A DNA stretch of 64,000 nucleotides, from positions 124,001-188,000 of the forward strand of contig NZ_JAHVAI010000001.1 in the NCBI RefSeq assembly GCF_019264375.1, given 5' to 3'. Shown here piece after piece: positions 1 to 64,000 of this stretch; position 1 is the first letter of the stretch, and each line of letters opens with the position of its first letter. The notes beneath the pieces were generated by a model. The model saw nothing but the letters and a program-made list of their open reading frames with translations. It did not search any database and was not told the origin of the DNA. The DNA comes from Sedimentimonas flavescens. GTDB lineage: Bacteria; Pseudomonadota; Alphaproteobacteria; Rhodobacterales; Rhodobacteraceae. The position numbers were made by a program, and so were the translations under genes.

Positions 1-1
1 G

Positions 2-133
2 GTCCGCACCCTTTCGGACGAGGTCCCCAGCATGGATGTCGGTCTGGCATGGTCGCGCGCAGAGCCCCTCAAACCGGTAGCCGAGGTCTTTCGAAGCTTC
101 ATGACCATGGCCACCGGAGGCGGGGGGGAATGA
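2..133 (+). CDS. LysR-type transcriptional regulator, C-terminal end (partial)
   Basis: Only the last 43 codons are present, since the gene begins left of the window. The frame ends DVGLAWSRAEPLKPVAEVF... and stops at 131-133. The pattern G-x-x-W-x(4-6)-P-x(8-10)-F is typical of the last strand and helix of the LysR effector-binding domain. It points towards bioY and is convergent with it. Nothing can be said about its regulon, and a link to biotin genes is not shown. Confidence 0.65.
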   Translation, partial: VRTLSDEVPSMDVGLAWSRAEPLKPVAEVFRSFMTMATGGGGE

Positions 134-150
134 GCCTGCGCCTGACAGGC

Positions 151-699
151 TCAGGACGTGCGAGAGAGAATGCTTCTGGGACGCACCCGCGCGAGTGAGG
201 TGGTCAACAGACCGGCGACGATAGCCTTGGCGACATCACCCGGAATGAAGGCTACGACCAGCACCGCGGCTTCGGTCAGGCTCTTTTGCAGCACGATGGA
301 CATGCCGACGATCCCGAAGGCGTAAAGCACGACAATGCCGCCTATGACGGATGCGATCATCGCGACCAGCGCCAACGGCGCGGCCCGCCATTTCTCGACG
401 ATCCAACCGGTCACGTAAGCCGCCGCGACCCAACCGACCAGGAACCCGGCGGTCGGCCCCACAAAGACGCCAAGCCCGCCGCGTCCGCCCGACAGCAGGG
501 GCAGCCCGAGCGCCACCAGCAACAGGAAAAGCAACACCGCCAGCGCCCCGCGCCGCGCCCCCAACACCGTTCCGCACAGCATGATCCCCAGGCTTTGCGC
601 CGTGATCGGAACGCCAAACCCCAAGGTGATCGTCGGTATCATACCCAACGCGGCAATCAGAGCCGCAAACAGTGCCACATGGGCGAGAGTTCTTTCCAT
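151..699 (-). CDS. bioY: Biotin transporter BioY (ECF S component)
   Basis: This 182-residue, very hydrophobic protein has about six membrane segments. It is the substrate-binding S component of a biotin ECF transporter. The BioY signature shows in the N-terminal half (LGFGVPITAQSLGIMLCGTVLG) and in the Gly-rich segment GPTAGFLVGW near residues 81-90. The start codon overlaps the stop of bioN as TGATG, so it is the last, translationally coupled gene of bioM-bioN-bioY. BioY alone can bind biotin, and the A and T components give high-affinity ATP-driven uptake. Length and order match the family. Confidence 0.93.
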   Translation of the reverse strand: MERTLAHVALFAALIAALGMIPTITLGFGVPITAQSLGIMLCGTVLGARRGALAVLLFLLLVALGLPLLSGGRGGLGVFVGPTAGFLVGWVAAAYVTGWIVEKWRAAPLALVAMIASVIGGIVVLYAFGIVGMSIVLQKSLTEAAVLVVAFIPGDVAKAIVAGLLTTSLARVRPRSILSRTS

Positions 700-1316
700 C
701 AGTCTTCCTCCTGAGGCGCCAAAAGCCCGCCGCGCGCGCGGAGCGCCTCGGCTACATATTCTGCATCATCGAGCGCCACGGCGACAAGCGGCAGAACGAT
801 CCGCCAATGCGCCCTGCGGTGGGAGCGCGCCGCCCAGCTTTGTGTCAACTCCCGCCCCTTCTGCGCCAGCACCGGGATCGTACGCACCACCAGCATCACG
901 CAGATCTCAAGCAGCCGAGGGTTCAACCCAAGCCGTGCGAAGGGCTTCGTGCAGGCACCGGCGACCTGCATGATGTCGCTCAGCCGGGTGGTCATCGTCA
1001 CAAGGTTCGCTGCGCCGACCACCGTAACCAGCCGTATTACGATGACCAGCCCCTGAAGGCTGTCCTCGATATAGATGTGCCAGGCCATGACCCCCAGAAC
1101 AAAGGGCCAGAGGATGATCAGCCGGCGCAACCCGACCGTGAAGAAGAGCCAGCCCGGCGCCGCGTACAGGCCCAACATCACGAGAAGCGCCGCACATTGC
1201 ACCCATAACTGTGCCGTCGAGGCCAGTCCCAGTGTCACCAGCGACAACAGCCCCAGCTTGAGGGCCGCTGGCCAGCCATGGGCCGCAACTCTAACCGGCG
1301 AGGTGAGAGATATCAT
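699..1316 (-). CDS. bioN: ECF transporter transmembrane (T) component BioN
   Basis: This 205-residue CbiQ/BioN-type membrane protein couples the ATPase BioM to BioY. Hydrophobic segments occupy residues about 15-80. Two coupling-helix motifs of the family are visible, one around residues 130-145 (ARLGLNPRLLEI) and one near 165-180 (SWAARSHRRAHW), both with the A-R-x-x signature. The start lies 26 nt inside bioM and the stop overlaps the bioY start, so translation of the three genes is tightly coupled. The identification rests on position and on the T-component motifs. Confidence 0.88.
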   Translation of the reverse strand: MISLTSPVRVAAHGWPAALKLGLLSLVTLGLASTAQLWVQCAALLVMLGLYAAPGWLFFTVGLRRLIILWPFVLGVMAWHIYIEDSLQGLVIVIRLVTVVGAANLVTMTTRLSDIMQVAGACTKPFARLGLNPRLLEICVMLVVRTIPVLAQKGRELTQSWAARSHRRAHWRIVLPLVAVALDDAEYVAEALRARGGLLAPQEED

Positions 1317-2055
1317 CGCCCTCTCCCTGCCGCGCCATCTCGTCTAGATAGCCCCCCAGAACCGCAGCCCCGTCGCCCAGGGCCGCGATGCGCCCCTTTT
1401 CAAGCCACAGGACCGTTTCATAACCTGCCAGATCCGCCGGGTCGTGCGAGACATGGATAACGGCCCCCTGAAACAACCCAAGATAGCGGGTCAGCTGGGC
1501 CTTTGTCGGAATGTCCAGCCCGGCGAAGGGTTCGTCCAGCAGCAGCGTTCGCGGCGCCATCGCGACGACCGACATCAGGCAGACAAGATGTTTTTGCCCT
1601 TGCGAAAGGGTCGACACGAAAACATCGGCCCAGTCAGATTTCCCGAACCGCGCAAGGGTCGCGCGCGCCTCGTCCTGCGCTGCGCGCTTGCTGCGCCCGA
1701 GTTGTCTCAGACCAAAAACGATCTCCTCCAGAACGGTCGGAAAGATGATCTGATGATCGGGGTTCTGAAACAGGATGCCGACCTCACGCAATGCCGCGCG
1801 ACGATCGGACAGGACATCGGTGCCATTCAAGCGGCACTGACCGGCGGAGGGGGCAACCAACCCCGCCACAAGCCGCAGCAGGGTCGACTTGCCCGAGCCG
1901 TTGCGCCCGACAATGCCTAAGCGCCGGAACGACAGATCCAGATTGATCCGCTCAAGAACAAGCCGCGCGTCAAGCTGAAGGCTCGCCTCAGTGATCTCCA
2001 GCCGCGCGGAAGAACGCGGCAGATCCCGGCCAGCGGTGCTTAGATCAGGCTTCAT
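1291..2055 (-). CDS. bioM: Biotin ECF transporter ATP-binding protein BioM
   Basis: This is a 254-residue ABC ATPase and the first gene of the biotin uptake operon. It has a Walker A motif GRNGSGKST, the Q-loop segment ILFQNPDHQ typical of ECF/Cbi ATPases, the signature LSQGQ, Walker B TLLLDEPFAGLD and the switch His in VSHDPADL. I chose the ATG at 2055 (MKPDLST), preceded by a GGGA-like site. An in-frame ATG at 2088 would add 11 residues with no obvious homology. No BioR-like operator was recognised upstream, so regulation is unknown. Confidence 0.9.
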   Translation of the reverse strand: MKPDLSTAGRDLPRSSARLEITEASLQLDARLVLERINLDLSFRRLGIVGRNGSGKSTLLRLVAGLVAPSAGQCRLNGTDVLSDRRAALREVGILFQNPDHQIIFPTVLEEIVFGLRQLGRSKRAAQDEARATLARFGKSDWADVFVSTLSQGQKHLVCLMSVVAMAPRTLLLDEPFAGLDIPTKAQLTRYLGLFQGAVIHVSHDPADLAGYETVLWLEKGRIAALGDGAAVLGGYLDEMARQGEGDDISHLAG

Positions 2056-2453
2056 CTCTGGTCCCGTTCCATAGGGCTCCCGCTCCATGACAGGCCAGAC
2101 TCCGTTTCCACATGGTCACCCCGTGACGAGGCATTGCTACAGAACTCCCCGCTTAGAAGGTTTCCTCTGTCGAGGCTAGGGTCTGCCCCAATTAATTGGC
2201 ATGCGGTCGTTTTGCCCTCAAGACTTACGCGCTTGAACGGATGCCTGAGAAATTGGCTTTCTGGCTGACTGACAAGCAGGTGGCGCGGCCTGTGCAGGAT
2301 CATCCGGCTTAGTCTGACGGGCTGCGGTGATCGGCAAAACGAAACACCAACGGGCCTACCGCCACCAATGCGTGACGCTGCCAGGAGCACCCTTCGGAAA
2401 AGAGTTGGGGGCCGCCAATGGCGACCCCCATGTTTTCCAGCTCAAGCGACACC
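2056..2453. other. Intergenic region between hyuA and bioM
   Basis: About 400 bases without a convincing gene. Next to hyuA it carries a strong hairpin (2407-2429). The middle has one AT-rich palindromic patch, AATTAATT at about 2190-2197, which may belong to the bioM promoter. An open frame spanning 2052-2390 has no recognisable domain and no ribosome-binding site and is not called. Confidence 0.5.
2407..2429 (-). terminator. Probable terminator of the hyuB-hyuA operon
   Basis: Perfect 5-bp G/C outer arms (GGGGG/CCCCC) plus an inner GCC-loop-GGC pairing form a stem-loop 25 bases after the hyuA stop. On the minus strand it is followed by AACTCTTTT, a weak T-rich tail. The position fits termination, but the tail is poor. 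Confidence 0.45.
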
Positions 2454-4577
2454 TTACGCGTCCTCGGTCACCGCATCGGCCAGAACGCGCGCGACATGGG
2501 CCTCATGCTGCGAGAGCAGATAGACGCCCGAGGCATCAAGCTCCGCCAGCCAGCCCGGCTCGATCACGATGGTGGTCGTGATCTCCTGAATGACGGCGGG
2601 GCCGGTGATGCGATCGCCCGCGCCCAGCAGCGCGCCGTCATAGACCGGTGTGTCATGCGCGATGCCCTCGGCATTGAAGATCATCTCGCGCGTGCCCTTG
2701 AGGGCCGCGTGCGCGCCCTTGCCCGGTGCGATCTCCATCCGGCCCGGCTTGTCCACGGCGCCGGTGATCGCGCTTTCGACGTTCACCACCTCGACCGCGC
2801 TTTGCGGCTCGGAGTATGTGTAAAGCTCTTCGTGGCGGGCGTGGAACGCGGCCTTGAGGCGTGCCAGCGCCGCCTCGGTGACCTCGAAGGGCTCGACATC
2901 GACAGTGCATTCATGGACCTGCCCGACGTAGCGCATATCAAGGCTGCGACGCACCGAGATGTTGTCATCGGTGAAGCCGTCGGACTTCAGATCCTCGGTG
3001 CCGCGCGATTCCAGCTGATTGAACAGCCCGTCAAGGCGCGCGGCCGCCTCGGCGCCCTCAAGACGCACCGGCGCGGGGGCCATGTAGTTGTATTTCACGT
3101 CCGAGATGATCTGGCCGAAGGCGCACAGCCCCGAGGCGAGCTTGGAAATCAGCACCTTACGGATGCCCATCTCACGCGCCAGCGCCGTGATATGCGCCGC
3201 CGTCGCCCCGCCCGCGCAGTTCAGCACGAAGTCGCGCGGGTCATAGCCACGCTCGACCGAGACGCGGCGGATGGCGTTGACCATGTTGTTGTTGACGATG
3301 GTGAACATGCCAAAGGCCGCTTTTTCGACGCTGATACCAAGCGGGTCGGCCAGATGCGTCTTGATCGCCTTGCGGGCCTTCTCGACGTTCAGCGGCAGGC
3401 GCCCGCCGACCAGACCATCGGGATTAAGATAGCCAAGGATCAGGTTCGCGTCGGTCGTCGTGGGTCGCTCGCCGCCCTGATCGTAGCAGGCCGGGCCGGG
3501 CTCGGAGCCCGCCGACTGCGGGCCCATCTGCATCAGGCCCATGCTGTCGATCCAGCCGATCGAGCCACCGCCAGCGCCAAGCGTTTCAACCTGGATCATC
3601 GGAATGCCGATGCGATAGCGCAGGAAGTCGATGTTCTTCGACACGTTGGCCCGTCCGTCGCGCGTCAGCGTGATGTCGAACGAGGTGCCGCCCATGTCCA
3701 CGGTGATGATGTCCTTCATCGCCCAGGGCTCGCCCAACCAGAGCGCGGCCTGCGGCGCCGAGGCCGGACCCGAGTTGATCGCATAGACCGACTGGTCGGT
3801 GACCACCTTGCCAAGGGCAAGACCGCCGTTCGATTGGAAGTAGCGCACCGGGTGACGCGCCCCGAGCGACTGGAAATAGGTGTCCACGGCCTCGACATAG
3901 CGTTGCAGGATCGGCGCAAGGTAGGCGTTCACGATGGCGGTCGAGGTGCGGGTGTATTCGCGCACCTGCGGGTAAAGCTGGCTGCCGATGGTCAGGCGCA
4001 CATCGGGCATCATCTCGCGCACGATCTCGCCGGCGCGCAACTCGTGCTCGGGGTGCAGGACCGACCAGACGAAGGAGATCGAGACCGACTCGACGCCCTC
4101 GCGCAGGAAATGGCGGCAGGCCTCGCGCACCTCTTCCTCGTTCAGGGCGGTGTGCACGGTGCCGTTCGAGAGTACGCGCTCGGACACGCCGCGGCGCAGG
4201 TAGCGCGGCACCAGCATGGTCGCGGGCGGATATTCCGGGTCGTAGCGGTAGCCGTCTTCCTTGTGACCCAGACGTATCTCGATGCTGTCCTCGTGACCTT
4301 TCGTGGCGATCAGGCCGGTCTTGGCGCCGTTATGGGTGATCAGCGCATTCAGGCCCACGGTGGTGCCGTTGATGCACAGATCCGAGTTCGACACGATGGT
4401 CTCGGGCGACAGGCCCGTTTCTTCCTCGATCAGCTTCAGGCCATTGCGGATGGCCATCGTCGGGTCGGTCGGGGTCGAGAGCACCTTGAAGATGCGCACA
4501 CCGCCCTTGCGATCGGCCAGGATGAAGTCGGTGAAGGTGCCGCCGGCGTCGATGCCAAGACGATACTGGTTCTGCAT
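2454..4577 (-). CDS. hyuA: Hydantoinase/oxoprolinase family protein, HyuA-type (ATP-dependent) subunit
   Basis: This 707-residue protein belongs to the family of N-methylhydantoinase A, 5-oxoprolinase A, caprolactamase A and the acetone carboxylase beta subunit. The actin-like nucleotide-binding motifs are clear: DAGGTFTDF near residue 11 and MGGTSFDI near 285. The glycine-rich ETLGAGGGSIGWID and NCAGGA motifs follow. It would phosphorylate an amide, lactam or carboxylate substrate using ATP, together with the B subunit encoded just upstream. The ATG at 4577 is chosen because AGGAG lies 6-7 bases before it. No small third subunit of the acetone carboxylase type follows, so an ATP-dependent lactamase/hydantoinase is more likely than a carboxylase. 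The substrate is unknown. Confidence 0.85.
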   Translation of the reverse strand: MQNQYRLGIDAGGTFTDFILADRKGGVRIFKVLSTPTDPTMAIRNGLKLIEEETGLSPETIVSNSDLCINGTTVGLNALITHNGAKTGLIATKGHEDSIEIRLGHKEDGYRYDPEYPPATMLVPRYLRRGVSERVLSNGTVHTALNEEEVREACRHFLREGVESVSISFVWSVLHPEHELRAGEIVREMMPDVRLTIGSQLYPQVREYTRTSTAIVNAYLAPILQRYVEAVDTYFQSLGARHPVRYFQSNGGLALGKVVTDQSVYAINSGPASAPQAALWLGEPWAMKDIITVDMGGTSFDITLTRDGRANVSKNIDFLRYRIGIPMIQVETLGAGGGSIGWIDSMGLMQMGPQSAGSEPGPACYDQGGERPTTTDANLILGYLNPDGLVGGRLPLNVEKARKAIKTHLADPLGISVEKAAFGMFTIVNNNMVNAIRRVSVERGYDPRDFVLNCAGGATAAHITALAREMGIRKVLISKLASGLCAFGQIISDVKYNYMAPAPVRLEGAEAAARLDGLFNQLESRGTEDLKSDGFTDDNISVRRSLDMRYVGQVHECTVDVEPFEVTEAALARLKAAFHARHEELYTYSEPQSAVEVVNVESAITGAVDKPGRMEIAPGKGAHAALKGTREMIFNAEGIAHDTPVYDGALLGAGDRITGPAVIQEITTTIVIEPGWLAELDASGVYLLSQHEAHVARVLADAVTEDA

Positions 4578-4662
4578 GGGTTGCTCCTTTCGGATGTCCG
4601 GGGTCATTCGGGGGGCGTCGCACCTCCCCGGAAAGCCCGGTGATTTCAGTCAGATGAACGGA

Positions 4663-6411
4663 TCACGCGGCGCGCAGCTTGGCCGTCGCCTCGGCATCGA
4701 CGCTCAGCGTCTCGCGGTCGGTGATGACGACGCCATAGTCCTGCCGGGCGCCTTCGAGGCTGACGAGACCGTTGCGCACGTCCTCGACCACCTTCTGAAT
4801 GTCACGCTCGAAGGGGTTGCCGTAGCCGCCGCCGCCGGGGTTCTTGTTGGCCGCGCGTTCGCCGGGCTGGATCGTCTCGATGACGTTCTCGGTGATGATC
4901 TGCGTCTCGCCGTTGCGGGTGACCTCAAGTCGCCCGACCTTGGGCTGCACCATCGCCGATTTCGCCCCGGCCGCGCCCATCGCGGGAATGCGGCGGCCCT
5001 CGCCAAAGGTGATCAGGGTCATCGGGCTGTCGAGGGGCTCGACTTCCCAGCAGGTGCCCGAGCCGCCCCGGTTCTTGCCCGCCCCGCCCGAGTCCTCCAT
5101 CAGCGAGTAGCGATGGATGATGATCGGGTAGCTGTGTTCCAGCATCTCGATATCGCCCGAGGTCAGCGCGCCGAAGCAGCACTCGGGCCCGCAAGCGTGC
5201 CAGCCATCCTGGCTGGCCGTGGCCCCTGCCCCCGAGATGATCGAGGCCAGAACCATGGTCACATATTCCTCGTCATGCCGCTTGTCCCAGCCCGCGATGT
5301 TGCAGCCATTGGCATGACCCCAGCTGGCCGAGACCTTGGCGGGCGCGGCCTGTTCGAAGGCAAGGCGCACGGCATCGGTCAGGGTCTCCATCGGCGTCGT
5401 GGTGCAGTTCATGTGCGGGGCGGGCGACTTGGCGTTGCACAGCGTGCCCTTCGGCCCCATGTCGGTGCTGACGCAGCGGTATAGCCCCTCGTTATAGGGC
5501 GGCGGCAGCTGCGCGAACATCATCAGCCCGAGATAGACGCCCGAGTGGCTGTTCCCCTCATAGCTGTTGATGAAATAGGGGATCTGCGGCGGGCTCGCGA
5601 TTTCGATATGGCAGCTGTCGCCGGTGATGGTGACGGTTGCCTTGATCTCGAAATCGCCAAAGCCGTGGCCCGCGTCTTCAAGGATCGCCGTGCCGGAATA
5701 GGTGCCGTCGGGCACCTCCGAGATCAGCTTGCGCATATGCGCCTCGGCCATGTCGAGCAACTCGGCGATGCAGTCCTGCACAACGTCCTTGCCGTATTTG
5801 TCCATCAGCCCCTTGAGGTTGCGCGCCCCCACCTGACAGGCGCCGATCAGCGCGTTGAAATCGCCCTCCTGGTCGCGGCGGGCGCGCATGTTGGTCAGCA
5901 GCAGGTTCATCACGTCATGGCGCGGCTTGCCCTTGTCCCACAGCTTCACCGGCGGAATGCGCAGACCTTCGGCGAAAATCTCGGTCGCATTGGGGTTGTA
6001 GCCTGCCGGCACCGGGCCGCCGATATCGGTCAGGTGGCCCTTGCAGACGGTCCAGAACACCAGTTCGCCTTCGTAGAAGACGGGCATATACATGCAGGTG
6101 TCGATGATATGGCTGCCGCCATAGGCCGGATCGTTGTGCAGGATCAGGTCGCCCTCGTTGATCTCGCCATCGAAGAACTTGGCCACCGATTTCATCGCCG
6201 GGATCAGCGAGCCGAGGTGGATCGGAATGTCCTGCCCTTGCAGGATCATCTCGGGCGTGTGGTTGAACAGCGCCGTCGAATAGTCATGCGCCAGGTTGAA
6301 CACCGACGAGCGCGCCGTCTGCTCAAGGGTCAGCGTCATTTCGCGCTGCGTGGTTTCCAGCACGCCCCGCACCACCGAAAGGGTGATCGGGTCCACATTA
6401 CGTTTAGGCAT
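4663..6411 (-). CDS. hyuB: Hydantoinase B/oxoprolinase family protein, HyuB-type subunit
   Basis: This 582-residue protein is the partner of HyuA. It shows the family motifs NDPAYGGSHIIDT (about residues 93-105, metal-site region), KGHLTDIGG (about 125-133) and the C-terminal NPGGGGYGNPFERD. The length matches HyuB/caprolactamase B (about 580-590), not acetone carboxylase alpha (about 770). The start is set by GGGGAG, which sits 7 bases before the ATG at 6411. An ATG two codons upstream would leave almost no spacing. It is the first gene of the operon, followed by hyuA after 85 bases, so B precedes A. It faces an araC-type gene. Confidence 0.86.
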   Translation of the reverse strand: MPKRNVDPITLSVVRGVLETTQREMTLTLEQTARSSVFNLAHDYSTALFNHTPEMILQGQDIPIHLGSLIPAMKSVAKFFDGEINEGDLILHNDPAYGGSHIIDTCMYMPVFYEGELVFWTVCKGHLTDIGGPVPAGYNPNATEIFAEGLRIPPVKLWDKGKPRHDVMNLLLTNMRARRDQEGDFNALIGACQVGARNLKGLMDKYGKDVVQDCIAELLDMAEAHMRKLISEVPDGTYSGTAILEDAGHGFGDFEIKATVTITGDSCHIEIASPPQIPYFINSYEGNSHSGVYLGLMMFAQLPPPYNEGLYRCVSTDMGPKGTLCNAKSPAPHMNCTTTPMETLTDAVRLAFEQAAPAKVSASWGHANGCNIAGWDKRHDEEYVTMVLASIISGAGATASQDGWHACGPECCFGALTSGDIEMLEHSYPIIIHRYSLMEDSGGAGKNRGGSGTCWEVEPLDSPMTLITFGEGRRIPAMGAAGAKSAMVQPKVGRLEVTRNGETQIITENVIETIQPGERAANKNPGGGGYGNPFERDIQKVVEDVRNGLVSLEGARQDYGVVITDRETLSVDAEATAKLRAA

Positions 6412-6720
6412 TTGCATTCTCCCCGTTTGGGAAGCCGCCACGACGACAGGGGCGCCAAAACGGCGCTGTCGTTAGTCTCCCTGTTCACCGGGCCGCTTTC
6501 CGGCCTCTCAACATGACGATCAGCTTGCGGGGAAACCGCGCCGCGATCTTGCAGCGCCGTGCGGGATGATTTGCAATTCCGCGCAGTCGATCAGGCCGAT
6601 TTGCCCCTGCGCGCATGAAACCTTGGCAATCCGCGCACTGGGGCAAATCCGTCACGCAATTTTCTTGATATGCTGGGTGCCCAGGGCTAGCGATTCTACA
6701 GGCGCTGAGGGAGAAAGCGC
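6412..6720. promoter_or_regulatory. hyuB/araC divergent control region with repeated half-sites
   Basis: This 309-base divergent intergenic region contains two near-identical direct elements. GCAATTCCGCGCAGT is at 6573-6587 and GCAATCCGCGCACT is at 6626-6639. A perfect 10-bp inverted pair, GATTTGCCCC (6598-6607) and GGGGCAAATC (6640-6649), interleaves with them. AraC-family regulators commonly bind such direct repeats. The sites lie about 70-150 bp before the araC start and about 160-240 bp before hyuB, so control of both genes is plausible but inferred. Confidence 0.5.
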
Positions 6721-7671
6721 ATGGAACTGACGGCACATAGCACGGCCAGGATTGAACCGGCCCAACGATCCGCGCATTGGAACCGCGTGATCGCAGAAAC
6801 CTATTTTCCTCTGCATCTGACCTTTCGCGATGCCGGTTCCTTCAGCGGGCTGCTGGAAAAGCGGCAGATGGGCAATGTATCCCTGTCGCGTCTGGTGACC
6901 GAGCCGCTGCAATATGAACGCCGCCCCAATCACATCTCTTACGCCCATGACGAGGAATATCTGATCACCGTGCCGCGCCTCAGCCCGGTCGAATTCCGCC
7001 AGCTTGGCCGCGAGGTGCGCTGCGATCCGGGCGGCTTCATCCTTGAACGCGGGGACGAACCCTATCGCTTTTCCTACGGCGCGCCGAACGAACTCGCCGT
7101 GCTCAAGATCTCCAAGCGCGCCCTGTCGGAGAAGCTGCGCGACCCGGACCGGCTTTGCGCGCGGGTCATCGATGCCAGCAAGGGGCTTCCGGCGCTTTTC
7201 ACGCAGATGATGGCGCAGTTGCAGGCTCTGCCAGCGACCGAGGCGCGAGCCGCAGATATCCTCGGGCGTCAGTTGATCGAGGTGCTGGCGCTTGCGCTTG
7301 ACGATCAGATTGACCGCGACGAAGGCGTGCGCAGCGCCGTCCGCGCGGGCCACCTGCGCCGCGCCGAGCAGATCATCCGTCAGAACCTTTCGGATCCGAA
7401 CCTTGCGCCCGATCTGGTGGCCGATGCCTGCGGGATCTCGAAGCGCTACCTGCACGAGCTGTTCAGCGACACCAACAAGACCGTCTCGCAATTCATCCGG
7501 GATGAGCGCCTGATCGCGGCGCGCGACATGATCGGCTCCTCGCTGCACCTTCCGATGGCCGAGATCGCCTATCGCTTCGGTTTCTCCGATCAGGCGCAGT
7601 TTTCGCGGCTGTTCCGGGCAATGTTCGGACAGACCCCCTCGGAATGGCGCCGCAACGCGCGCAAGGCCTGA
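6721..7671 (+). CDS. AraC family transcriptional regulator
   Basis: This 316-residue protein has an N-terminal AraC-binding-like sensing domain (about residues 15-190) and a C-terminal AraC/XylS double helix-turn-helix (about 210-312). The second HTH carries the conserved sequence IAYRFGFSDQAQFSRLFRAMFG and the terminal TPSEWRR. It is divergent from hyuB, with repeated half-sites between them, so it probably controls hyuBA and possibly itself. The inducer is unknown, and a product or substrate of HyuAB is the natural guess. Confidence 0.85.
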   Translation: MELTAHSTARIEPAQRSAHWNRVIAETYFPLHLTFRDAGSFSGLLEKRQMGNVSLSRLVTEPLQYERRPNHISYAHDEEYLITVPRLSPVEFRQLGREVRCDPGGFILERGDEPYRFSYGAPNELAVLKISKRALSEKLRDPDRLCARVIDASKGLPALFTQMMAQLQALPATEARAADILGRQLIEVLALALDDQIDRDEGVRSAVRAGHLRRAEQIIRQNLSDPNLAPDLVADACGISKRYLHELFSDTNKTVSQFIRDERLIAARDMIGSSLHLPMAEIAYRFGFSDQAQFSRLFRAMFGQTPSEWRRNARKA

Positions 7672-7911
7672 GGCGCGCCCCATTCGCAGCGATGGGAGAT
7701 CACGCAGGCTTCCGCGCGAACGGAGGGGCGCTGAACGGTGACTGTGGTTTCCTCGACCTTATCAGGCGCAGGCGCGAGTTTGTGGCGCTGCGCCCACTGG
7801 ATGGGCAGAGCTTTGTGCGCCGAGGCCTCCGGCCCGTGGTGTGAAATGGCGCGGAGACGCGCAACCGGGGGTACGTGACCTCGCCAGACAAAAGCGGCCT
7901 AAGCCCCTTTG

Positions 7912-8982
7912 TCAGCCAAGCGCGACGAGATGGTTATCCCAGGAGACACGCGCACTCGACAGCGGCTCCAGCCGTCCGTCGATGACCCGCGCCACAAGGC
8001 CCTGCCCGTCGGTCGCGACAAATCCCCCCTCGGCGCAGGGGCCGAGCCCGCAAACATCCGCCCGCGCCAGCGACCAGAGCGGCGCGCCCGTGGCCGAGAA
8101 CGCCTGAATCCGCCCGCCTTTGGGCGAGGTGATCGCCACCTGCTGGCCATCCTGCGTATAGGCGACGGAACCGGCATAGCCCTTCATCGCGAACATCTCT
8201 GCCTCAACCGGCTCGGCCAGAGTCACATCCCCGCCCCGACGGTGCAGCCCCAGCAGCGGCACCGGCTCGGCCAGATCGCCCTGCCATTGCATCGCAAAGG
8301 CCACCTGCCCGTCCGAGCGCAGCGCGAGATGGCGGATCGAGTTCTGCCAAAGCTCGGGCAGGTCCACGACCTCAAGCACCGTGCCCTCGGGGCTCAGGTA
8401 GCTCAGGTTCGGGCGCATCGTGTCGAGGTTCAGCGGCGTGCGGTCCGACGGGTCGGTCTGGATGCCGCCATTGGCGACCACCAGATCGTCCGAACCCGGC
8501 AGGCGGCGGATCTCATGCGGGCCGATCCCGTTCGAGGCGAACTCTCCGATCCTTTGATAACCGCGCGCGGCGTCCCACATGCCGATCCGCCCCTCCGAGC
8601 CTTCGGCCACCACTTCCGAGGTATAAAGCGTCGCGCCATCAGCCGAATAGGCACCGTGGCCGTTGAACTGGCGTCCCTCGGGCGGGGTCAGGCGCGCGGT
8701 CGTGGCGCCGGAAGCGCAGTCGATCACCAGCGCGAAAGTGCCCGGACGCCGCGCGAAGGCCACAGCCTCGGGGCGCGTCGGATGCGCCGTCGCCGCATGG
8801 CCGCGCGATGGCAGGGGCAGCGAAAAAAGCCGCTCACCCGCCCGCGAAATCCCGCTGAGCGAATAGTCCCCGCTGACCTCTTTCGCTGCGGCCAGATAGG
8901 CCGGGCTGCCCGCATCGGCCCAGCTTGCACGCGGCAGCGCCGCCGCAGCGGCAAACGAGGCGAGGAAAGCACGGCGTTTCAT
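7912..8982 (-). CDS. DUF1513 periplasmic protein (imelysin-associated beta-propeller)
   Basis: This 356-residue protein starts with a Tat-type signal (KRRAFLASF followed by an Ala-rich segment and a likely cut after SWA). The body is rich in short beta repeats and fits the DUF1513 family, a seven-bladed-propeller-like protein. It lies 18 bases after the imelysin gene. In many proteobacteria DUF1513 ends an operon of imelysin-like proteins and a DUF1111 di-heme oxidoreductase thought to act in periplasmic iron handling. The biochemical activity is not established. Here the operon seems reduced. Confidence 0.75.
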   Translation of the reverse strand: MKRRAFLASFAAAAALPRASWADAGSPAYLAAAKEVSGDYSLSGISRAGERLFSLPLPSRGHAATAHPTRPEAVAFARRPGTFALVIDCASGATTARLTPPEGRQFNGHGAYSADGATLYTSEVVAEGSEGRIGMWDAARGYQRIGEFASNGIGPHEIRRLPGSDDLVVANGGIQTDPSDRTPLNLDTMRPNLSYLSPEGTVLEVVDLPELWQNSIRHLALRSDGQVAFAMQWQGDLAEPVPLLGLHRRGGDVTLAEPVEAEMFAMKGYAGSVAYTQDGQQVAITSPKGGRIQAFSATGAPLWSLARADVCGLGPCAEGGFVATDGQGLVARVIDGRLEPLSSARVSWDNHLVALG

Positions 8983-9000
8983 TGGGGTAGTCCTTTGTTG

Positions 9001-9990
9001 TCAGTCGCCATCGGCCGAGTTGAACCCCACAGACACGCCAAGAAGCGCGCCAATCTCGGCCTCGGCGGCGGTGCGCGTGGCCTGGATGGCCTGTTGCAGG
9101 ATCTCAACCTTGAGCCGCCCCGACGGATCGGCAACGCCCGCAAAAGTCGGGTCATCGAGCTTGCCTGCAAGATCGAGCGCGCGGTCAAACGCGGCCTCGG
9201 TCTGCGGGATCTCACCCAGCCCCTGCGCAAGCGCCTCGGCCAGCGCCCGCAGCGCGGTCAGCGACAGGGTCACATTGCGCAGACTGCGCCCCGAGGCCAG
9301 CGCCTCGGCCCGTTCCGGGCGGGGCTTATCGAAGGTGCCAAGCGGGCGTCCGAGCCGCGTGTCTGCGTCGAACTCAAGCCCGGTGATCAACTGGGTGAAC
9401 AGCGCCTGCCGCCCTTCGGAGGCGGTCAGGAAACTCGCATTACCCTCGGCACCGGCGCTCAGCACCAGATCGGCGTAACCGCCCGTCCAGCCCGCCTCGG
9501 TCGTCGCGGCCATCGCGGCCAGATCCTGCGCCAGCGCCTTGCGAAGATCACAGACATAAGCATCGCTTATTTGCGCGCCTTCGCCATAAATCAGCCGCTC
9601 CAGCCCAAACAGCCCGCGCGCAGCGACCGAGGCCAGCGCCATGCCTTCGGGCGTCAGCAGGGCGGGGTCGGCCTTGGTCAGCATCGCCTCAAGCTGACGC
9701 CCGCCGATATCCTTGGGGTCGGGCCAATAGGCGATGGCCAGGGCGCGACCCTGCTCCTCTGCGGGACCCTTGCGCAGATGCGCGACCATCAGCCAGGCGT
9801 CGAAGGCGGCGTTCCATTCATCGCGCAGCCCCTCGGCCGTGCAGTCCTTTTGCGCAGCGACGGCCAGATCGGCCGTTGCCTTGGTAAAGGCGGCATAGCC
9901 CGGCAGGACGTGCTTGCCGATCGCTTCCGGCACATCGGCCACGGCGGGGGACGCAAGGGCCAGAAGGGCGACAACGGCGGGCAAACGCAT
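9001..9990 (-). CDS. Imelysin family (IPPA-like) periplasmic protein
   Basis: This 329-residue protein has a Sec signal peptide (MRLPAVVALLALASPAVA). The helical imelysin fold is recognisable, for example YWPDPKDIGG and ARGLFGLERLIYG. The family metal motif GxHxxE appears as GLFGLE, so the His is absent. This is common in the second imelysin-like member of the operon. The ATG at 9990 is preceded by GGAGAG and overlaps an upstream TGA as TGATG. That upstream frame ends AALIRYLESL, which resembles the tail of a DUF1111 oxidoreductase although the rest of that gene is missing. A role in iron uptake or binding is inferred from the family. Confidence 0.78.
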   Translation of the reverse strand: MRLPAVVALLALASPAVADVPEAIGKHVLPGYAAFTKATADLAVAAQKDCTAEGLRDEWNAAFDAWLMVAHLRKGPAEEQGRALAIAYWPDPKDIGGRQLEAMLTKADPALLTPEGMALASVAARGLFGLERLIYGEGAQISDAYVCDLRKALAQDLAAMAATTEAGWTGGYADLVLSAGAEGNASFLTASEGRQALFTQLITGLEFDADTRLGRPLGTFDKPRPERAEALASGRSLRNVTLSLTALRALAEALAQGLGEIPQTEAAFDRALDLAGKLDDPTFAGVADPSGRLKVEILQQAIQATRTAAEAEIGALLGVSVGFNSADGD

Positions 9991-10110
9991 CAGAGACTCT
10001 CCAGGTAGCGGATCAGGGCGGCGCGTATCGGGCGCCATCCGCGCGACCCTATCACGGGCAGGCTGGGCTTCGCCACCTTGCCACGGGACGGCCTCCGGTA
10101 ACGATCGCGC
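9991..10110 (-). pseudogene. Possible C-terminal remnant of a di-heme oxidoreductase (DUF1111)
   Basis: A frame that ends with TGA overlapping the imelysin ATG reads ...PIRAALIRYLESL. AALI-x-(F/Y)-L-x-(S/T)-L is what I would expect at the end of the cytochrome-c-peroxidase-like DUF1111 proteins that normally sit directly upstream of this imelysin/DUF1513 pair. Upstream of about 10025 the frame is low-complexity and has no CxxCH motif. I read this as a deletion breakpoint, but the matching tail is short and could be chance. Confidence 0.35.
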
Positions 10111-10383
10111 GCGCCCGTCATGCAGGTCGCTGACCGGGCCCCCGGCCTTTAGCCATGCCCCAGAGCGGCGCGCAGATTTTCATCTCCGGCCGGGTCGGCG
10201 GCCTTCACCTGATCGGACAGAGACTGGCCCGATACGGCTGCCTCGTTCATATCCTGCCTCAAAGCAGGAATTCGCGATGGCATCGCCGAATCGGAATGCC
10301 TCGGGCTGCTGACAGGGCGCGCGCAGCGACCCCGGCGGCACGCACGGCGCAGGGGTATTGTCCGAAGGCGCGGCGATCCGCGC

Positions 10384-10542
10384 CTAGACCGCCCCTTGCA
10401 GGGCCTGCGCGGTCGCGAGGCAGCCGGCAGAGCCTGCATGGAGCAGATCGGCGGGGGTATCCAGCACAGCACGGGCTTCAGGGTCTTCGACCAAGACCGG
10501 GCCGCTCAGCGCGATCAAAGCAGCCAGGGTCCGCGCGGACAT
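10384..10542 (-). CDS. Hypothetical small protein (52 aa), uncertain
   Basis: An ATG at 10542 opens a 52-codon frame ending at 10384 (MSARTLAALIALSGPVLVED...). The beginning is mildly hydrophobic, like a short signal peptide. The rest is Ala/Leu-rich with one Cys. No ribosome-binding site of note and no family are recognised. It lies alone in a 706-base gap between the imelysin gene and rpmG and may be the start of a decayed gene or chance. Confidence 0.25.
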   Translation of the reverse strand: MSARTLAALIALSGPVLVEDPEARAVLDTPADLLHAGSAGCLATAQALQGAV

Positions 10543-10645
10543 CTTTCATCGCGCGTTCCCGCTCAGGCAGTGCCACGGGACACCGGAGAAAACCCACTAG
10601 CTTCGTCAGAGCTTAGGATCTGATCTTCTTCTGCCGCGCAAAAGG

Positions 10646-10675
10646 AAAAGGCCGCACCTTCGGGTGCGGCCTTTT
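10646..10675 (-). terminator. Rho-independent terminator of rpmG
   Basis: The stem GGCCGCACC/GGTGCGGCC with a TTCG-type loop is flanked by A-rich and T-rich runs (AAAA...TTTT). It sits about 20 bases past the rpmG stop and is nearly symmetrical, so it could work on both strands. Confidence 0.85.
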
Positions 10676-10696
10676 AGACCCAAGGTCAGGAAGATC

Positions 10697-10864
10697 TTAC
10701 TTGATCTTGCCTTCCTTGTATTCGACGTGCTTGCGAACGACCGGATCGTATTTGTTCACGGTCATTTTTTCGGTCATGGTGCGGGCATTCTTCTTGGTCA
10801 CGTAGAAGTGCCCGGTGCCCGCCGTCGAGTTCAGACGGATCTTGATCGTCGTCGGCTTCGCCAT
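10697..10864 (-). CDS. rpmG: Large ribosomal subunit protein bL33
   Basis: This 55-residue ribosomal protein starts [18 protein letters not shown] and contains [18 protein letters not shown] and VRKHVEYKE, all characteristic of bL33. It has no cysteines, so it is the zinc-independent (C-minus) form. The ATG at 10864 is preceded by GGAGAA, and the coding end is followed by a strong terminator. It appears to be a single-gene transcription unit. Confidence 0.97.
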
Positions 10865-10981
10865 TGTCGTTCTCCTAGAGCCGGGCACTGTAGCCCGCTG
10901 AATTCCTTTGAAGCCCGCCTTTTAGCGAGGCGCGTTTCAGAGTCAACCTCCAAAGCGCGCCTTCGCCGAATTTATCGCGGC

Positions 10982-11692
10982 TCAGTGCGTCGGTTTGCCC
11001 ATCGCCTTGTGGATTTCCAGAACCTTGGAGGCCTCCAAACCCATCGCCGCCGCCAGATTCGCCAGATATTGTCTCTCGGCATCGGTATCGACCGAAATAG
11101 CCATCAGCGCGGCCGAATAGACCTGCGCCTTGGCGCTTTCACCCGCAGCCGCCGCCAGCCCCGCTACATCGATCGGCGCATCGAGTTCCGCCGCGACAAA
11201 GGCGATCTCTTCGTCCGAGGCATCCGACAGGTGATCCATGATCTTGGCGCGCTCGTCACGGTCGATCTCTCCATCGGCTTTGGCCGCCTGGATCATCGCG
11301 CGGATCATCAGCTTGGCCTGCTCTTCCATGACCGCGCTGCCCGGTGAGGCCGCCGACACAGCCCCGATCATGTCGCCAAGCCCCTTGGCACCCGCGGTCG
11401 CGGCTCCGGTCATCGCGGACATCAGATTGCCCAGTCCCGCCTCGGTCGCCTCGGTCGCGGCAACCGCCTGCGAGCCGAACTTGGCCACCATGTCGCGCAC
11501 GGCTTCCTTGCCACCCGGAACGCCCATCTTCTCGGCGAAATCGCCCATCTGGTCGGCCATGCCGCCCGGCTCGGCGGCACCGCGCATCGCCTCTTTCACG
11601 CCTTCCATGCCACCGATCTTGCGGAACTTGTCGACCCCGCGCGCCGCGGCGAACCCAACGGCCAGCGTGGCCAGCGTCTTCACGAAACTCAT
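10982..11692 (-). CDS. DUF533 / TerB-like domain protein
   Basis: This 236-residue protein has a short hydrophobic N-terminus (VKTLATLAVGFAAARG), a Gly/Ala/Met-rich linker (residues about 25-120) and a C-terminal helical domain of about 110 residues. That domain has the DUF533/TerB-like pattern MIQAAKADGEIDRDERAKI, where the acidic residues resemble those of the tellurite-resistance TerB fold. DUF533 proteins (YebE-like) are inner-membrane-associated and of unknown function. It is probably monocistronic. Confidence 0.75.
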   Translation of the reverse strand: MSFVKTLATLAVGFAAARGVDKFRKIGGMEGVKEAMRGAAEPGGMADQMGDFAEKMGVPGGKEAVRDMVAKFGSQAVAATEATEAGLGNLMSAMTGAATAGAKGLGDMIGAVSAASPGSAVMEEQAKLMIRAMIQAAKADGEIDRDERAKIMDHLSDASDEEIAFVAAELDAPIDVAGLAAAAGESAKAQVYSAALMAISVDTDAERQYLANLAAAMGLEASKVLEIHKAMGKPTH

Positions 11693-11802
11693 CCTAACAC
11701 CCCCGGTTGTTCAGGTTCGCGAATAGTGCGGCCAAAGACCCATTCTACCAAAGGTTTTTTCGCCACAGGGACGAATGGCCGCGATGGGCGGAGGGAAGAA
11801 TT

Positions 11803-12200
11803 TGCGCGGATGGCCTGTAAGCCGGATTTTGTCCGGGGTTGCCCCCTGGATGACCATTCCTCTGGCCCTGCGGTTGCCCGCAGGATCTAGCCGCCAACCC
11901 GGACCACTCGGGGCGAAGCTCCCCTGCCGCGAGCGGCGCGTGGTCCCTATTCGGCGTTGCTCCCGGTGGGGCTTGCCGTGCCGGTCCGGTTACCCGTCCC
12001 GCGGTGGGCTCTTACCCCACCGTTTCACCCTTACCCTGCAAGCAGGGCGGTCTCTTCTCTGTGGCGCTTTCCCTAGGGTTTCCCCCGCCGGGCGTTACCC
12101 GGCACCGCCGCTTCATGGAGTCCGGACTTTCCTCGACCCCCCAGCTATCCGCGAAACGCGGAGCTATGGGCAGCCGCGGTCATCCAGCCATCCGCGCGCA
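11803..12200 (-). ncRNA. rnpB: RNase P RNA, class A (alphaproteobacterial)
   Basis: On the minus strand the conserved CR-I segment GAGGAAAGTCCGGACTCC lies at about 12118-12136. The 3' end has the universal ACAAAATCCGGCTTACAGG (about 11815-11834). The ends pair to form P1 (GCGCGGATGGC at about 12189-12199 with GCCATCCGCGC at about 11804-11814). The length of about 398 nt fits a bacterial type A RNA. This is the catalytic RNA that processes tRNA 5' ends. It lies between the DUF533 gene and the amidase gene. The exact ends are estimated from P1. Confidence 0.95.
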
Positions 12201-12235
12201 GCCCAGATAGGCCCGGACGGCCTTCGCGTCAATCG

Positions 12236-12916
12236 CTAGCAGGCACGCCACTGATCGCCGTCATCGCCATAGAGCGCCGCCAGCGCCGCGACCATCGCCA
12301 TATCGGCGCCATCGAGCGGCCCGTCATGGCGCGGCCGGAAGCGCAGCCGGAAGGCCTGCAAGAGCTGCGAGGGCGGCACATCGGGGTAACCGAAGGCCTG
12401 CGCCAGCGCCGCAAACACCTGCGGATCGGGGGGCAGCTGCGGCCCTGCCTCGGGCCAGACCGCCAGCCCTTGCAACGCCAGCCTGCGCCAATCGAAGCGC
12501 GGCCCCGGATCGGCCTTGCGGTCGGGCGCCATGTCGGAATGGGCGATCACGCCCTCGGGGCCAATGCTCCAGCGCGCCATGATCCCGGGCAAGAGGGCCT
12601 CAAGCGCGGCCATCTGCGGCTCGGGGAAAGGCGCATCCCCGGTATTCGCCAGTTCGATCCCGATCGAGCGGGAGTTCACATCCCCCTGCCCACGCCAGGC
12701 CCCGGCACCCGCATGCCAGGCCCGCGCAGCCTCATCCACCAGTTGCTCGGCCCGGCCATCCTCGGCGATCAGCCAATGGGCCGAGACCTCGGCCACCGGG
12801 TCGCACAGGCGCGCCCGCGCCTCGGCGCAACTGCGCATGGCGGTGTAATGGATCACGATCAGTTCCGGGCGCAAACCGCCCCTGCGCTCGCCGAAATTGG
12901 GCGAGGGCAGCGTCAC
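12236..12916 (-). CDS. N-acetylmuramoyl-L-alanine amidase, AmpD-like
   Basis: This protein of about 226 residues carries an Amidase_2 (PGRP-like) zinc domain. The zinc ligands are visible: H in VIHYTA, H in IAHSDMAPDRKADPG, and the Asp of the same KADPG motif. I place the start at a GTG (12916) overlapping the stop of the upstream lipoprotein gene as GTGA. This gives MTLPSPNFGERRGG, a typical AmpD beginning. There is no signal peptide, so it is probably cytoplasmic and recycles anhydro-muropeptides. A C-terminal extension of about 60 residues resembles a peptidoglycan-binding-like helical segment. Confidence 0.85.
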   Translation of the reverse strand: MTLPSPNFGERRGGLRPELIVIHYTAMRSCAEARARLCDPVAEVSAHWLIAEDGRAEQLVDEAARAWHAGAGAWRGQGDVNSRSIGIELANTGDAPFPEPQMAALEALLPGIMARWSIGPEGVIAHSDMAPDRKADPGPRFDWRRLALQGLAVWPEAGPQLPPDPQVFAALAQAFGYPDVPPSQLLQAFRLRFRPRHDGPLDGADMAMVAALAALYGDDGDQWRAC

Positions 12917-13596
12917 TGGCGCGCGGCCTGGAACGGGCGCGGGTCCCATCCGCAGGCAAAGCCGTCGCCATCGGGATCAAGGTTGAGCGAATCCTTCTGC
13001 GGCCCGCCCTTCTCAAGGAACGCCATCTGCGCCAGATCCGGCGAGATATACTTGGCGCAGGCCTTGCCGGAATCAGTCAGGTGGAAGCCGCCGCGCTCGT
13101 ATATCTGCTGGCCCATCCCGTTCGTTGCCGACAGCGCATAGGCCGCAAGGTTCGGACCGGCCGAGCCCTGCACCACGGGCGCGGGCACCGGGGCGGCGGG
13201 CGCCACGGCCGCGGCAGGCTGCACCGGGGTCGGCGAGGTCGCGGCCAGCGTCGCCAGCGCCTCTTGTCCGAGGGATTGGTCAGCACCCGAAGCAGGCGTC
13301 GCGACGGCTGCGGAGGGCACAGCGGCGCCGGGCTGGATCGCGCTCGGCACCAGCGCCGAAAGCGGCGCCGAGCCATAGCCGTTGTTCGCCGTAACCGGAG
13401 CCGCCGCCGTCACCACCGGCTGCGCAGGCGCGATCTGTGGAGCAGGAATGGCCGCCTGACGCTGCCCCACCAGTTCGGCCTCGCGGCGCGCCAGATACGC
13501 CCCGTAATCGCCAAAGCCGACCCCAGTCGTGCCGGGCCCGGTCGGAGTGCACGCCATCAGCGCCAGCGCAGGCAATGCAAGAACGAGGATTTTCAT
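12913..13596 (-). CDS. Lipoprotein with C-terminal excalibur-like calcium motif
   Basis: This 227-residue protein has a lipobox (LALMAC) at residues 12-17. A Pro/Ala-rich linker of about 110 residues follows. The conserved C-terminal part (about 165-222) contains a Cys in KACAKY and the excalibur-type DPDGDGFACGWDP. Excalibur motifs bind calcium and occur in cell-surface proteins. The gene overlaps the amidase start by 4 bases, which suggests a joint role at the peptidoglycan. The function itself is unknown. Confidence 0.75.
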   Translation of the reverse strand: MKILVLALPALALMACTPTGPGTTGVGFGDYGAYLARREAELVGQRQAAIPAPQIAPAQPVVTAAAPVTANNGYGSAPLSALVPSAIQPGAAVPSAAVATPASGADQSLGQEALATLAATSPTPVQPAAAVAPAAPVPAPVVQGSAGPNLAAYALSATNGMGQQIYERGGFHLTDSGKACAKYISPDLAQMAFLEKGGPQKDSLNLDPDGDGFACGWDPRPFQAARQ

Positions 13597-13608
13597 CGGC
13601 TTACTCCG

Positions 13609-15087
13609 TTACCACCACTTGTCGGGCTTGGCCGCGAAGCCGACCGCCTTCTCAAGCACATAGGCATGATTGAGCAGATCGCCCTCAGCCCAGGGCCGGC
13701 CGATCAGTTGCAGACCTAGCGGGAGACCCTTGGAATCGAGCCCCGCCGGAACCGAGATGCCAGGCAGACCCGCCAGGTTCACCGTCACGGTAAACACGTC
13801 GTTGAGATACATCTCGACCGGATCGGCATCCTTCATCTCACCCAGACCGAAGGCCGACGACGGCGTCGCGGGCGTCAGGATCGCGTCGATCCCGTCGGCG
13901 AAGGCGATCTCGAAGTCGCGCTTGATCAGGGCGCGCACCTTGCGGGCGCGGTTGTAATAGGCGTCGTAGAAGCCCGCCGAGAGCACATAGGTGCCGATCA
14001 TGATGCGGCGCTGCACCTCGGGGCCGAAGCCCTCGGCGCGGGTTTTTTCATACATCTCGACGATGCCGTCGCCCGCCCCCAGCTTGGCGCGGTGGCCGTA
14101 ACGCACGCCATCATAACGCGCGAGGTTCGACGAGGCTTCCGCCGGCGCGATCACGTAATACGCGGGCAGCGCGTATTTGGTATGCGGCAGCGAGATGTCG
14201 ACGATCTCGGCGCCCGCATCGCGCAGCATGGCGCTGCCATCTTCCCAGATCTTGGCGATCTCGGCGGGCATGCCGTCCATGCGGTATTCACGCGGAATGC
14301 CGATCTTCTTGCCGCGAATGTCGCCGGTCAGCGCCGCTTCGAAATTCGGCACCGGAATATCGGCCGAGGTCGAATCCTTGGCATCGACCGAGGCCATCGC
14401 CTCAAGCATGATCGCCGCGTCGCGCACCGACTTGGTCATCGGACCGGCCTGATCGAGCGAGGAGGCAAAGGCCACCACACCCCAACGCGACACACGCCCG
14501 TAGGTCGGCTTGATACCGACGATGCCGGTGAAGGCCGCGGGCTGACGGATCGAGCCGCCGGTATCCGTGCCGGTCGCCGCAAGGCAGAGATCCGCCGCAA
14601 CCGCCGCAGCCGAGCCGCCCGAGGAGCCGCCGGGTGTCAGCTTGCGATCATCGACCTTCCAAGGGTTCACGACCGGGCCGTAGCAGGCTGTCTCGTTCGA
14701 CGAACCCATGGCGAATTCGTCCATGCTGAGCTTGCCCAGCATGACCGCGCCCGCATCCCACAGGTTCTGCGTGACGGTCGATTCATACTCGGGCTTGAAC
14801 CCCTTGAGGATGTTCGAGGCTGCTTGCGAGGCCACGCCCGTGGTGCAGAACAGATCCTTGATCCCCAGCGGGATGCCGCACATCGCGGGCGCGTCGCCGG
14901 CCTTGATGCGCGCATCGGCGGCCTTGGCCTGATCCAGTGCGATCTCGGGGGTCTTGGCGCAATAGGCGTTCAGGACGCCCGCGCCTTCGATGGCCGCAAG
15001 GCAGCTTTCGGTGATCTCGACCGAGGTCACATCGCCCTTGCGCAGCGCGTCGCGGGCATCGGCGATCGTCAGTTTGTTCAGGCTCAT
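13609..15087 (-). CDS. gatA: Asp-tRNA(Asn)/Glu-tRNA(Gln) amidotransferase subunit A
   Basis: This 492-residue amidase subunit releases ammonia from glutamine for transamidation of Glu-tRNA(Gln) and/or Asp-tRNA(Asn). The amidase-signature Ser-cisSer-Lys triad is visible: the Lys in [10 protein letters not shown], then [16 protein letters not shown] and [12 protein letters not shown]. The length equals that of the family. Its start overlaps the gatC stop (ATGA), so GatC and GatA are coupled. gatB is not in the window, which is common in alphaproteobacteria. Confidence 0.97.
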
Positions 15088-15371
15088 TCGACCACCTTCG
15101 GCACGGCAAAGAAGCCCTCGCGGGCGTCGGGGGCGTTCTTGAGGATCTTGTCCTGATAGCCGCCGTCGGTCACCACGTCCTCGCGGCGCTTGAGACGCAT
15201 CGGCGTCACCGAGGTCATCGGTTCGATCCCCTCCACGTCAACTTCGTTGAGCTGCTCCATGAAGGTCAGAATGCCACTCAGCTGCCCGGCAAGTTTGGGC
15301 AGATCCTCTTCGGCCACGGCAATGCGCGCCAGATGCGCCACCTTGCGGGCGGTGTCGATGTCAATGGACAT
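15084..15371 (-). CDS. gatC: Asp-tRNA(Asn)/Glu-tRNA(Gln) amidotransferase subunit C
   Basis: This 95-residue protein starts [19 protein letters not shown], the standard GatC beginning. It has the L-x-x-I-L-x-F-M-x-Q-L-x-x-V-D motif around residues 32-46 and [17 protein letters not shown] towards the end. GatC wraps around GatA and GatB and stabilises the complex. It is the first gene of gatCA and is divergent from the UPF0173 hydrolase gene. Confidence 0.96.
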
Positions 15372-15482
15372 AGGGGTCTCCGATTGTCTTGGGCCGGGTT
15401 TAGCGCCCATGGCCCCGGCTTTCAAGCGCGCTTGCCGGGCGCGGTTGCGACGCCTATCTGGGGCAAAACAGCGGAGGATGCG

Positions 15483-16175
15483 ATGAAACTCACTTGGCTC
15501 GGCCATTCCGGCTTCCGGCTGGAAATCGAAAACGCGGTTATCCTGATCGACCCGTGGCTGAGCGGGAACCCGGTCTTTCCCGCCGAAAAGCGCGCCGAGG
15601 CCATCGCGGGCGCGACCCATGTTCTGCTGACGCATGGCCATGGCGACCATTCGGGCGACACGCTGGCCATCGCGAAAGAGCTGAATATCCCGGTCGTCGG
15701 GATCTATGATCTCGTGTCCTGGTGGCAAGAGACGCAGGGCATCGCGGGCGTGGGCTTCAACAAAGGCGGCACGGTCGATCTGGGCGGCGCGAAGGTCACC
15801 ATGGTGCCGGCGGCGCATTCCTCCTCGGTCGGCGGGCCGAACGGGCCGCTCTATGCGGGGGGCGAGGCGGGCTACATGATCGCGGGCGAGGGCCACACGA
15901 TCTATGTCAGCGGCGATACCACGATCATGGCCGATATGGGCTGGATGGGCGAGTATCACGCGCCCGACATCGGCATTCTCTGCACGGGTGGGCATTTCAC
16001 CATGGACATGAAGGCCGCCGCATGGGCCGCGAAGAAATACTTCGACTTCAAGACGGTGATCCCGTGCCATTACCGCACCTTCCCGCTGCTCGAACAATCC
16101 GCCGATGCACTGACGGCGGGCCTGCCGGGCGTTCAGGTGATCGAGCCGCAGGTGATGCGAGCGATCATCCTCTAG
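15483..16175 (+). CDS. UPF0173 metal-dependent hydrolase (metallo-beta-lactamase fold)
   Basis: This 230-residue protein starts [14 protein letters not shown] and contains the metallo-beta-lactamase motif [10 protein letters not shown] (residues about 50-59). Further metal-ligand regions are [19 protein letters not shown] and a C-terminal PCHYRTFP. This is the L-ascorbate-6-phosphate-lactonase-like UPF0173 family, cytoplasmic and with no confirmed substrate. The ATG at 15483 follows GGAGGATGCG, which serves as ribosome-binding site. It is convergent with tadA. Confidence 0.9.
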
Positions 16176-16211
16176 CCAGGGGGATTACCTTGCCGCGAAT
16201 CGCGTAAGGGA

Positions 16212-16661
16212 TCAGCGCCGTGCGGCGAAGAAGTCCTTGAGCATCCGTTCAGCTTCGGACGCGCCGATGCCGTCATAGACCTCGGGGACATGGTGGCATT
16301 GCGGATGCGCAAAGACGCGCGGCCCCTGTGCCACGCCGCCCGACTTGGGATCGGCCGCGCCATAGTAAAGCCGCGCGATCCGGGCCTGCGAGATCGCCGA
16401 GGCGCACATCGGGCAAGGTTCAAGCGTGACGTAAAGGTCGTGCCCCGGCAAACGCTCCGACCCTGCCGCCGCGCAGGCCATGCGCATCGCGAGGATCTCG
16501 GCATGGGCTGTGGGGTCCGACAGCTCGCGCGTGCGGTTCCCGGCACGCCCGACGACCTCACCCGCGGGCGAGATCACCACGGCGCCCACCGGCACCTCGC
16601 CGCGACCGGCGGCGGCGCGCGCCTCCTCCAGCGCCAGATGCATATGCGATATGAACTCCAT
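16212..16661 (-). CDS. tadA: tRNA-specific adenosine(34) deaminase
   Basis: This 149-residue enzyme converts A34 to inosine in the tRNA-Arg(ACG) anticodon. The zinc motif HAE (in DPTAHAEILAM) with its catalytic Glu and the PCPMC motif (EPCPMCASAISQAR) are present. I chose the ATG at 16661 (MEFISHMHLALEEA), which matches the family N-terminus. An ATG at 16676 adds five residues and cannot be excluded, since neither has a strong ribosome-binding site. It is divergent from rluB with 123 bases between them. Confidence 0.94.
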   Translation of the reverse strand: MEFISHMHLALEEARAAAGRGEVPVGAVVISPAGEVVGRAGNRTRELSDPTAHAEILAMRMACAAAGSERLPGHDLYVTLEPCPMCASAISQARIARLYYGAADPKSGGVAQGPRVFAHPQCHHVPEVYDGIGASEAERMLKDFFAARR

Positions 16662-16784
16662 GCCGAACACATGCATATGATCGCGCCGCCGCGCAAGGCG
16701 CTTCCCAAGCGCCAAGGGATCGGTTAGAGGGGCGGCTTGCGCCCGAGACCTCCGCGCGCCCATTCCCTTAGAAGGACGACATCG

Positions 16785-18452
16785 ATGACCGAAACGCCCG
16801 CCACTCCGGCGAATACCCCCGAACGCATTGCAAAGGTGATTGCCCGCTCCGGCGTGGCCTCGCGCCGTGACGCCGAGAAGATGATCCTGGCAGGCCGCGT
16901 GACCGTAAACGGCAAGCCCGTCACCTCCCCCGCGCTGGACGTTTCCCCGAAAGACAAGGTGGCCATCGACGGCAAGCCGATTGACGCGCCGCAGGAAACC
17001 CGCGTGTGGCTCTATTACAAGCCGCTTGGCCTTGTGACGACCGAGAAGGACGAACAGGGCCGCCGCACGATTTTCGACGAGATGCCCGAGGGCATGCCGC
17101 GCGTGCTGAACGTCGGCCGTCTCGACCTCAACTCCGAGGGCCTGCTGCTTCTGACCAATGACGGCGGGCTCAAGCGTCGCCTCGAGCTGCCCGAAACCGG
17201 CTGGCTGCGCAAATACCGTGTGCGCGTGAACGGACGCCCGACCGATGACGCGTTCCGCCCGCTGCGCGAAGGCATCACCATCGACGGCGAGGATTTCATG
17301 CCGATGGAGATCACACTGGACCGTCAGCAGGGTGCCAACGCCTGGCTGACCGTGGGCCTGCGCGAGGGCAAGAACCGCGAGATCCGCCGCGCCATGACCG
17401 AGATCGGCCTGACCGTGAACCGCCTGATCCGTGTCAGCTACGGCCCCTTCCGCCTCAACGAAATGCAGCCCGGCGAAGTCGTCGAGATCAAGCGCAAGGT
17501 GCTGCGCGACCAGATGGGCGACCGGCTGCTCTTGGGCGTCGAGGATGGCCGCAAGTCGATGACCGAGCGCGAAGAGGCAGGCCGCGCCGCGCGCGAGGCC
17601 CGCTTTGCGCGCGCCAACGAGGCCAAGGAAGGCCGCGCCGCCCCCCGTTCGCGCCCCGCGCGCGGCGAGGATGAGGCCCCGCGCAAGGGCTTTGGCCGCC
17701 AGCGCGATTTCGCCGGATCGGGCGACCGGCCCGAGCGCAGCGCGCGTCCGATGGGCGATGGCGCCGAGCGCAAGCCGCGCTGGTCCAAGGCCGGTAGCAA
17801 GCCGCGCGCCGAGGGCTTCCGCTCGCACCGCGACGATGCCGCTGGCGAAGGCGCCAAGCGCAGCTACGGCGACCGCCCGCGTTCGGACAAGCCTTGGGGG
17901 GATAAGCCCCGTGGGGATCGTCCGCAGTCGGACAAACCCTGGGGTGACAAGCCCCGTGGCGATCGTCCGCGCTCGGACAAGCCTTGGGGCGACAAGCCGC
18001 GTGGCGACCGCCCGCAGTCGGACAAGCCTTGGGGTGATAAACCCCGTGGGGATCGTCCGCGCTCGGACAAACCTTGGGGCGATAAGCCCCGTGGCGACCG
18101 CCCGCAGTCGGACAAACCTTGGGGCGATAAGCCCCGTGGCGACCGCCCGCAGTCGGACAAGCCTTGGGGTGATAAACCCCGTGGGGATCATCCGCGCTCG
18201 GACAAGCCCTGGGGTGATAAGCCCCGTGGCGACCGCCCGCAGTCGGACAAGCCTTGGGGTGATAAGCCCCGTGGGGATCGCCCCTTCGCCGCCAAGCGTG
18301 ACCGCGATGACGGCAAGCCCGGCGGGTTCAAGTCGCAGGGCTTCAAGAGCCATGGCGGCGCAGGCAAGCCGCGCGCCGCGGGCTTCAAGTCGCATGGCGC
18401 CAGTGCTGGCCGCCCGCAGTCCAAAGGCCCGCGCGGCCCTAAGCGCGACTAA
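16785..18452 (+). CDS. rluB: 23S rRNA pseudouridine synthase (RluB-type) with long repeat tail
   Basis: This 555-residue protein has an N-terminal S4 domain (about residues 10-55, ERIAKVIARSGVASRRDAE) and a RluB/RsuA-type catalytic domain to about 250. The catalytic Asp sits in NVGRLDLNSEGLLLLTNDG. The C-terminal half is a Lys/Arg/Asp/Gly/Pro-rich, disordered tail with nine 15-residue repeats at 17880-18284. The family core is about 240-300 residues, so the tail roughly doubles the protein. Such basic tails are frequent in alphaproteobacterial rRNA-modifying enzymes and helicases and may bind RNA. The start follows GAAGGA. Confidence 0.93.
   Translation: MTETPATPANTPERIAKVIARSGVASRRDAEKMILAGRVTVNGKPVTSPALDVSPKDKVAIDGKPIDAPQETRVWLYYKPLGLVTTEKDEQGRRTIFDEMPEGMPRVLNVGRLDLNSEGLLLLTNDGGLKRRLELPETGWLRKYRVRVNGRPTDDAFRPLREGITIDGEDFMPMEITLDRQQGANAWLTVGLREGKNREIRRAMTEIGLTVNRLIRVSYGPFRLNEMQPGEVVEIKRKVLRDQMGDRLLLGVEDGRKSMTEREEAGRAAREARFARANEAKEGRAAPRSRPARGEDEAPRKGFGRQRDFAGSGDRPERSARPMGDGAERKPRWSKAGSKPRAEGFRSHRDDAAGEGAKRSYGDRPRSDKPWGDKPRGDRPQSDKPWGDKPRGDRPRSDKPWGDKPRGDRPQSDKPWGDKPRGDRPRSDKPWGDKPRGDRPQSDKPWGDKPRGDRPQSDKPWGDKPRGDHPRSDKPWGDKPRGDRPQSDKPWGDKPRGDRPFAAKRDRDDGKPGGFKSQGFKSHGGAGKPRAAGFKSHGASAGRPQSKGPRGPKRD
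17880..18284 (+). repeat. Nine tandem 45-bp repeats in rluB (15-aa unit)
   Basis: Nine in-frame 45-bp units encode (R/Q)SDKPWGDKPRGDRP. Units 1, 3, 5 and 8 begin with Arg and the others with Gln. Unit 7 ends DHP instead of DRP. Synonymous differences between units are few and partly shared, which points to recent expansion by slippage or recombination. The array probably varies in copy number between strains. Confidence 0.97.
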
Positions 18453-18461
18453 GATCTGATT

Positions 18462-18481
18462 GGCGGGGAGAAATCCCCGCC
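18462..18481 (+). terminator. Terminator after rluB
   Basis: A 7-bp perfect stem GGCGGGG/CCCCGCC with loop AGAAAT lies 10 bases after the rluB stop and is followed by the T/C-rich TTCCTTCCCCTT. The U-tract is imperfect. Confidence 0.6.
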
Positions 18482-18569
18482 TTCCTTCCCCTTGCCTCTG
18501 GCGAGCCTGCCCGCGAATGCCTATTCTTTGAGGGTGCCGCACGCTGGCGGCCTTCCGGGGTGGGGTTCG

Positions 18570-18653
18570 ATGTCTCTTAACACCTTGCGATATATCGCCT
18601 ATTTTCTGGTTCTCGCGCTGACCTTCTCGGTAGCGCTGACCGGAGGCGTGTAG
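18570..18653 (+). CDS. 27-residue single-membrane-span micro-protein, candidate
   Basis: An ATG at 18570 opens 27 codons (MSLNTLRYIAYFLVLALTFS...) ending in TAG one base before the next ATG. The peptide has a short polar start and one hydrophobic span of about 18 residues. GGGGTGGGG upstream could serve as ribosome-binding site. Its own end contains the GGAGG that serves the next gene. The tight packing with the XpaC-like gene suggests a real small membrane protein or a leader that couples translation. No family is recognised. Confidence 0.5.
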   Translation: MSLNTLRYIAYFLVLALTFSVALTGGV

Positions 18654-18654
18654 C

Positions 18655-19548
18655 ATGGCGCAGCGTTACGGCGGCAAATACAGCCCCGATCCGCAAAATC
18701 CCTCCGAGCCCGACCGCAGCACCCTGCCGCCCGAACGGATGCCCCGCGTCCAGCATCGGCAAGAGGGCTGGCCCTTCTGGATCGCGGTCGCCGCCCTGCC
18801 CTTCGTGCTGGGCGCCATTGGCACCGGCCCCACGAACCTTGCGCGCAGCATCGGCGCCTTTGGCGTGATCGCATTGGCCGCATGGCTCTTGCGTGAGGGG
18901 CTGAAGGCCGAAGCCGCCTATGAAGCCCGCCGCGTTGCCCGCCGCCCGGCCCTGCCGCGCAAGATCTTGGGCGCGCTGTTGCTGGGTGCGGGACTTGCGC
19001 TTGGTGCGACCGACGCAAGCTTGCCCGGCGCGGGCGTGATCGGGCTGATCGGAGCGGCGCTTAGCCTTGTCGCCTTCGGCCCTGACCCGATGCGCGACAA
19101 GGGCATGGAGGGGATCGACCCGTTCCAGCAAGACCGCGTGGCCCGTGTGGTGGCCGAGGGCGAGAAGCATCTAGCGGCCATGCGCGAGGCCATCGCGCGG
19201 GCGCAGGACGGCCGCCTTTCCGCCCGCGTCGAGGCCTTTGCGGCCACCGCGCGACAGCTTTTCCGCGCGGTCGAGGAAGACCCCGGCGATCTGGCCGCCG
19301 CGCGCCGCTACATGGGGGTTTACCTTGAGGGCGCGCGCGACGCCACGATCCGCTTCGTCGATCTTTGGGGCGCCACGCGCGACCCCGGCGCGCGCCGCGA
19401 CTATGAGGCGTTACTTACTGATCTCGAAGAAAATTTCACCGCGCGCACCCGCCGGCTGATCGAGAACGGCCGCGAGGGGCTGGAGGTCGAAATCGAGGTT
19501 CTGCGCGAGCGCCTTGCCCGCGAAAACCTGCCCCCTCCGCGGGGCTGA
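18655..19548 (+). CDS. XpaC-like (5-bromo-4-chloroindolyl phosphate hydrolysis family) membrane protein
   Basis: This 297-residue protein has a polar, Pro-rich N-terminus (1-37). Hydrophobic segments lie at about 38-60, 66-83 and 105-140, and a helical cytoplasmic domain follows (about 150-295), rich in Arg, Ala and Glu. The XpaC family is defined by this layout and is usually encoded next to telA, as here. The enzymatic name comes from an old phenotype and should not be taken literally. GGAGG lies 6-7 bases before the ATG. A divergent paralogue is encoded at 19950-20870, and both share the motif RPALPRK after the second hydrophobic segment. Confidence 0.72.
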   Translation: MAQRYGGKYSPDPQNPSEPDRSTLPPERMPRVQHRQEGWPFWIAVAALPFVLGAIGTGPTNLARSIGAFGVIALAAWLLREGLKAEAAYEARRVARRPALPRKILGALLLGAGLALGATDASLPGAGVIGLIGAALSLVAFGPDPMRDKGMEGIDPFQQDRVARVVAEGEKHLAAMREAIARAQDGRLSARVEAFAATARQLFRAVEEDPGDLAAARRYMGVYLEGARDATIRFVDLWGATRDPGARRDYEALLTDLEENFTARTRRLIENGREGLEVEIEVLRERLARENLPPPRG

Positions 19549-19632
19549 CGCCGCCGCAATTTCACCCCATTGCCACAGTTTCGCCTCCTCGGCCGGTCAG
19601 AGTGTTCCAAACTCGGACCGGTCACTTCTCGA

Positions 19633-19953
19633 ATGCTCAAGTTCAGCACCATTCTTCTCTCTTGCGCGCTGACGCTGTGTCTCGCCCTGACGGTGCTGGC
19701 CTTCCGGCTGGAGCGGTCAGGCGTTCTGTCCAGCGCCAAGTCGGTCAGTGCGATCCTGGCGGTGATGGCGATGGTGCTGTGCGTGGTGGCGGTTCTGGTC
19801 ATCAGCCGCAACGCGCTGAGCAAGGCCTGGCACAAGCTGGTGGCGGCGCTTGAGGAGAAAGTCGACTGGGGACCCGAGGGGCTCGTGCCCGCTGTTTCGT
19901 TCGGTCTGGCGCTGGTCGTCGCCAGCTTGGTTTTCGTTGGGGTTGGTCTATGA
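19633..19953 (+). CDS. Small three-TM membrane protein of the TelA operon
   Basis: This protein of about 106 residues has hydrophobic spans at about 4-25, 36-58 and 83-105. A short amphipathic stretch (SKAWHKLVAALEEKVDW) lies between spans 2 and 3. The ATG at 19633 is preferred. An in-frame TTG at 19570 would add 21 residues without hydrophobic or conserved character. It overlaps the next gene by 4 bases (ATGA), so it is part of the operon. No named family is recognised. Confidence 0.65.
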   Translation: MLKFSTILLSCALTLCLALTVLAFRLERSGVLSSAKSVSAILAVMAMVLCVVAVLVISRNALSKAWHKLVAALEEKVDWGPEGLVPAVSFGLALVVASLVFVGVGL

Positions 19954-20870
19954 AGACAGTCGTCGCACCCAAGTTCGTCTCCGATGCCCGCAGCCTGCTG
20001 CGGCGGATCGTGGCGCGCTTCGACACGACGGGCCTGCGCCATACCCCCGGCAGCCTTTTGCCCGACGGCAAGGCGGAAGCGGGCAGCCTGACCCCCTCGC
20101 TTTCACGACGGCTGATGGTGCTGCGCAGCCTGCCGCTGATCGGCATTCCGGGCGCACTCAGCCATGGGCCGACGGGAATGGTTCAACTGATCTTCGTGGC
20201 CACCTTGTGGCTGCTGGCGATCTGGGTGCTCAAGCAGGGCCTGCTGGCCGAGCGCGAATGGCGCGCCAACCGCAACGCGCATCGCCCCGCCCTGCCCCGC
20301 AAGCGTATCGGCATGTTCATGGCGACGCTCGCGCTCTTTGCGGGCGGCAGCTACGAGATGGGGCCGAACTGGGCCGTGATGCCCTCTGTCGTGCTCTGGT
20401 TGCTGCTGTCGATGGCTTTCGGCCGTGACCCGCAGCGTGACCGCGAAGGCGCCGCGCATCAGACCGACCACGGCTTTGAGGTGCATCGCCTGAGCGTGCG
20501 CGCCAAGGAGCGCTGCCGCCGCATCCACAACCGCCTGCGCCGCAACGTTCCCGAACTGCTGCCCGATTTTGCGCTCTATGAAGCCACGCTGAACCGGCTC
20601 CTGACGGTGTTAGCCAGCCAACCCGAGCATCACGCCCAGGTCAGCGCTCATCTGGGCCCCGAGCTTGAGGCGCTTGAGCAGGCTGCGGAAAAACTTTCGG
20701 TTGTCCTTGCTGCCTCGTCAGGGGATGATGCCGTCGGCAGCTATCGCAGCACGCTTGGCAGAATGACCAGCGAGGCGAAACGCTGCCTCTCGCAGTTGAA
20801 GGGCATGGGTAGCCGTGCACTCGACATCGAGATGGGTGTGTTGGGCGATGCCTTGGCGCGGAAAGTCTGA
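19950..20870 (+). CDS. Second XpaC-like membrane protein
   Basis: This 306-residue protein has hydrophobic segments at about 56-72, 75-95, 120-135 and 140-158, then a cytoplasmic helical domain (about 170-300). It shares RPALPRK, the position of its membrane segments and the FGRDPQRD / FGPDPMRD motif with the protein encoded at 18655-19548, so the two are diverged tandem paralogues. It is translationally coupled to the preceding small protein and followed by telA after 24 bases. The function is unknown beyond the family link to toxic-anion/TelA loci. Confidence 0.65.
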   Translation: MKTVVAPKFVSDARSLLRRIVARFDTTGLRHTPGSLLPDGKAEAGSLTPSLSRRLMVLRSLPLIGIPGALSHGPTGMVQLIFVATLWLLAIWVLKQGLLAEREWRANRNAHRPALPRKRIGMFMATLALFAGGSYEMGPNWAVMPSVVLWLLLSMAFGRDPQRDREGAAHQTDHGFEVHRLSVRAKERCRRIHNRLRRNVPELLPDFALYEATLNRLLTVLASQPEHHAQVSAHLGPELEALEQAAEKLSVVLAASSGDDAVGSYRSTLGRMTSEAKRCLSQLKGMGSRALDIEMGVLGDALARKV

Positions 20871-20894
20871 GGTCTTCGCCCTCCTTCGGGGGTA

Positions 20895-22058
20895 ATGATG
20901 ACCGAGACTGTCCGCCAAAAGGCCGCCGAGGCCCTGAGCGAAATCGAAAATCTCAACGCAGTCGTGCTGCCCGAGCCCGGCGCCGAGGTAACCCCGCTGG
21001 CCGAGGCCGCGCCCCCCGTCGCCGACGATATTCGCGCGCGCATGGCGCAGATCGACCTCGGAGATACCGCTTCGATCATCTATTTCGGCTCGCAGGCGCA
21101 GGGCGAGTTGCAGACGATCAGCCAATCGATGCTGGCCGATGTGAAGAACAAGGATGTCGGCCCGGCCGGTGACAGCCTGCGTCAGATCGTCACGACGATC
21201 CGCGGCTTTTCGGTCTCGGAACTCGATGTGCGCCGCGAGCGGTCCTGGTGGGAAAAGCTCATGGGCCGCGCCGCGCCCTTCGCCAAGTTCCTGTCGCGCT
21301 TCGAGGCGGTACAGGGCCAGATCGACCGCATCACTGACGATCTGCTGAGCCACGAGCACAAGCTGCTCAAGGACATCAAGTCGCTCGACATGCTCTATGA
21401 CAAAACGCTGAGCTTCTATGACGAGCTGGCGCTGTATATCGCGGCGGGCGAAGAGAAGCTGCGCGAAGTCGATGCCAATGACATCCCCGCCAAGGAGGCC
21501 GCGATCGAGACCGCGGACGAGACCGCCAAGGTGTTGCGCGCGCAGGAGCTGCGTGATCTGCGCGCCGCGCGCGATGATCTGGAGCGTCGGGTGCATGACC
21601 TGCGGCTGACGCGGCAGGTGACAATGCAAAGCCTGCCCTCGATCCGGCTGGTGCAGGAAAACGACAAGAGCTTGGTCACCAAGATCAACTCGACGCTGGT
21701 GAACACCGTGCCGCTGTGGGAAACGCAACTGGCGCAGGCCGTGACGATCCAGCGCTCGGCCGAGGCCGCGCGGGCGGTGCGCGAGGCCACCGATCTGACG
21801 AACGACCTGCTACAGGCCAATGCCAAGAACCTGCGCGAGGCCAATGCCGCCGTGCGCACCGAGATGGAGCGGGGCATTTTCGACATCAACGCGGTAAAGG
21901 CCGCCAATGCCGAGCTGATCGGCACGATCGAGGATTCGCTGCGGATCGCTGACGAGGGCAAGCGCGCCCGCGCCGCCGCCGAGGCCGAACTGATCACACT
22001 GGAGGCCAAGCTGCGCGACACCCTCGCTTCGGCGCGTGCTCCCGGGGGTGCCGCCTGA
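20895..22058 (+). CDS. telA: TelA family (toxic anion resistance) protein
   Basis: This 387-residue, almost wholly helical protein is of the TelA/KlaA family. Typical segments are FGSQAQGELQTISQSMLADVKNKDVG (about 55-80), the central region of Arg/Asp-rich coiled coil (about 150-250) and the C-terminal part with LTNDLLQANAKNLREANAAV (about 300-320). TelA proteins are cytoplasmic, linked to tellurite and antimicrobial tolerance, and thought to act at the membrane. Two adjacent ATG codons (20895, 20898) are possible starts. It is the centre of the operon and is followed after 2 bases by the DUF2927 gene. Confidence 0.88.
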   Translation: MMTETVRQKAAEALSEIENLNAVVLPEPGAEVTPLAEAAPPVADDIRARMAQIDLGDTASIIYFGSQAQGELQTISQSMLADVKNKDVGPAGDSLRQIVTTIRGFSVSELDVRRERSWWEKLMGRAAPFAKFLSRFEAVQGQIDRITDDLLSHEHKLLKDIKSLDMLYDKTLSFYDELALYIAAGEEKLREVDANDIPAKEAAIETADETAKVLRAQELRDLRAARDDLERRVHDLRLTRQVTMQSLPSIRLVQENDKSLVTKINSTLVNTVPLWETQLAQAVTIQRSAEAARAVREATDLTNDLLQANAKNLREANAAVRTEMERGIFDINAVKAANAELIGTIEDSLRIADEGKRARAAAEAELITLEAKLRDTLASARAPGGAA

Positions 22059-22060
22059 TC

Positions 22061-23047
22061 ATGCCGCTTTTCCTGAACTGGGAAATCAACACCAGCGGCG
22101 CGCGCCTTGCTCTGCGCCGGCTGGCGGGGGCCGTCGCCATCGGCGCGGCCCTTGCGGGCTGCGTGCCCACGAATAGCGCGGCGCCGCGCACCGCCCCGCG
22201 CCCGATGAGCGCGCCCGAAGGACTGGGCGAGGAGAACCGCTCGGGCGAGAGCCGCGCGATGCAGGCCTATTTCGCGCAGGTAGAGACGATGCTGCTCGAC
22301 CAGGGCCTGCTGCGGCAGGATGTGGCGCCGCGCGATGCCCCCTTCGGCAGGCGCCAGCTGGTGGATAACTTCGTCCACATCGCGCTTTACGACGAGTATT
22401 CCAACCGGGGCGGCACATTCGTGGCCAGCACCACCAAGTCGCGCCTGCGCCGGTGGGAGCAACCCGTGACGATCGGGGTCGAGTTCGGCCCCACCGTGCC
22501 CGCCGCACAGCGCCGCAAGGACAGTGCCGCGATCACCGCCTTTGCCGGGCAGATCGGCCGCGCGACACGACACCCGGTGCGGGTCGTCCCCAGTGGCGGG
22601 AATTTCTCGGTCCTGGTGCTGAACGAGGATGAGCGCCGCAACGGCGCCAAACGCTTGCGCGAACTTGTGCCGGGGATCGACGCGGCCTCGGTCAATGCGA
22701 TCACCGACCTGCCGCCGACGACATTCTGCGTGGTCTTCGCCTTCTCTGACGGGCGTTCGGCCAGCTACAGCCGGGCGGTGGCGGTGATCCGGGCCGAGCA
22801 CCCGGACCGGCTGCGGATGTCCTGTGTGCATGAGGAACTGGCGCAGGGCATGGGTCTGGCCAATGACTATCCGCGCGCGCGCCCGTCGATCTTCAACGAT
22901 GACGAGGAATTCGCGCTGCTGACGCGGCATGACGAGCTTTTGTTGCAGATATTGTACGATCCGCGCCTGCGCCCCGGCATGACCGAGGCCGAGGCGCGCC
23001 CGATCGTCGAAGACATTGCGTCCGAACTTCTGGGCGCCGACAGCTAG
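22061..23047 (+). CDS. DUF2927 lipoprotein
   Basis: This 328-residue protein has an N-terminal signal with a lipobox (ALAGC, Cys at about residue 34) preceded by a long, partly basic n-region. The body matches DUF2927, with the conserved core DNFVHIALYDEY, then the W-x-x-P-V-T-I-G-V motif, and the end HDELLLQILYDPRLRPGM. DUF2927 proteins are largely uncharacterised exported proteins common in Rhodobacterales. Its place between telA and the SPFH gene suggests an envelope-side component of the same system. Confidence 0.8.
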   Translation: MPLFLNWEINTSGARLALRRLAGAVAIGAALAGCVPTNSAAPRTAPRPMSAPEGLGEENRSGESRAMQAYFAQVETMLLDQGLLRQDVAPRDAPFGRRQLVDNFVHIALYDEYSNRGGTFVASTTKSRLRRWEQPVTIGVEFGPTVPAAQRRKDSAAITAFAGQIGRATRHPVRVVPSGGNFSVLVLNEDERRNGAKRLRELVPGIDAASVNAITDLPPTTFCVVFAFSDGRSASYSRAVAVIRAEHPDRLRMSCVHEELAQGMGLANDYPRARPSIFNDDEEFALLTRHDELLLQILYDPRLRPGMTEAEARPIVEDIASELLGADS

Positions 23048-23056
23048 GAGGGCCAG

Positions 23057-24211
23057 ATGGGCATTCTCGATTTTCTGACCGGCGAATTCATTGACGTCAT
23101 TCACTGGACCGACGACACCCGCGACACGATGGTCTGGCGCTTCGAGCGCGAGGGGCACGAGATCAAATACGGCGCCAAGCTGACCGTGCGCGAGGGGCAG
23201 GCCGCGGTCTTCGTGCATGAGGGGCAACTGGCCGATGTGTTCGGACCGGGGCTCTACATGCTCGAGACCAACAACCTGCCGATCCTGACGACCTTGCAGC
23301 ACTGGGATCACGGCTTCCGCTCGCCCTTCAAATCCGAGATCTATTTCGTCAACACGACGCGGTTCAACGACCTCAAATGGGGCACCAAGAACCCGATCAT
23401 CGCCCGCGACCCCGAGTTCGGCCCGATCCGGCTGCGTTCCTTTGGCACCTATTCGATGCGCGTCTCGGACCCGGCCAAGTTCATGTCCGAGATCGTCGGC
23501 ACGGATGGCGAGTTCACCGCCGACGAGATCAGCTTTCAGATCCGCAACGTGATCGTGCAGGAGTTCAGCCGGGTCGTCGCGAGCTCGGGGATTCCGGTGC
23601 TGGATATGGCGGCGAACACCGGCGATCTGGGCAAGCTGGTAGCCAAGGCAATTGAGCCGGTGGTGGGCAACTACGGCCTCTCGATCCCCGAGTTCTATAT
23701 CGAGAATATCAGCCTGCCCGAGGCGGTCGAGGCGGTGCTGGACAAGCGCACCTCGATGGGGATCGTGGGCGATCTGAACCGTTACATGCAGTTCAATGCG
23801 GCCGAGGCCATGGGCCAGCCCGGATCTGGCGCATCGGCCGGTATGGGCACGGCCATGGGTGCCGGGATGGGTGCAGGCATGGGCATGGCGATGGGCCATC
23901 AGATGGGGTGGGGCCCCTGGGGTGTTGCGCCCGCTGCACAGGCGCCCCAAGGCGGAGGCGGCGCGGCTGCCGCCGCACCGCCCCCGCCGCCCCCGCCTCC
24001 GGTCGAAAAGGTCTGGCATGTAGCGGTGAACGGGCAGACGACCGGCCCCTATGGGCGCGGCCATCTGGGCCGCATGGTCAGCGAGGGCGGCTTTACGCGT
24101 GACTCGCTGGTCTGGTCGCCCGGACAGGATGGCTGGATGCGTGCCGAGGATATTACCGAGCTCGCGCAGCTCTTCACCATCGCCCCTCCCCCGCCGCCGC
24201 CCGCAGGCTGA
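23057..24211 (+). CDS. SPFH-domain protein with C-terminal GYF_2 domain (YdjI-like)
   Basis: This 384-residue protein has an N-terminal SPFH/virion-core-like domain (about residues 15-240; VREGQAAVFVHEGQLADVFGPG is characteristic). A Gly/Met-rich linker with repeated AGMG and a Pro run (about 245-310) follows, then a C-terminal GYF_2 domain (about 312-372; VNGQTTGPYGRGHL...W). This matches the Bacillus YdjI type, a membrane-associated scaffold that works with YdjG/YdjH in a PspA-linked stress response. AGGAGGGCC precedes the ATG. The next gene encodes the matching zinc-ribbon protein. Confidence 0.85.
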   Translation: MGILDFLTGEFIDVIHWTDDTRDTMVWRFEREGHEIKYGAKLTVREGQAAVFVHEGQLADVFGPGLYMLETNNLPILTTLQHWDHGFRSPFKSEIYFVNTTRFNDLKWGTKNPIIARDPEFGPIRLRSFGTYSMRVSDPAKFMSEIVGTDGEFTADEISFQIRNVIVQEFSRVVASSGIPVLDMAANTGDLGKLVAKAIEPVVGNYGLSIPEFYIENISLPEAVEAVLDKRTSMGIVGDLNRYMQFNAAEAMGQPGSGASAGMGTAMGAGMGAGMGMAMGHQMGWGPWGVAPAAQAPQGGGGAAAAAPPPPPPPPVEKVWHVAVNGQTTGPYGRGHLGRMVSEGGFTRDSLVWSPGQDGWMRAEDITELAQLFTIAPPPPPPAG

Positions 24212-24214
24212 GCC

Positions 24215-25336
24215 ATGCCGGAGCCCTCGGCGCGGCCTGTGGCCGAGCATCACTACCCTTGCGAATCGTGTGGCGCTGACTTGCGCTTTGCCCCGGGGCA
24301 AGAGCGACTTGTCTGCGACTATTGCGGGCATATTCAGGACATCCCGCGTGCCACGGGGCGCGGGGCCTCGGGGCTGCGCGAGCTACCTCTTGACGCCGTC
24401 CTGCGGGCCGAACTGCCGGATCTGGAGATGGAGGAGCACCGGACACTGTCTTGTCCGAATTGTGGTGCTCTGGTCGAGTTCGATGGCGCAGAACACGCCG
24501 CCGAATGTCCGTTTTGTGCAACCCCAGTGGTGGTCGATACCGGCACGAAGCGACTGATCAAGCCGCAGGGGCTCGTGCCTTTCACCTTGACCGAGGAGGA
24601 GGCGCGAGCGTCACTCGGGCGCTGGCTGGGGCGGCTGTGGTTCGCACCCTCGGGGCTGGCGCAATACGCGCGCCGGGGCCGCAAGCTGAACGGGATCTAC
24701 GCGCCTTTCTGGACCTTCGACGCCGCCAGCCGCACCGAATACACCGGGCAGCGCGGCGACTATTACTATGAAACCCGCCAGGTGCGTGTGCAAAACAACG
24801 GCCGGTGGGAGACACGCCAGAAACAGGTGCGCCATGTCCGCTGGCGCCACGCGGCGGGCCGCGTCGCGCGGGTCTTCGACGATGTGCTGATCTATGCCGC
24901 GCGCTCGCTGCCGCCGGGCTATATCGACGCGCTGCGGCCCTGGGATCTGAGCGGGCTGACGGGGTATCGCCCCGATTACCTCGCCGGCTTTTCGGCCGAG
25001 GGCTACACGGTCGAGCTGCACGAAGGTCATCACCTCGCCCGCGCCGAGATGATGCATGTCATCCAGTCGGACGTGCGGCGCGACATCGGCGGGGACGAGC
25101 AGCGCATCACCCGGCTCGACCCCGCGTTCAGTGCCGAGACCTTCAAGCATATCCTGCTGCCGGTCTGGACCGCCGCCTACAAGTATCGCGGCCGCAGTTA
25201 CCGCTTCGTCGTCAACGCTCAGACCGGCAAGGTGCAGGGCGACCGGCCTTGGTCGGCGTGGAAAATCGCCTTCGCGGTCGCTCTGGTCGCGATTGTGGTC
25301 GGTGTCGCGGTTTACCTTGATCGGGCGGGGGGGTAA
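24215..25336 (+). CDS. Zinc-ribbon membrane protein (TFIIB-type zinc finger; YdjG-like)
   Basis: This 373-residue protein has two N-terminal zinc ribbons, CESC...CDYC (about 16-38) and CPNC...CPFC (about 80-102). A globular middle part has KLNGIYAPFWTFD, and one C-terminal membrane span ends the protein (about 346-368). Annotations often call this family primosomal protein or helicase-like, but no helicase motif is present. The architecture is that of YdjG, the membrane partner of SPFH/YdjI proteins. It is the last gene of the operon, with dtd following after 27 bases. Confidence 0.78.
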   Translation: MPEPSARPVAEHHYPCESCGADLRFAPGQERLVCDYCGHIQDIPRATGRGASGLRELPLDAVLRAELPDLEMEEHRTLSCPNCGALVEFDGAEHAAECPFCATPVVVDTGTKRLIKPQGLVPFTLTEEEARASLGRWLGRLWFAPSGLAQYARRGRKLNGIYAPFWTFDAASRTEYTGQRGDYYYETRQVRVQNNGRWETRQKQVRHVRWRHAAGRVARVFDDVLIYAARSLPPGYIDALRPWDLSGLTGYRPDYLAGFSAEGYTVELHEGHHLARAEMMHVIQSDVRRDIGGDEQRITRLDPAFSAETFKHILLPVWTAAYKYRGRSYRFVVNAQTGKVQGDRPWSAWKIAFAVALVAIVVGVAVYLDRAGG

Positions 25337-25363
25337 GCCCGGACCCAAACAAGGAGAACGGGC

Positions 25364-25813
25364 ATGAGAGCACTCATCCAGCGGGTCCGGCACGCCAATG
25401 TCGTGGTGGACGGCGAAACCATCGGCGAGATCGGTCAGGGCCTGTTGATCCTGATCTGCGCGATGCAGGGCGACGGCGAGGCCGAGGCCGACAAGCTGGC
25501 CGGGCGCATCGCCAAGCTGCGCATCTTCAAGGACGAGGCGGGCAAGATGAACCGCTCGGTCACCGACATTGGCGGGGCGTGCCTCGTGGTCAGTCAGTTC
25601 ACGCTTTCGGCCGATACCTCGCGCGGGAACCGGCCCGGGTTTTCCGCGGCCGCAGCGCCTGATGAAGGCAACCGGCTTTACCAGTATTTCTCGGGTGCGC
25701 TGCGCGGGCTTGGCCTGCCCGTCGCGAATGGTGAATTCGGCGCCGACATGGCGGTGAGCCTGCTCAACGACGGCCCCGTGACCATCTGGATGGACACCGC
25801 CGACCGCAGCTGA
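25364..25813 (+). CDS. dtd: D-aminoacyl-tRNA deacylase
   Basis: This 149-residue enzyme removes D-amino acids (and glycine mischarged on tRNA-Ala) from tRNA. It begins [17 protein letters not shown]. The two active-site motifs, SQFTLSAD (about 78-85) and NDGPVTIW (about 134-141, carrying the cis Gly-Pro), are intact. The length equals that of DTD1. AAGGAG lies upstream. It may be cotranscribed with the preceding operon by read-through. Confidence 0.96.
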
Positions 25814-26030
25814 CGCGGGTTTTTCTTGACTTTCGGGCGTCGGGGGGCCATGTGCCACTCACCCAACGTCCGCTGCCGCGTGAGCAGCCGCGCCCGGAAT
25901 AGGCCCATGGCCTCGGGGAGGAGGCGCGAGGACGGGGAAATCGGTCCCACATTCACGCGGGGGGCCAGCGGAGACATCTTCGCACCCGCCCGCCTGCGCC
26001 CCTGACCGGGGCGAACCCCCTTTTGCGCCT

Positions 26031-27356
26031 ATGGCGCCGACGAAAGACATGACTTTGGAAAACTTCGAAAACCTCGGCCTCGCGCCGATCCTGCTGCGCA
26101 ACCTTCAGGGCCTCGGGCTGATCAAGCCTACCCCGATCCAGTCGCAGGCCATCCCGCACGTGGTCAAGGGCCGCGACATCCTGGGTCTCGCCCAGACGGG
26201 CACCGGCAAGACGGCGGCCTTCGGCCTGCCCATGCTGACCCGCATCATCTCCTATGGCAAACGCCCCGCGCCGAAGACCGTACGCGCCCTTGTTCTGGCA
26301 CCGACGCGCGAACTGGCGACCCAGATCCACGACAACCTTGCCGCCTATGCCGATGGCGCACCGGTGCGTATCCAGCGTGTCGTGGGCGGCGCCTCGATCA
26401 ACGTCCAGACCGAGAAGCTCTCGAAAGGCGTTGACGTGCTGATCGCAACCCCGGGCCGCCTGCTTGACCTGCTTGAGCGTCGCGCGCTGGTGCTGTCGGA
26501 AACCAAATACCTGGTGCTCGACGAGGCCGACCAGATGCTCGACATCGGCTTCATCCATGCGCTGCGCAAGATCGCGCGCCTGATCCCGGCGGACCGCCAG
26601 ACGCTGCTGTTCTCGGCCACCATGCCCAAGCTGATGGAAGAACTGGCCGCAAGCTACCTGAGCGACCCGGTGCGTGTGCAGGTCGCCGCCCCCGGCAAGG
26701 CCGCCGAGAAGATCGCGCAGGGCATCCACTTCACCACCCAGGGCGAGAAGGCCACGCTGCTGGCCGAATACCTGGCCAAGCACCGTGGCGAACTGGCCGT
26801 GGTGTTCAACCGCACCAAGCATGGCTCTGACAAGCTGGCGCGGCTCTTGGAAAACTGGGGCTTCCCGGTTCTGGCGATCCACGGCAACAAAAGCCAGAAC
26901 CAGCGCGAGCGCGCGCTGGCCGCGTTCCGCGCGGGCGAGGTCGACGTGCTGGTGGCGACCGATGTTGCGGCGCGCGGCCTCGATATTCCGCAGGTGGCGC
27001 ATGTCTATAACTACGACCTGCCGAACGTGCCGGAGAACTACGTTCACCGCATCGGCCGCACCGCGCGGGCGGGCCGTGACGGGCGCGCGGTTGCGTTCTG
27101 CGCGCCACTCGAGATGGGCGATCTGCGCGCCATCGAGAAGGCCATGGGCGACTCCATCCCGGTGATCGGCGGTATGCCGCATGAGGACACCGGCGGCGTC
27201 AAACCCGGCGCGCGCCAGCGTCAGGGCCAGCGCCCCGGCGCTAAGCCCGGCCCGCGCAGCCAGCAGCAGCGCCCCTCAAAGGCCAAGCCGATTGGTGGCG
27301 GCCAGCAGGCTCCGCGCCGCTCCGCCAAGCCTCGCAAGGCGCAACGGCACGATTAA
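26031..27356 (+). CDS. DEAD-box ATP-dependent RNA helicase (RhlE-like)
   Basis: This protein of up to 441 residues has the full set of DEAD-box motifs: Q motif (TPIQSQAIP), AQTGTGKT, PTRELATQ, TPGRLLD, DEAD, SAT, ARGLDIPQV and HRIGRTARAG. A basic low-complexity tail follows (from about 390). It unwinds RNA in ribosome assembly or decay, and the RhlE-type tail fits this. An internal ATG at 26049 (MTLENFENLG) matches the usual family start, and neither start has a strong ribosome-binding site. Its stop overlaps the convergent gene at 27353 by 4 bases. Confidence 0.9.
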   Translation: MAPTKDMTLENFENLGLAPILLRNLQGLGLIKPTPIQSQAIPHVVKGRDILGLAQTGTGKTAAFGLPMLTRIISYGKRPAPKTVRALVLAPTRELATQIHDNLAAYADGAPVRIQRVVGGASINVQTEKLSKGVDVLIATPGRLLDLLERRALVLSETKYLVLDEADQMLDIGFIHALRKIARLIPADRQTLLFSATMPKLMEELAASYLSDPVRVQVAAPGKAAEKIAQGIHFTTQGEKATLLAEYLAKHRGELAVVFNRTKHGSDKLARLLENWGFPVLAIHGNKSQNQRERALAAFRAGEVDVLVATDVAARGLDIPQVAHVYNYDLPNVPENYVHRIGRTARAGRDGRAVAFCAPLEMGDLRAIEKAMGDSIPVIGGMPHEDTGGVKPGARQRQGQRPGAKPGPRSQQQRPSKAKPIGGGQQAPRRSAKPRKAQRHD

Positions 27357-27814
27357 CGAACCGTCTCCTCCTCGAGATGCATCTTCATTTCGAGGAGGAC
27401 ACGCTGCAGCGCCTGCGTCTCGGACAAGAGGCGCTTGGCCTCGTTGATGGTGATCTTTCCGTCCTGGATCGACTGGTGATACTCGGCCATCAGCATGGCG
27501 AAGCGCTGGCTGAGCGCGACGACGTCCGAGTTGATCCCGCCATTCCCGGCGTTGCGGCGTTCTTCATCAAAGGAGATCGTCAGCCCGCCGATTTCCGCCA
27601 ACGCCATGGTGACATGCGGCACGGGCGACACGGCCTCTAGCCGGGCCACCACGTCGATGGGCATGAAGCGGTCTGCATGTTCGACGTCGGCCGAATAATA
27701 GCGCCCCAGCGTCGCCTTGGACTTGCCGCAGGTCTCGGCCGCAGCCTCAATGCCCACTTCCTTGACCAATGCCTCGCTGTGCTTTTTCAGATAGCTGCCG
27801 ACCGTATCAACCAT
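27353..27814 (-). CDS. Hypothetical protein with N-terminal helix-turn-helix-like region
   Basis: This 153-residue protein has an N-terminal half that looks like a small DNA-binding helix-turn-helix (VGIEAAAETCGKSKATLGRYYS, about residues 20-41), followed by a conserved ARLEAVSPVPHVTMALAEIGG segment. The C-terminal half is a long amphipathic helix (about 90-150; QRFAMLMAEYHQSI..LSETQALQRVLLEM) fit for dimerisation. It reminds me of small phage CII-like or GTA-associated regulators in Rhodobacterales, but I do not recognise the family with certainty. No phage genes are nearby. Confidence 0.6.
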   Translation of the reverse strand: MVDTVGSYLKKHSEALVKEVGIEAAAETCGKSKATLGRYYSADVEHADRFMPIDVVARLEAVSPVPHVTMALAEIGGLTISFDEERRNAGNGGINSDVVALSQRFAMLMAEYHQSIQDGKITINEAKRLLSETQALQRVLLEMKMHLEEETVR

Positions 27815-28071
27815 TCAATCACCCTCGTAATCGCCGGTTCACGCACGCCATGGGGAAAACCGGGCCTGCTTTCCCATTATCGTGCACGCCCGCAAATGTC
27901 ACATCTAAACCGTCCGGGGCAGCCGGACATGTGTGAGTGACCGGCTCCCCGGGCCGGTTTGGTTGGGACCCGCATTCCTGCCTTTCGGGAGGGACAGGGC
28001 CGTCATTTACGGCAGCCATGCGGGCTCCCTTTTGCTTGCCTGCGCCGCCTGGCCTGCGCTATTTCCGGCCC

Positions 28072-28692
28072 ATGGCTAAATTGTATTTCCATTATTCGAC
28101 GATGAACGCGGGCAAGAGCACGATCCTCTTGCAGGCGTCCCACAACTATATCGAACGTGGGATGCAGACCCTTCTGGTCACCGCGCAGCTCGACCGGCGC
28201 GCAGGCGAAGCGCGCATCGCCAGCCGCATCGGCATCGGCGCCGGGGCCGAGACCTTCACCGCCGAAACGGATATGTTCGCACTGATCCGCGACCGGTTGG
28301 GGGCAGGCCCCTGCGCCTGCATCTTCGTCGATGAGGCGCAGTTCCTGACCAAAGAGCAGGTCTGGCAACTGGCCCGCGCGGTCGATGACCTGCGCGTGCC
28401 GGTGATGTGCTACGGGCTGCGCGTCGATTTCCGGGGCGAGCTGTTCCCCGGCTCGGCCGCGCTGCTGGCCTTGGCCGACGAGATGCGCGAGGTGCGCACC
28501 ATCTGCCATTGCGGCAAGAAGGCTACGATGGTGGTGCGCAAGGATGCCTCGGGTCAGGCCGCGCGCGATGGCGACCAGGTGCAGATCGGCGGCAATGAAA
28601 CCTATGTGTCGCTCTGCCGCCGCCACTGGCGCGAGGCGGTGGGCGACATGCCCGCTCAGAACCGCTCGACGATCACCGAACCGACCGAGTAA
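28072..28692 (+). CDS. tdk: Thymidine kinase
   Basis: This 206-residue type II thymidine kinase of the nucleotide salvage pathway has the P-loop MNAGKS (residues 11-16), the FVDEAQFL motif (about 84-91) with the catalytic Glu, and the lasso region with structural zinc ligands (CHC near 146 and CRRH near 185). It starts MAKLYFHYSTMNAGKST like its homologues. The 3' end overlaps the convergent KAS III gene by 37 bases. Confidence 0.95.
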   Translation: MAKLYFHYSTMNAGKSTILLQASHNYIERGMQTLLVTAQLDRRAGEARIASRIGIGAGAETFTAETDMFALIRDRLGAGPCACIFVDEAQFLTKEQVWQLARAVDDLRVPVMCYGLRVDFRGELFPGSAALLALADEMREVRTICHCGKKATMVVRKDASGQAARDGDQVQIGGNETYVSLCRRHWREAVGDMPAQNRSTITEPTE

Positions 28693-29777
28693 CCCGCCCC
28701 GAAGGAACAGATCAGCCCCAGATCGCCCGGCGCCAGATCGTCCGAGAAGCGGTCGAAGGCGATGATTGATCCGGCCGAGGAGGTATTGGCGAATTCTTGC
28801 AAGATGTTGGGCTGCTCGTTCCCCTCGGGGTCGCGGCCCAGAACCTTGCGACCGATGAAGTCGTTCATCGTCTTGTTGGCCTGATGCAGCCAGAGGCGTT
28901 TAAGCGCCCCCGCTGCGATCTGCTCATCGCTAAGGTGGTGCAGGATGTGCGCGGACACCATCGGCAGCACTTCCTTGAAGACCTTGCGGCCCTCTTGCAT
29001 GAACTGCATGTCGCGCCGGTCGGCCATGCCATCGGGCCGGTTACGGCGCAAGAAGCCATTGTTGTTGCGGATATTGTTGGAAAACTCGGTCGCGCAACGG
29101 ATCGAGCGGATCTCGAACCCATGCGCGGCATCCTCGCGCCGCTCGATCAGGGTGGCGGTGGCCACATCGCCGAAGATGAAGTGGCAATCGCGGTCGCGCC
29201 ACTCCAGATGCCCCGAGGTGATCTCGGGGTTCACCACCAGCGCCCGACGTACCGAGCCCGCGCGGATCATGTCGGCCGCGGCCTGAATGCCGAACGTGGC
29301 CGAAGAACAGGCCACGTTCATATCGAAGGCAAAGCCCTTGGCGCCGATCAGCTTCTGAATCTCGACCGCAATGGCGGGATAGGCGCGCTCCATGTTCGAG
29401 GCAGCGCAGATCACCAGATCGATTTCTTCTCCGCTGCGCCCGGCCTTTTCCAGCGCGGTCTTGCAGGCAGCGACGCCCATCTCGGCCATGATGCCCGGCT
29501 CATCGTCGCTGCGCTGGCGCAAGCGCGGATACATACGCGCGGGGTCAAGCACGCCTTCCTTGTCCATCACATAGCGGCTTTCGATGCCCGAGGCCTTGAG
29601 GATGAACTCGCTCGAGGAATGCGGGATCGCCTCAAGCGTGCCGGCGGCGATGGCCTCGGCATTCTCGGCATTCACCCGGTCGGCATAGGCGTTGAAGGCA
29701 ACGACCAGTTCGTCGTTCGTGATCGTGTGCGGCGGGACATAGACCCCGGTTGCGGTGATGGCAGGCGTGAACATCAT
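28656..29777 (-). CDS. 3-oxoacyl-ACP synthase III (FabH-like, long form)
   Basis: This 373-residue thiolase-fold condensing enzyme has the Cys-His-Asn triad in NVACSSATFG (Cys about 181), WLHQANKTMN (His about 298) and ANTSSAGS (Asn about 335). It is about 50 residues longer than house-keeping FabH and carries an extra N-terminal stretch (about 29-55). It is therefore probably not the essential FabH but a KAS III-like enzyme of unknown acyl substrate. No acyl carrier protein or other lipid gene lies next to it. Confidence 0.82.
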   Translation of the reverse strand: MMFTPAITATGVYVPPHTITNDELVVAFNAYADRVNAENAEAIAAGTLEAIPHSSSEFILKASGIESRYVMDKEGVLDPARMYPRLRQRSDDEPGIMAEMGVAACKTALEKAGRSGEEIDLVICAASNMERAYPAIAVEIQKLIGAKGFAFDMNVACSSATFGIQAAADMIRAGSVRRALVVNPEITSGHLEWRDRDCHFIFGDVATATLIERREDAAHGFEIRSIRCATEFSNNIRNNNGFLRRNRPDGMADRRDMQFMQEGRKVFKEVLPMVSAHILHHLSDEQIAAGALKRLWLHQANKTMNDFIGRKVLGRDPEGNEQPNILQEFANTSSAGSIIAFDRFSDDLAPGDLGLICSFGAGYSVGSVIVERF

Positions 29778-29830
29778 GACCCCTTTTCAGTCGGGGCAGA
29801 GTCCGCCGAAGCCCTGATCAGGTCAAGGGA

Positions 29831-30775
29831 TCAGAGCGCGTTCGGGGGCCGAGTGCCGTCACGGAACGCGATCAGATTGTCGAGAGCCATGAACCCCATC
29901 GCATCGCGCACCTCTAGCGCGGCCGTGCCCAGATGCGGCAAGAGCGTGACATTATCCAGCGCGCGAAGCGCCTCGGGGACGTGCGGTTCATGCTCGTACA
30001 CATCAAGGCCCGCGCCTGCGATCACCCCCGCCTGCATGGCGGCAATCAGCGCGGGCTCGTCGATGATATCGCCGCGCGCGATGTTGATCAGATGGGCGTG
30101 CGGCTGCATTTTGGCGATTTGCGCCGCGCCGACCAGATGGCGTGTCTGCGGCGTTGCGGGCACGGCGAGCACGACGAAATCGGCAGTTGCCAGAACTTCG
30201 TCCATCGTCAGTTGTCGGGCGGGCAAGCCCGGGTCGGCGATGGCCGAGCGGTTGTGGAACACCACCTCCATCCCGAAGCCATAGTGGCAGCGCCGTGCGA
30301 TGGCCTTGCCGATGCGCCCCAGCCCGATGATGCCCACGCGCTTTCCGGTCACGTGATGGCCGAGGAACTGCGTCGGCGTCCAGCCGGTCCAGACGCCCGA
30401 CCGAAGATAGCGCTCGCCCGCACTGGCGCGGCGCGCGCTCATGAGGATCAGCGTGAGCGCGATGTCGGCAGTGGCGTCGGTCACCGCGCCGGGGGTGTTC
30501 GACACGGTCACCCCCGCTACACGGGCCGCCGCCACGTCGATATGGTTATAGCCCACGCCGAAATTCGCCACCATCCGGGCGCGGGGCTGGCCTGCGAAGG
30601 CCTCGGCCGAGAGCTTGTCGCCCAAGGTCACCAAAAGCGCGTCGTATTCGGCCAACGCCGCGCGGGCTTCATCCGCCGTCATCGGCGCGGCGCCATTGCG
30701 AAAGGTCGTGTCGAACTCCTCGGCCACGCGCGCCTCGACCGAAGGCGTCAGTGCCCGCGTTACCAGCAGCCGCAT
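29831..30775 (-). CDS. D-2-hydroxyacid dehydrogenase (glyoxylate/hydroxypyruvate reductase type)
   Basis: This 314-residue NAD(P)-dependent dehydrogenase has the Rossmann motif GIIGLGRIGKAIARR (about 150-164) and the catalytic Arg in NIARGDIID (about 231). The Glu is in GLDVYEHEP (about 260), and the His in LLPHLGTA (about 280). Similarity to glycerate dehydrogenase/hydroxypyruvate reductase is evident, but the exact substrate is open. Its ATG overlaps the csaA stop (TGATG). It is the last gene of ybjN-proC-csaA-dehydrogenase. Confidence 0.87.
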   Translation of the reverse strand: MRLLVTRALTPSVEARVAEEFDTTFRNGAAPMTADEARAALAEYDALLVTLGDKLSAEAFAGQPRARMVANFGVGYNHIDVAAARVAGVTVSNTPGAVTDATADIALTLILMSARRASAGERYLRSGVWTGWTPTQFLGHHVTGKRVGIIGLGRIGKAIARRCHYGFGMEVVFHNRSAIADPGLPARQLTMDEVLATADFVVLAVPATPQTRHLVGAAQIAKMQPHAHLINIARGDIIDEPALIAAMQAGVIAGAGLDVYEHEPHVPEALRALDNVTLLPHLGTAALEVRDAMGFMALDNLIAFRDGTRPPNAL

Positions 30776-31110
30776 CAGAAAAGCCTCCCGCCAAGCGGCA
30801 CATCCTGACCGGGCGCGATCAGCACGACCTCACCGTTCTCGTCCGGCACGCCAAGGGTCAGCACCTCGGACATGAAGGGGCCGATCTGGCGCGGCGGGAA
30901 GTTCACGACCGCCATGACCTGCCGCCCCACCAGTTCCTCAAGCGTGTAATGCGTGGTGATCTGGGCCGAGCTTTTCTTGATGCCGATCTCGGGGCCGAAG
31001 TCGATCACCAGCTTGTAGGCGGGCTTGCGCGCCTTCGGGAAGGGTTGCGCCTCAATGATGCGCCCAACGCGGATGTCGACCTTGAGGAAATCATCAAACG
31101 AGATGGTCAT
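30775..31110 (-). CDS. csaA: tRNA-binding protein CsaA
   Basis: This 111-residue protein consists of a single OB-fold tRNA-binding domain, with FLKVDIRVGRI at the start, KPAYKLVIDFG and the characteristic VNFPPRQIGPFMSEVL and GRLF end. CsaA has been described as an export-related chaperone in Bacillus. The tRNA-binding fold is certain, the role is not. It overlaps proC by 4 bases and the dehydrogenase gene by 1. Confidence 0.92.
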   Translation of the reverse strand: MTISFDDFLKVDIRVGRIIEAQPFPKARKPAYKLVIDFGPEIGIKKSSAQITTHYTLEELVGRQVMAVVNFPPRQIGPFMSEVLTLGVPDENGEVVLIAPGQDVPLGGRLF

Positions 31111-31919
31111 TTACCCAGTTCCCGCCCGCGATCCGCCGCGGCCTTGACCGCGCGCTTGAGCAGCGCCGGAAAGCCGGTTTCGGCGTCCATCAGCACAGCC
31201 AGCGCGGCGGCGGTGGTGCCGCCGGGGCTGGTCACGTTGATGCGCAGCTGCGCGGGGCTGTCTGGGGCATCCTCGGCCAGTTGCCCTGCCCCGCCGACGG
31301 TCGCCTTGGCCAGCGTCATCGCCAGATCGGCGGGCAGCCCTTCGGCCTCGCCCGCGGCCGCGAGGGCCTCGATCAGGTGGAAGACATAGGCGGGGCCCGA
31401 GCCGGAAACAGCAGTCACCGCATCCATCTGATGCTCGCCATCAAGCCGCACGACCTGACCAACCGCGCGAAGCAAACCCTCGGCCACGGCCAGATCATCA
31501 GCGCTGGCCGCACCATTGCCGGTGATCGCGGTGATCCCGCGACCGATGGCGGCGGGGGTGTTGGGCATGGCGCGCACGATCGGCGTGGCGGTGCCCAGAA
31601 TAGCCTCATAGGTCGCGATCGTGGTGCCAGCGGCGACGGTCACGAACAGGGTCTTGCCCCCACCCATCGCCTGCAACTGCGGCAGCGCTGCCGCCATCAT
31701 CTGCGGCTTGACCGCGATCAGCACCACGGCGGGTGCCTCGGGCAGCGGGCCGTTCACAGCAACGCCCGTCGAATGCAGCCAGTCCGAGGGATGCGGGTCG
31801 ATCACATGTACCGCGCCGGGCGCAAGCCCACCCCGCAGCCAGCCCGCCAGCATCGCGGAACCCATCTTGCCACAGCCCAGCAGAACCAGCCCGCGCGTCG
31901 AAATCGTCGAAAAGTCCAT
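31107..31919 (-). CDS. proC: Pyrroline-5-carboxylate reductase
   Basis: This 270-residue enzyme catalyses the last step of proline synthesis. It has the NAD(P)-binding LLGCGKMGSAMLAGW (about 11-25), AVKPQ (about 66), the conserved VSGSGPAYVFHLIEAL (about 157-172) and INVTSPGGTTAAAL near residue 220. The ATG at 31919 follows AAGGGGGCAAA. It is the second gene of a four-gene operon. Confidence 0.96.
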   Translation of the reverse strand: MDFSTISTRGLVLLGCGKMGSAMLAGWLRGGLAPGAVHVIDPHPSDWLHSTGVAVNGPLPEAPAVVLIAVKPQMMAAALPQLQAMGGGKTLFVTVAAGTTIATYEAILGTATPIVRAMPNTPAAIGRGITAITGNGAASADDLAVAEGLLRAVGQVVRLDGEHQMDAVTAVSGSGPAYVFHLIEALAAAGEAEGLPADLAMTLAKATVGGAGQLAEDAPDSPAQLRINVTSPGGTTAAALAVLMDAETGFPALLKRAVKAAADRGRELGK

Positions 31920-31947
31920 TTTGCCCCCTTGGTCTTGGGGGCAAAGA

Positions 31948-32451
31948 TTAGGCGCGCCCGTAGGCCTCTGCAATGGCGACCTTGAGCGCCTGTTCGGGCG
32001 ACTCATCGCCCCAGCAGGTCAGCTGCATCGCCGGGTAGAAGCGCTCGGACGAAACCACAGCGGCGCCGATCAGCCGGTCGATCTGCTCGGGGCCGGCGAT
32101 CTGGCCGCCCGCGAGAACAAGACCATAGCGCCAGACCATCAGGCGCTGCTCGGGCCACCAGGTGAAGGCGCCGGTCCAGACCTGATCGTTGATGCGGTTC
32201 AGAAGATCGTAAAGCGCGCCGTCGCGCGCGCCGGGCGGGTCCATCTCGAAGGTCGAGATCAGGCGCAGCGTCTCATCCTGTGCGGACCAGGCAAGCGTGA
32301 TCGAATAGGTCCGCCACTGCCCCTCGACCGTCATCGCGATCTGGTCATGCGCGACGCGGTCGAAATCCCATTCATGTGCCTCGGCCAGCGACTCGACCAC
32401 GTCGATCGGGTGGATCTCGTCGGAATAGAGATAGTCCTCACTCAGTGCCAT
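31948..32451 (-). CDS. YbjN domain-containing protein
   Basis: This 167-residue cytoplasmic protein is of the YbjN (type III secretion chaperone-like) fold. Typical parts are HPIDVVESLAEAHEW at the start, LRLISTFEMDPP in the middle and LMVWRYGLVL...RFYPAMQLTCWG at the end. YbjN-family proteins are poorly defined stress-related factors. It is the first gene of the operon with proC, 28 bases upstream, an arrangement I recall as common in alphaproteobacteria. Confidence 0.82.
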   Translation of the reverse strand: MALSEDYLYSDEIHPIDVVESLAEAHEWDFDRVAHDQIAMTVEGQWRTYSITLAWSAQDETLRLISTFEMDPPGARDGALYDLLNRINDQVWTGAFTWWPEQRLMVWRYGLVLAGGQIAGPEQIDRLIGAAVVSSERFYPAMQLTCWGDESPEQALKVAIAEAYGRA

Positions 32452-32640
32452 GCCCGTGCCCCCGCTTGCTCTGCGCCCCTTGGGGTGCAGCTCCCCTAGG
32501 GTTTGGTAGTTCTACAAGGATCGGCGTCAGTTCGCGTTCCCCCTACAATATATCGTGAGCCTTACGGGGTAATCTGTAAAGCAATTTGTCGTGGATAACT
32601 CGGCGCCCACCACGAAATCTGGGGAGAACTCCGATGCAAA

Positions 32641-32663
32641 GGGGCGGCCCGACGGACCGCCCC
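32641..32663 (-). terminator. Terminator after fabI
   Basis: The stem GGGGCGG/CCGCCCC with an inner CC-GACGG pairing lies 23 bases past the fabI stop. On the minus strand it is followed by TTTGC. The stem is very stable and the T-run short. Confidence 0.6.
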
Positions 32664-32685
32664 CTGCGCAATCTGGTGAACCGAA

Positions 32686-33450
32686 TCAAGCGGTTATCGA
32701 GTAGCCTCCGTCGATATCATGCACCCCGCCGGTCAGGTTGCGCGCCTCGCGCGAGGCAAGGAAGGCCGCCATCGCACCGATATCGTCGATTGAGGCGAGC
32801 ATATGGGTCGGCGCACGGTTCGCGGCTTCGATCAGCAGATCGTCGAAATGGTCGATCCCCGAGGCCGCCCGCGTGACCAGCGGCCCGGGCGAGAGCGCGT
32901 GCACGCGGATGCCCTTCTCGCCCAGTTCCGCCGCGGCATAGCGCACCGAGCTTTCCAGCGCGGCCTTCACGGGCCCCATGATGTTGTAGTGCCGCACCAC
33001 GCGGGTCGAGCCGAAGAACGAGACCGACAGGCAGGTGCCGCCCTCGGGCATGAGCGGCTCGGCCATGCGGATCATGCGCAGAAAGGAATGCACCGAAATA
33101 TCCATCGCCTGCCCGAACCCCTCGGCCGAGCTGTCGATGACGCGGCCGTGCAGATCGGCCTTGGGCGCGAAGGCGATGGAATGCAGGATCGTGTCGAGCC
33201 GCCCCCATTTGCGGCCGATCTCTTCGAACACATCCTCCATCTGCCCCGGCGCGGTCACGTCGAGCGGCAGTTTGATCGTAGCGCCCAACTCTTCGGCAAG
33301 TGGGCGCACATGCGGCTCAGCGCGCGCGTTCAGCCAGGTCACCCCCAGTTCCGCCCCCTGCGCGCGAAAGGCACGTGCACAGCCATAAGCGATCGACTGC
33401 GCATTCGCGATCCCGACGACGAGAACCTTCTGACCTTCGAGTGAAAACAT
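32686..33450 (-). CDS. fabI: Enoyl-ACP reductase (FabI-type SDR)
   Basis: This 254-residue enzyme of fatty-acid elongation has the NAD-binding GIANAQSIAYG (about 14-24), the FabI-typical LPLDVT and LHSIAFAPK. The catalytic Tyr-x6-Lys lies in HYNIMGPVKAALE. The residue corresponding to the second conserved Tyr of FabI (E. coli Tyr146) is Phe here (VSFFGS), so the active site is slightly variant. The C-terminus GGYSITA lacks the long FabI tail. Monocistronic, with a terminator downstream. It could alternatively be a FabI paralogue with a specialised role. Confidence 0.85.
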   Translation of the reverse strand: MFSLEGQKVLVVGIANAQSIAYGCARAFRAQGAELGVTWLNARAEPHVRPLAEELGATIKLPLDVTAPGQMEDVFEEIGRKWGRLDTILHSIAFAPKADLHGRVIDSSAEGFGQAMDISVHSFLRMIRMAEPLMPEGGTCLSVSFFGSTRVVRHYNIMGPVKAALESSVRYAAAELGEKGIRVHALSPGPLVTRAASGIDHFDDLLIEAANRAPTHMLASIDDIGAMAAFLASREARNLTGGVHDIDGGYSITA

Positions 33451-33961
33451 CGACAAACCTCCATTGATTCCCGCGATCTGCGCATGGAAAGGTTTCGTCT
33501 TCACGACAGATCTGCCGCAGCGCGGCATAATCCGCGCAATACACGTATCTCAGCCAATATTTAGGCAGCCGTGCACGAAATGAGGCGCGGCGGCAAAGCC
33601 TGAAATCAGAGCCCCCGCCCCGTGCCGCGGCTCTCCCGCGGATCATCAGTCATTGATGATATGCACGCCCTGAAACGCGCGGTCCCCTCTTGGGGCATCA
33701 GGCGAGCCCGCGGGGATCACGCGGAGCCCACTTCTTGGTCTGAAGCCCCGGATATGATTAAATTGCGACATTGCAGTATGTCGCTAACCGCCATTGAACC
33801 TCAGCGGAATTCCATTTACGACTCCACATGTCGTTTTCAGTCACGTTCGCGTGGTTTCGATCGGCGCCCTGCCCTCCGCTTAGCATTGGGGGCCTGCGCC
33901 TTGCCGGGGGCCCGCAGCACCGCCCGGCATGTCCTTCCCGCTGCCCGACAGGAGTAACCCG
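33451..33961. other. Intergenic region upstream of the betaine transporter
   Basis: A 511-base divergent intergenic region between fabI and proX. It contains no convincing gene, and a 111-codon frame across 33622-33957 has no domain. It holds a perfect 7-bp inverted repeat at 33765-33784 and local AT-rich stretches (about 33750-33765) suitable for promoters. Confidence 0.5.
33765..33784. promoter_or_regulatory. Inverted repeat, candidate operator upstream of proX
   Basis: GCGACAT and ATGTCGC flank a 6-base spacer in an otherwise patternless region about 178 bp before the proX start. A half-site-like ACATGTCG occurs again at about 33825. Arms and spacing fit a dimeric repressor such as a TetR- or GntR-type regulator. 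The cognate protein is unknown. Confidence 0.4.
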
Positions 33962-34972
33962 ATGACGGCCAATCTTGCCAAAACCATGATTTGCACCACC
34001 GCCGCCGCCCTGATGTCCCTCGCCACGCCCGCATTGGCGGCCGATACCTGCGGCGATATCTCGATCGCCGAGATGAACTGGGCCTCGGCCGGCGTCGCTG
34101 CCTGGGTCGACAAGATCATCCTCGAAGACGGCTACGGCTGTAACGTGACGCTGGTCACCGGGGATACGATGCCCAGCTTCACCTCGATGAACGAGAAGGG
34201 CGAACCGGACATGGCCCCCGAGCTTTGGGTCAACGCGGTCAAGAACGCGCTCGACAAGGCGGTTGAGGAAGAGCGCCTCGTCGTGGCCGCCAAGGTTCTT
34301 TCGGATGGCGGCGTCGAAGGCTGGTGGATCCCGAAATACATCGCGGAGGAGTATCCCGAGATCAAGACGGTCGAGGACGCCCTCAAGCACCCCGACCTGT
34401 TCCCCGCCCCGGAAGACCCCTCGACAGGGGCGCTTTACAACTGCCCGGCAGGCTGGAATTGCCAGATCTCGACCGAGAACCTCTACCGCGCCTATGATGC
34501 CGAAGCGAAGGGGTTCGACTTGATCGACACCGGCTCGGCGGCCGGTCTCGATGGCTCGATAGCCAATGCCTATGCCGCAAAGAAAGGCTGGTTCGGTTAT
34601 TACTGGGCGCCGACGGCGATCCTCGGCAAATACGAGATGATCAAGCTCGATGCCGGTGTGCCGAACGACAAGGCCGATTGGGACGCCTGCACCTCGCAGG
34701 CCGAGTGCCTCGATCCGAAGCCGAACGCCTACCCTGTCTCTGACGTCTATACGGTCGTGACCAAAGCCTTCGCCGAGAAAGCCGGCGTCGCGATGGATTA
34801 CGTCAAGGCGCGGTCCTGGGACAATCAGACGGTCGGCAAGATCCTCGCCTGGATGGACGAAAACCAGGGGACGAATGAGGATGCCGCGCGCTATTTCCTC
34901 GAGAACTACAAGGACATGTGGCACGGCTGGGTCGAACCTGAGACCGCCGCGAAGATCGATGCCGCGCTCTGA
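33962..34972 (+). CDS. proX: Glycine betaine/proline ABC transporter substrate-binding protein
   Basis: This 336-residue periplasmic protein has a Sec signal peptide (cut probably after ALA at about residue 26). The OpuAC-type domain shows ISIAEMNWASAGVAAWVDKIILE, the Trp- and Tyr-rich segments GWWIPKYIAE and GWFGYYWAPTAIL, and two Cys pairs (NCPAGWNC; CTSQAEC) that may form disulfides. It delivers quaternary amines to the ProW/ProV-like transporter encoded next. CAGGAG lies before the ATG. Betaine is the most likely ligand, with choline or related betaines possible. Confidence 0.9.
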   Translation: MTANLAKTMICTTAAALMSLATPALAADTCGDISIAEMNWASAGVAAWVDKIILEDGYGCNVTLVTGDTMPSFTSMNEKGEPDMAPELWVNAVKNALDKAVEEERLVVAAKVLSDGGVEGWWIPKYIAEEYPEIKTVEDALKHPDLFPAPEDPSTGALYNCPAGWNCQISTENLYRAYDAEAKGFDLIDTGSAAGLDGSIANAYAAKKGWFGYYWAPTAILGKYEMIKLDAGVPNDKADWDACTSQAECLDPKPNAYPVSDVYTVVTKAFAEKAGVAMDYVKARSWDNQTVGKILAWMDENQGTNEDAARYFLENYKDMWHGWVEPETAAKIDAAL

Positions 34973-35044
34973 TAGCGGCTGAACTTGCCCGGGCGCGGGC
35001 CACGGCCCCCGCCCACCCCCCTTCCCAAAACCCGAGGATCCCCC

Positions 35045-35953
35045 ATGGCAACCTGCTGGGGCCTACCCGACGCCCTCTGTTCCTTCCCGTCGCTCGACGC
35101 GAAAAGCCTGCGAATGATGCGAAAGGGCATCGACGACGGCTTTCGCGAGATCGTACGCGCCCATTCCGAGACGATCGACGCGGCCACCGCACCGCTGCAG
35201 ATCTTTCTAAACTGGCTTGAGAACCTGTTCACCCATGCGCCTTGGCCGGCGATGATGATTGTGATCCTCGCGATCGTATGGGCCGGTGCGCGCAGTTGGC
35301 GCACGGTCATCGGGGCGGCGCTGGCGATGGTGCTGATTGGCGTCTTCGGGCTTTGGACCGACACGATGACCACTCTTGCCATGGTCACCGTCGCGACCAT
35401 CGTCGCGATCCTGATTGGCCTGCCCGTCGGCATTGCGATGGCGCGCTCGGACCGGATCCAGCGCTTTCTCACGCCGCTTCTCGACGTGATGCAGACCCTG
35501 CCATCCTTCGTCTATCTCATTCCCGTCGTCGTGATTTTCGGCATCGGCAAGGTGCCCGGCCTGATCGCGGTGGTGATCTATGCCGTGCCGCCGATGATCC
35601 GGCTGACCAACCTTGGCATCCGCATGGTCGATCCTGAGGTCACCGAGGCGGCCGATGCGTTCGGCGCCGCGCCCCGGCAAAAGCTCTTCGGCGTCCAGTT
35701 GCCGCTCGCGCTGCCCGCGATCATGACCGGCGTTAACCAGACCATCATGATGAGCCTCGCGATGGTGGTCGTGGCGTCCATGGTCGGGGTCGGTGGTCTT
35801 GGCAAGAATGTCCTGCAGGCGATCACCAACCAGTATTTCACCACCGGTTTCCTGAACGGCTTTGCCCTCGTCGCCATCGCGATCATCTTCGATCGCACGA
35901 GCCAAGCCTTCGGCAAGCGGCTGCAAAAGCATCGCGAGGCCCGCCATGACTGA
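35045..35953 (+). CDS. proW: Glycine betaine/proline ABC transporter permease
   Basis: This 302-residue membrane protein has about six spans and the BPD permease motif EAADAFGAAPRQKLFGVQLPLALP (about 200-223), which contacts the ATPase. The N-terminal about 75 residues are soluble, as in ProW/OpuAB. The order binding protein, permease, ATPase is retained, and the stop lies 8 bases inside the ATPase gene. The ATG at 35045 follows GAGGATCCCC. Confidence 0.93.
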   Translation: MATCWGLPDALCSFPSLDAKSLRMMRKGIDDGFREIVRAHSETIDAATAPLQIFLNWLENLFTHAPWPAMMIVILAIVWAGARSWRTVIGAALAMVLIGVFGLWTDTMTTLAMVTVATIVAILIGLPVGIAMARSDRIQRFLTPLLDVMQTLPSFVYLIPVVVIFGIGKVPGLIAVVIYAVPPMIRLTNLGIRMVDPEVTEAADAFGAAPRQKLFGVQLPLALPAIMTGVNQTIMMSLAMVVVASMVGVGGLGKNVLQAITNQYFTTGFLNGFALVAIAIIFDRTSQAFGKRLQKHREARHD

Positions 35954-37034
35954 CACGACAACGCTCCCTCCGCAGCCCACGGATGCGGATCAACCGGCCC
36001 GCTCCGGCATCGAGATCCGAAATCTTTACAAGATCTTCGGCCCACATCCCGAGCGCTGGATCAAGCACGTGCAGGAGGGGATGACCAAGGAAGAGCTGAA
36101 CGACCGGCACGATCATGTACTGGGCCTGCGCGACATCTCACTCGATCTCGCACCGGGCGAGATCTCGGTGATCATGGGGCTGTCCGGCTCGGGGAAATCC
36201 ACGTTGATCCGCCATATCAACGGCTTGATTGCCCCGACCGCAGGCCAGATTCTCTATGAGGGGCGCGATGTCGTGGCCATGAGCACGAGCGATCTGCGCA
36301 CGTTCCGGCGCACGAAAACCGCGATGGTGTTCCAGAAGTTCGCGCTATTGCCGCATCGCACCGTGCTGGAAAACACGCTCTACGGCCTCGATATCCGCCA
36401 TATCCCGCGCGATCAGGCCGAGCCGGTCGCGCGCAAATGGATCGACCGGGTGGGTCTCAGCGGCTTCGAAGCGAATTACCCCAGCCAGCTTTCCGGCGGC
36501 ATGCAGCAGCGTGTGGGCCTGGCCCGCGCCCTGGCGAATGACGCGGACATCCTGCTCATGGACGAGGCCTTTTCCGCGCTCGATCCGCTGATCCGGATGG
36601 ATATGCAAAAGGTGCTGCTCGAATTGCAGGAAGAGCTGCGAAAGACCATCGTCTTCATCACCCACGACCTCGACGAGGCGCTGCGTCTGGGCGATTCCAT
36701 CGCGATCCTGCGCGATGGCGCGCTTGAGCAAACCGGCACGGGGCAGGATATCGTGCTGCGCCCGGCAAATGATTACATCGCCGAGTTCGTGCGCGAGGTG
36801 AACCGTGGCAAGGTGATCCGGGCCGAGCGTTTGGCCCGCCCGCTCGCCCCTGACGAGCCCCCGCCGCGGCTCCGCGTCGAGGGCCGCAGGGTAATCGAGC
36901 TTGTGGCACGTGACATGGCGCAGATGGGCGAAACCCACGCGCTGGTGACAGACCGCAAGGGCACCGAGATCGGCGTGATCGAGGCCAGCACGATCCTCTC
37001 GGCCATGGTTACCCCGGCCGAGAGTCTCACCTAA
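35946..37034 (+). CDS. proV: Glycine betaine/proline ABC transporter ATP-binding protein
   Basis: This 362-residue ATPase has Walker A GLSGSGKST (about 79), Q-loop FQKFALLPH, signature LSGGMQQRVGLARAL, Walker B ILLMDEAFSALDP and the H-loop ITHDLDEA. The N-terminal extension with FGPHPERWIKHVQEGMTKEEL is typical of ProV/OpuAA. The part after about 275 replaces the tandem CBS domains with a shorter region. Osmoregulation by CBS-type sensing may therefore be reduced. It is the last gene of the operon. Confidence 0.93.
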   Translation: MTDTTTLPPQPTDADQPARSGIEIRNLYKIFGPHPERWIKHVQEGMTKEELNDRHDHVLGLRDISLDLAPGEISVIMGLSGSGKSTLIRHINGLIAPTAGQILYEGRDVVAMSTSDLRTFRRTKTAMVFQKFALLPHRTVLENTLYGLDIRHIPRDQAEPVARKWIDRVGLSGFEANYPSQLSGGMQQRVGLARALANDADILLMDEAFSALDPLIRMDMQKVLLELQEELRKTIVFITHDLDEALRLGDSIAILRDGALEQTGTGQDIVLRPANDYIAEFVREVNRGKVIRAERLARPLAPDEPPPRLRVEGRRVIELVARDMAQMGETHALVTDRKGTEIGVIEASTILSAMVTPAESLT

Positions 37035-37364
37035 GCAAATCTGCGCGACAACCCCCGAGTCCGGGCAATGCGTTTGCCCGGACCCACTGACCGGGGTGCC
37101 CTAACCGCCCTGCCCTGCGCGGCGCGAACAAGCAGCCCCCTCCGCAGACGATCTACGGAAACTGATCCGGCAAGGCTGCTTGCCTGCGAAAGCGCCGACG
37201 GCGCGCGCGATCACGCAAGGATCGGCGCAAGCAATCGTTATCTTTGTGAGGAAAGCGGCAGCATTGCGCAGGTGGGCTGACCGCGCTACGGGCGCATGAC
37301 GCAGAAACCGCGATGCAACATGTCGCAACCGGTTTTAGGCATCTGGGTTTCTGTCGTGGAAGAG
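37035..37364. other. Intergenic region between proV and tRNA-His
   Basis: 330 bases without a supported gene. A 10-bp perfect hairpin (GTCCGGGCAA/TTGCCCGGAC, 37058-37082) follows proV and may terminate or stabilise the transporter mRNA, but has no T-run. The rest shows no recognisable RNA or promoter pattern. Confidence 0.5.
37058..37082 (+). terminator. Hairpin after the betaine transporter operon
   Basis: The 10-bp stem GTCCGGGCAA/TTGCCCGGAC with a 5-base loop starts 24 bases after the proV stop. No U-tract follows, so it may act with Rho or protect the 3' end. Confidence 0.5.
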
Positions 37365-37441
37365 TGGTACAGCCTCCCCGGCTCGAACGGGGGACCCCCA
37401 GATCCACAATCTGGTGCTCTAACCAACTGAGCTAAGGCTGC
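37365..37441 (-). tRNA. tRNA-His (GTG)
   Basis: This 77-base cloverleaf includes an encoded CCA. D-arm GCTCAGTTGGTTAGAGC, anticodon stem-loop CCAGATTGTGGATCTGG with anticodon GTG, and T-arm with GTTCGAGC are all clear. The acceptor stem is GCAGCCT/AGGCTGT, so position 1 pairs with U72. The discriminator base is A73. The base before position 1 is T, not G. Lack of G-1 with A73 is the known alphaproteobacterial tRNA-His type. Confidence 0.97.
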
Positions 37442-37592
37442 ACTGCGCGCGGATTTAGCCCCAGTGGCGCGGGATTGCAAGAGCCTGCGGACCGAAGCGC
37501 GCGCATTTTCCGCCTCGGAGCGCTCCGCGATTTCCGTTGCGCCGCAGCCCCTTCAACGATACCGAAGCAATTCAGACAAAACGGAGGCCACC

Positions 37593-37826
37593 ATGGGTAT
37601 CGATAGCGAAAGCGAGGTCGCGGCGAATCTTCAGATCGGGCCGACCTCGATCGGAATGGTGCGGATCTATGTCGAGGGCGAGGGAATCGACCTGCCGCTC
37701 GATTTCGATCCCGAAGAGGCCGAGGAGATCGCCGAAGAGCTTCTGGCCGCAGCCGAGGCCGCGCGCGAGATCCTCTCAGGCGGCGCGCAGAACTCTGGCG
37801 GCAAGCCCAGGAAGGGCAAGCGCTAA
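37593..37826 (+). CDS. Small acidic protein (DUF6324-like)
   Basis: This 77-residue protein starts MGIDSESEVAANLQIGPTS, has a central acidic helix (DPEEAEEIAEELLAAAEAA) and a basic end (GKPRKGKR). GGAGG lies before the ATG. It resembles short proteins common in Rhodobacterales that I believe are filed as DUF6324. No function is known. It is convergent with mmcB with 3 bases between the stops. Confidence 0.75.
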   Translation: MGIDSESEVAANLQIGPTSIGMVRIYVEGEGIDLPLDFDPEEAEEIAEELLAAAEAAREILSGGAQNSGGKPRKGKR

Positions 37827-37829
37827 GCG

Positions 37830-38285
37830 CTAGATCAGCCCCGCGCGCGGCATTCCGGGATCGAGCCGCGATTGCAGGCGCTGCGCAGCGACCCGCGCGA
37901 AATCGAGCATCAGCGACTTGCGCCGCGCGGGCGCCAAGGCCCTGTGCGGCGCCTCGCGCAGCAGCTCGGCGCCGTAGCCATCGGCGATGAAAAGCCCGGT
38001 CCCCTCGGGCAGTAGCTCAAGCGGAAAATCCCGATCTACCGCCCAGAAATAGCGGTCGCACCAGTCGAGATAGCCCTCCCATTTCCGATCCGACATGAAA
38101 TCCGCGCGGCTCGACTTGCACTCGATGATCCAGACCTCGCCCTTGCGGCCAAGCGCCATCAGATCGGCGCGCAGGCGCGGGCGCAGCGGCATCTCGGCCA
38201 CGCAGGCAAATCCCAGATCGAGCAAGCAACGGCTGGTGCCGCGCGCCAGAATCTGGCCGGGGGCAAGGGAGGCTTCGGGGTTCAT
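37830..38285 (-). CDS. mmcB: MmcB family DNA repair protein
   Basis: This 151-residue PD-(D/E)xK nuclease-like protein has the catalytic-type motif RADLMALGRKGEVWIIECKSS (D...E-x-K at about 41-58) and AWDRYFWAV-type core features (DWCDRYFWAVDRDFP). MmcB in Caulobacter is DNA-damage-inducible and protects against crosslinks such as mitomycin C. A perfect alphaproteobacterial LexA box lies 12-26 bases before the start codon, which supports SOS control. dgkA lies upstream on the same strand, with 42 bases between them. Confidence 0.85.
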   Translation of the reverse strand: MNPEASLAPGQILARGTSRCLLDLGFACVAEMPLRPRLRADLMALGRKGEVWIIECKSSRADFMSDRKWEGYLDWCDRYFWAVDRDFPLELLPEGTGLFIADGYGAELLREAPHRALAPARRKSLMLDFARVAAQRLQSRLDPGMPRAGLI

Positions 38286-38296
38286 ACGAAAAATAT

Positions 38297-38311
38297 GAAC
38301 GAAACGTGAAC
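38297..38311 (-). promoter_or_regulatory. LexA (SOS) box upstream of mmcB
   Basis: On the minus strand the sequence is GTTCACGTTTCGTTC, an exact GTTC-N7-GTTC match to the alphaproteobacterial LexA-binding consensus. It ends 11 bases before the mmcB ATG, the expected place for repression of a short-leader promoter. Confidence 0.85.
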
Positions 38312-38327
38312 GAATGTCCAGCGGCGG

Positions 38328-38717
38328 CTAGCTGCCGCAGAGCGCCTGCCAAACCACCCACACCAGCAGCACGCCATGCGCCACGAGCAGGCACATCACC
38401 GCAAGCGAGCCTAGATCCTTGGCATCGCGCGCCGCCTCAGACCATTCGGGCGACACACGATCCACCAGTGCTTCAATGGCGGTATTCAGCGCCTCAACCG
38501 CGACCAGCAGGCAAAACAGGATGACGAAGGCAAGGATCACCGCCCCACCAGCCCCAAGCGCCAGATAGGCTGCCAGCAGCACAACGAAGGCCAGCACCTC
38601 ATGCCGGAAGGCGGATTCGCGCGACAGGCGGCGCAACCCGCCGACCGAGTAGCGCGCGGCCGCAAACAGATGAGCAAGCCCATGCTTGCGCGGGGGAATC
38701 TGATCTGATGACGACAT
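38328..38717 (-). CDS. dgkA: Diacylglycerol kinase
   Basis: This 129-residue integral membrane kinase has the prokaryotic DAGK signature EALNTAIEALVDRVSP (about 74-89) and EAARDAKDLGSLAV (about 94-107), with three hydrophobic spans. It recycles diacylglycerol to phosphatidic acid. It precedes mmcB on the minus strand, but mmcB has its own SOS box in the gap. The length fits the family. Confidence 0.94.
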   Translation of the reverse strand: MSSSDQIPPRKHGLAHLFAAARYSVGGLRRLSRESAFRHEVLAFVVLLAAYLALGAGGAVILAFVILFCLLVAVEALNTAIEALVDRVSPEWSEAARDAKDLGSLAVMCLLVAHGVLLVWVVWQALCGS

Positions 38718-38854
38718 GGGCCCTCCGGGTCAGGCCGACGGTGCACGACGCGGCGTTCCAAGGCAAGCGCATGATGGCCCTTGTCGAGCGCCCCCCGGGC
38801 GCCTATCTGTGGGCTCGGCGGTTACTGCTCTTCTCGTGAACGGGGCCCTTTTCC

Positions 38855-38970
38855 AGTGGCCGATAAGCATTTCCGAGGGGGCTGGCTCTGCCGGGACCGT
38901 GGTCTCGGTATCTGGCTCCCACCTGATTTAGTCAGGCTCTCGGGAAATTCACGCCCCCACGGTCGCTGCG
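38855..38970 (+). ncRNA. Candidate structured RNA, unassigned
   Basis: ATTTCCGAG (38869-38877) pairs with CTCGGGAAAT (38939-38948, one bulged G). Inside lie two more hairpins: CCGGGACC/GGTCTCGG (38891-38908) and CCTGA/TCAGG (38922-38936). An outer pairing AGTGGCC with GGTCGCT is possible. The result is a three-way, closed-stem fold like many small RNAs. The strand is not certain, no known family is recognised, and 6S RNA was considered without proof. Confidence 0.3.
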
Positions 38971-39003
38971 GTTTCCGCCACCTTCCCTCAGCGCAAAGAA
39001 AAA

Positions 39004-39023
39004 GCCCCCCGAAACCGGAGGGC
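39004..39023 (-). terminator. Terminator of the gene at 39048-39383
   Basis: On the minus strand GCCCTCCG-loop-CGGGGGGC is followed by TTTTTCTTT. The 8-bp stem (one G-U) with a T-rich tail sits 25 bases after the stop codon. Confidence 0.75.
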
Positions 39024-39047
39024 CTTGGTGCGCGCTACGCGAGATGA

Positions 39048-39383
39048 TCAGCGCGGCATCTTGCGGCGCTGCACCGGGGCCTCGACCCGCACGGGCACCA
39101 TCTGCGCCGAAGCATCCACCGCAGGGATCGCGTCGCGCTTGCCGCCGCCGGAGGCGCCATCGTCATGCCCCATGCGCATGATGCAGATCGCGAACTGCAC
39201 GCCCGAGAAAACGACGGTGTTGAACACGACTAGCAGCGCCACCGCGATATACCCGATGTCCGAGCTGGAAATCAGGTGCCACAGGTTCGCAACGTTGAAC
39301 CACAAAAGCAGCCCGACGAATGCGACCGACAGGCCGAGTCCTGCGAAGACGTTGCGAATATAAAGCCGAACGAGTTCAGGCAT
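39048..39383 (-). CDS. Two-TM hypothetical membrane protein
   Basis: This 111-residue protein has two hydrophobic spans (about 8-29 and 42-67) and a polar, basic C-terminal tail (about 68-111) ending RRKMPR. GGGAG lies before the ATG at 39383. Family not recognised. It is the last gene before a clear terminator and lies downstream of the nusB cluster on the same strand, after 138 bases. Confidence 0.65.
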   Translation of the reverse strand: MPELVRLYIRNVFAGLGLSVAFVGLLLWFNVANLWHLISSSDIGYIAVALLVVFNTVVFSGVQFAICIMRMGHDDGASGGGKRDAIPAVDASAQMVPVRVEAPVQRRKMPR

Positions 39384-39521
39384 GGCGACTCCCTTTCCGT
39401 TATCCCCAATGTAGCGCAGGATTTGCGAAATCAAACGGTCTATCTCGCCGCAGGGCAGCGGCGCGGCGGAAATCGGCGCAGAGAAAACGCCGAATGCGCG
39501 GCAGATCGGCAGAGTCGGGGC

Positions 39522-40025
39522 TCAGAACGCCTCGGGACGGAATTCATGCGCCATGTGATCAAGCACGGCGTTGACGAATTTCGGTTCTTTCCCGTCGGGG
39601 AAGAAGGCGCGCGCGACATCCACGAACTCGGTGATGACCACCTTGGGCGGGGTGCCGGGGTTCAGAAGCTCGGCGCCCGCCGCGCGGAACAGTGCGCGCA
39701 GCACCGGGTCGATCCGGTCGATCGGCCATTTTGCCACCAGCGCGCGATCCGTCGCCTGGTCGATCTTGGCCTGCCAGACAACCGCGTCATCCATCAGGCG
39801 GCGGAAGAGGTTGCCATCGCCTTCGGCCAGTTCATCGCCGCCGTCTTCCAGCGCGGTGCCGAAACGGAAGGTCTCGAACTCGCGCACGACACGGTCCACC
39901 CCCTGCCCCGAGGCTTCCATCTGAAACAGCGCCTGCACCGCGTAAAGGCGGGCGGCGGATTTCATCTGGCGCTTTTCTTCAAGCGTGCGCTTCTTCGGCG
40001 TTTCGGGGGCGGTGTCGTCGGTCAT
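39522..40025 (-). CDS. nusB: Transcription antitermination protein NusB
   Basis: This 167-residue all-helical protein forms the NusB-NusE antitermination complex on boxA of rRNA operons. Family features are KSAARLYAVQALFQME (about 22-37) and the C-terminal PPKVVITEFVDVARAFF...FVNAVLDHMA. Its start overlaps the ribH stop by 4 bases, the usual alphaproteobacterial rib-nusB arrangement. Confidence 0.95.
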   Translation of the reverse strand: MTDDTAPETPKKRTLEEKRQMKSAARLYAVQALFQMEASGQGVDRVVREFETFRFGTALEDGGDELAEGDGNLFRRLMDDAVVWQAKIDQATDRALVAKWPIDRIDPVLRALFRAAGAELLNPGTPPKVVITEFVDVARAFFPDGKEPKFVNAVLDHMAHEFRPEAF

Positions 40026-40573
40026 GCTTGGCTCGGTCCTTCGGTCTCGCCGGCGATGCGGAACGACTCACCCTGCGGGCGGAATCCGATCCCTTTCGTC
40101 CGGCCCGCCCATTTGCGCGATAGCGCGACAAGATGCAAGGCCGCAGCGGCCGCACCGCCGCCCTTGTTCTGATCGGCCGGATCGGCGCGGACCTCGGCCT
40201 GCTTGCGGTTCTCGACCGTCAGGATGCCGTTGCCGAGGCAAACGCCCTGCAAGCCGAGCATCGTCAGCCCGCGCGAGCTGTCGTTGCAAACAGTGTCGTA
40301 ATGCGTGGTTTCGCCCCGGATCACGCAGCCAAGCGCGACGTAGCCGTCATAATCGGCCATGCGCGAAGCCATGGCGATGGCGGTCGGAACCTCAAGCGCG
40401 CCGGGCACCTCGACCAGATCGACCGTGGCACCCGCCGCGGCGGCCACGGCCATGGCACCCGCCACGAGGTTGTCGGCGATGTCCTTGTAATAAGGCGCGA
40501 CGACGATCAGCAGACGCACCGGCTTGTCAAAGCTCGGCATCGGCGGGGTGTAGTGCAACTCGTGTCCGGCCAT
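40022..40573 (-). CDS. ribH: 6,7-dimethyl-8-ribityllumazine synthase
   Basis: This 183-residue enzyme condenses the RibB product with 5-amino-6-ribitylaminouracil. It has VPGALEVPTAI (about 56-66), GCVIRGETTHYD (about 81-92) with the catalytic His, and NGILTVENRKQAEVRAD near residue 120. The C-terminal tail is longer than usual. GGAGG lies before the ATG at 40573. Confidence 0.95.
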   Translation of the reverse strand: MAGHELHYTPPMPSFDKPVRLLIVVAPYYKDIADNLVAGAMAVAAAAGATVDLVEVPGALEVPTAIAMASRMADYDGYVALGCVIRGETTHYDTVCNDSSRGLTMLGLQGVCLGNGILTVENRKQAEVRADPADQNKGGGAAAAALHLVALSRKWAGRTKGIGFRPQGESFRIAGETEGPSQA

Positions 40574-40583
40574 GATCGCCTCC

Positions 40584-41717
40584 TCAGTATCCGCGCGTGC
40601 CCGCGATTTCGAGCCCGTAGCCCTCAAGCCCCACCACCTTCGGCAGGCCCGAATTGGTCAGCAAGACCAGCTTCGACAGACCAAGCGCCGACAGGATCTG
40701 CGCGCCAAGCCCGTATTGGCGCAGCGTCTGCGGCGAGGCTTCGCCCGGGCGCGACATCTTCATCGAGGTCTCGCGCAGCAGCACGACAACGCCACGCCCC
40801 TCTTCGGCAATGGCCTGCATCGCGCGGCCCATCTCACCCTGCTTGGCGGGGTTGAGGCCCAGCACATCGACCATCGGATCAAGCGCATGCATCCGCACCA
40901 GAACCGGCTCTTCGGACGAGATATCGCCCTTGCTCAGCACGATATGCTCGGCGCCCTCGGTCTCGTCGCTGAAGATGCGCATCGACCAGTCGCCGCCGTA
41001 AAGCGAATGCACCGCACTGTGCGAGGTTTCGCGCACGAGGTTGTCGTAGCGACGGCGATAGGCGATCAGGTCCGAGATCGTGCCGATCTTGAGGCCATGT
41101 TTCTGCGCGAAACCGATCAGGTCGGGCAGACGCGCCATCGAGCCGTCCTCGTTCATGATCTCGCAGATCACACCGGCGGGGTTCAGCCCGGCGAGGCGCG
41201 AAATATCGACCGCAGCCTCGGTATGGCCGGCGCGCACCAGCACGCCGCCTTCGCGGGCGCGCAGCGGGAAGACGTGGCCCGGGGTGGCAATGTCGGCCTG
41301 CCCCTTGCTGGCGTCGATTGCCACGGCAATCGTGCGTGCGCGGTCATGGGCCGAGATCCCGGTCGAGACCCCCTCGCGCGCCTCGATCGAAACGGTGAAG
41401 GCGGTTTCATGGCGGCTCGAGTTCGACGACGACATCAGCGACAGGCCGAGCGCGTCGATCCGCGCGCCGGGCATCGCCAGGCAGATCAGCCCGCGCCCGT
41501 GCATCGCCATGAAGTTGATCGCATTGGGCGTCGCCATCTGCGCGGGGATCACCAGATCGCCCTCGTTCTCGCGGTCCTCGTGATCGACCAGGATGAACAT
41601 CTTGCCGTTGCGAGCGTCCTCGATGATCTCCTCGACCGAGGAGATCATGTCCGAATAGCTCTGCTCGACCGGGCCGGGCGTTTCGTGATTGCCGGACTTG
41701 TCTGCCGGTTGGGTCAT
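40584..41717 (-). CDS. ribB: 3,4-dihydroxy-2-butanone-4-phosphate synthase with degenerate GTP cyclohydrolase II domain
   Basis: This 377-residue protein has an N-terminal DHBP synthase domain with intact motifs: DHEDRENEGDLV, HGRGLICLA, GISAHDRARTI and HTEAAVDISRLAG. The C-terminal half has the GCHII (RibA) fold pattern, but the zinc-binding cysteines expected in the GSLRCDCG-type region are absent. There the sequence reads LVRMHALDPMVDVLGLNPAKQG. Only the DHBP synthase activity is therefore expected. The start at 41717 overlaps the ribE stop (ATGA). A GTG three codons upstream is less likely. Confidence 0.93.
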   Translation of the reverse strand: MTQPADKSGNHETPGPVEQSYSDMISSVEEIIEDARNGKMFILVDHEDRENEGDLVIPAQMATPNAINFMAMHGRGLICLAMPGARIDALGLSLMSSSNSSRHETAFTVSIEAREGVSTGISAHDRARTIAVAIDASKGQADIATPGHVFPLRAREGGVLVRAGHTEAAVDISRLAGLNPAGVICEIMNEDGSMARLPDLIGFAQKHGLKIGTISDLIAYRRRYDNLVRETSHSAVHSLYGGDWSMRIFSDETEGAEHIVLSKGDISSEEPVLVRMHALDPMVDVLGLNPAKQGEMGRAMQAIAEEGRGVVVLLRETSMKMSRPGEASPQTLRQYGLGAQILSALGLSKLVLLTNSGLPKVVGLEGYGLEIAGTRGY

Positions 41718-42304
41718 GCGTTCCACTCCTGCAGCCGGGCGACATAGCGCGCCAGCGTGTCGATTTCGAGATTGATCCGGTCGCCGGTCTGCGCCTGCCC
41801 CCAGGTCGTCACCGCCTTGGTATGCGGAATGATGTTCACGCCGAAGTCGCTGCCCGACACCTCGTTGACCGTCAGCGACGTGCCGTTCAGCGCCACCGAT
41901 CCCTTGGGCGCGATGAACTTGGCCAGCGCCTCGGGGGCGCGGAAGGTGAAGCGGGTCGAGTCGCCCTCGTCGCGCATCGCCACGATCTGCGCCACGCCAT
42001 CGACATGGCCCGAGACGATATGGCCGCCCAGTTCATCGCCCACTTTCAGCGCGCGCTCGAGGTTGAGCGTACCGCCCACGCGCCAGTCGCCGACATTGGT
42101 TCTCGATACGCTCTCGGCCGAGATCTGCACGTCGAACCAGTCGGCGCCCTTCTCGATCACGGTCAGGCACACGCCGTTGCAGGCAATCGAGGCGCCGATA
42201 TCCACGCCGCCCATGTCATAGTGGCAGCCGATCCGCGCGCGCAGATCGCCCGCCTGTTCGAGCGCCCGAACCTCGCCCAAATCGGTAATGATCCCGGTGA
42301 ACAT
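41714..42304 (-). CDS. ribE: Riboflavin synthase, alpha chain
   Basis: This 196-residue enzyme dismutates lumazine to riboflavin. It has the two repeated lumazine-binding barrels, beginning MFTGIITDLGEV, with GASIACNGVCLTV in the first half and GSVALNGTSLTVNEV in the second. It is the first gene of ribE-ribB-ribH-nusB and divergent from kpsS. No FMN riboswitch was seen upstream. Confidence 0.96.
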   Translation of the reverse strand: MFTGIITDLGEVRALEQAGDLRARIGCHYDMGGVDIGASIACNGVCLTVIEKGADWFDVQISAESVSRTNVGDWRVGGTLNLERALKVGDELGGHIVSGHVDGVAQIVAMRDEGDSTRFTFRAPEALAKFIAPKGSVALNGTSLTVNEVSGSDFGVNIIPHTKAVTTWGQAQTGDRINLEIDTLARYVARLQEWNA

Positions 42305-42493
42305 GGCTCACTCCCCTTGCTTTGCCCCTGCCTAGCCCGCGCCGCCCCCCCACGCAAGACCCGCGCCGCGCCGTCACGCGCGCCGCATTGCACATATGCT
42401 GCGCGGATTAACCGGCAAGACACCCGCATGGGTGAAAATCCGTGACAGGCCGAGCGATTTCCGCCACAGAAGCCTCCGAACCCCGAGAGACCG

Positions 42494-43780
42494 ATGACCC
42501 GCTACGACACCCGCCATTTCCTGCTGCTGCAAGGGCCGCATGGGCCCTTCTTCTGGCAGTTGGGGCGGATGCTGCGCAGCGCGGGCGCCTCGGTCTGGCG
42601 TGTCGGCTTCAACCAAGGCGATGAGGCCTTCTGGCGTGACCCGGCAACGCAGATCCGCTTTCAGGACGCGCCCGAGGATTGGCCCGCCCGCATCCGCGAT
42701 CTGCTGGCCGACAAACGCATCACCGATCTTGTGCTTTACGGCGATACACGCCCGATTCACGCGCAGGCCATCGCCGCCGCCCGCGCCGCAGGCATCACCG
42801 TGCATGTCTTCGAAGAGGGCTACCTGCGCCCCTATTGGGTCACTTATGAACGCGGTGGCTCGAACGGGCATTCGCGCCTGATGCAGATGGGCGTGGCCGA
42901 GATGCGCACGGCCTTGGCGCAAAGCCAGATCGACTGGCCCGATGCCCCCGCGCATTGGGGCGACATGCGCCAGCACATCTTCTACGGCGCGCTTTATCAT
43001 TTCTTCGTCATGGCGCTGAACGGGCGTTACCGAAGCTTCCGCCCCCATCGCGCGATCACCGTTCGGCAAGAGTTTCACCTCTACCTGCGGCGCTTGCTGC
43101 TGCTGCCGCTGCACCGGGTTGAGCGCTGGATCGCCACGGCGCGCATCCGTTGGGGCGGCTTTCCCTATCACCTCGTGCTGCTGCAACTGGAGCATGACGC
43201 GAGCTTCCGCGCGCACTCGCCCTTCGCCTCGCAGACCGAGTTCATCGACCTCGTGATGGCCGGGTTCGCCGAGGGGGCCGCGCCGCATCACCATTTGGTC
43301 TTCAAGGCCCACCCGCTGGAAGACGGGCGCGCGCCCATAGCCCAGGCGATCCGCATGGCCGCAGCCAAACACGGCCTTGGCGGGCGCATCCATTTCGTGC
43401 GCGGCGGCAAGCTTGCGCGGTTGCTGGCGCAGGCGCGCTCGGCGGTGACGGTGAACTCGACCGCAGCGCAGCAGGCGCTTTGGCGCGGGCTGCCGGTCCG
43501 GGCCTTCGGTCGCGCGGTCTTCGACAAGCCCGAGTTCGTCTCGACCCAACCCCTGCCCGCGTTTTTCGCCGCACCCGCCCGCCCGGACAGCCGTGCCTAT
43601 CGCGACTATCGCCACTACCTGCTTGAGACGAGCCAGGTGCCCGGCGGCTTCTATTCGGCACGCGGGCGGCGCGTGCTGCTACGTCAGGTGGTGGACATGA
43701 TCCTTGCCCCGCAAGACCCATACGACGCGCTCAGCAACGGGATTGCGGCGCCGCGACAACAATTAAGGGTTGTAAAATGA
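42494..43780 (+). CDS. kpsS: Capsule polysaccharide beta-Kdo transferase, KpsS-like
   Basis: This 428-residue protein has the KpsS family pattern: LLLQGPHGPFFWQLGRML at the start, VFEEGYLRPYW near 110, HLVFKAHPLEDGR (about 266-278) and NSTAAQQALWRGLPV (about 318-332). KpsS adds the first beta-Kdo of the linker on phosphatidylglycerol in group 2 capsules. It is the first of three capsule genes transcribed opposite to the flanking rib genes. There is no membrane segment, so it is probably membrane-peripheral in the cytoplasm. Confidence 0.87.
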   Translation: MTRYDTRHFLLLQGPHGPFFWQLGRMLRSAGASVWRVGFNQGDEAFWRDPATQIRFQDAPEDWPARIRDLLADKRITDLVLYGDTRPIHAQAIAAARAAGITVHVFEEGYLRPYWVTYERGGSNGHSRLMQMGVAEMRTALAQSQIDWPDAPAHWGDMRQHIFYGALYHFFVMALNGRYRSFRPHRAITVRQEFHLYLRRLLLLPLHRVERWIATARIRWGGFPYHLVLLQLEHDASFRAHSPFASQTEFIDLVMAGFAEGAAPHHHLVFKAHPLEDGRAPIAQAIRMAAAKHGLGGRIHFVRGGKLARLLAQARSAVTVNSTAAQQALWRGLPVRAFGRAVFDKPEFVSTQPLPAFFAAPARPDSRAYRDYRHYLLETSQVPGGFYSARGRRVLLRQVVDMILAPQDPYDALSNGIAAPRQQLRVVK

Positions 43781-43857
43781 AGATGCTGGTTTTTACCTCC
43801 CCCACCCGCTAGTTTGAGCCCAACTTGAGAAAAGCCCCCCGCAAAGGAGCCCGAGCA

Positions 43858-44988
43858 GTGCCTCTGTCTTTCAGCCGCAAGGCCCTTACGGCCACCCTTT
43901 CGGTTGCCCTTCTGACCACTGCGGCTTGCAGCCTGCCCCGCTCGGGTCCGAAGAAAGACGAGATCCTTTCGGCCTCCGCGCTCGCCGAAAGCAAAGCCTT
44001 CGTCGTCCCGATGAGCGACAGCGTCGTGGCCGCCACCTCGGTCGAATCGCAAACCGGCTTTTCTGCGGCCTTCCGCAATGCGGGACTGATGGGATCGGAC
44101 ACGATCAGCCCGGGCGACACGCTCAACCTTGCGATCTGGGAGAACGTCGACGACGGGCTGCTGGCGCAACAAGGTCTGGGCTCGACGCAGCTTGCCGGCC
44201 TGCAGGTCGATGGCACCGGCCAGATCTTCGTGCCCTATGCCGGGCGCATTCAGGCCGCCGGCAACTCGCCCGACGAGCTGCGCCGTATCATCACCGAGAA
44301 GCTGGCCACCCAGACCCCCGATCCGCAGGTTTCGGTCACCCGCGTCGCGGGCGACGGCGCCACCGTGTCGATCATGGGCGCGATCGGCGGTCAGGGCGTC
44401 TATCCGCTTGAGCGGCCTACCCGCACGCTGGCCACGATGCTTGCGAAGGCGGGCGGCGTTTCGGCCAAGCCCGAGGTCACCAAGATCACCGTCAAGCGCG
44501 GCAAGAACACGGGCTCGATCTGGCTGCGCGACCTTTACGCCAACCCGCAGCTTGATATCGCGCTGCGACCGGGCGACGTGATCCTGATCGAGGAAGACCG
44601 GCGCGCCTTCATCTCGCTCGGGGCGCTTGGCCAGCAGGCGCGCGTGCCCTTCCAGGTGCCCGAGATGTCGGCGCTCGACGCGGTGGCCTCGGTCGGCGGC
44701 CTGCAATCAGGCCTTGCCGACCCCACCGGCATCTTCGTCTTCCGTGACGAAAGCGCCCCTGTCGCCGGGCAGATCCTCGGCCGTGCCGATCTGGTCGGCG
44801 ATCAGCGCATGATCTACGTGCTCGACCTGACCGCCCCCGAGGGGATATTCCTCGCCCGCGAGTTCGACATCCGCGACGGCGACACGGTCTATGTGACCGA
44901 AGCCCCCTATGTGCAGTGGCACAAGACGCTATCGGCCCTGACCGGCTCGGTCAGCACGGCCAATTCCCTCGGCTCAATTGTGAACTGA
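43858..44988 (+). CDS. kpsD: Polysaccharide export outer-membrane lipoprotein (KpsD/Wza-type)
   Basis: This 376-residue protein has a lipoprotein signal (LTTAAC, Cys at about residue 24), a polysaccharide-export (PES) domain with ISPGDTLNLAIWE (about 82-94) and two SLBB-like repeats (about 170-360). It forms the outer-membrane end of the capsule export channel. The start is the GTG at 43858, set by AAAGGAG 8 bases before. The upstream TTG frame is not needed. Its stop overlaps the kpsC ATG (TGATG). Confidence 0.85.
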   Translation: MPLSFSRKALTATLSVALLTTAACSLPRSGPKKDEILSASALAESKAFVVPMSDSVVAATSVESQTGFSAAFRNAGLMGSDTISPGDTLNLAIWENVDDGLLAQQGLGSTQLAGLQVDGTGQIFVPYAGRIQAAGNSPDELRRIITEKLATQTPDPQVSVTRVAGDGATVSIMGAIGGQGVYPLERPTRTLATMLAKAGGVSAKPEVTKITVKRGKNTGSIWLRDLYANPQLDIALRPGDVILIEEDRRAFISLGALGQQARVPFQVPEMSALDAVASVGGLQSGLADPTGIFVFRDESAPVAGQILGRADLVGDQRMIYVLDLTAPEGIFLAREFDIRDGDTVYVTEAPYVQWHKTLSALTGSVSTANSLGSIVN

Positions 44989-47024
44989 TGGCCGGGCACA
45001 CCCCAAACGAGGCCGCCGGAGCACTGTCCCGGCGGCTTTATTTTTACAACGCGGGTTTCGCGCTCCAACCCCGGCTGCGTGAGATCCTGCGCGCCGCGGG
45101 GTGGGAGCTGCGCCTCGGTCGCCCCGGTGAAAACGATCGCGTCGTGGTCTGGGGACGCTCGCCCTACGCCGCGCGGGGCGAGGCCGCAGCCGCCCGCCAT
45201 AGCGTCGGCATTGTGCGGGTCGAGGATGCCTTTCTACGCTCGGTCCGGCCCGGACGCGCGGGCGGCGGCGGGCCGCTTGGTCTGTTGATCGACCCCGAGG
45301 GGGTGCATTTTGACAGCAGCCACCCCTCGATGCTCGAGCGCATCCTTGCGCGCGACCCGCTCGACGACGGCGCCATCCTGCAACGTGCGCGCGACGGCAT
45401 GGCACGGCTCAAGCAGGTCGAGCTGTCGAAGTACAACGATTTCGACATGGATCTGCCCGACCCGGCTCCGGGCTATGTGCTGGTGATCGACCAGATCGCC
45501 GACGATGCCTCGATCCGATATGGCGGCGCGAATGCCGCGACCTTCCGCGAGATGCTCGCCGTGGCGCAGATCGAGAACCCCGGCGCGCGCATCTATATCA
45601 AGCGCCACCCGGAGACGCTCTCCGGGCACCGCCCCGGCCATTATTCTCAGGCCAGTTGCGACGCGCGAACGGAGTTGCTGGATGCGCCGATCTCGCCCTG
45701 GAAGCTGCTCGACGGCGCCATCGCGGTCTACACCGTCTCGTCGCAGATGGGGTTCGAGGCAATCTTGGCCGGGCACCGCCCGCGTGTCTTCGGCCAGCCC
45801 TTCTACTCGGGCTGGGGCCTGACGCAGGACGAAAACCCCGTTCCGCGGCGCAGCCGCAGCCTGACGCGCGCACAGCTGTTCGCCGCCAGTCACATCCTTG
45901 CGCCGACCTGGTATGACCCCTGCCGCAAACGCCTGTGCAGTTTCGAAGAGGCACTCGACCAGCTTGAGGCCGAAGTGCGCGCCTATCGCGAGGATCGCCT
46001 CGGCCATGTGGCCACGGGAATGCGGCTATGGAAGCGCGGCCACCTGCAAGGCTTCTTCGGCCGCGAACAGGCGCTGCGCTTCGTCAACGATCCGCAGAAG
46101 GCGACTGCCAGCGCCCAAGGCTCGGGCCGCAACCTGCTGATCTGGGCAGGCAAGGAACCCGCAGACCTCGCCTCCCCCGCCCTGCGGGTCGAGGACGGGT
46201 TCCTGCGCTCGCGCGGGCTTGGCGCAGCGCTGACCCCCCCGCTGTCGCTGGTGACCGACCGACAGGGCAACTATTACGACCCGAAGCGCCCCTCGGATCT
46301 GGAAGACCTGATCGCCTCAGAGCCGCCGCCGGGCGGGCGTTTACGGGCTGAGCGGCTGATCGACCGAATCCGCCGCGCGAACTTGTCGAAATACAACATC
46401 GGCGAGCCGGTCGGCGACCTCCCGCCGGGACCGCGCATTCTGGTTGTCGGGCAGGTCGAGGATGATGCTTCGATCCGCCTCGGCGCGGGAAAGATCTGCA
46501 CTAATCTTGCACTTCTGGAACTCTGTCGAACGAATAATCCAGGCAGAATTATTCTTTTCAAACCTCACCCGGATGTCGAAGCCGGTCTGCGCGCTGGTGC
46601 GCTTGCAGATACCGACGCGCTACAGTTCGCGGACCGGATCTTGCACAATTGCGATGCCGGAATGTTGTTGGATGCCGTCGATGAGGTCTGGACGATGACC
46701 TCGCTGCTCGGCTTCGAGGCGCTGCTGCGCGGGTTGCCAGTGACCTGCACAGGCGCGCCCTTCTATGCCGGATGGGGCCTGACGCGCGATCTGGGCGAGG
46801 TTCCCGCGCGGCGCAAGGCCCGCCCCGATCTATTGCAACTCGCCCATGCCACGCTGATTGCCTATCCGCGTTACCGCGATCCGGTCTCTGGCCTGCCCTG
46901 CCCACCCGAGGTGATCGTCGAGCGGTTGGCCACAGGCATCCCACCCCGACGTGGGCTTGGCAATCGGCTGTTGGCCAAGGCGCAGGGTCTGCTGGCAAGT
47001 TACGCTTTTCTCTGGCGGCGCTAG
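44988..47024 (+). CDS. kpsC: Capsule polysaccharide beta-Kdo transferase, KpsC-like, two-domain
   Basis: This 678-residue protein is built of two homologous halves. Half 1 has VRVEDAFLRS, QIADDASIRYGG, YIKRHPE and FYSGWGLTQD. Half 2 has LRVEDGFLRS, QVEDDASIRLG, LFKPHPD and FYAGWGLTRD. This is the KpsC architecture, two glycosyltransferases that alternate to extend the poly-beta-Kdo linker. The gene ends 4 bases inside the convergent ribD stop. About 90 bases near 46490-46580 use unusually AT-rich codons compared with the rest. Confidence 0.87.
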   Translation: MAGHTPNEAAGALSRRLYFYNAGFALQPRLREILRAAGWELRLGRPGENDRVVVWGRSPYAARGEAAAARHSVGIVRVEDAFLRSVRPGRAGGGGPLGLLIDPEGVHFDSSHPSMLERILARDPLDDGAILQRARDGMARLKQVELSKYNDFDMDLPDPAPGYVLVIDQIADDASIRYGGANAATFREMLAVAQIENPGARIYIKRHPETLSGHRPGHYSQASCDARTELLDAPISPWKLLDGAIAVYTVSSQMGFEAILAGHRPRVFGQPFYSGWGLTQDENPVPRRSRSLTRAQLFAASHILAPTWYDPCRKRLCSFEEALDQLEAEVRAYREDRLGHVATGMRLWKRGHLQGFFGREQALRFVNDPQKATASAQGSGRNLLIWAGKEPADLASPALRVEDGFLRSRGLGAALTPPLSLVTDRQGNYYDPKRPSDLEDLIASEPPPGGRLRAERLIDRIRRANLSKYNIGEPVGDLPPGPRILVVGQVEDDASIRLGAGKICTNLALLELCRTNNPGRIILFKPHPDVEAGLRAGALADTDALQFADRILHNCDAGMLLDAVDEVWTMTSLLGFEALLRGLPVTCTGAPFYAGWGLTRDLGEVPARRKARPDLLQLAHATLIAYPRYRDPVSGLPCPPEVIVERLATGIPPRRGLGNRLLAKAQGLLASYAFLWRR

Positions 47025-48112
47025 CGCTGGCGCCAGCGGTGCAGCACGTCACCGCCAATCCGAGTCACTTCGACCAGATCGAAGCGTGGTGCATCGGCCA
47101 GCCGCTCCAATCCCAAGGCTCCCAAGGCAGGCCGCGCATCAGCGCCGAGGCCCACCCCGGCAGTAAAGCCGATCAGCTCATCCACCATCCCGGCGCGCAT
47201 CAGTGATGCGGCGAACTGGCCGCCGCCCTCGCAAAAGACGCGGGTCAGCCCGCGCGCGCCAAGCGCCTGCATCATCGGAGCCGCCTCAAGCCCCCCGGCA
47301 CCGCAAGGCAGTTCGATCAGTTCCGCGCCCAGATCCTGCCAGAACTGCCGGGCCTCGCGCGGCGCCTCTGCACCATGCACTAGCCACAGCGGCGCCTGAT
47401 CCAGCGACCCGGCCAGCCGCCCTCGCGGCAGATCGAGCCGGGCCGAAGCGACCACCCGCACCGGCTGGCGCAGCGGCCGGAACCCACGCACCGTCAGCAG
47501 AGGATCATCTGCGCGCGCCGTGCCGCCGCCAACCAGAACCGCGTCAAACTGCGCCCGCAGCGCATGGACGCGCGACCGGGCCTCGGGGCCGGTAATCCAC
47601 TGGCTTTCACCGCTCGCAAGCGCGATGCGCCCGTCGAAACTGGAGGCGAGTTTAAGCGCCACCCAAGGCCGACCGCGCTCGATCCGGCTCAGGAACCCGG
47701 CCTGCAAATCGCGCGCTTCATCCTCAAGCAGCCCTTCGTCAACCGAGACCCCCGCCGCACGCAGCATTGCATGGCCTCGGCCCGCGACACGAGGATCGGG
47801 GTCGGTCATCGCGCTGACAACCCGCGCGACACCGGCCGCAACAAGCCCCTCGGCACAGGGCGGCGTCTTGCCATGATGGGCGCAGGGTTCGAGCGTGACA
47901 TAAGCGGTCGCATCGCGCGCAGCCGCGCCCGCCTGATCCAGCGCGCGCCGTTCGGCATGGGGGCGTCCGTCCGGTTGCGTCCAACCACGCCCGACGATCC
48001 GCCCCTGATTGACAATCACGCAGCCTACAGCCGGGTTCGGCCAGACATTCCCGAGCCCCCGCGCCGCCAATGACAGCGCGAGGCGCATGAACCGCGCGTC
48101 AGTCTCGTTCAC
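47021..48112 (-). CDS. ribD: Bifunctional riboflavin deaminase-reductase
   Basis: This 363-residue protein has an N-terminal pyrimidine deaminase domain with the zinc motif HAE (RPHAERRAL), [15 protein letters not shown] and the typical [11 protein letters not shown]-terminal DHFR-like reductase domain follows (from about 147; [32 protein letters not shown]). It performs the second and third steps of riboflavin synthesis. Its start overlaps the nrdR stop. In related genomes ribE would follow, but here the capsule genes lie between them. Confidence 0.95.
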
Positions 48113-48576
48113 TCGGCCTCACCGGTGCTCGGGCGAAGCTCGGAGACGAACTTGTCGAAATCGTCTGCCGCCTGGAAGTTCTTGTAAACGCTAGCAAAGC
48201 GCACATAGGCAACGGTATCGATGCGGGCCAGCGTTTCCATCACGATCTCGCCGATCACCTTCGAGGGGATGTCGGTTTCGCCAAGGCTTTCAAGTCGCCG
48301 CACGATCCCCGAGATCATCTGGTCGATGCGTTCCGGCTCGATCGGGCGCTTCTGCATCGAGATCCGGATCGAGCGCTCAAGCTTGTCGCGATCAAAGTCC
48401 TCGCGCTTGCCGGAGGTCTTGATTACCACGAGATCGCGCAGCTGCACCCGCTCATAGGTGGTGAAGCGTCCGCCGCAAGCCGGGCAGAACCGTCGCCGCC
48501 GAATTGCGACGTGATCCTCTGCCGGGCGGCTATCTTTCACCTGGGTGTCGACATTACCGCAAAACGGGCAGCGCAT
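48109..48576 (-). CDS. nrdR: Transcriptional repressor NrdR
   Basis: This 155-residue regulator of ribonucleotide reductase genes begins [18 protein letters not shown] and has the second Cys pair FCPACGGRF (zinc ribbon, residues 3-34), followed by the ATP-cone domain (about 45-140). It is the first gene of nrdR-ribD. A DnaA-box-like TTATCCACA lies 52-60 bases upstream. Confidence 0.96.
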
Positions 48577-48627
48577 CGCTTCCCCCTCCGTTCTGTTTCC
48601 GCCTTATCTTGGGGTCTGACGCCCCTC

Positions 48628-48636
48628 TTATCCACA
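48628..48636 (+). promoter_or_regulatory. DnaA-box-like sequence upstream of nrdR
   Basis: TTATCCACA is a perfect match to the strong DnaA box. It lies in the nrdR promoter region. A single site can occur by chance, so function is only suggested. Confidence 0.4.
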
Positions 48637-48718
48637 GGACTATAGGTGCGCACCGACAGTTTGGGTAGCCAAAATCGCGGGCCACCAAATGCGGTGGGCG
48701 AACTGTGGCGCGCCGGAC

Positions 48719-49135
48719 TCAGCGCAGGAGCGCCATGACCTCGCGGCGATGGGGTGCGCGGCGATGTTCGAAAAGGTAAATTCCCTGCCACGTCCCGAGC
48801 ATCAAGCGCCCGGAAACGACGGGAATCTGCAAACTGACCGGAAGCAGCGCGGCCTTGATATGGGCGGGCATATCGTCGGGGCCTTCATAGGTATGGGTCA
48901 GGTAGGCCATCTCGGGGCGGTCTGCGGGCGGCACCAGCCGATGAAAGAACTCGGTCATATCGGTGCGTACTTCGGGGTCGGCGTTTTCCTGGATCAGCAG
49001 ACTGGCCGAGGTATGCCGGACGAACAGTGTCAGCAGCGCCTCTCCGCGCGTCACCTTACCCACCCAGTCACTGACGTCATGGGTGAACTCGTACAAACCC
49101 GGACCGCGCGTCGCGACCTGGAAGAGCGTGTGCAT
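48719..49135 (-). CDS. YjbQ family protein (UPF0047; secondary thiamine-phosphate synthase type)
   Basis: This 138-residue protein has the YjbQ signature: LFVRHTSASLLIQENADPEVRTDM (about 37-60), THTYEGPDDMPAHIKAALL (about 79-97) and LGTWQGIYLFEHRR (about 113-126). The conserved His and Glu residues are present. The fold is well defined. The weak thiamine-phosphate synthase activity reported for E. coli YjbQ may not be the true role. Its start overlaps the upstream lipoprotein stop (TGATG). Confidence 0.88.
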   Translation of the reverse strand: MHTLFQVATRGPGLYEFTHDVSDWVGKVTRGEALLTLFVRHTSASLLIQENADPEVRTDMTEFFHRLVPPADRPEMAYLTHTYEGPDDMPAHIKAALLPVSLQIPVVSGRLMLGTWQGIYLFEHRRAPHRREVMALLR

Positions 49136-49455
49136 CACAGCCCCGGCTTGAACGGTGCGGCCTGCGCGCGATCCTTGACGTAGATCGCCAGGCACTCTGG
49201 GTTGATGTCCATGATCTTGCGTTCTTTGGCGAGGGCGGCATCGACCCCCGCCGCCGAAAGGCCCGTCAGCCGCTGCCCGAGCGGCGCGCGCGAACCATCG
49301 CCCACCCCGGTCGCCAGGGCGTAGGTGCCGCCCTCTTCCGCGGTCACGACTGCAAAGCAGGTCCCCACCTGATCCATCCGCGCCTGGCCGGGTTGCGATG
49401 CGCCCTCGACGCAGGCGGAAAGAAGGAAAGGAACAAGCAGCAAAAGGCGGGTCAT
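49135..49455 (-). CDS. Small lipoprotein, hypothetical
   Basis: This 106-residue protein has a lipobox (LLSAC, Cys at about residue 16) after a short hydrophobic signal. One more pair of Cys residues (GTCFAV and PECLAI) could form a disulfide. It ends exactly at the yjbQ start and is cotranscribed with it. No family is recognised. Confidence 0.7.
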   Translation of the reverse strand: MTRLLLLVPFLLSACVEGASQPGQARMDQVGTCFAVVTAEEGGTYALATGVGDGSRAPLGQRLTGLSAAGVDAALAKERKIMDINPECLAIYVKDRAQAAPFKPGL

Positions 49456-49551
49456 GGCAAATCTCCGTCGGAATTTCACCGAGGTTAACAAGCCAGACCG
49501 GGCGGCGAAAGGGCGACGCATATCCACGCCGCCATCCAGCACAAGAAAAAA

Positions 49552-49569
49552 CGCCCCCTTCCGGGGGCG
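49552..49569 (-). terminator. Terminator of rpoD
   Basis: On the minus strand the GC-rich stem CGCCCCC/GGGGGCG is followed by TTTTTTC. It begins 7 bases after the rpoD stop and is a standard intrinsic terminator. Confidence 0.88.
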
Positions 49570-49575
49570 CCTTTA

Positions 49576-51561
<1,986 letters not shown>

Positions 51562-51696
51562 GGGGACTCCTCGGTCGAACTGCGGGGCGGGCTTGGGCCT
51601 CGTCACCCAGACAGGATCGAATCATATCCTGCGGTTGTATCGAATCGCGGAGGCGAATCACAGGGCCGAATCATTGCCCTCTCGCGCCCGCCGCGC

Positions 51697-53655
51697 CTAG
51701 TTCTTGCGTTTGCGCCAGATTTCCCCGTCGATCATGGCCTGAAGCTGCGCCGACAGTGCCGCGCGGTCCTCGCCCATGTCCGATGTATCGTCCAGCTTCG
51801 ATTGCTTGGCCCGGTTGCGGGCCGTCGTGGCCTGGGTGATGCGCCAGGTGACGCCCTCATCTGCCAGACCTTCCAGATCCTCCATCGCTTCGGCCACCTC
51901 GGCGCGCACCGCCCGTTCGGCGGCCAGCTTGGCCAGTTCCTCGGCCAAACACAGCCGCGCCAGATCGGCATCCTCGCGTTTGAGCACCGGGGGCGCAGTG
52001 CGCACATGGGGCAGCCCCATCAGCTTTTCAAGGTCAGCGCCCGCCCCGGCAAGAAGCCGTTCCGAGATTTCGTCGGGGCTTTCATGGCCATGCAGCAGCA
52101 TCAGGCTGCGCAGCCGGTCATGCGTCGGATCGCTCAGCGGCACTTTCTCAAGCTGGCTTTCGAACTGCGCGATCAGCACCGGATGGGTGGTCAGGATCGC
52201 CAGCACCATCGCCTCGCGCAGGCGGTCGGTCACCCGCTCGTCCGAAGCCGCCGCAAGCGCCGTCGAGCGCGTCATGGGCAGGGGGTGAACGGGCTGCGCC
52301 ACCCAGCCGCCCTTGCCCGCCCCTCGCGCCGTGCGCGGCACATAGCTGCCCGATGGCGCCGGGCCACGGCGCATGTCGAACAATTCGGCCCGCAGGCGTT
52401 TGATCTCTTCGCCGTAATGAGCCTTGATCGAGGGATCGACGATCCGCTTGATATGCGCGCGCAAATCCTTGTCCAGCGCAGCCTTGCGTTCGGGGCTGTC
52501 GAAGACCTTGCCCTCAATCGCGCGTTGCCAGAGCAGATCGACCATCGGCTTGGCGGCGTCGAGCACCCGCTCCATCGCCTCGCGCCCCTCGGCCTTGATC
52601 AGATCATCGGGGTCCTGCCCGCCCGGCATGATGGCAAACCGCAGCCCCTTGCCCGCCTCCAGCAGTGGCAGCGCCAGATCGATGACCCGCAGCGCCGCGC
52701 GGATACCCGCCGCGTCGCCATCGAGCGCGATGATCGGCTCGTCATGGATGCGCCACATCAGGCGCAGCTGATCTTCGGTGACCGCGGTGCCAAGGGGGGC
52801 CACCGCACCGCCAAAGCCCGCCTGAGCCAACGCGATCACATCCATATAGCCCTCGGCCACGATCAGCCGCCCGCCCTTGCCGCAGGCCTCGCGCGCGGGG
52901 CCGTGGTTGTAGAGGTTCCGCCCCTTGTCGAACAGTTCGGTCTCGGGCGAGTTCAGGTATTTGGCGTTGTCATTGGGGTCCATCGCCCGCCCGCCAAAGG
53001 CGATGCAGCGCCCGCGCGCGTCGCGGATCGGGAACATGATCCGGTTGCGAAAGATGTCATAGGGGGCCTTGCCCTTGGTGCTGGCCTTGGCAAGCCCTGC
53101 GCCCAGAATCAGATCCTCGGCAATGCCCTTGGCGCGTAACGCGTCCCACAACCCCTGCCAGCCATCGGGCGCGAAGCCGATCTCGAAGCGCGCCTGCGCA
53201 TCGGCCGACAGCCTGCGCCGCGCCAGATAATCGCGCGCGGCCGCCCCGCCCTGGGTCGACAGCGACATGCGGAAGAACTTGACGGCCTCTTCCATGACGG
53301 CGGCCAACTCGCTGCGCCGGTCGGCCTTCTTCTCGGCCACCGGATCGCGCGCGGGCATGGGCATCCCGGCCTCGCGGGCGAGGATCTCGACGGCCTCCAT
53401 GAAGCCCACGTTCTCGGTCTCGCGCACGAAGCTCAGCGCGTCGCCCTTCGCGTGACAGCCGAAGCAATAGTAATAGCCCTTGCGGTCATCGACATGGAAC
53501 GAGGCCGATTTTTCGTGATGGAACGGGCATGGCGCCCACCAGTCGCCCTTGCCCTGGTTCGACTTGCGCATATCCCATACGACCTTGCGCCCGACCACTT
53601 GCGAGATCGAGACACGGTTGCGCAATTCATCGAGAAACCCGGGCGGCAGACTCAT
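51697..53655 (-). CDS. dnaG: DNA primase
   Basis: This 652-residue primase has the CHC2 zinc motif CPFHHEKSASFHV...YYCFGCHAKGDAL (about 43-75) and the catalytic TOPRIM core with VAEGYMDVIALAQ (about 263-275) and DGDAAG (about 312). A C-terminal DnaB-interaction domain completes it (about 500-650). The length is typical. It lies upstream of rpoD with 135 bases between, the classic macromolecular-synthesis order without rpsU. Confidence 0.96.
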   Translation of the reverse strand: MSLPPGFLDELRNRVSISQVVGRKVVWDMRKSNQGKGDWWAPCPFHHEKSASFHVDDRKGYYYCFGCHAKGDALSFVRETENVGFMEAVEILAREAGMPMPARDPVAEKKADRRSELAAVMEEAVKFFRMSLSTQGGAAARDYLARRRLSADAQARFEIGFAPDGWQGLWDALRAKGIAEDLILGAGLAKASTKGKAPYDIFRNRIMFPIRDARGRCIAFGGRAMDPNDNAKYLNSPETELFDKGRNLYNHGPAREACGKGGRLIVAEGYMDVIALAQAGFGGAVAPLGTAVTEDQLRLMWRIHDEPIIALDGDAAGIRAALRVIDLALPLLEAGKGLRFAIMPGGQDPDDLIKAEGREAMERVLDAAKPMVDLLWQRAIEGKVFDSPERKAALDKDLRAHIKRIVDPSIKAHYGEEIKRLRAELFDMRRGPAPSGSYVPRTARGAGKGGWVAQPVHPLPMTRSTALAAASDERVTDRLREAMVLAILTTHPVLIAQFESQLEKVPLSDPTHDRLRSLMLLHGHESPDEISERLLAGAGADLEKLMGLPHVRTAPPVLKREDADLARLCLAEELAKLAAERAVRAEVAEAMEDLEGLADEGVTWRITQATTARNRAKQSKLDDTSDMGEDRAALSAQLQAMIDGEIWRKRKN

Positions 53656-53803
53656 ACCCTCTATATTGGCCGGGACGGCCCCGGAGTCGAGGGGTGCCAA
53701 CGCCTGTGCAAAAGCGAACAGCCGCTCTGCCGCCCTGCCCATTTGCGCAAAGCAGCCGCTGCCCTACCTTTACGCCAACGCGATCCTTTTACAGGAGGCA
53801 TCC

Positions 53804-54715
53804 ATGTCCATCCGCCCCGTTCTCGAAACCCGCCGCGCCAAACCCACGATGGAGGGCGCCGGCGTGCGTCTGCACCGCGCCTTCGGCTTCACCGACCCGT
53901 CCGAGCAAGACCCCTTCCTGATGTTTGACGACTTTCGCGGCGATCACCCGTCAGACTATATGGCGGGCTTTCCCTGGCACCCCCATCGCGGGATCGAAAC
54001 CATTACCTATGTTTTGGCAGGCTCGGTCGAACATGGTGACAGCCTTGGCAACGCGGGCTCGCTCGGCGCGGGGGATGTGCAGTGGATGACGGCAGGCTCG
54101 GGCATCTTGCACCAGGAAATGCCCTCGGGCGACACGCAGGGCCGGATGCACGGCTTTCAGCTCTGGGCGAACCTGCCCTCGAACCTCAAGATGACCGCAC
54201 CCCGCTATCAGGACATCAAGGGCACCGACATCCCCGAGGTGATCGACGATGACGGCACGCGCGTGAAGGTGATCACCGGCGCATTCTGGGGCCAACGCGG
54301 CCCGGTGGACGGCATCGCCGCCGATCCGCAATATCTCGACATCTTCGTCCCCGCAGGCCTCAAGAAGGTCTTCCGCATCGACACCTATCGCCGCGCCTTC
54401 GCCTATGTCTTCGACGGCTCGGCCTTCTTCACCGACGCCTCCGCCCCCACCGGCGTGCTGCTCGAAAAAGAGGTGATGGGCCAAGAGGTCAACATCCGCG
54501 ACATGTCGGGCAACCGCACGCTGGTGCGCTTTGGCTCAGGCGATGAGGTCACCGTCCAGGCGGGCGAAAAGGGCGTGCGCTTCCTGCTGATCTCCGGCGC
54601 GCCGATCCAGGAACCCGTCGCCTGGCACGGCCCCATCGTGATGAACACCCAAGAAGAACTGATGCAGGCCTTCCGCGAGTTGCGCAACGGCACCTTCATC
54701 AAGCCCGCACACTGA
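53804..54715 (+). CDS. Pirin family protein
   Basis: This 303-residue bicupin protein has the metal-binding motif PWHPHRGIETITYVL (about 58-72) with two His and the third and fourth ligands in ILHQEMP (about 104-110). The C-terminal pirin domain ends RELRNGTFI. Bacterial pirins can show quercetinase activity or bind metabolic enzymes. The role here is open. CAGGAGG lies before the ATG. It is convergent with the TetR gene. Confidence 0.92.
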   Translation: MSIRPVLETRRAKPTMEGAGVRLHRAFGFTDPSEQDPFLMFDDFRGDHPSDYMAGFPWHPHRGIETITYVLAGSVEHGDSLGNAGSLGAGDVQWMTAGSGILHQEMPSGDTQGRMHGFQLWANLPSNLKMTAPRYQDIKGTDIPEVIDDDGTRVKVITGAFWGQRGPVDGIAADPQYLDIFVPAGLKKVFRIDTYRRAFAYVFDGSAFFTDASAPTGVLLEKEVMGQEVNIRDMSGNRTLVRFGSGDEVTVQAGEKGVRFLLISGAPIQEPVAWHGPIVMNTQEELMQAFRELRNGTFIKPAH

Positions 54716-54734
54716 CCAAGGCCCTTTCGGCTTT

Positions 54735-54790
54735 GCATAAATATCCCGGGGGTGAGGCCGCAAGGCCGAGGGGGCTGGCCCCCTCTCCCC
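54735..54790. repeat. Intergenic palindromic element between pirin and tetR genes
   Basis: TTTGCATAAATATCCCGGGGG is followed by a spacer and the perfect hairpin GAGGGGGC/GCCCCCTC (54768-54785). I recall CATAAATATCCCGGGGG-type elements followed by GC hairpins as frequent at the ends of genes in Rhodobacterales genomes. Here it separates two convergent genes and may act as a bidirectional terminator. Confidence 0.5.
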
Positions 54791-54800
54791 ATCCGCAAGT

Positions 54801-55388
54801 TCAGCCGCTGACCGCCTTGCGCACCATGTCCCAGTAGATGTCCTCGACGGTCGCGCGGCTCAGGCGCCCGCCCTCGCGGAACCAGGTATTCACCCCGGTC
54901 AACATCGCAATGATCGCCATGGTCGCAAGCTTGGTATCAGGCACCAGGAAGGCCCCGGCGGCCTGCCCCGCCTTCAGGATATTTTCCAGCTCCGTCTCAT
55001 AGGCCCGACGCAGCCCCTCGATCACCGCGAAGTTCTCGGGGCTAAGGTTGCGCAACTCCATGTAGCTCAGAAACACCGCCTCGGGGCGCTCGCCGTTGTA
55101 GCGGATGTGAAAGCGCACGAAGGTTTCCAGCGCCCCGACAGGCGACTCGCCACCCCGCTTCTCCTGCCACGCCGCGATCAGCCCATCCATGTGATCCTTG
55201 AGCAGATCGAACAGGAGCGCCTCCTTGTCGGGCGTGTAAAGATAGAGCGCCCCTGCCTGCAAACCCACCGCCGCCGCGATCTGACGCATCGACACCGCAG
55301 CAAAGCCATGACGCGCAAACAACTTCATCGCCTCCGCGCGAATGCGCGGGCCGGTGATTTCGGAATGAGAGCCGGTTTTGCGTGCCAT
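54801..55388 (-). CDS. TetR/AcrR family transcriptional regulator
   Basis: This 195-residue regulator has an N-terminal HTH (about residues 10-57; RAEAMKLFARHGFAAVSMRQIAAAVGLQAGALYLYTPDKEAL) and a C-terminal ligand-binding domain. A perfect palindrome TGAACG-CA-CGTTCA lies 15-28 bases before its start codon, so it probably represses itself. No adjacent target is obvious, since the divergent neighbour is a small lipoprotein gene. The effector is unknown. Confidence 0.88.
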   Translation of the reverse strand: MARKTGSHSEITGPRIRAEAMKLFARHGFAAVSMRQIAAAVGLQAGALYLYTPDKEALLFDLLKDHMDGLIAAWQEKRGGESPVGALETFVRFHIRYNGERPEAVFLSYMELRNLSPENFAVIEGLRRAYETELENILKAGQAAGAFLVPDTKLATMAIIAMLTGVNTWFREGGRLSRATVEDIYWDMVRKAVSG

Positions 55389-55402
55389 GGCGCCACGCTA
55401 AC

Positions 55403-55416
55403 TGAACGCACGTTCA
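55403..55416. promoter_or_regulatory. TetR operator palindrome
   Basis: TGAACGCACGTTCA is a perfect 6-bp inverted repeat with a 2-base centre. It lies in the tetR promoter, and on the minus strand TTGATA is just upstream as a possible -35 element. The symmetry and position are what an autoregulated TetR protein would use. Confidence 0.65.
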
Positions 55417-55490
55417 TTATCAAATCCCTTCGCCCTTCCCTCTGGCATTGCCCGCGCGCGCGCAATATCGTGGCGCGAAAAGGAGCCACC

Positions 55491-55715
55491 ATGCCCCGCC
55501 TCGCCTGCCTTGCCCTGACCCTCGCACTGGCCGCCTGCTCGGCTGGCACGGATGCCGATTATCCCAGCCTGCTCCCGACCAGCGCCCTGCTTGGCGACGC
55601 GGCGCTCACTCCCGATCCCGCGCCGGGGCTAGAGGCCCGCGCCGCCGACCTGCGCGCCCGTGCCGATGCTTTGCGCGCGCCCGTTGTGCCCGAGGGCGAA
55701 TTGCCCGCAAACTAG
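55491..55715 (+). CDS. Small lipoprotein, hypothetical (74 aa)
   Basis: This 74-residue protein has a signal ending in the lipobox LAAC (Cys at about residue 16). A short Pro/Ala/Arg-rich mature part contains an amphipathic helix (LEARAADLRARADALRAP). AAGGAG lies before the ATG. It is divergent from tetR and is followed by hom after 73 bases. No family is recognised, but similar mini-lipoproteins often precede hom in Rhodobacterales as far as I recall. Confidence 0.65.
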   Translation: MPRLACLALTLALAACSAGTDADYPSLLPTSALLGDAALTPDPAPGLEARAADLRARADALRAPVVPEGELPAN

Positions 55716-55788
55716 GTCTTCCCTCCGTTGCAAGGCCGTCCCTTTCCCGGTAACAGACCAGCAGACCATTCAACTTGACGAGGTTCCC

Positions 55789-57087
55789 ATGTCTGCCGTT
55801 TCCGCCACTCCGCTCCGCCTTGGCATCGCGGGGCTCGGCACCGTGGGCATTGGCGTCGTTAAGATCGTGCAGCGCCACGCCGAGATGCTGGAGGCCCGCA
55901 CTGGCCGCCAGGTGGTGATCACCGCCGTCTCGGCCCGCGACCGCACCAAGAACCGCGATGCGGACCTGTCGGGCTATGCCTGGGAAACCGACCCGGTCGC
56001 CCTTGCGACACGCGATGATGTCGATGTCTTCGTCGAGCTGATGGGCGGCCACGAGGGCGCGGCCAAGAACGCGACCGAGGCTGCGCTGCGCGCCGGCAAG
56101 GATGTCGTGACCGCGAACAAGGCGCTTTTGGCACATTACGGACAGGAACTGGCCGAGATGGCCGAGGCCGCAGGCCGCGTGATCCGCTATGAGGCCGCCG
56201 TTGCAGGCGGCATTCCGGTGATCAAGGCCCTGACCGAGGGCCTTGCCGGCAACCAGCTGCGCCGTGTCATGGGCGTGATGAACGGCACCTGCAACTACAT
56301 CCTGACCCGGATGGAGACGGCGGGCCTGCCCTATGACACCGTCTTCGAAGAGGCACGGCAACTGGGCTATCTCGAGGCCGACCCGAACCTTGACGTTGGG
56401 GGTATCGACGCGGGCCACAAGCTCTCGATCCTCGCCGCCATCGCCTTTGGCACCAAGGTGTCGTTCGACGACGTGGTGCTGGAAGGGATCGGCCGGATCT
56501 CGATCGACGACATCCGTCGCGCGGGCGATATGGGCTACAAGATCAAGCTTCTGGGCGTCGCACAGATGACCGGCCGCGGGCTTGAGCAGCGCATGACGCC
56601 CTGCCTTGTGCCCGACAGCTCGCCCTTGGGTCAGCTTCAGGGCGGCACGAATATGGTCGTTCTGGAAGGCGACTCGGTCGGGCAGATCGTGCTGCGCGGC
56701 GCGGGCGCGGGCGAAGGCCCGACGGCCTCGGCGGTCATGGGCGACGTGGCCGATATCGCGCGCGGCCTGCGCCTGCCGACCTTCGGCGTCCCTGCAGCAA
56801 AACTGGCCGAGCCGACGCCCGCCGCCGTCTCGGCCCCGGCGCCCTATTACCTGCGCCTTGAGCTGATGGACAAACCCGGCGCGCTGGCCAAGGTGGCTTC
56901 GGTTCTGGGCGATGCGGGCGTATCGATCTCGCGGATGCGCCAGTATGGCCATGCCGATACCTCGGCCCCGGTGCTGATCGTGACGCACAAGACCACGCGC
57001 GACGCAATCGACGTGGCGATCGGCCGCTTCCCCGCGACCGGCGTGGTCGAAGGCGAACCCGTCGCCATCCGCATCGAAGAAATCTGA
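55789..57087 (+). CDS. hom: Homoserine dehydrogenase
   Basis: This 432-residue enzyme reduces aspartate semialdehyde to homoserine on the way to Thr and Met. It has the NAD(P)-binding GIAGLGTVGIGV (about 12-23), VTANKALLA and GVMNGTCNYIL. The signature EADPNLDVGGIDAGHKLSILAAIAFG is at about 201-226 and is followed by a C-terminal ACT domain (from about 355) for feedback control, probably by threonine. The ATG at 55789 starts MSAVSATPLRLGIAG. Confidence 0.96.
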   Translation: MSAVSATPLRLGIAGLGTVGIGVVKIVQRHAEMLEARTGRQVVITAVSARDRTKNRDADLSGYAWETDPVALATRDDVDVFVELMGGHEGAAKNATEAALRAGKDVVTANKALLAHYGQELAEMAEAAGRVIRYEAAVAGGIPVIKALTEGLAGNQLRRVMGVMNGTCNYILTRMETAGLPYDTVFEEARQLGYLEADPNLDVGGIDAGHKLSILAAIAFGTKVSFDDVVLEGIGRISIDDIRRAGDMGYKIKLLGVAQMTGRGLEQRMTPCLVPDSSPLGQLQGGTNMVVLEGDSVGQIVLRGAGAGEGPTASAVMGDVADIARGLRLPTFGVPAAKLAEPTPAAVSAPAPYYLRLELMDKPGALAKVASVLGDAGVSISRMRQYGHADTSAPVLIVTHKTTRDAIDVAIGRFPATGVVEGEPVAIRIEEI

Positions 57088-57098
57088 CGAGGCGGGCG

Positions 57099-57491
57099 AT
57101 GTTCAGCCATGTGACACTGGGCATCGCCGACCTGACCCGCGCCCGCGCCTTCTATGCCCCGCTGATGGAACTGCTCGGCCTGCGCCTGCGCTTCGACAGC
57201 GACGACGAGGGCTGGATCGGCTGGCAACCTGCCGAAGGCGGGCGCCCGCTTTTCATCGTGACCCGCCCGTTCAACGGTCGCCCACCAACACACGGCAATG
57301 GCGCGATGGTGGCCTTCCTTGCCCCCGACCGCGCGGCGGTGGACGCCGCCTACCTGCACGCCCTTGCGCATGGCGGCACAGACGTGGGCGCCCCCGGTCT
57401 GCGCCCGCATTACCACCCCGACTATTACGCCGCCTATTTCCGCGACCCTGACGGAAACAAGCTCTGCACCGTCTGCCATACGCCGGTTTGA
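57099..57491 (+). CDS. VOC family (glyoxalase-like) protein
   Basis: This 130-residue protein has a single vicinal-oxygen-chelate domain starting MFSHVTLGIADLTRARAFY. Metal-ligand candidates are His4 and a Glu/Asp late in the chain (AAYFRDPDGNKLCTV). Such single-domain VOC proteins are often lyases or antibiotic-binding relatives. The substrate cannot be predicted. It follows hom after 11 bases and could be cotranscribed. Confidence 0.85.
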   Translation: MFSHVTLGIADLTRARAFYAPLMELLGLRLRFDSDDEGWIGWQPAEGGRPLFIVTRPFNGRPPTHGNGAMVAFLAPDRAAVDAAYLHALAHGGTDVGAPGLRPHYHPDYYAAYFRDPDGNKLCTVCHTPV

Positions 57492-57588
57492 CGTGCTCGC
57501 GGCCTCGTTAGCGATCTCAGGCTTGTAGTTTGGGGCCTAACTGGCTTACCTGTGCCCGGCCCTTCGCTCTGGCAGACAGGAACACAAG

Positions 57589-58554
57589 ATGACCTCCCCC
57601 ACCGATTTCAACGACCGCATGCTTTCGCTCGGGCTTGCCCGCGTGTCCGAAGCCGCGGCCCATGCCTCCGCCCGCCTGATCGGCCGCGGCGATGAGAAGG
57701 CCGCCGACCAGGCCGCCGTCAACGCCATGCGCGACCAGCTCAACATGCTCGACATCAAGGGCGTCGTCGTGATCGGCGAGGGTGAGCGCGACGAGGCCCC
57801 GATGCTCTACATCGGTGAAGAGGTCGGCACCGGGAACGGCCCCGCCGTGGACATCGCACTCGACCCGCTCGAAGGCACCACGCTGACCGCCAAGGACATG
57901 CCGAACGCGCTGACCGTGATCGCCATGGCGCAGCGCGGCACCCTGCTGCACGCCCCCGACGTCTACATGGACAAGCTGGCCATCGGCCCGGGCTATCCCA
58001 AGGATGTCGTCAGCCTCGAAATGACCCCGACCGAGCGCGTCCTGGCGCTGGCCGCTGCGGGCGGCGTGAAGCCCGAGGACATCACCTGCTGCATCCTCGA
58101 GCGTCCCCGCCACGAAGACCTGATCGCCGAAGTCCGCGAGACCGGCGCCGCGATCCGCCTGATCACCGATGGCGACGTGGCCGGTGTGATCCACTGCGCC
58201 GAGGCCGAGATCACCGGCATCGACATGTACATGGGCTCGGGCGGCGCGCCCGAGGGCGTTCTGGCAGCCTCGGCTTTGAAATGCATGGGCGGCCAGATGT
58301 GGGGCAAGCTGCTGTTCCGCAACGATGACGAACGGGGCCGCGCGGCCAAAGCCGGCATCACCAACCTCGACAAGATCTACGCCCGCGACGAGTTGGTCAC
58401 CGGCGACGTGATCTTTGCCGCGACCGGGGTCACCAACGGCTCGATCGTGCAGGGCGTCAAGCGCGAGCCGAACTACATCGAGACCGAGACGATCCTGATG
58501 CGCTCCAAGACCGGCTCGGTGCGCCGCATGATCTACCGCAACCCGATCAAGTAA
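57589..58554 (+). CDS. glpX: Fructose-1,6-bisphosphatase, class II
   Basis: This 321-residue GlpX-type phosphatase of gluconeogenesis and the Calvin cycle has GEGERDEAPMLYIGE (about 63-77), the metal- and phosphate-binding DPLEGTT (about 94-100), and GGAPEGVLAASALKCMGG (about 218-235). Position after hom is frequent in alphaproteobacteria. A strong terminator follows. Confidence 0.95.
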   Translation: MTSPTDFNDRMLSLGLARVSEAAAHASARLIGRGDEKAADQAAVNAMRDQLNMLDIKGVVVIGEGERDEAPMLYIGEEVGTGNGPAVDIALDPLEGTTLTAKDMPNALTVIAMAQRGTLLHAPDVYMDKLAIGPGYPKDVVSLEMTPTERVLALAAAGGVKPEDITCCILERPRHEDLIAEVRETGAAIRLITDGDVAGVIHCAEAEITGIDMYMGSGGAPEGVLAASALKCMGGQMWGKLLFRNDDERGRAAKAGITNLDKIYARDELVTGDVIFAATGVTNGSIVQGVKREPNYIETETILMRSKTGSVRRMIYRNPIK

Positions 58555-58575
58555 GGCGCCGATCCGCGCGTTATG

Positions 58576-58599
58576 AAAGCCCCGCCACGGCGGGGCTTT
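58576..58599 (+). terminator. Terminator of glpX
   Basis: The 11-bp stem AAAGCCCCGCC/GGCGGGGCTTT with a 2-base loop is followed by TTTTCGTTTT. It lies 22 bases past the stop. Confidence 0.9.
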
Positions 58600-58631
58600 T
58601 CGTTTTGGCAGATTTTGCGTAGACCAAGGAT

Positions 58632-60377
58632 ATGAACGCATTCCTTGGTGTAGATCTGTCCCTGACGGGGCGCCGCTGGATTGGCCCCACGGCCGAGGCC
58701 GACCGGCTGGCCGAGGCCATGGTGCAGGAAACCCGCCTGCCCCTGCCGCTGGCGCGCATCCTTGTCGCGCGTGGCGTGCCCCCCGAGGATGCCGCGAGCT
58801 TCCTTGAACCCACCCTGCGCGAGTTGCTGCCCGATCCGCGCCAGATGAAGGACATGGAGACCGCCGCCGCACGCTTCCTGCGCGCCCTACGCGAGGGCGA
58901 GAAGATCGCCGTCTTCGCCGATTACGATGTCGATGGCGGCTCCTCTGCCGCGCTTCTGCTGACATGGTTGCGCCATTTCGGGCGGCAGGCGACGCTTTAC
59001 ATCCCCGACCGGATCGACGAGGGCTATGGCCCCAACGTCCCCGCGATGCAGGCCCTCGCGCGCGAGCATTCGCTGATCGTCTGCGTCGATTGCGGCACGC
59101 TCAGCCATGAACCGATCGCGGCGGCAAAGCCCGCCGATGTGGTCATCCTCGACCACCACCTGGGCGGCGAGACCCTGCCCGATTGCGTGGCCTGCGTGAA
59201 CCCCAACCGGCAGGACGAAAGCGGCGATCTGGGGCATCTCTGCGCGGCCTCGGTTGTTTTCCTGATGTTGGTCGAGGCGAACCGCCAGCTGCGCGCCGAG
59301 GGCACGCAGGGCCCCGACCTGATGGCGCTTCTGGATCTGGTGGCGCTGGCGACCGTCGCCGATGTGGCTCCGCTTGTGGGCGTGAACCGCGCGCTGGTGC
59401 GGCAGGGCCTCAAGGTCATGGCGCGGCGCGAGCGGCCCGGCCTGCGGGCGCTGGCCGATGTGGCGCGCATGGACAAGGCGCCAAGCGCCTATTCGCTGGG
59501 GTTCCTGCTTGGCCCGCGGGTGAACGCGGGCGGGCGTATCGGCGCGGCCGATCTGGGCGCGCGGCTGCTGGCCACCACCGACGAGACCGAGGCGCAGATG
59601 CTGGCCGAGCGTCTCGATCAGCTCAACACCGAACGCCGCGAGATCGAGAATCGGGTCCGGGACGCGGCGCTCGCGCAGGCCGAGGAACGCGGCCTCGATG
59701 CGCCCCTTGTCTGGGCTGCGGGCGAGGGCTGGCATCCGGGCGTCGTAGGCATCGTCGCCGCGCGCCTGAAAGAGGCCACCAACCGCCCCGCCGTGGTGAT
59801 CGGGCTTGAGGGCGGGATCGGCAAGGGCTCGGCCCGCTCGGTCTCGGGCGTCGATCTGGGGGCCTCGGTGCAGCGTGTGGCCGCCGAGGGGCTGCTGCTC
59901 AAGGGCGGCGGTCACAAGATGGCTGCGGGCCTGACCGTGGCCGAGGACCGCATCGAGGCGGCCATGGCCCGCCTCTCCGAGTTGCTGGAGCGTCAGGGCG
60001 CGGGCACAGGCGGGCCGCGCGATCTGCGCCTTGATGGTCTGCTTCTGCCCGGCGCCGCCACCCCCGCCCTGATCGACGAGATCGACAAGGCCGGCCCCTT
60101 CGGCCAGGGCGCCCCCGCCCCGCGTTTCGCCTTCCCGGCGATGGAGATCCGCAGCCCTCGCCAGATCGGCGAAACCCATCTGCGCTTCACCTTTTCCGAC
60201 GGCATGGGGGCGCGGATCGACGCGGTCTCGTTCGGAGCTTTCGACGGGCCACTTGGCCCCGCGCTTTCGAATCCCGGCAGCGCGCGTTTCCACCTTGCCG
60301 GGCGGCTTGAGATCAACACATGGGGCGGCCGGACCAAGGTTCAGCTGCGCCTTGAGGACGCCGCGCGGGCGGAATAA
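58632..60377 (+). CDS. recJ: Single-stranded-DNA-specific exonuclease RecJ
   Basis: This 581-residue 5'-3' exonuclease has the DHH-family motifs ADYDVDGGSSAAL (about 96-108), CVDCGT, LDHHLGGE (about 175-182) and, in the DHHA1 domain, GGGHKMAAG (about 422-430). An OB-fold C-terminal part ends the protein. It starts MNAFLGVDLSLTGRRW, 32 bases after the glpX terminator. Confidence 0.95.
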   Translation: MNAFLGVDLSLTGRRWIGPTAEADRLAEAMVQETRLPLPLARILVARGVPPEDAASFLEPTLRELLPDPRQMKDMETAAARFLRALREGEKIAVFADYDVDGGSSAALLLTWLRHFGRQATLYIPDRIDEGYGPNVPAMQALAREHSLIVCVDCGTLSHEPIAAAKPADVVILDHHLGGETLPDCVACVNPNRQDESGDLGHLCAASVVFLMLVEANRQLRAEGTQGPDLMALLDLVALATVADVAPLVGVNRALVRQGLKVMARRERPGLRALADVARMDKAPSAYSLGFLLGPRVNAGGRIGAADLGARLLATTDETEAQMLAERLDQLNTERREIENRVRDAALAQAEERGLDAPLVWAAGEGWHPGVVGIVAARLKEATNRPAVVIGLEGGIGKGSARSVSGVDLGASVQRVAAEGLLLKGGGHKMAAGLTVAEDRIEAAMARLSELLERQGAGTGGPRDLRLDGLLLPGAATPALIDEIDKAGPFGQGAPAPRFAFPAMEIRSPRQIGETHLRFTFSDGMGARIDAVSFGAFDGPLGPALSNPGSARFHLAGRLEINTWGGRTKVQLRLEDAARAE

Positions 60378-60489
60378 TCCCGCATACAAAGGCGTTTCGC
60401 AAACGCCCGAAACGAGTTTGAGATTTCTCGAAAAAACCTCTTGCGCGTCCAAACGGGCTGCCGTATGAACCGCCCCACGCTGCAAGGAT

Positions 60490-60564
60490 GGCCCGTTCGT
60501 CTATCGGTTAGGACGTCAGGTTTTCAACCTGAAAAGAGGGGTTCGACTCCCCTACGGGCTGCCA
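60490..60564 (+). tRNA. tRNA-Glu (TTC), copy 1
   Basis: A 75-base cloverleaf with encoded CCA. Acceptor GGCCCGT pairs with ACGGGCT (one G-U), discriminator G73, anticodon stem-loop CAGGTTTTCAACCTG (anticodon TTC), T-arm with GTTCGACTC. It is identical to the copy 20 bases downstream. Confidence 0.97.
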
Positions 60565-60584
60565 ATCCTGCGACGTGCCAGCGC

Positions 60585-60659
60585 GGCCCGTTCGTCTATC
60601 GGTTAGGACGTCAGGTTTTCAACCTGAAAAGAGGGGTTCGACTCCCCTACGGGCTGCCA
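60585..60659 (+). tRNA. tRNA-Glu (TTC), copy 2
   Basis: A 75-base tRNA identical in sequence to the preceding one, separated by 20 bases. The pair arose by tandem duplication and is probably cotranscribed. Confidence 0.97.
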
Positions 60660-60740
60660 CGCTTTCCCAGATAAAACAGACGCCGCATCGACCCGAGAGG
60701 GCCGACGTGTGTTTTTTGCCCAAGCCCATGACATAAAACA

Positions 60741-60767
60741 AAAAAGGCGGCCCTTGTCGGACCGCCC
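60741..60767 (-). terminator. Terminator of the bufA-D operon
   Basis: On the minus strand the stem GGGCGGTCC/GGGCCGCC is followed by TTTTTTGTTTT. It lies 22 bases after the bufD stop and closes the operon. Confidence 0.85.
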
Positions 60768-60788
60768 AGTGATGCATTTGCATGTCGC

Positions 60789-61250
60789 TCAGACGTGGCG
60801 GGTCATCCCTGCCCCGGTCTCTCCGCTGTTACGCAGCAAAAGCGCGTCCAGCGACAGCCGCCCCGGCCCGCCCGAGATGAGGCCAAGGAAACAGGCCGCC
60901 CAGATGCCATGCACGGGCCAGGCGTCAGGATAAACGAAGACCTGGATCACCGTAGTCATCCCCAAGAGCGCCAGCGCCGCCAGCCGTGTCCCCAAGCCCA
61001 GAACCAGCAGGATCGGCAGCGTCAGTTCGGCGCTGGTGGCCATCACCGCGGCAAGCTTGGAGGGGATCAGCGGTAGGGCGTATTCGTGCTCGAACAGGAA
61101 ATAGGTGCTCTCCTTGATCGAGAAGCCTTCGATCTTGGTCTGCCCCGAGGCCCAGAAGGTCCAGGCCGGGAACAGGCGTAGCGCAAGGCCGGCAATATCC
61201 CAGGGCATCCGGGCCAGCAGCGCGTCGGCGCGGTTCAACAGGTTCAGCAT
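60789..61250 (-). CDS. bufD: DoxX family membrane protein of bufferin operon
   Basis: This 153-residue protein has four hydrophobic spans (about 20-40, 65-90, 95-115 and 118-140). It carries DoxX features, with [20 protein letters not shown] near the start. It is the fourth gene of bufA-bufB-bufC-bufD, overlapping bufC by 7 bases. DoxX proteins often occur with DUF692/DUF2063 pairs, and redox or membrane roles are suspected, not shown. The ATG at 61250 ([12 protein letters not shown]) is chosen. Confidence 0.82.
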
Positions 61251-62008
61251 GTGCAGTCCTCCCATCCGATGATTGCGCCCGCCGCGAAGAGGCGGAACAG
61301 GATTGGCCCGACGTCAAAGCCGGGCTCGGCCGTCGCTGCGGCCTCGGCCGCGCGGATCAGCGGCGCTTGCCCCAACAGTTCACGCGCAAAGGCCGCCTCG
61401 CCCGGGCCAAGTGCCCAGACCGGCACGTCAAGCTTGCGATCGCGCAGCACCAGCGCCGTCTCGGGGCGGTCCTCGATCTCTTGCGGGGCGGCGCCGGGCT
61501 GGTTCGCGGCCCAGATCGCGCGGATCGCGTGACCCGAGGCGATCAGGGTGACCGACGGGTGCAGCACCAGCCGGATCGCATCGGCCCGCGCCGCCAGCGC
61601 GCCCAGATCGGCAGGGGCGAGCGCGGGCAGGTCGGCGGCGTGATAGGCCTGCCCCCGCGCATATTCGAGCCGCGCGACATCGGGCAGATAGGGCAGCGCC
61701 GCGACCGGTGGAAAACCTTCCAGAAATTCGGCGAAGCCCTCCCCCCAGGCAAAGAGCACGGGCGAGTTCGGCGGGTCGGCCTCGACATAGACCCGCGCCA
61801 TGGCGTTGAAGAAATCTGCGCCAACGAGGCGCTCGATCACCGGAAAGCGGGCCGCCAGCGCGCGGCCAAGCGAATGCAGCACATTGTTGCGATAGACAGC
61901 GAAACGCTGCGCGGCCTCGGCCGGATCGCGCGCGGTTACGCCTTGCGGCAGCTCACCATCGAAGATGCCCCGGCGAAACGACTGCGCGAAGGCTTCATGC
62001 GCAGACAT
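61244..62008 (-). CDS. bufC: DUF2063 protein, partner of the MNIO enzyme
   Basis: This 254-residue protein has the DUF2063 pattern at its N-terminus ([28 protein letters not shown], about 37-64, followed by [19 protein letters not shown]). A smaller C-terminal domain completes it. In bufferin and methanobactin-like systems a DUF2063/MbnC-type partner recognises the precursor and binds the DUF692 enzyme. It overlaps bufB by 14 bases, a sign of coupled translation of the two partners. Confidence 0.85.
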
Positions 62009-62852
62009 GGGTCCGCTCCGCTTGGGGCGCATGGGCGCGCAGGATACGGGCTGCCCGGCGGGCCTCGTCCAGCAGGACCGGGTAATCGGGCACATCGTTA
62101 TCCCATTCGATCAGGCTGGGCAGCGGCCCGGTGCGGGCGATGACCTCGTCAAACAGCGTCCAGACCGGATCGGCCACCGGCGCGCCGTGGCTGTCGATCA
62201 GCAAGGGCCCCGAGGGCAGTTCCTCAACCGCGTGACCGCCCAGATGAATCTCGCCCACCTGATCAAAGGGGAACTCGGCCAGATAGGCGCGCGCATCGGT
62301 GCGGTGGTTCGTGGCCGAGACAAAGACGTTGTTCACGTCGAGCAGCAGTCCGCAGCCGGTGCGCTGCGCGATGGCGCGCAGGAACTCGGTCTCGGGGATG
62401 GTCGAGGTTTCGAAAAGAACATAGGTCGAGGGGGTTTCCAGAAGCATCCGGCGCCCGAGGGCTTCTTGCACCTCATCGACATGGTCGCAGACGATGCGCA
62501 GGGTTTCGTCGGTATAGGGCAAGGGCAGCAGGTCATTGAGATAGGCCTCGCCGTGGCTCGACCAGGCCAGATGCTCGGAAAAACTCTCGGGTTGGTAGCG
62601 ATCGACCAGCGCGCGCAGCCGCGCCAGATGCGCCGTGTCGAGCCGCCCCGGTCCGCCTATCGACAACCCCACGCCATGCAGCGAAATCCCGAAATCGGCG
62701 CGCAGCGCGGTCAGCATCGCATGCGGCGGGCCGCCCGCGCCCATGTAATTCTCGGCATGGATCTCGAAGAAGCCCAGATCGGGGTCACAGGCGATCTGCG
62801 AGAAATGCTCGGGCTTGAAGCCAAGGCCGGGGCGTGCGGGAAGCTGGGTCAT
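61995..62852 (-). CDS. bufB: MNIO/DUF692 multinuclear iron oxidase (bufferin-modifying enzyme)
   Basis: This 285-residue TIM-barrel protein is of the DUF692/MbnB family. Metal-ligand motifs are visible: ENYMG (about 34), [38 protein letters not shown] and the final IEWDND. MNIO enzymes are non-heme di-/tri-iron oxidases that modify cysteines of ribosomal peptides. In bufferins they are reported to form thiooxazole-type groups. AGGAGAGAG lies before the ATG. Confidence 0.92.
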
Positions 62853-62874
62853 CGTCTCTCTCCTGATGGGGAAA

Positions 62875-62897
62875 GGGGCGCGGAGAGACCGCGCCCC
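62875..62897 (-). terminator. Strong hairpin between bufA and bufB (probable attenuator)
   Basis: The perfect 9-bp stem GGGGCGCGG/CCGCGCCCC with a 5-base loop starts 7 bases after the bufA stop and is followed by TTTCCCC on the minus strand. The short T-run suggests partial termination or 3'-end protection of a bufA transcript. The ribosome-binding site of bufB lies just after it. Confidence 0.75.
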
Positions 62898-62903
62898 GCC
62901 AGA

Positions 62904-63182
62904 TCACATCTTGACCGGTTCGAGCGAGCCCATCCCGTGCGGCGTCTTGATCGTCGCGCAGGTGCCGGCCGGGACATATTTCCAGGCGTTGCCCTGATAG
63001 TCCTTGGTCGCGGTGCCAGCGCAGGTGGTGCCGGGGCCAGCAGCGCAATCGTTTTGACCCGCCATGGAGACGCCATAGCACTTTTCCATCTCGCCCTCGG
63101 CATGGGCGGCCTGCGCGGCAACCAGCGTCAGCGCAGTGGCCAGCGAGGCGGTGAGCGGGAGGGTCTTGGAAATGATCGACAT
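62904..63182 (-). CDS. bufA: Bufferin-type precursor peptide (DUF2282)
   Basis: This 92-residue protein has a Sec signal peptide ([20 protein letters not shown]...AHA, cut at about residue 28). Its mature part of about 64 residues carries four Cys: [23 protein letters not shown] and PAGTCATI. This is the DUF2282 family, whose members are now known as bufferins, RiPPs modified on Cys by MNIO enzymes and proposed to bind copper in the periplasm. It heads the operon and has an ECF-type promoter upstream. Which Cys are modified cannot be told here. Confidence 0.88.
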
Positions 63183-63235
63183 TGAAGGTTCCTCATCTGT
63201 TGTGCAGAGGCGCTCTTGCGTCCTCGGGATGTCCA

Positions 63236-63261
63236 TTCGCGCCCCGCCCTGCCGGAGTTAC
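63236..63261 (-). promoter_or_regulatory. ECF (SigF-type) promoter of bufA
   Basis: On the minus strand GTAACT (63261-63256) and CGAA (63239-63236) are separated by exactly 16 bases. This fits the GTAACC-N16-CGAA consensus I recall for Caulobacter SigF. Transcription would start near 63228, about 46 bases before the bufA ATG. Confidence 0.75.
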
Positions 63262-63327
63262 AGACTTCACGCATAGGTGATCGTTTTGTGATCGCAGAAG
63301 TTTTTTGCCCCGATGTCACGTGGACGT

Positions 63328-63353
63328 GTAACAATCGGGTCGCTGTGAACGAA
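63328..63353 (+). promoter_or_regulatory. ECF (SigF-type) autoregulatory promoter of the sigma factor gene
   Basis: GTAACA (63328-63333) and CGAA (63350-63353) are again 16 bases apart, in the other orientation to the bufA promoter. The start of transcription would be near 63360, only about 6 bases before the ATG at 63366. Confidence 0.72.
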
Positions 63354-63365
63354 TGGACTGCCACG

Positions 63366-63920
63366 ATGTCAGACACCGAAGAGCTCTGGTCCGGGTTGAT
63401 GCGGGCGGCCAATCGCGGTGATGCGCAGTGCTATGCGCGTCTGCTGCATGCGATCTCGCCCGTGCTACGCGGCGTGGTGCGGGCGCGTGGCCGGGCGCTG
63501 CCGCCCGATCAGCACGAAGATATCGTGCAGGAGGTGCTCATGGCGATCCACGCCAAGCGCCACACCTGGCGCGAGGATCAGCCGATCCGCCCATGGCTTT
63601 TCGCGATCACGCGCTACAAGGTCGCTGATGCTTTCCGCCGCCGGGGTGTCGCGGCCACGCCGATTGAGGATGTCGCCGAGCGTCTGGCGGATGAAGGGGC
63701 AAGTGCCGCCATCGAGGGGATGGAGGCCGCGCAAGAGATCGAGCACCTGCTGAGCGTGCTCGACGCGCGATCGGCCGAGATCGTGCGCGCATTGAAACTG
63801 CGCGAAGAGGCCCCGGCGCAGGTAGCGCAGGGGATGGGCATGTCGGAGGGCGCGCTGCGGGTCAGCCTGCACCGCGCGCTGAAGAAACTCGAAGGTTTCA
63901 GAAGGAGGAACCTGTCGTGA
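63366..63920 (+). CDS. sigF: ECF RNA polymerase sigma factor, SigF-like
   Basis: This 184-residue sigma factor has region 2 with HEDIVQEVLMAIHAKRHTWRED.PIRPWLFAITRYKVADAFRR (about 48-90) and region 4 with EEAPAQVAQGMGMSEGALRVSLHRALKKL (about 148-176). The ATG at 63366 is chosen because the putative -10 element ends at 63353. The in-frame GTG at 63345 would lie inside the promoter. The next gene overlaps by 4 bases and starts like a DUF1109/NrsF anti-sigma factor, so this is probably the metal-responsive SigF pair known from Caulobacter. Confidence 0.88.
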   Translation: MSDTEELWSGLMRAANRGDAQCYARLLHAISPVLRGVVRARGRALPPDQHEDIVQEVLMAIHAKRHTWREDQPIRPWLFAITRYKVADAFRRRGVAATPIEDVAERLADEGASAAIEGMEAAQEIEHLLSVLDARSAEIVRALKLREEAPAQVAQGMGMSEGALRVSLHRALKKLEGFRRRNLS

Positions 63921-64000
63921 ATACCGATGATCTGATTGCTGAACTGGCGGGTGCTCCGGCACCGCAGCCGCTGAACACCGCGCGGATGGCCGGGTCGGTT
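63917..64000 (+). CDS. nrsF: DUF1109/NrsF-like anti-sigma factor (5' end, partial)
   Basis: A GTG at 63917 overlaps the sigma stop as GTGA and follows AAGGAGG. The first 28 codons read MNTDDLIAELAGAPAPQPLN, the usual start of DUF1109 proteins (six-TM anti-sigma factors with conserved Cys). The rest lies beyond the window, so the identification relies on the start and on the position next to a SigF-type sigma factor. Confidence 0.7.
   Translation, partial: MNTDDLIAELAGAPAPQPLNTARMAGSV

Follow-up and report, generated by a model that had tools for sequence, protein, structure and literature searches.

The 64,000-nucleotide stretch of Sedimentimonas flavescens DNA analysed here (the window) carries, with a probability that we put at roughly 0.88, a Buf1-type bufferin operon that is controlled by an ECF sigma/anti-sigma pair of its own and is equivalent to the Caulobacter sigF-nrsF/CC3254-CC3257 system. 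The minus strand of 60789-63182 holds bufA (DUF2282), bufB (MNIO), bufC (DUF2063) and bufD (DoxX), and a sigF-nrsF unit diverges from it (Table 1). A sequence-only reading had proposed this four-gene operon facing an ECF sigma gene, and Pfam and NCBIfam matches together with gene overlaps bear it out; the profile search that it had called for (PF10048, PF05114 and PF09836) gave matches above the cut-offs for all three, as did the BufD profile. What it had described as a DUF1109-like start belongs to a real and complete gene, nrsF (PF06532), which encodes 210 aa when read beyond the window (L003:3918-4550). The cluster, the regulator pair, the promoter and the copper response are already published for Caulobacter; the new element here is a conserved dyad upstream of bufA, which suggests a second DNA-binding regulator.

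Table 1 Features of the bufferin locus, in positions of the window
Feature	Position	Strand	Description
Terminator-like hairpin	60745-60767	-	after bufD; 9 pairs, then T-rich tail
bufD	60789..61250	-	153 aa, DoxX membrane protein; PF07681 E=2.9e-18 on longer ORF
bufC	61244..62008	-	254 aa, DUF2063 partner protein; PF09836 E=2.3e-24
bufB	61995..62852	-	285 aa, MNIO (DUF692) maturase; PF05114 E=1.3e-103
bufA	62904..63182	-	92 aa, Buf1-type bufferin precursor; PF10048 E=2.2e-26
bufABCD promoter, sigma-F-type (predicted)	63236..63262	-	TGTAAC-N17-CGAA, then TGGACA
Dyad box	63267..63280	-	TCAC-N5-CGTGA; putative second-regulator site
sigF-nrsF promoter, sigma-F-type (predicted)	63327..63353	+	TGTAAC-N17-CGAA; sigF ATG 12 nt downstream
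sigF	63366..63920	+	ECF sigma factor, 184 aa; PF04542 (sigma region 2) E=3.9e-8
nrsF	63917..64000, continues past window	+	anti-sigma NrsF (formerly DUF1109); PF06532 E=4.8e-38

BufA contains four cysteines after a Sec-like signal peptide, judged by eye from a hydrophobic stretch and an AHA-E cleavage-like site at the N-terminus. Their arrangement, which had been singled out as special, is the common one, given that the same C-X10-C-X7-C-X20-C pattern occurs in 55 of 56 relatives and the remaining BufA match is partial. Assignment to Buf2, whose bufferins have six or twelve conserved cysteines, was rejected on the cysteine number and on a score of 20.9 bits against NF050166 (cut-off 60). BufB exceeds the cut-off of the NCBIfam model MNIO_BufB (NF050167, ‘MNIO family bufferin maturase’) with 374.5 bits against 310, and 3bww_A aligns to it with E=4.6e-41. 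Residues 33-210 of BufC (256-aa query) match the HvfC-like model NF050145 below threshold (44.2 against 142 bits), and a CTC tail at the BufC C-terminus was seen, among the ends printed, only here and in L065. The bufB/bufC and bufC/bufD pairs overlap, and the gene order bufABC is that of Buf1 clusters, in which a doxX gene, here bufD, is often included. Translation of bufC likely starts at the ATG at 62008, within the end of bufB, and that of bufD likely at the ATG at 61250, which is preferred over a longer ORF from 61265 because GGAGGA precedes it and it overlaps the bufC stop. The location of the hairpin is consistent with the end of the operon, although as evidence the hairpin is weak alone, since the region has 5 hairpins against 2.5 expected from shuffles. 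Genome-wide there is one DUF2282 match and one MNIO match.

The sigma factor exceeds the Pfam cut-off for region 2, falls just under that for region 4, and scores 56.3 against a cut-off of 42.9 with the ECF superfamily model TIGR02937; among the narrower NCBIfam models shown its matches are sub-threshold (NF009165, 177 bits against 198). In NrsF, C127 is present in 81 of 81 aligned sequences and C177 in 80 (one gap), of which only C127 gives an unbiased count, since the sequences were searched for with a pattern that included C177; the two lie 50 residues apart, like C131 and C181 of Caulobacter NrsF. The coupling of operon and regulator pair inferred from the window is supported by its twin promoters and by the relatives: 55 of 80 fetched NrsF loci hold bufA, bufB and bufC in the same stretch, so the linkage is not due to chance. 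Some of the 21 loci scored as sigF-nrsF alone are truncated by contig ends. In the other direction, 70 of 85 DUF2282 genomes sampled in Rhodobacteraceae have no NrsF match, and a genome of the same genus (G046) has neither a DUF2282 nor an NrsF match, which makes the unit dispensable in the genus.

Both predicted promoters carry the motif published for Caulobacter sigma-F, GTAAC-N16/17-CGAA (PMC3511200). The window holds two matches to TGTAAC/CGAA where 0.09 are expected, and none of 100 shuffles reaches two. With one -10 mismatch tolerated, a similar promoter precedes bufA in 49 of 56 relatives and sigF in 57 of 79, against 2 and 1, respectively, for the reversed motif; GTAAC with a usable spacer is missing upstream of the other 7 bufA and 22 sigF genes.

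The likeness to Caulobacter extends to the four-gene order and the sigma/anti-sigma pair (PMC3511200), to the promoter motif, the NrsF cysteine pair and the msrP co-target (PMC3511200; PMC8224329), and to protein length: 92/285/254/153/184/210 here against 93/280/254/150/179/214 for CC3254-CC3257, SigF and NrsF (PMC3511200, Table 1). This comparison is one of published domains, lengths and motif and not of aligned sequences. A further DUF2282 operon, CC2907-CC2905, exists in Caulobacter, whereas the present genome has a single DUF2282 match. Buf1 clusters in general, as far as excerpts of PMC12452194 describe them, share the four-Cys DUF2282 precursor, the MNIO, the DUF2063 partner and DoxX, and sigma and NrsF genes are reported for them; nothing essential differs from the operon here. 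The gold-induced gig operons of Cupriavidus and Legionella are described there as bufferin clusters and are likened to it by description only.

The genes, their operon layout, the promoter sequences, the conserved cysteines and the dyad were observed directly, and published Caulobacter work, in which the sigma-F/NrsF pair is already known to switch on the bufferin operon, suggests how they may act together. In the unstressed cell, membrane-bound NrsF would sequester sigma-F. Metal stress, most likely by copper, would perturb C127 and C177 of NrsF and release sigma-F, which would then transcribe bufABCD, sigF-nrsF and probably msrPQ. BufB and BufC would turn the two central cysteines of BufA into thiooxazoles, and the peptide, exported by Sec, would bind copper in the periplasm, where MsrPQ may repair oxidised proteins. 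It counts against this picture that Caulobacter strains lacking sigF, or CC2906 and CC3255, show no chromium or cadmium sensitivity (PMC3511200). The dyad that immediately precedes the bufA -35 may serve a second DNA-binding regulator.

The locus had been taken for a self-contained unit, and this is probably incorrect, given that, as in Caulobacter, a near-identical promoter stands before msrP, which is on another contig: TGTAAC-N17-CGTA lies 32 nt before the msrP ATG. That promoter surfaced only with one mismatch tolerated, its -10 being CGTA and not CGAA. The dyad at bufA likewise hints at a further regulator. Across genomes the motif stands at msrP in 4 of 13 NrsF genomes that have msrP, is absent there from the other 9, and occurs in 0 of 19 genomes lacking NrsF; it is also absent from two NrsF loci that adjoin an msrP-like gene. 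A wider regulon defined by the exact motif was rejected, as the genome has 7 TGTAAC-N16-18-CGAA sites against 11 for the reversed pattern, and the 5 besides those in the window have no convincing target by eye.

The predicted msrP co-target is also one reason to ask whether the operon answers a stress other than copper (hypochlorite or methionine oxidation, chromate, cadmium or gold), with copper binding incidental. Sigma-F of Caulobacter is known to react to both chromate and cadmium (PMC3511200), and DsbD_TM-like and thioredoxin-like ORFs adjoin about 10 of 23 sigF-nrsF loci without bufA. Against this, copper induces the Caulobacter SigF regulon and a sigF::Tn5 mutant is copper-sensitive (PMC8224329), and copper chelation is stated for Buf1 (PMC12452194). 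We regard a stress other than copper as unlikely. Far less plausible still is that these are relic or silent genes with an unmodified BufA, since the frames are intact and overlap translationally, the two promoters match and many named genera keep the identical gene order.

The strongest competitor to control by sigma-F comes from the dyad itself. Upstream of bufA, the inverted repeat CACG-N4-CGTG is exact at 32 of 68 family loci and within one mismatch at 54 (one of 69 loci, L040, was dropped for too little upstream sequence), far above shuffle rates of 0.2% and 7.6%. Because the dyad was spotted by inspecting promoters, the test on unseen loci is confined to 40 extra loci scored after the box had been defined, where it is exact at 17 and within one mismatch at 28. 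Aligned on the sigma-F -35, its position is fixed in 37 of 50 promoters, and it is missing at -19 in 13. A looser regex finds the dyad in 25 of 50 bufA upstream regions, yet also in 33 of 58 sigF upstream regions; we attribute the latter chiefly to these same boxes being matched again in the divergent region that the two genes share, given that the sigF set has no fixed-column consensus. Upstream of sigF without bufA, it is within one mismatch at 9 of 22 loci (shuffle 11.8%; the count replaces 10/23, L091 having been excluded because its match arose from slicing at the edge of a contig). In the genome itself, TCAC-N5-CGTGA occurs at 10 places, with 14 strand matches against 4 for the control. 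One of these sites precedes a response-regulator-like ORF, by eye (L255). The dyad was not found mentioned for Caulobacter sigF-nrsF or Buf1 clusters in the available portions of PMC3511200 and PMC12452194, and those of PMC10141476 hold nothing on it.

A dyad-binding regulator could be the main driver of the bufferin operon, with sigma-F/NrsF a later or auxiliary input. The dyad persists where no sigF is visible (exact at 27 of 57 loci, within one mismatch at 45), two copies stand exactly 15 bp apart in 25 of 46 such loci, and 19 of 45, against at most 9 in shuffles, have a TA at +38 relative to the first base of the dyad. In 20 loci (190,020 bases), 13 of 16 exact dyads fall in the 150 nt that precede bufA, and the many DUF2282 genomes without an NrsF match point the same way. 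The lack of a nearby sigF is secure only at the 20 loci covered by 9.5 kb of sequence (0/20 with sigF), since the 40 extra loci span only about 1.5 kb; L216 was scored as having no SigF, yet in its genome, G026, NrsF lies some 2.9 kb away. Several observations speak against such a driver: no regulator gene is evident by eye among the conserved neighbours of the 20 loci (among the families listed, at most 16, each occurring in four or more loci), the window has a single copy with one mismatch, 5 nt before the GTAAC of the bufA promoter, only 4 of 14 loci outside the family are within one mismatch, and one-mismatch counts are also raised at spacers 2 (23/68) and 9 (19/68). Taken together, we consider the dyad-driven operon possible but doubtful, and retain sigma-F/NrsF as the switch.

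The operon is a Rhodobacter-group example, with predicted promoters, of a published copper-buffering system. We lean slightly towards the broader proposal that an as yet undescribed CACG-N4-CGTG-binding transcription factor governs Rhodobacteraceae bufferin promoters, acting through a pair of dyads spaced 15 bp apart at loci that lack sigF and, at those with sigma-F/NrsF, through a single dyad directly before the sigma-F -35, and that some msrP promoters and some DsbD/thioredoxin-linked sigF loci bear its mark as well. Given that the dyad is common to bufA loci that have sigF and those that lack it, bufferin induction without sigma-F is directly testable via the dyad-binding protein. If such a factor exists, bufferin control would be two-layered, with sigma-F added onto an older operator.

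The bufABCD operon and the divergent sigF-nrsF pair make up a real, intact-looking unit, which is an example of a kind already known. The sequence-only reading had assigned bufA, bufB, bufC and bufD, and Pfam bears out all four, with DUF2282, MbnB_TglH_ChrH, DUF2063 and DoxX over cut-off; what it took for a DUF1109-like start beside the ECF sigma gene proves to be a true NrsF gene once read whole, the complete gene being taken from a stretch of the same genome (L003) that extends past the window edge. Searches of this genome returned a single match each for MNIO, DUF2282 and NrsF, and among the matches listed the closest named relative by NrsF is Sinirhodobacter sp. WL0062 (85%). A tandem pair of tRNA-Glu (TTC) genes (60490-60564 and 60585-60659, + strand) adjoins bufABCD on its 3' side.

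Features of the unit, in window coordinates
Feature	Position or length	Strand	Basis
Dyad	63267-63280	-	alignment of bufA promoters
bufABCD operon	63182 to 60789	-	open frames
BufA	92 aa	-	Pfam DUF2282, over cut-off
BufB	285 aa	-	Pfam MbnB_TglH_ChrH, over cut-off; NCBIfam 'bufferin maturase', over cut-off
BufC	254 aa from ATG at 62008	-	Pfam DUF2063, over cut-off
BufD	153 aa from ATG at 61250	-	Pfam DoxX, over cut-off
ECF sigma factor gene (sigF)	from 63366	+	
nrsF	starts 63917, overlapping sigF end, cut by window edge	+	PF06532 E=4.8e-38

For Caulobacter, Kohler et al. 2012 report GTAACC-N16-CGAA as the sigma-F motif and, as a sigma-F target, the operon CC3254-CC3257 (DUF2282, DUF692, DUF2063, DoxX), alongside sigF-nrsF, a second operon (CC2907-CC2905) and CC2748, which encodes a YedY-type protein (PMC3511200). 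They also report that a cysteine pair of NrsF (C131 and C181) holds the regulon in check (PMC3511200); the pair here is C127/C177, likewise 50 residues apart. According to a 2021 study, the Caulobacter SigF regulon, msrPQ included, is copper-induced and a sigF insertion mutant is copper-sensitive (PMC8224329). Antoine et al. 2025 describe Buf1 bufferins, report sigma and NrsF genes in Buf1 clusters, and credit Caulobacter Buf1 with thiooxazole groups and copper chelation (PMC12452194), and Gadgil et al. 2026 support 5-thiooxazole as the common modification (PMC13097082).

Within 120 sampled Rhodobacteraceae genomes, 85 have a DUF2282 match and 18 an NrsF match; 15 of those 18 also have DUF2282, and by coordinate comparison 13 of the 18 carry both on one contig within about 2.9 kb. 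sigF adjoins bufA in 8 of the 29 top-scoring DUF2282 loci retrieved (own locus excluded). The NrsF-centred set, the best 80 of 120 NrsF relatives, contains sigF at 79 loci, bufA at 56, bufB and bufC at 55 each and bufD at 44. In these best 80, bufA is divergent as here in 37 (one with bufA only) and the buf operon lies upstream in the same direction in 18 and downstream in 1; 21 have only sigF-nrsF (some of these are truncated by the end of a contig), 1 has nrsF alone and 2 adjoin an msrP-like gene. At one locus without bufA (L105:3087-4225), the genes divergent from sigF-nrsF encode a DsbD_TM (CcdA-like) protein and a thioredoxin-like one; similar ORFs occur at about 10 of 23 sigF-nrsF loci without bufA. 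The Pfam assignments cover L105 alone, and an ORF clustered with these at L087 has no Pfam match. A periplasmic thiol-redox operon may be a further client of sigma-F/NrsF pairs. Two DUF2282 matches lie no more than about 0.5 kb apart in genome G007 (contig C18), and likewise in G100 (contig C45).

TGTAAC-N15-19-CGAA occurs twice in the window against 0.09 expected, a count reached in 0 of 100 shuffles. One match lies upstream of bufA and the other upstream of sigF, and both read TGTAAC-N17-CGAATGGAC. At sigF (63327-63366, + strand) just 12 nt separate CGAA from the ATG, which would leave the mRNA with almost no leader; for Caulobacter CC2907 a transcription start at -7 is reported (PMC3511200). 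In relatives with the divergent order the motif is present at bufA in 34/37 and at sigF in 36/37, and at co-directional loci in 14/18 and 0/18, so that sigF is probably transcribed from the bufA promoter at the latter. CGTA serves as the -10 tetramer in 10 of 57 sigF promoters found in relatives.

Elsewhere in this genome, msrP (contig C62, L043:1243), with an msrQ-like ORF after it, is preceded by a promoter-like TGTAAC-N17-CGTA ending 32 nt upstream of the ATG. An msrP match was found in 13 of the 18 NrsF genomes, 4 of the 13 with the sigma-F motif, and in 19 of 24 genomes chosen from the 102 without NrsF, none of the 19 with it (Fisher p ~0.02 by hand, weak as the sequences are related). 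The predicted sigma-F regulon here is sigF-nrsF, bufABCD and msrPQ. A genome of the same genus (G046) has an msrP match, no sigma-F motif at msrP and no DUF2282 or NrsF match, so the unit was lost or gained within the genus.

Upstream of bufA lies a further element, an inverted repeat (CACG-N4-CGTG, here with one mismatch) that recurs at many of the fetched loci L013-L041, L065-L144 and L206-L245. When 50 bufA promoters (49 loci plus our own) were anchored on GTAAC, wCAC-N5-CGTGA fell in a fixed place, starting 19 nt upstream of GTAAC; the nine fixed positions all agree in 27 promoters, all but one in 8 and all but two in 2, at least four differ in 13, and no alternative offset exceeds 3 loci. 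Of 68 family bufA loci, 32 have an exact dyad and 54 one with at most a single mismatch (shuffles 0.2% and 7.6%), and the control GCAC-N4-GTGC gives 0 and 3. Other spacers from 1 to 9 yield no exact dyad at these loci bar one at spacer 9, with one-mismatch counts up to 23/68 (spacer 2) and 19/68 (spacer 9). Forty loci scored only once the box was defined gave 17 exact and 28 with at most one mismatch. Where no sigF was seen, 27 loci are exact and 45 of 57 within one mismatch; 46 loci of this group have a dyad within 170 nt, and in 25 of the 46 it is doubled, exactly 15 bp apart. TA stands at +38 from the dyad start in 19/45 (shuffle maximum 9), which resembles a -10 at fixed distance. Outside the family it is kept at 4 of 14 bufA loci.

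In control regions the dyad with at most one mismatch occurs in 0/20 upstream of bufB and 1/80 upstream of nrsF; of the 16 exact copies across 190,020 bases, 13 fall in the 150 nt preceding bufA. Upstream of msrP, it occurs with at most one mismatch in 5/13 genomes with NrsF and 8/19 without (shuffles 8-9%), and this genome's own msrP has none. A dyad-like site precedes what looks by eye like a response-regulator ORF (L255:1501-1514; C62:75744-75757 of this genome); it may be a chance match, or may point to the putative regulator of the dyad. We recognised no description of the dyad in the open-access literature searched, where a differently written motif would escape, so this is no evidence of its being unpublished. 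The natural reading is that the dyad is a putative regulator binding site, and it is the part of the unit that deserves a specialist's time.
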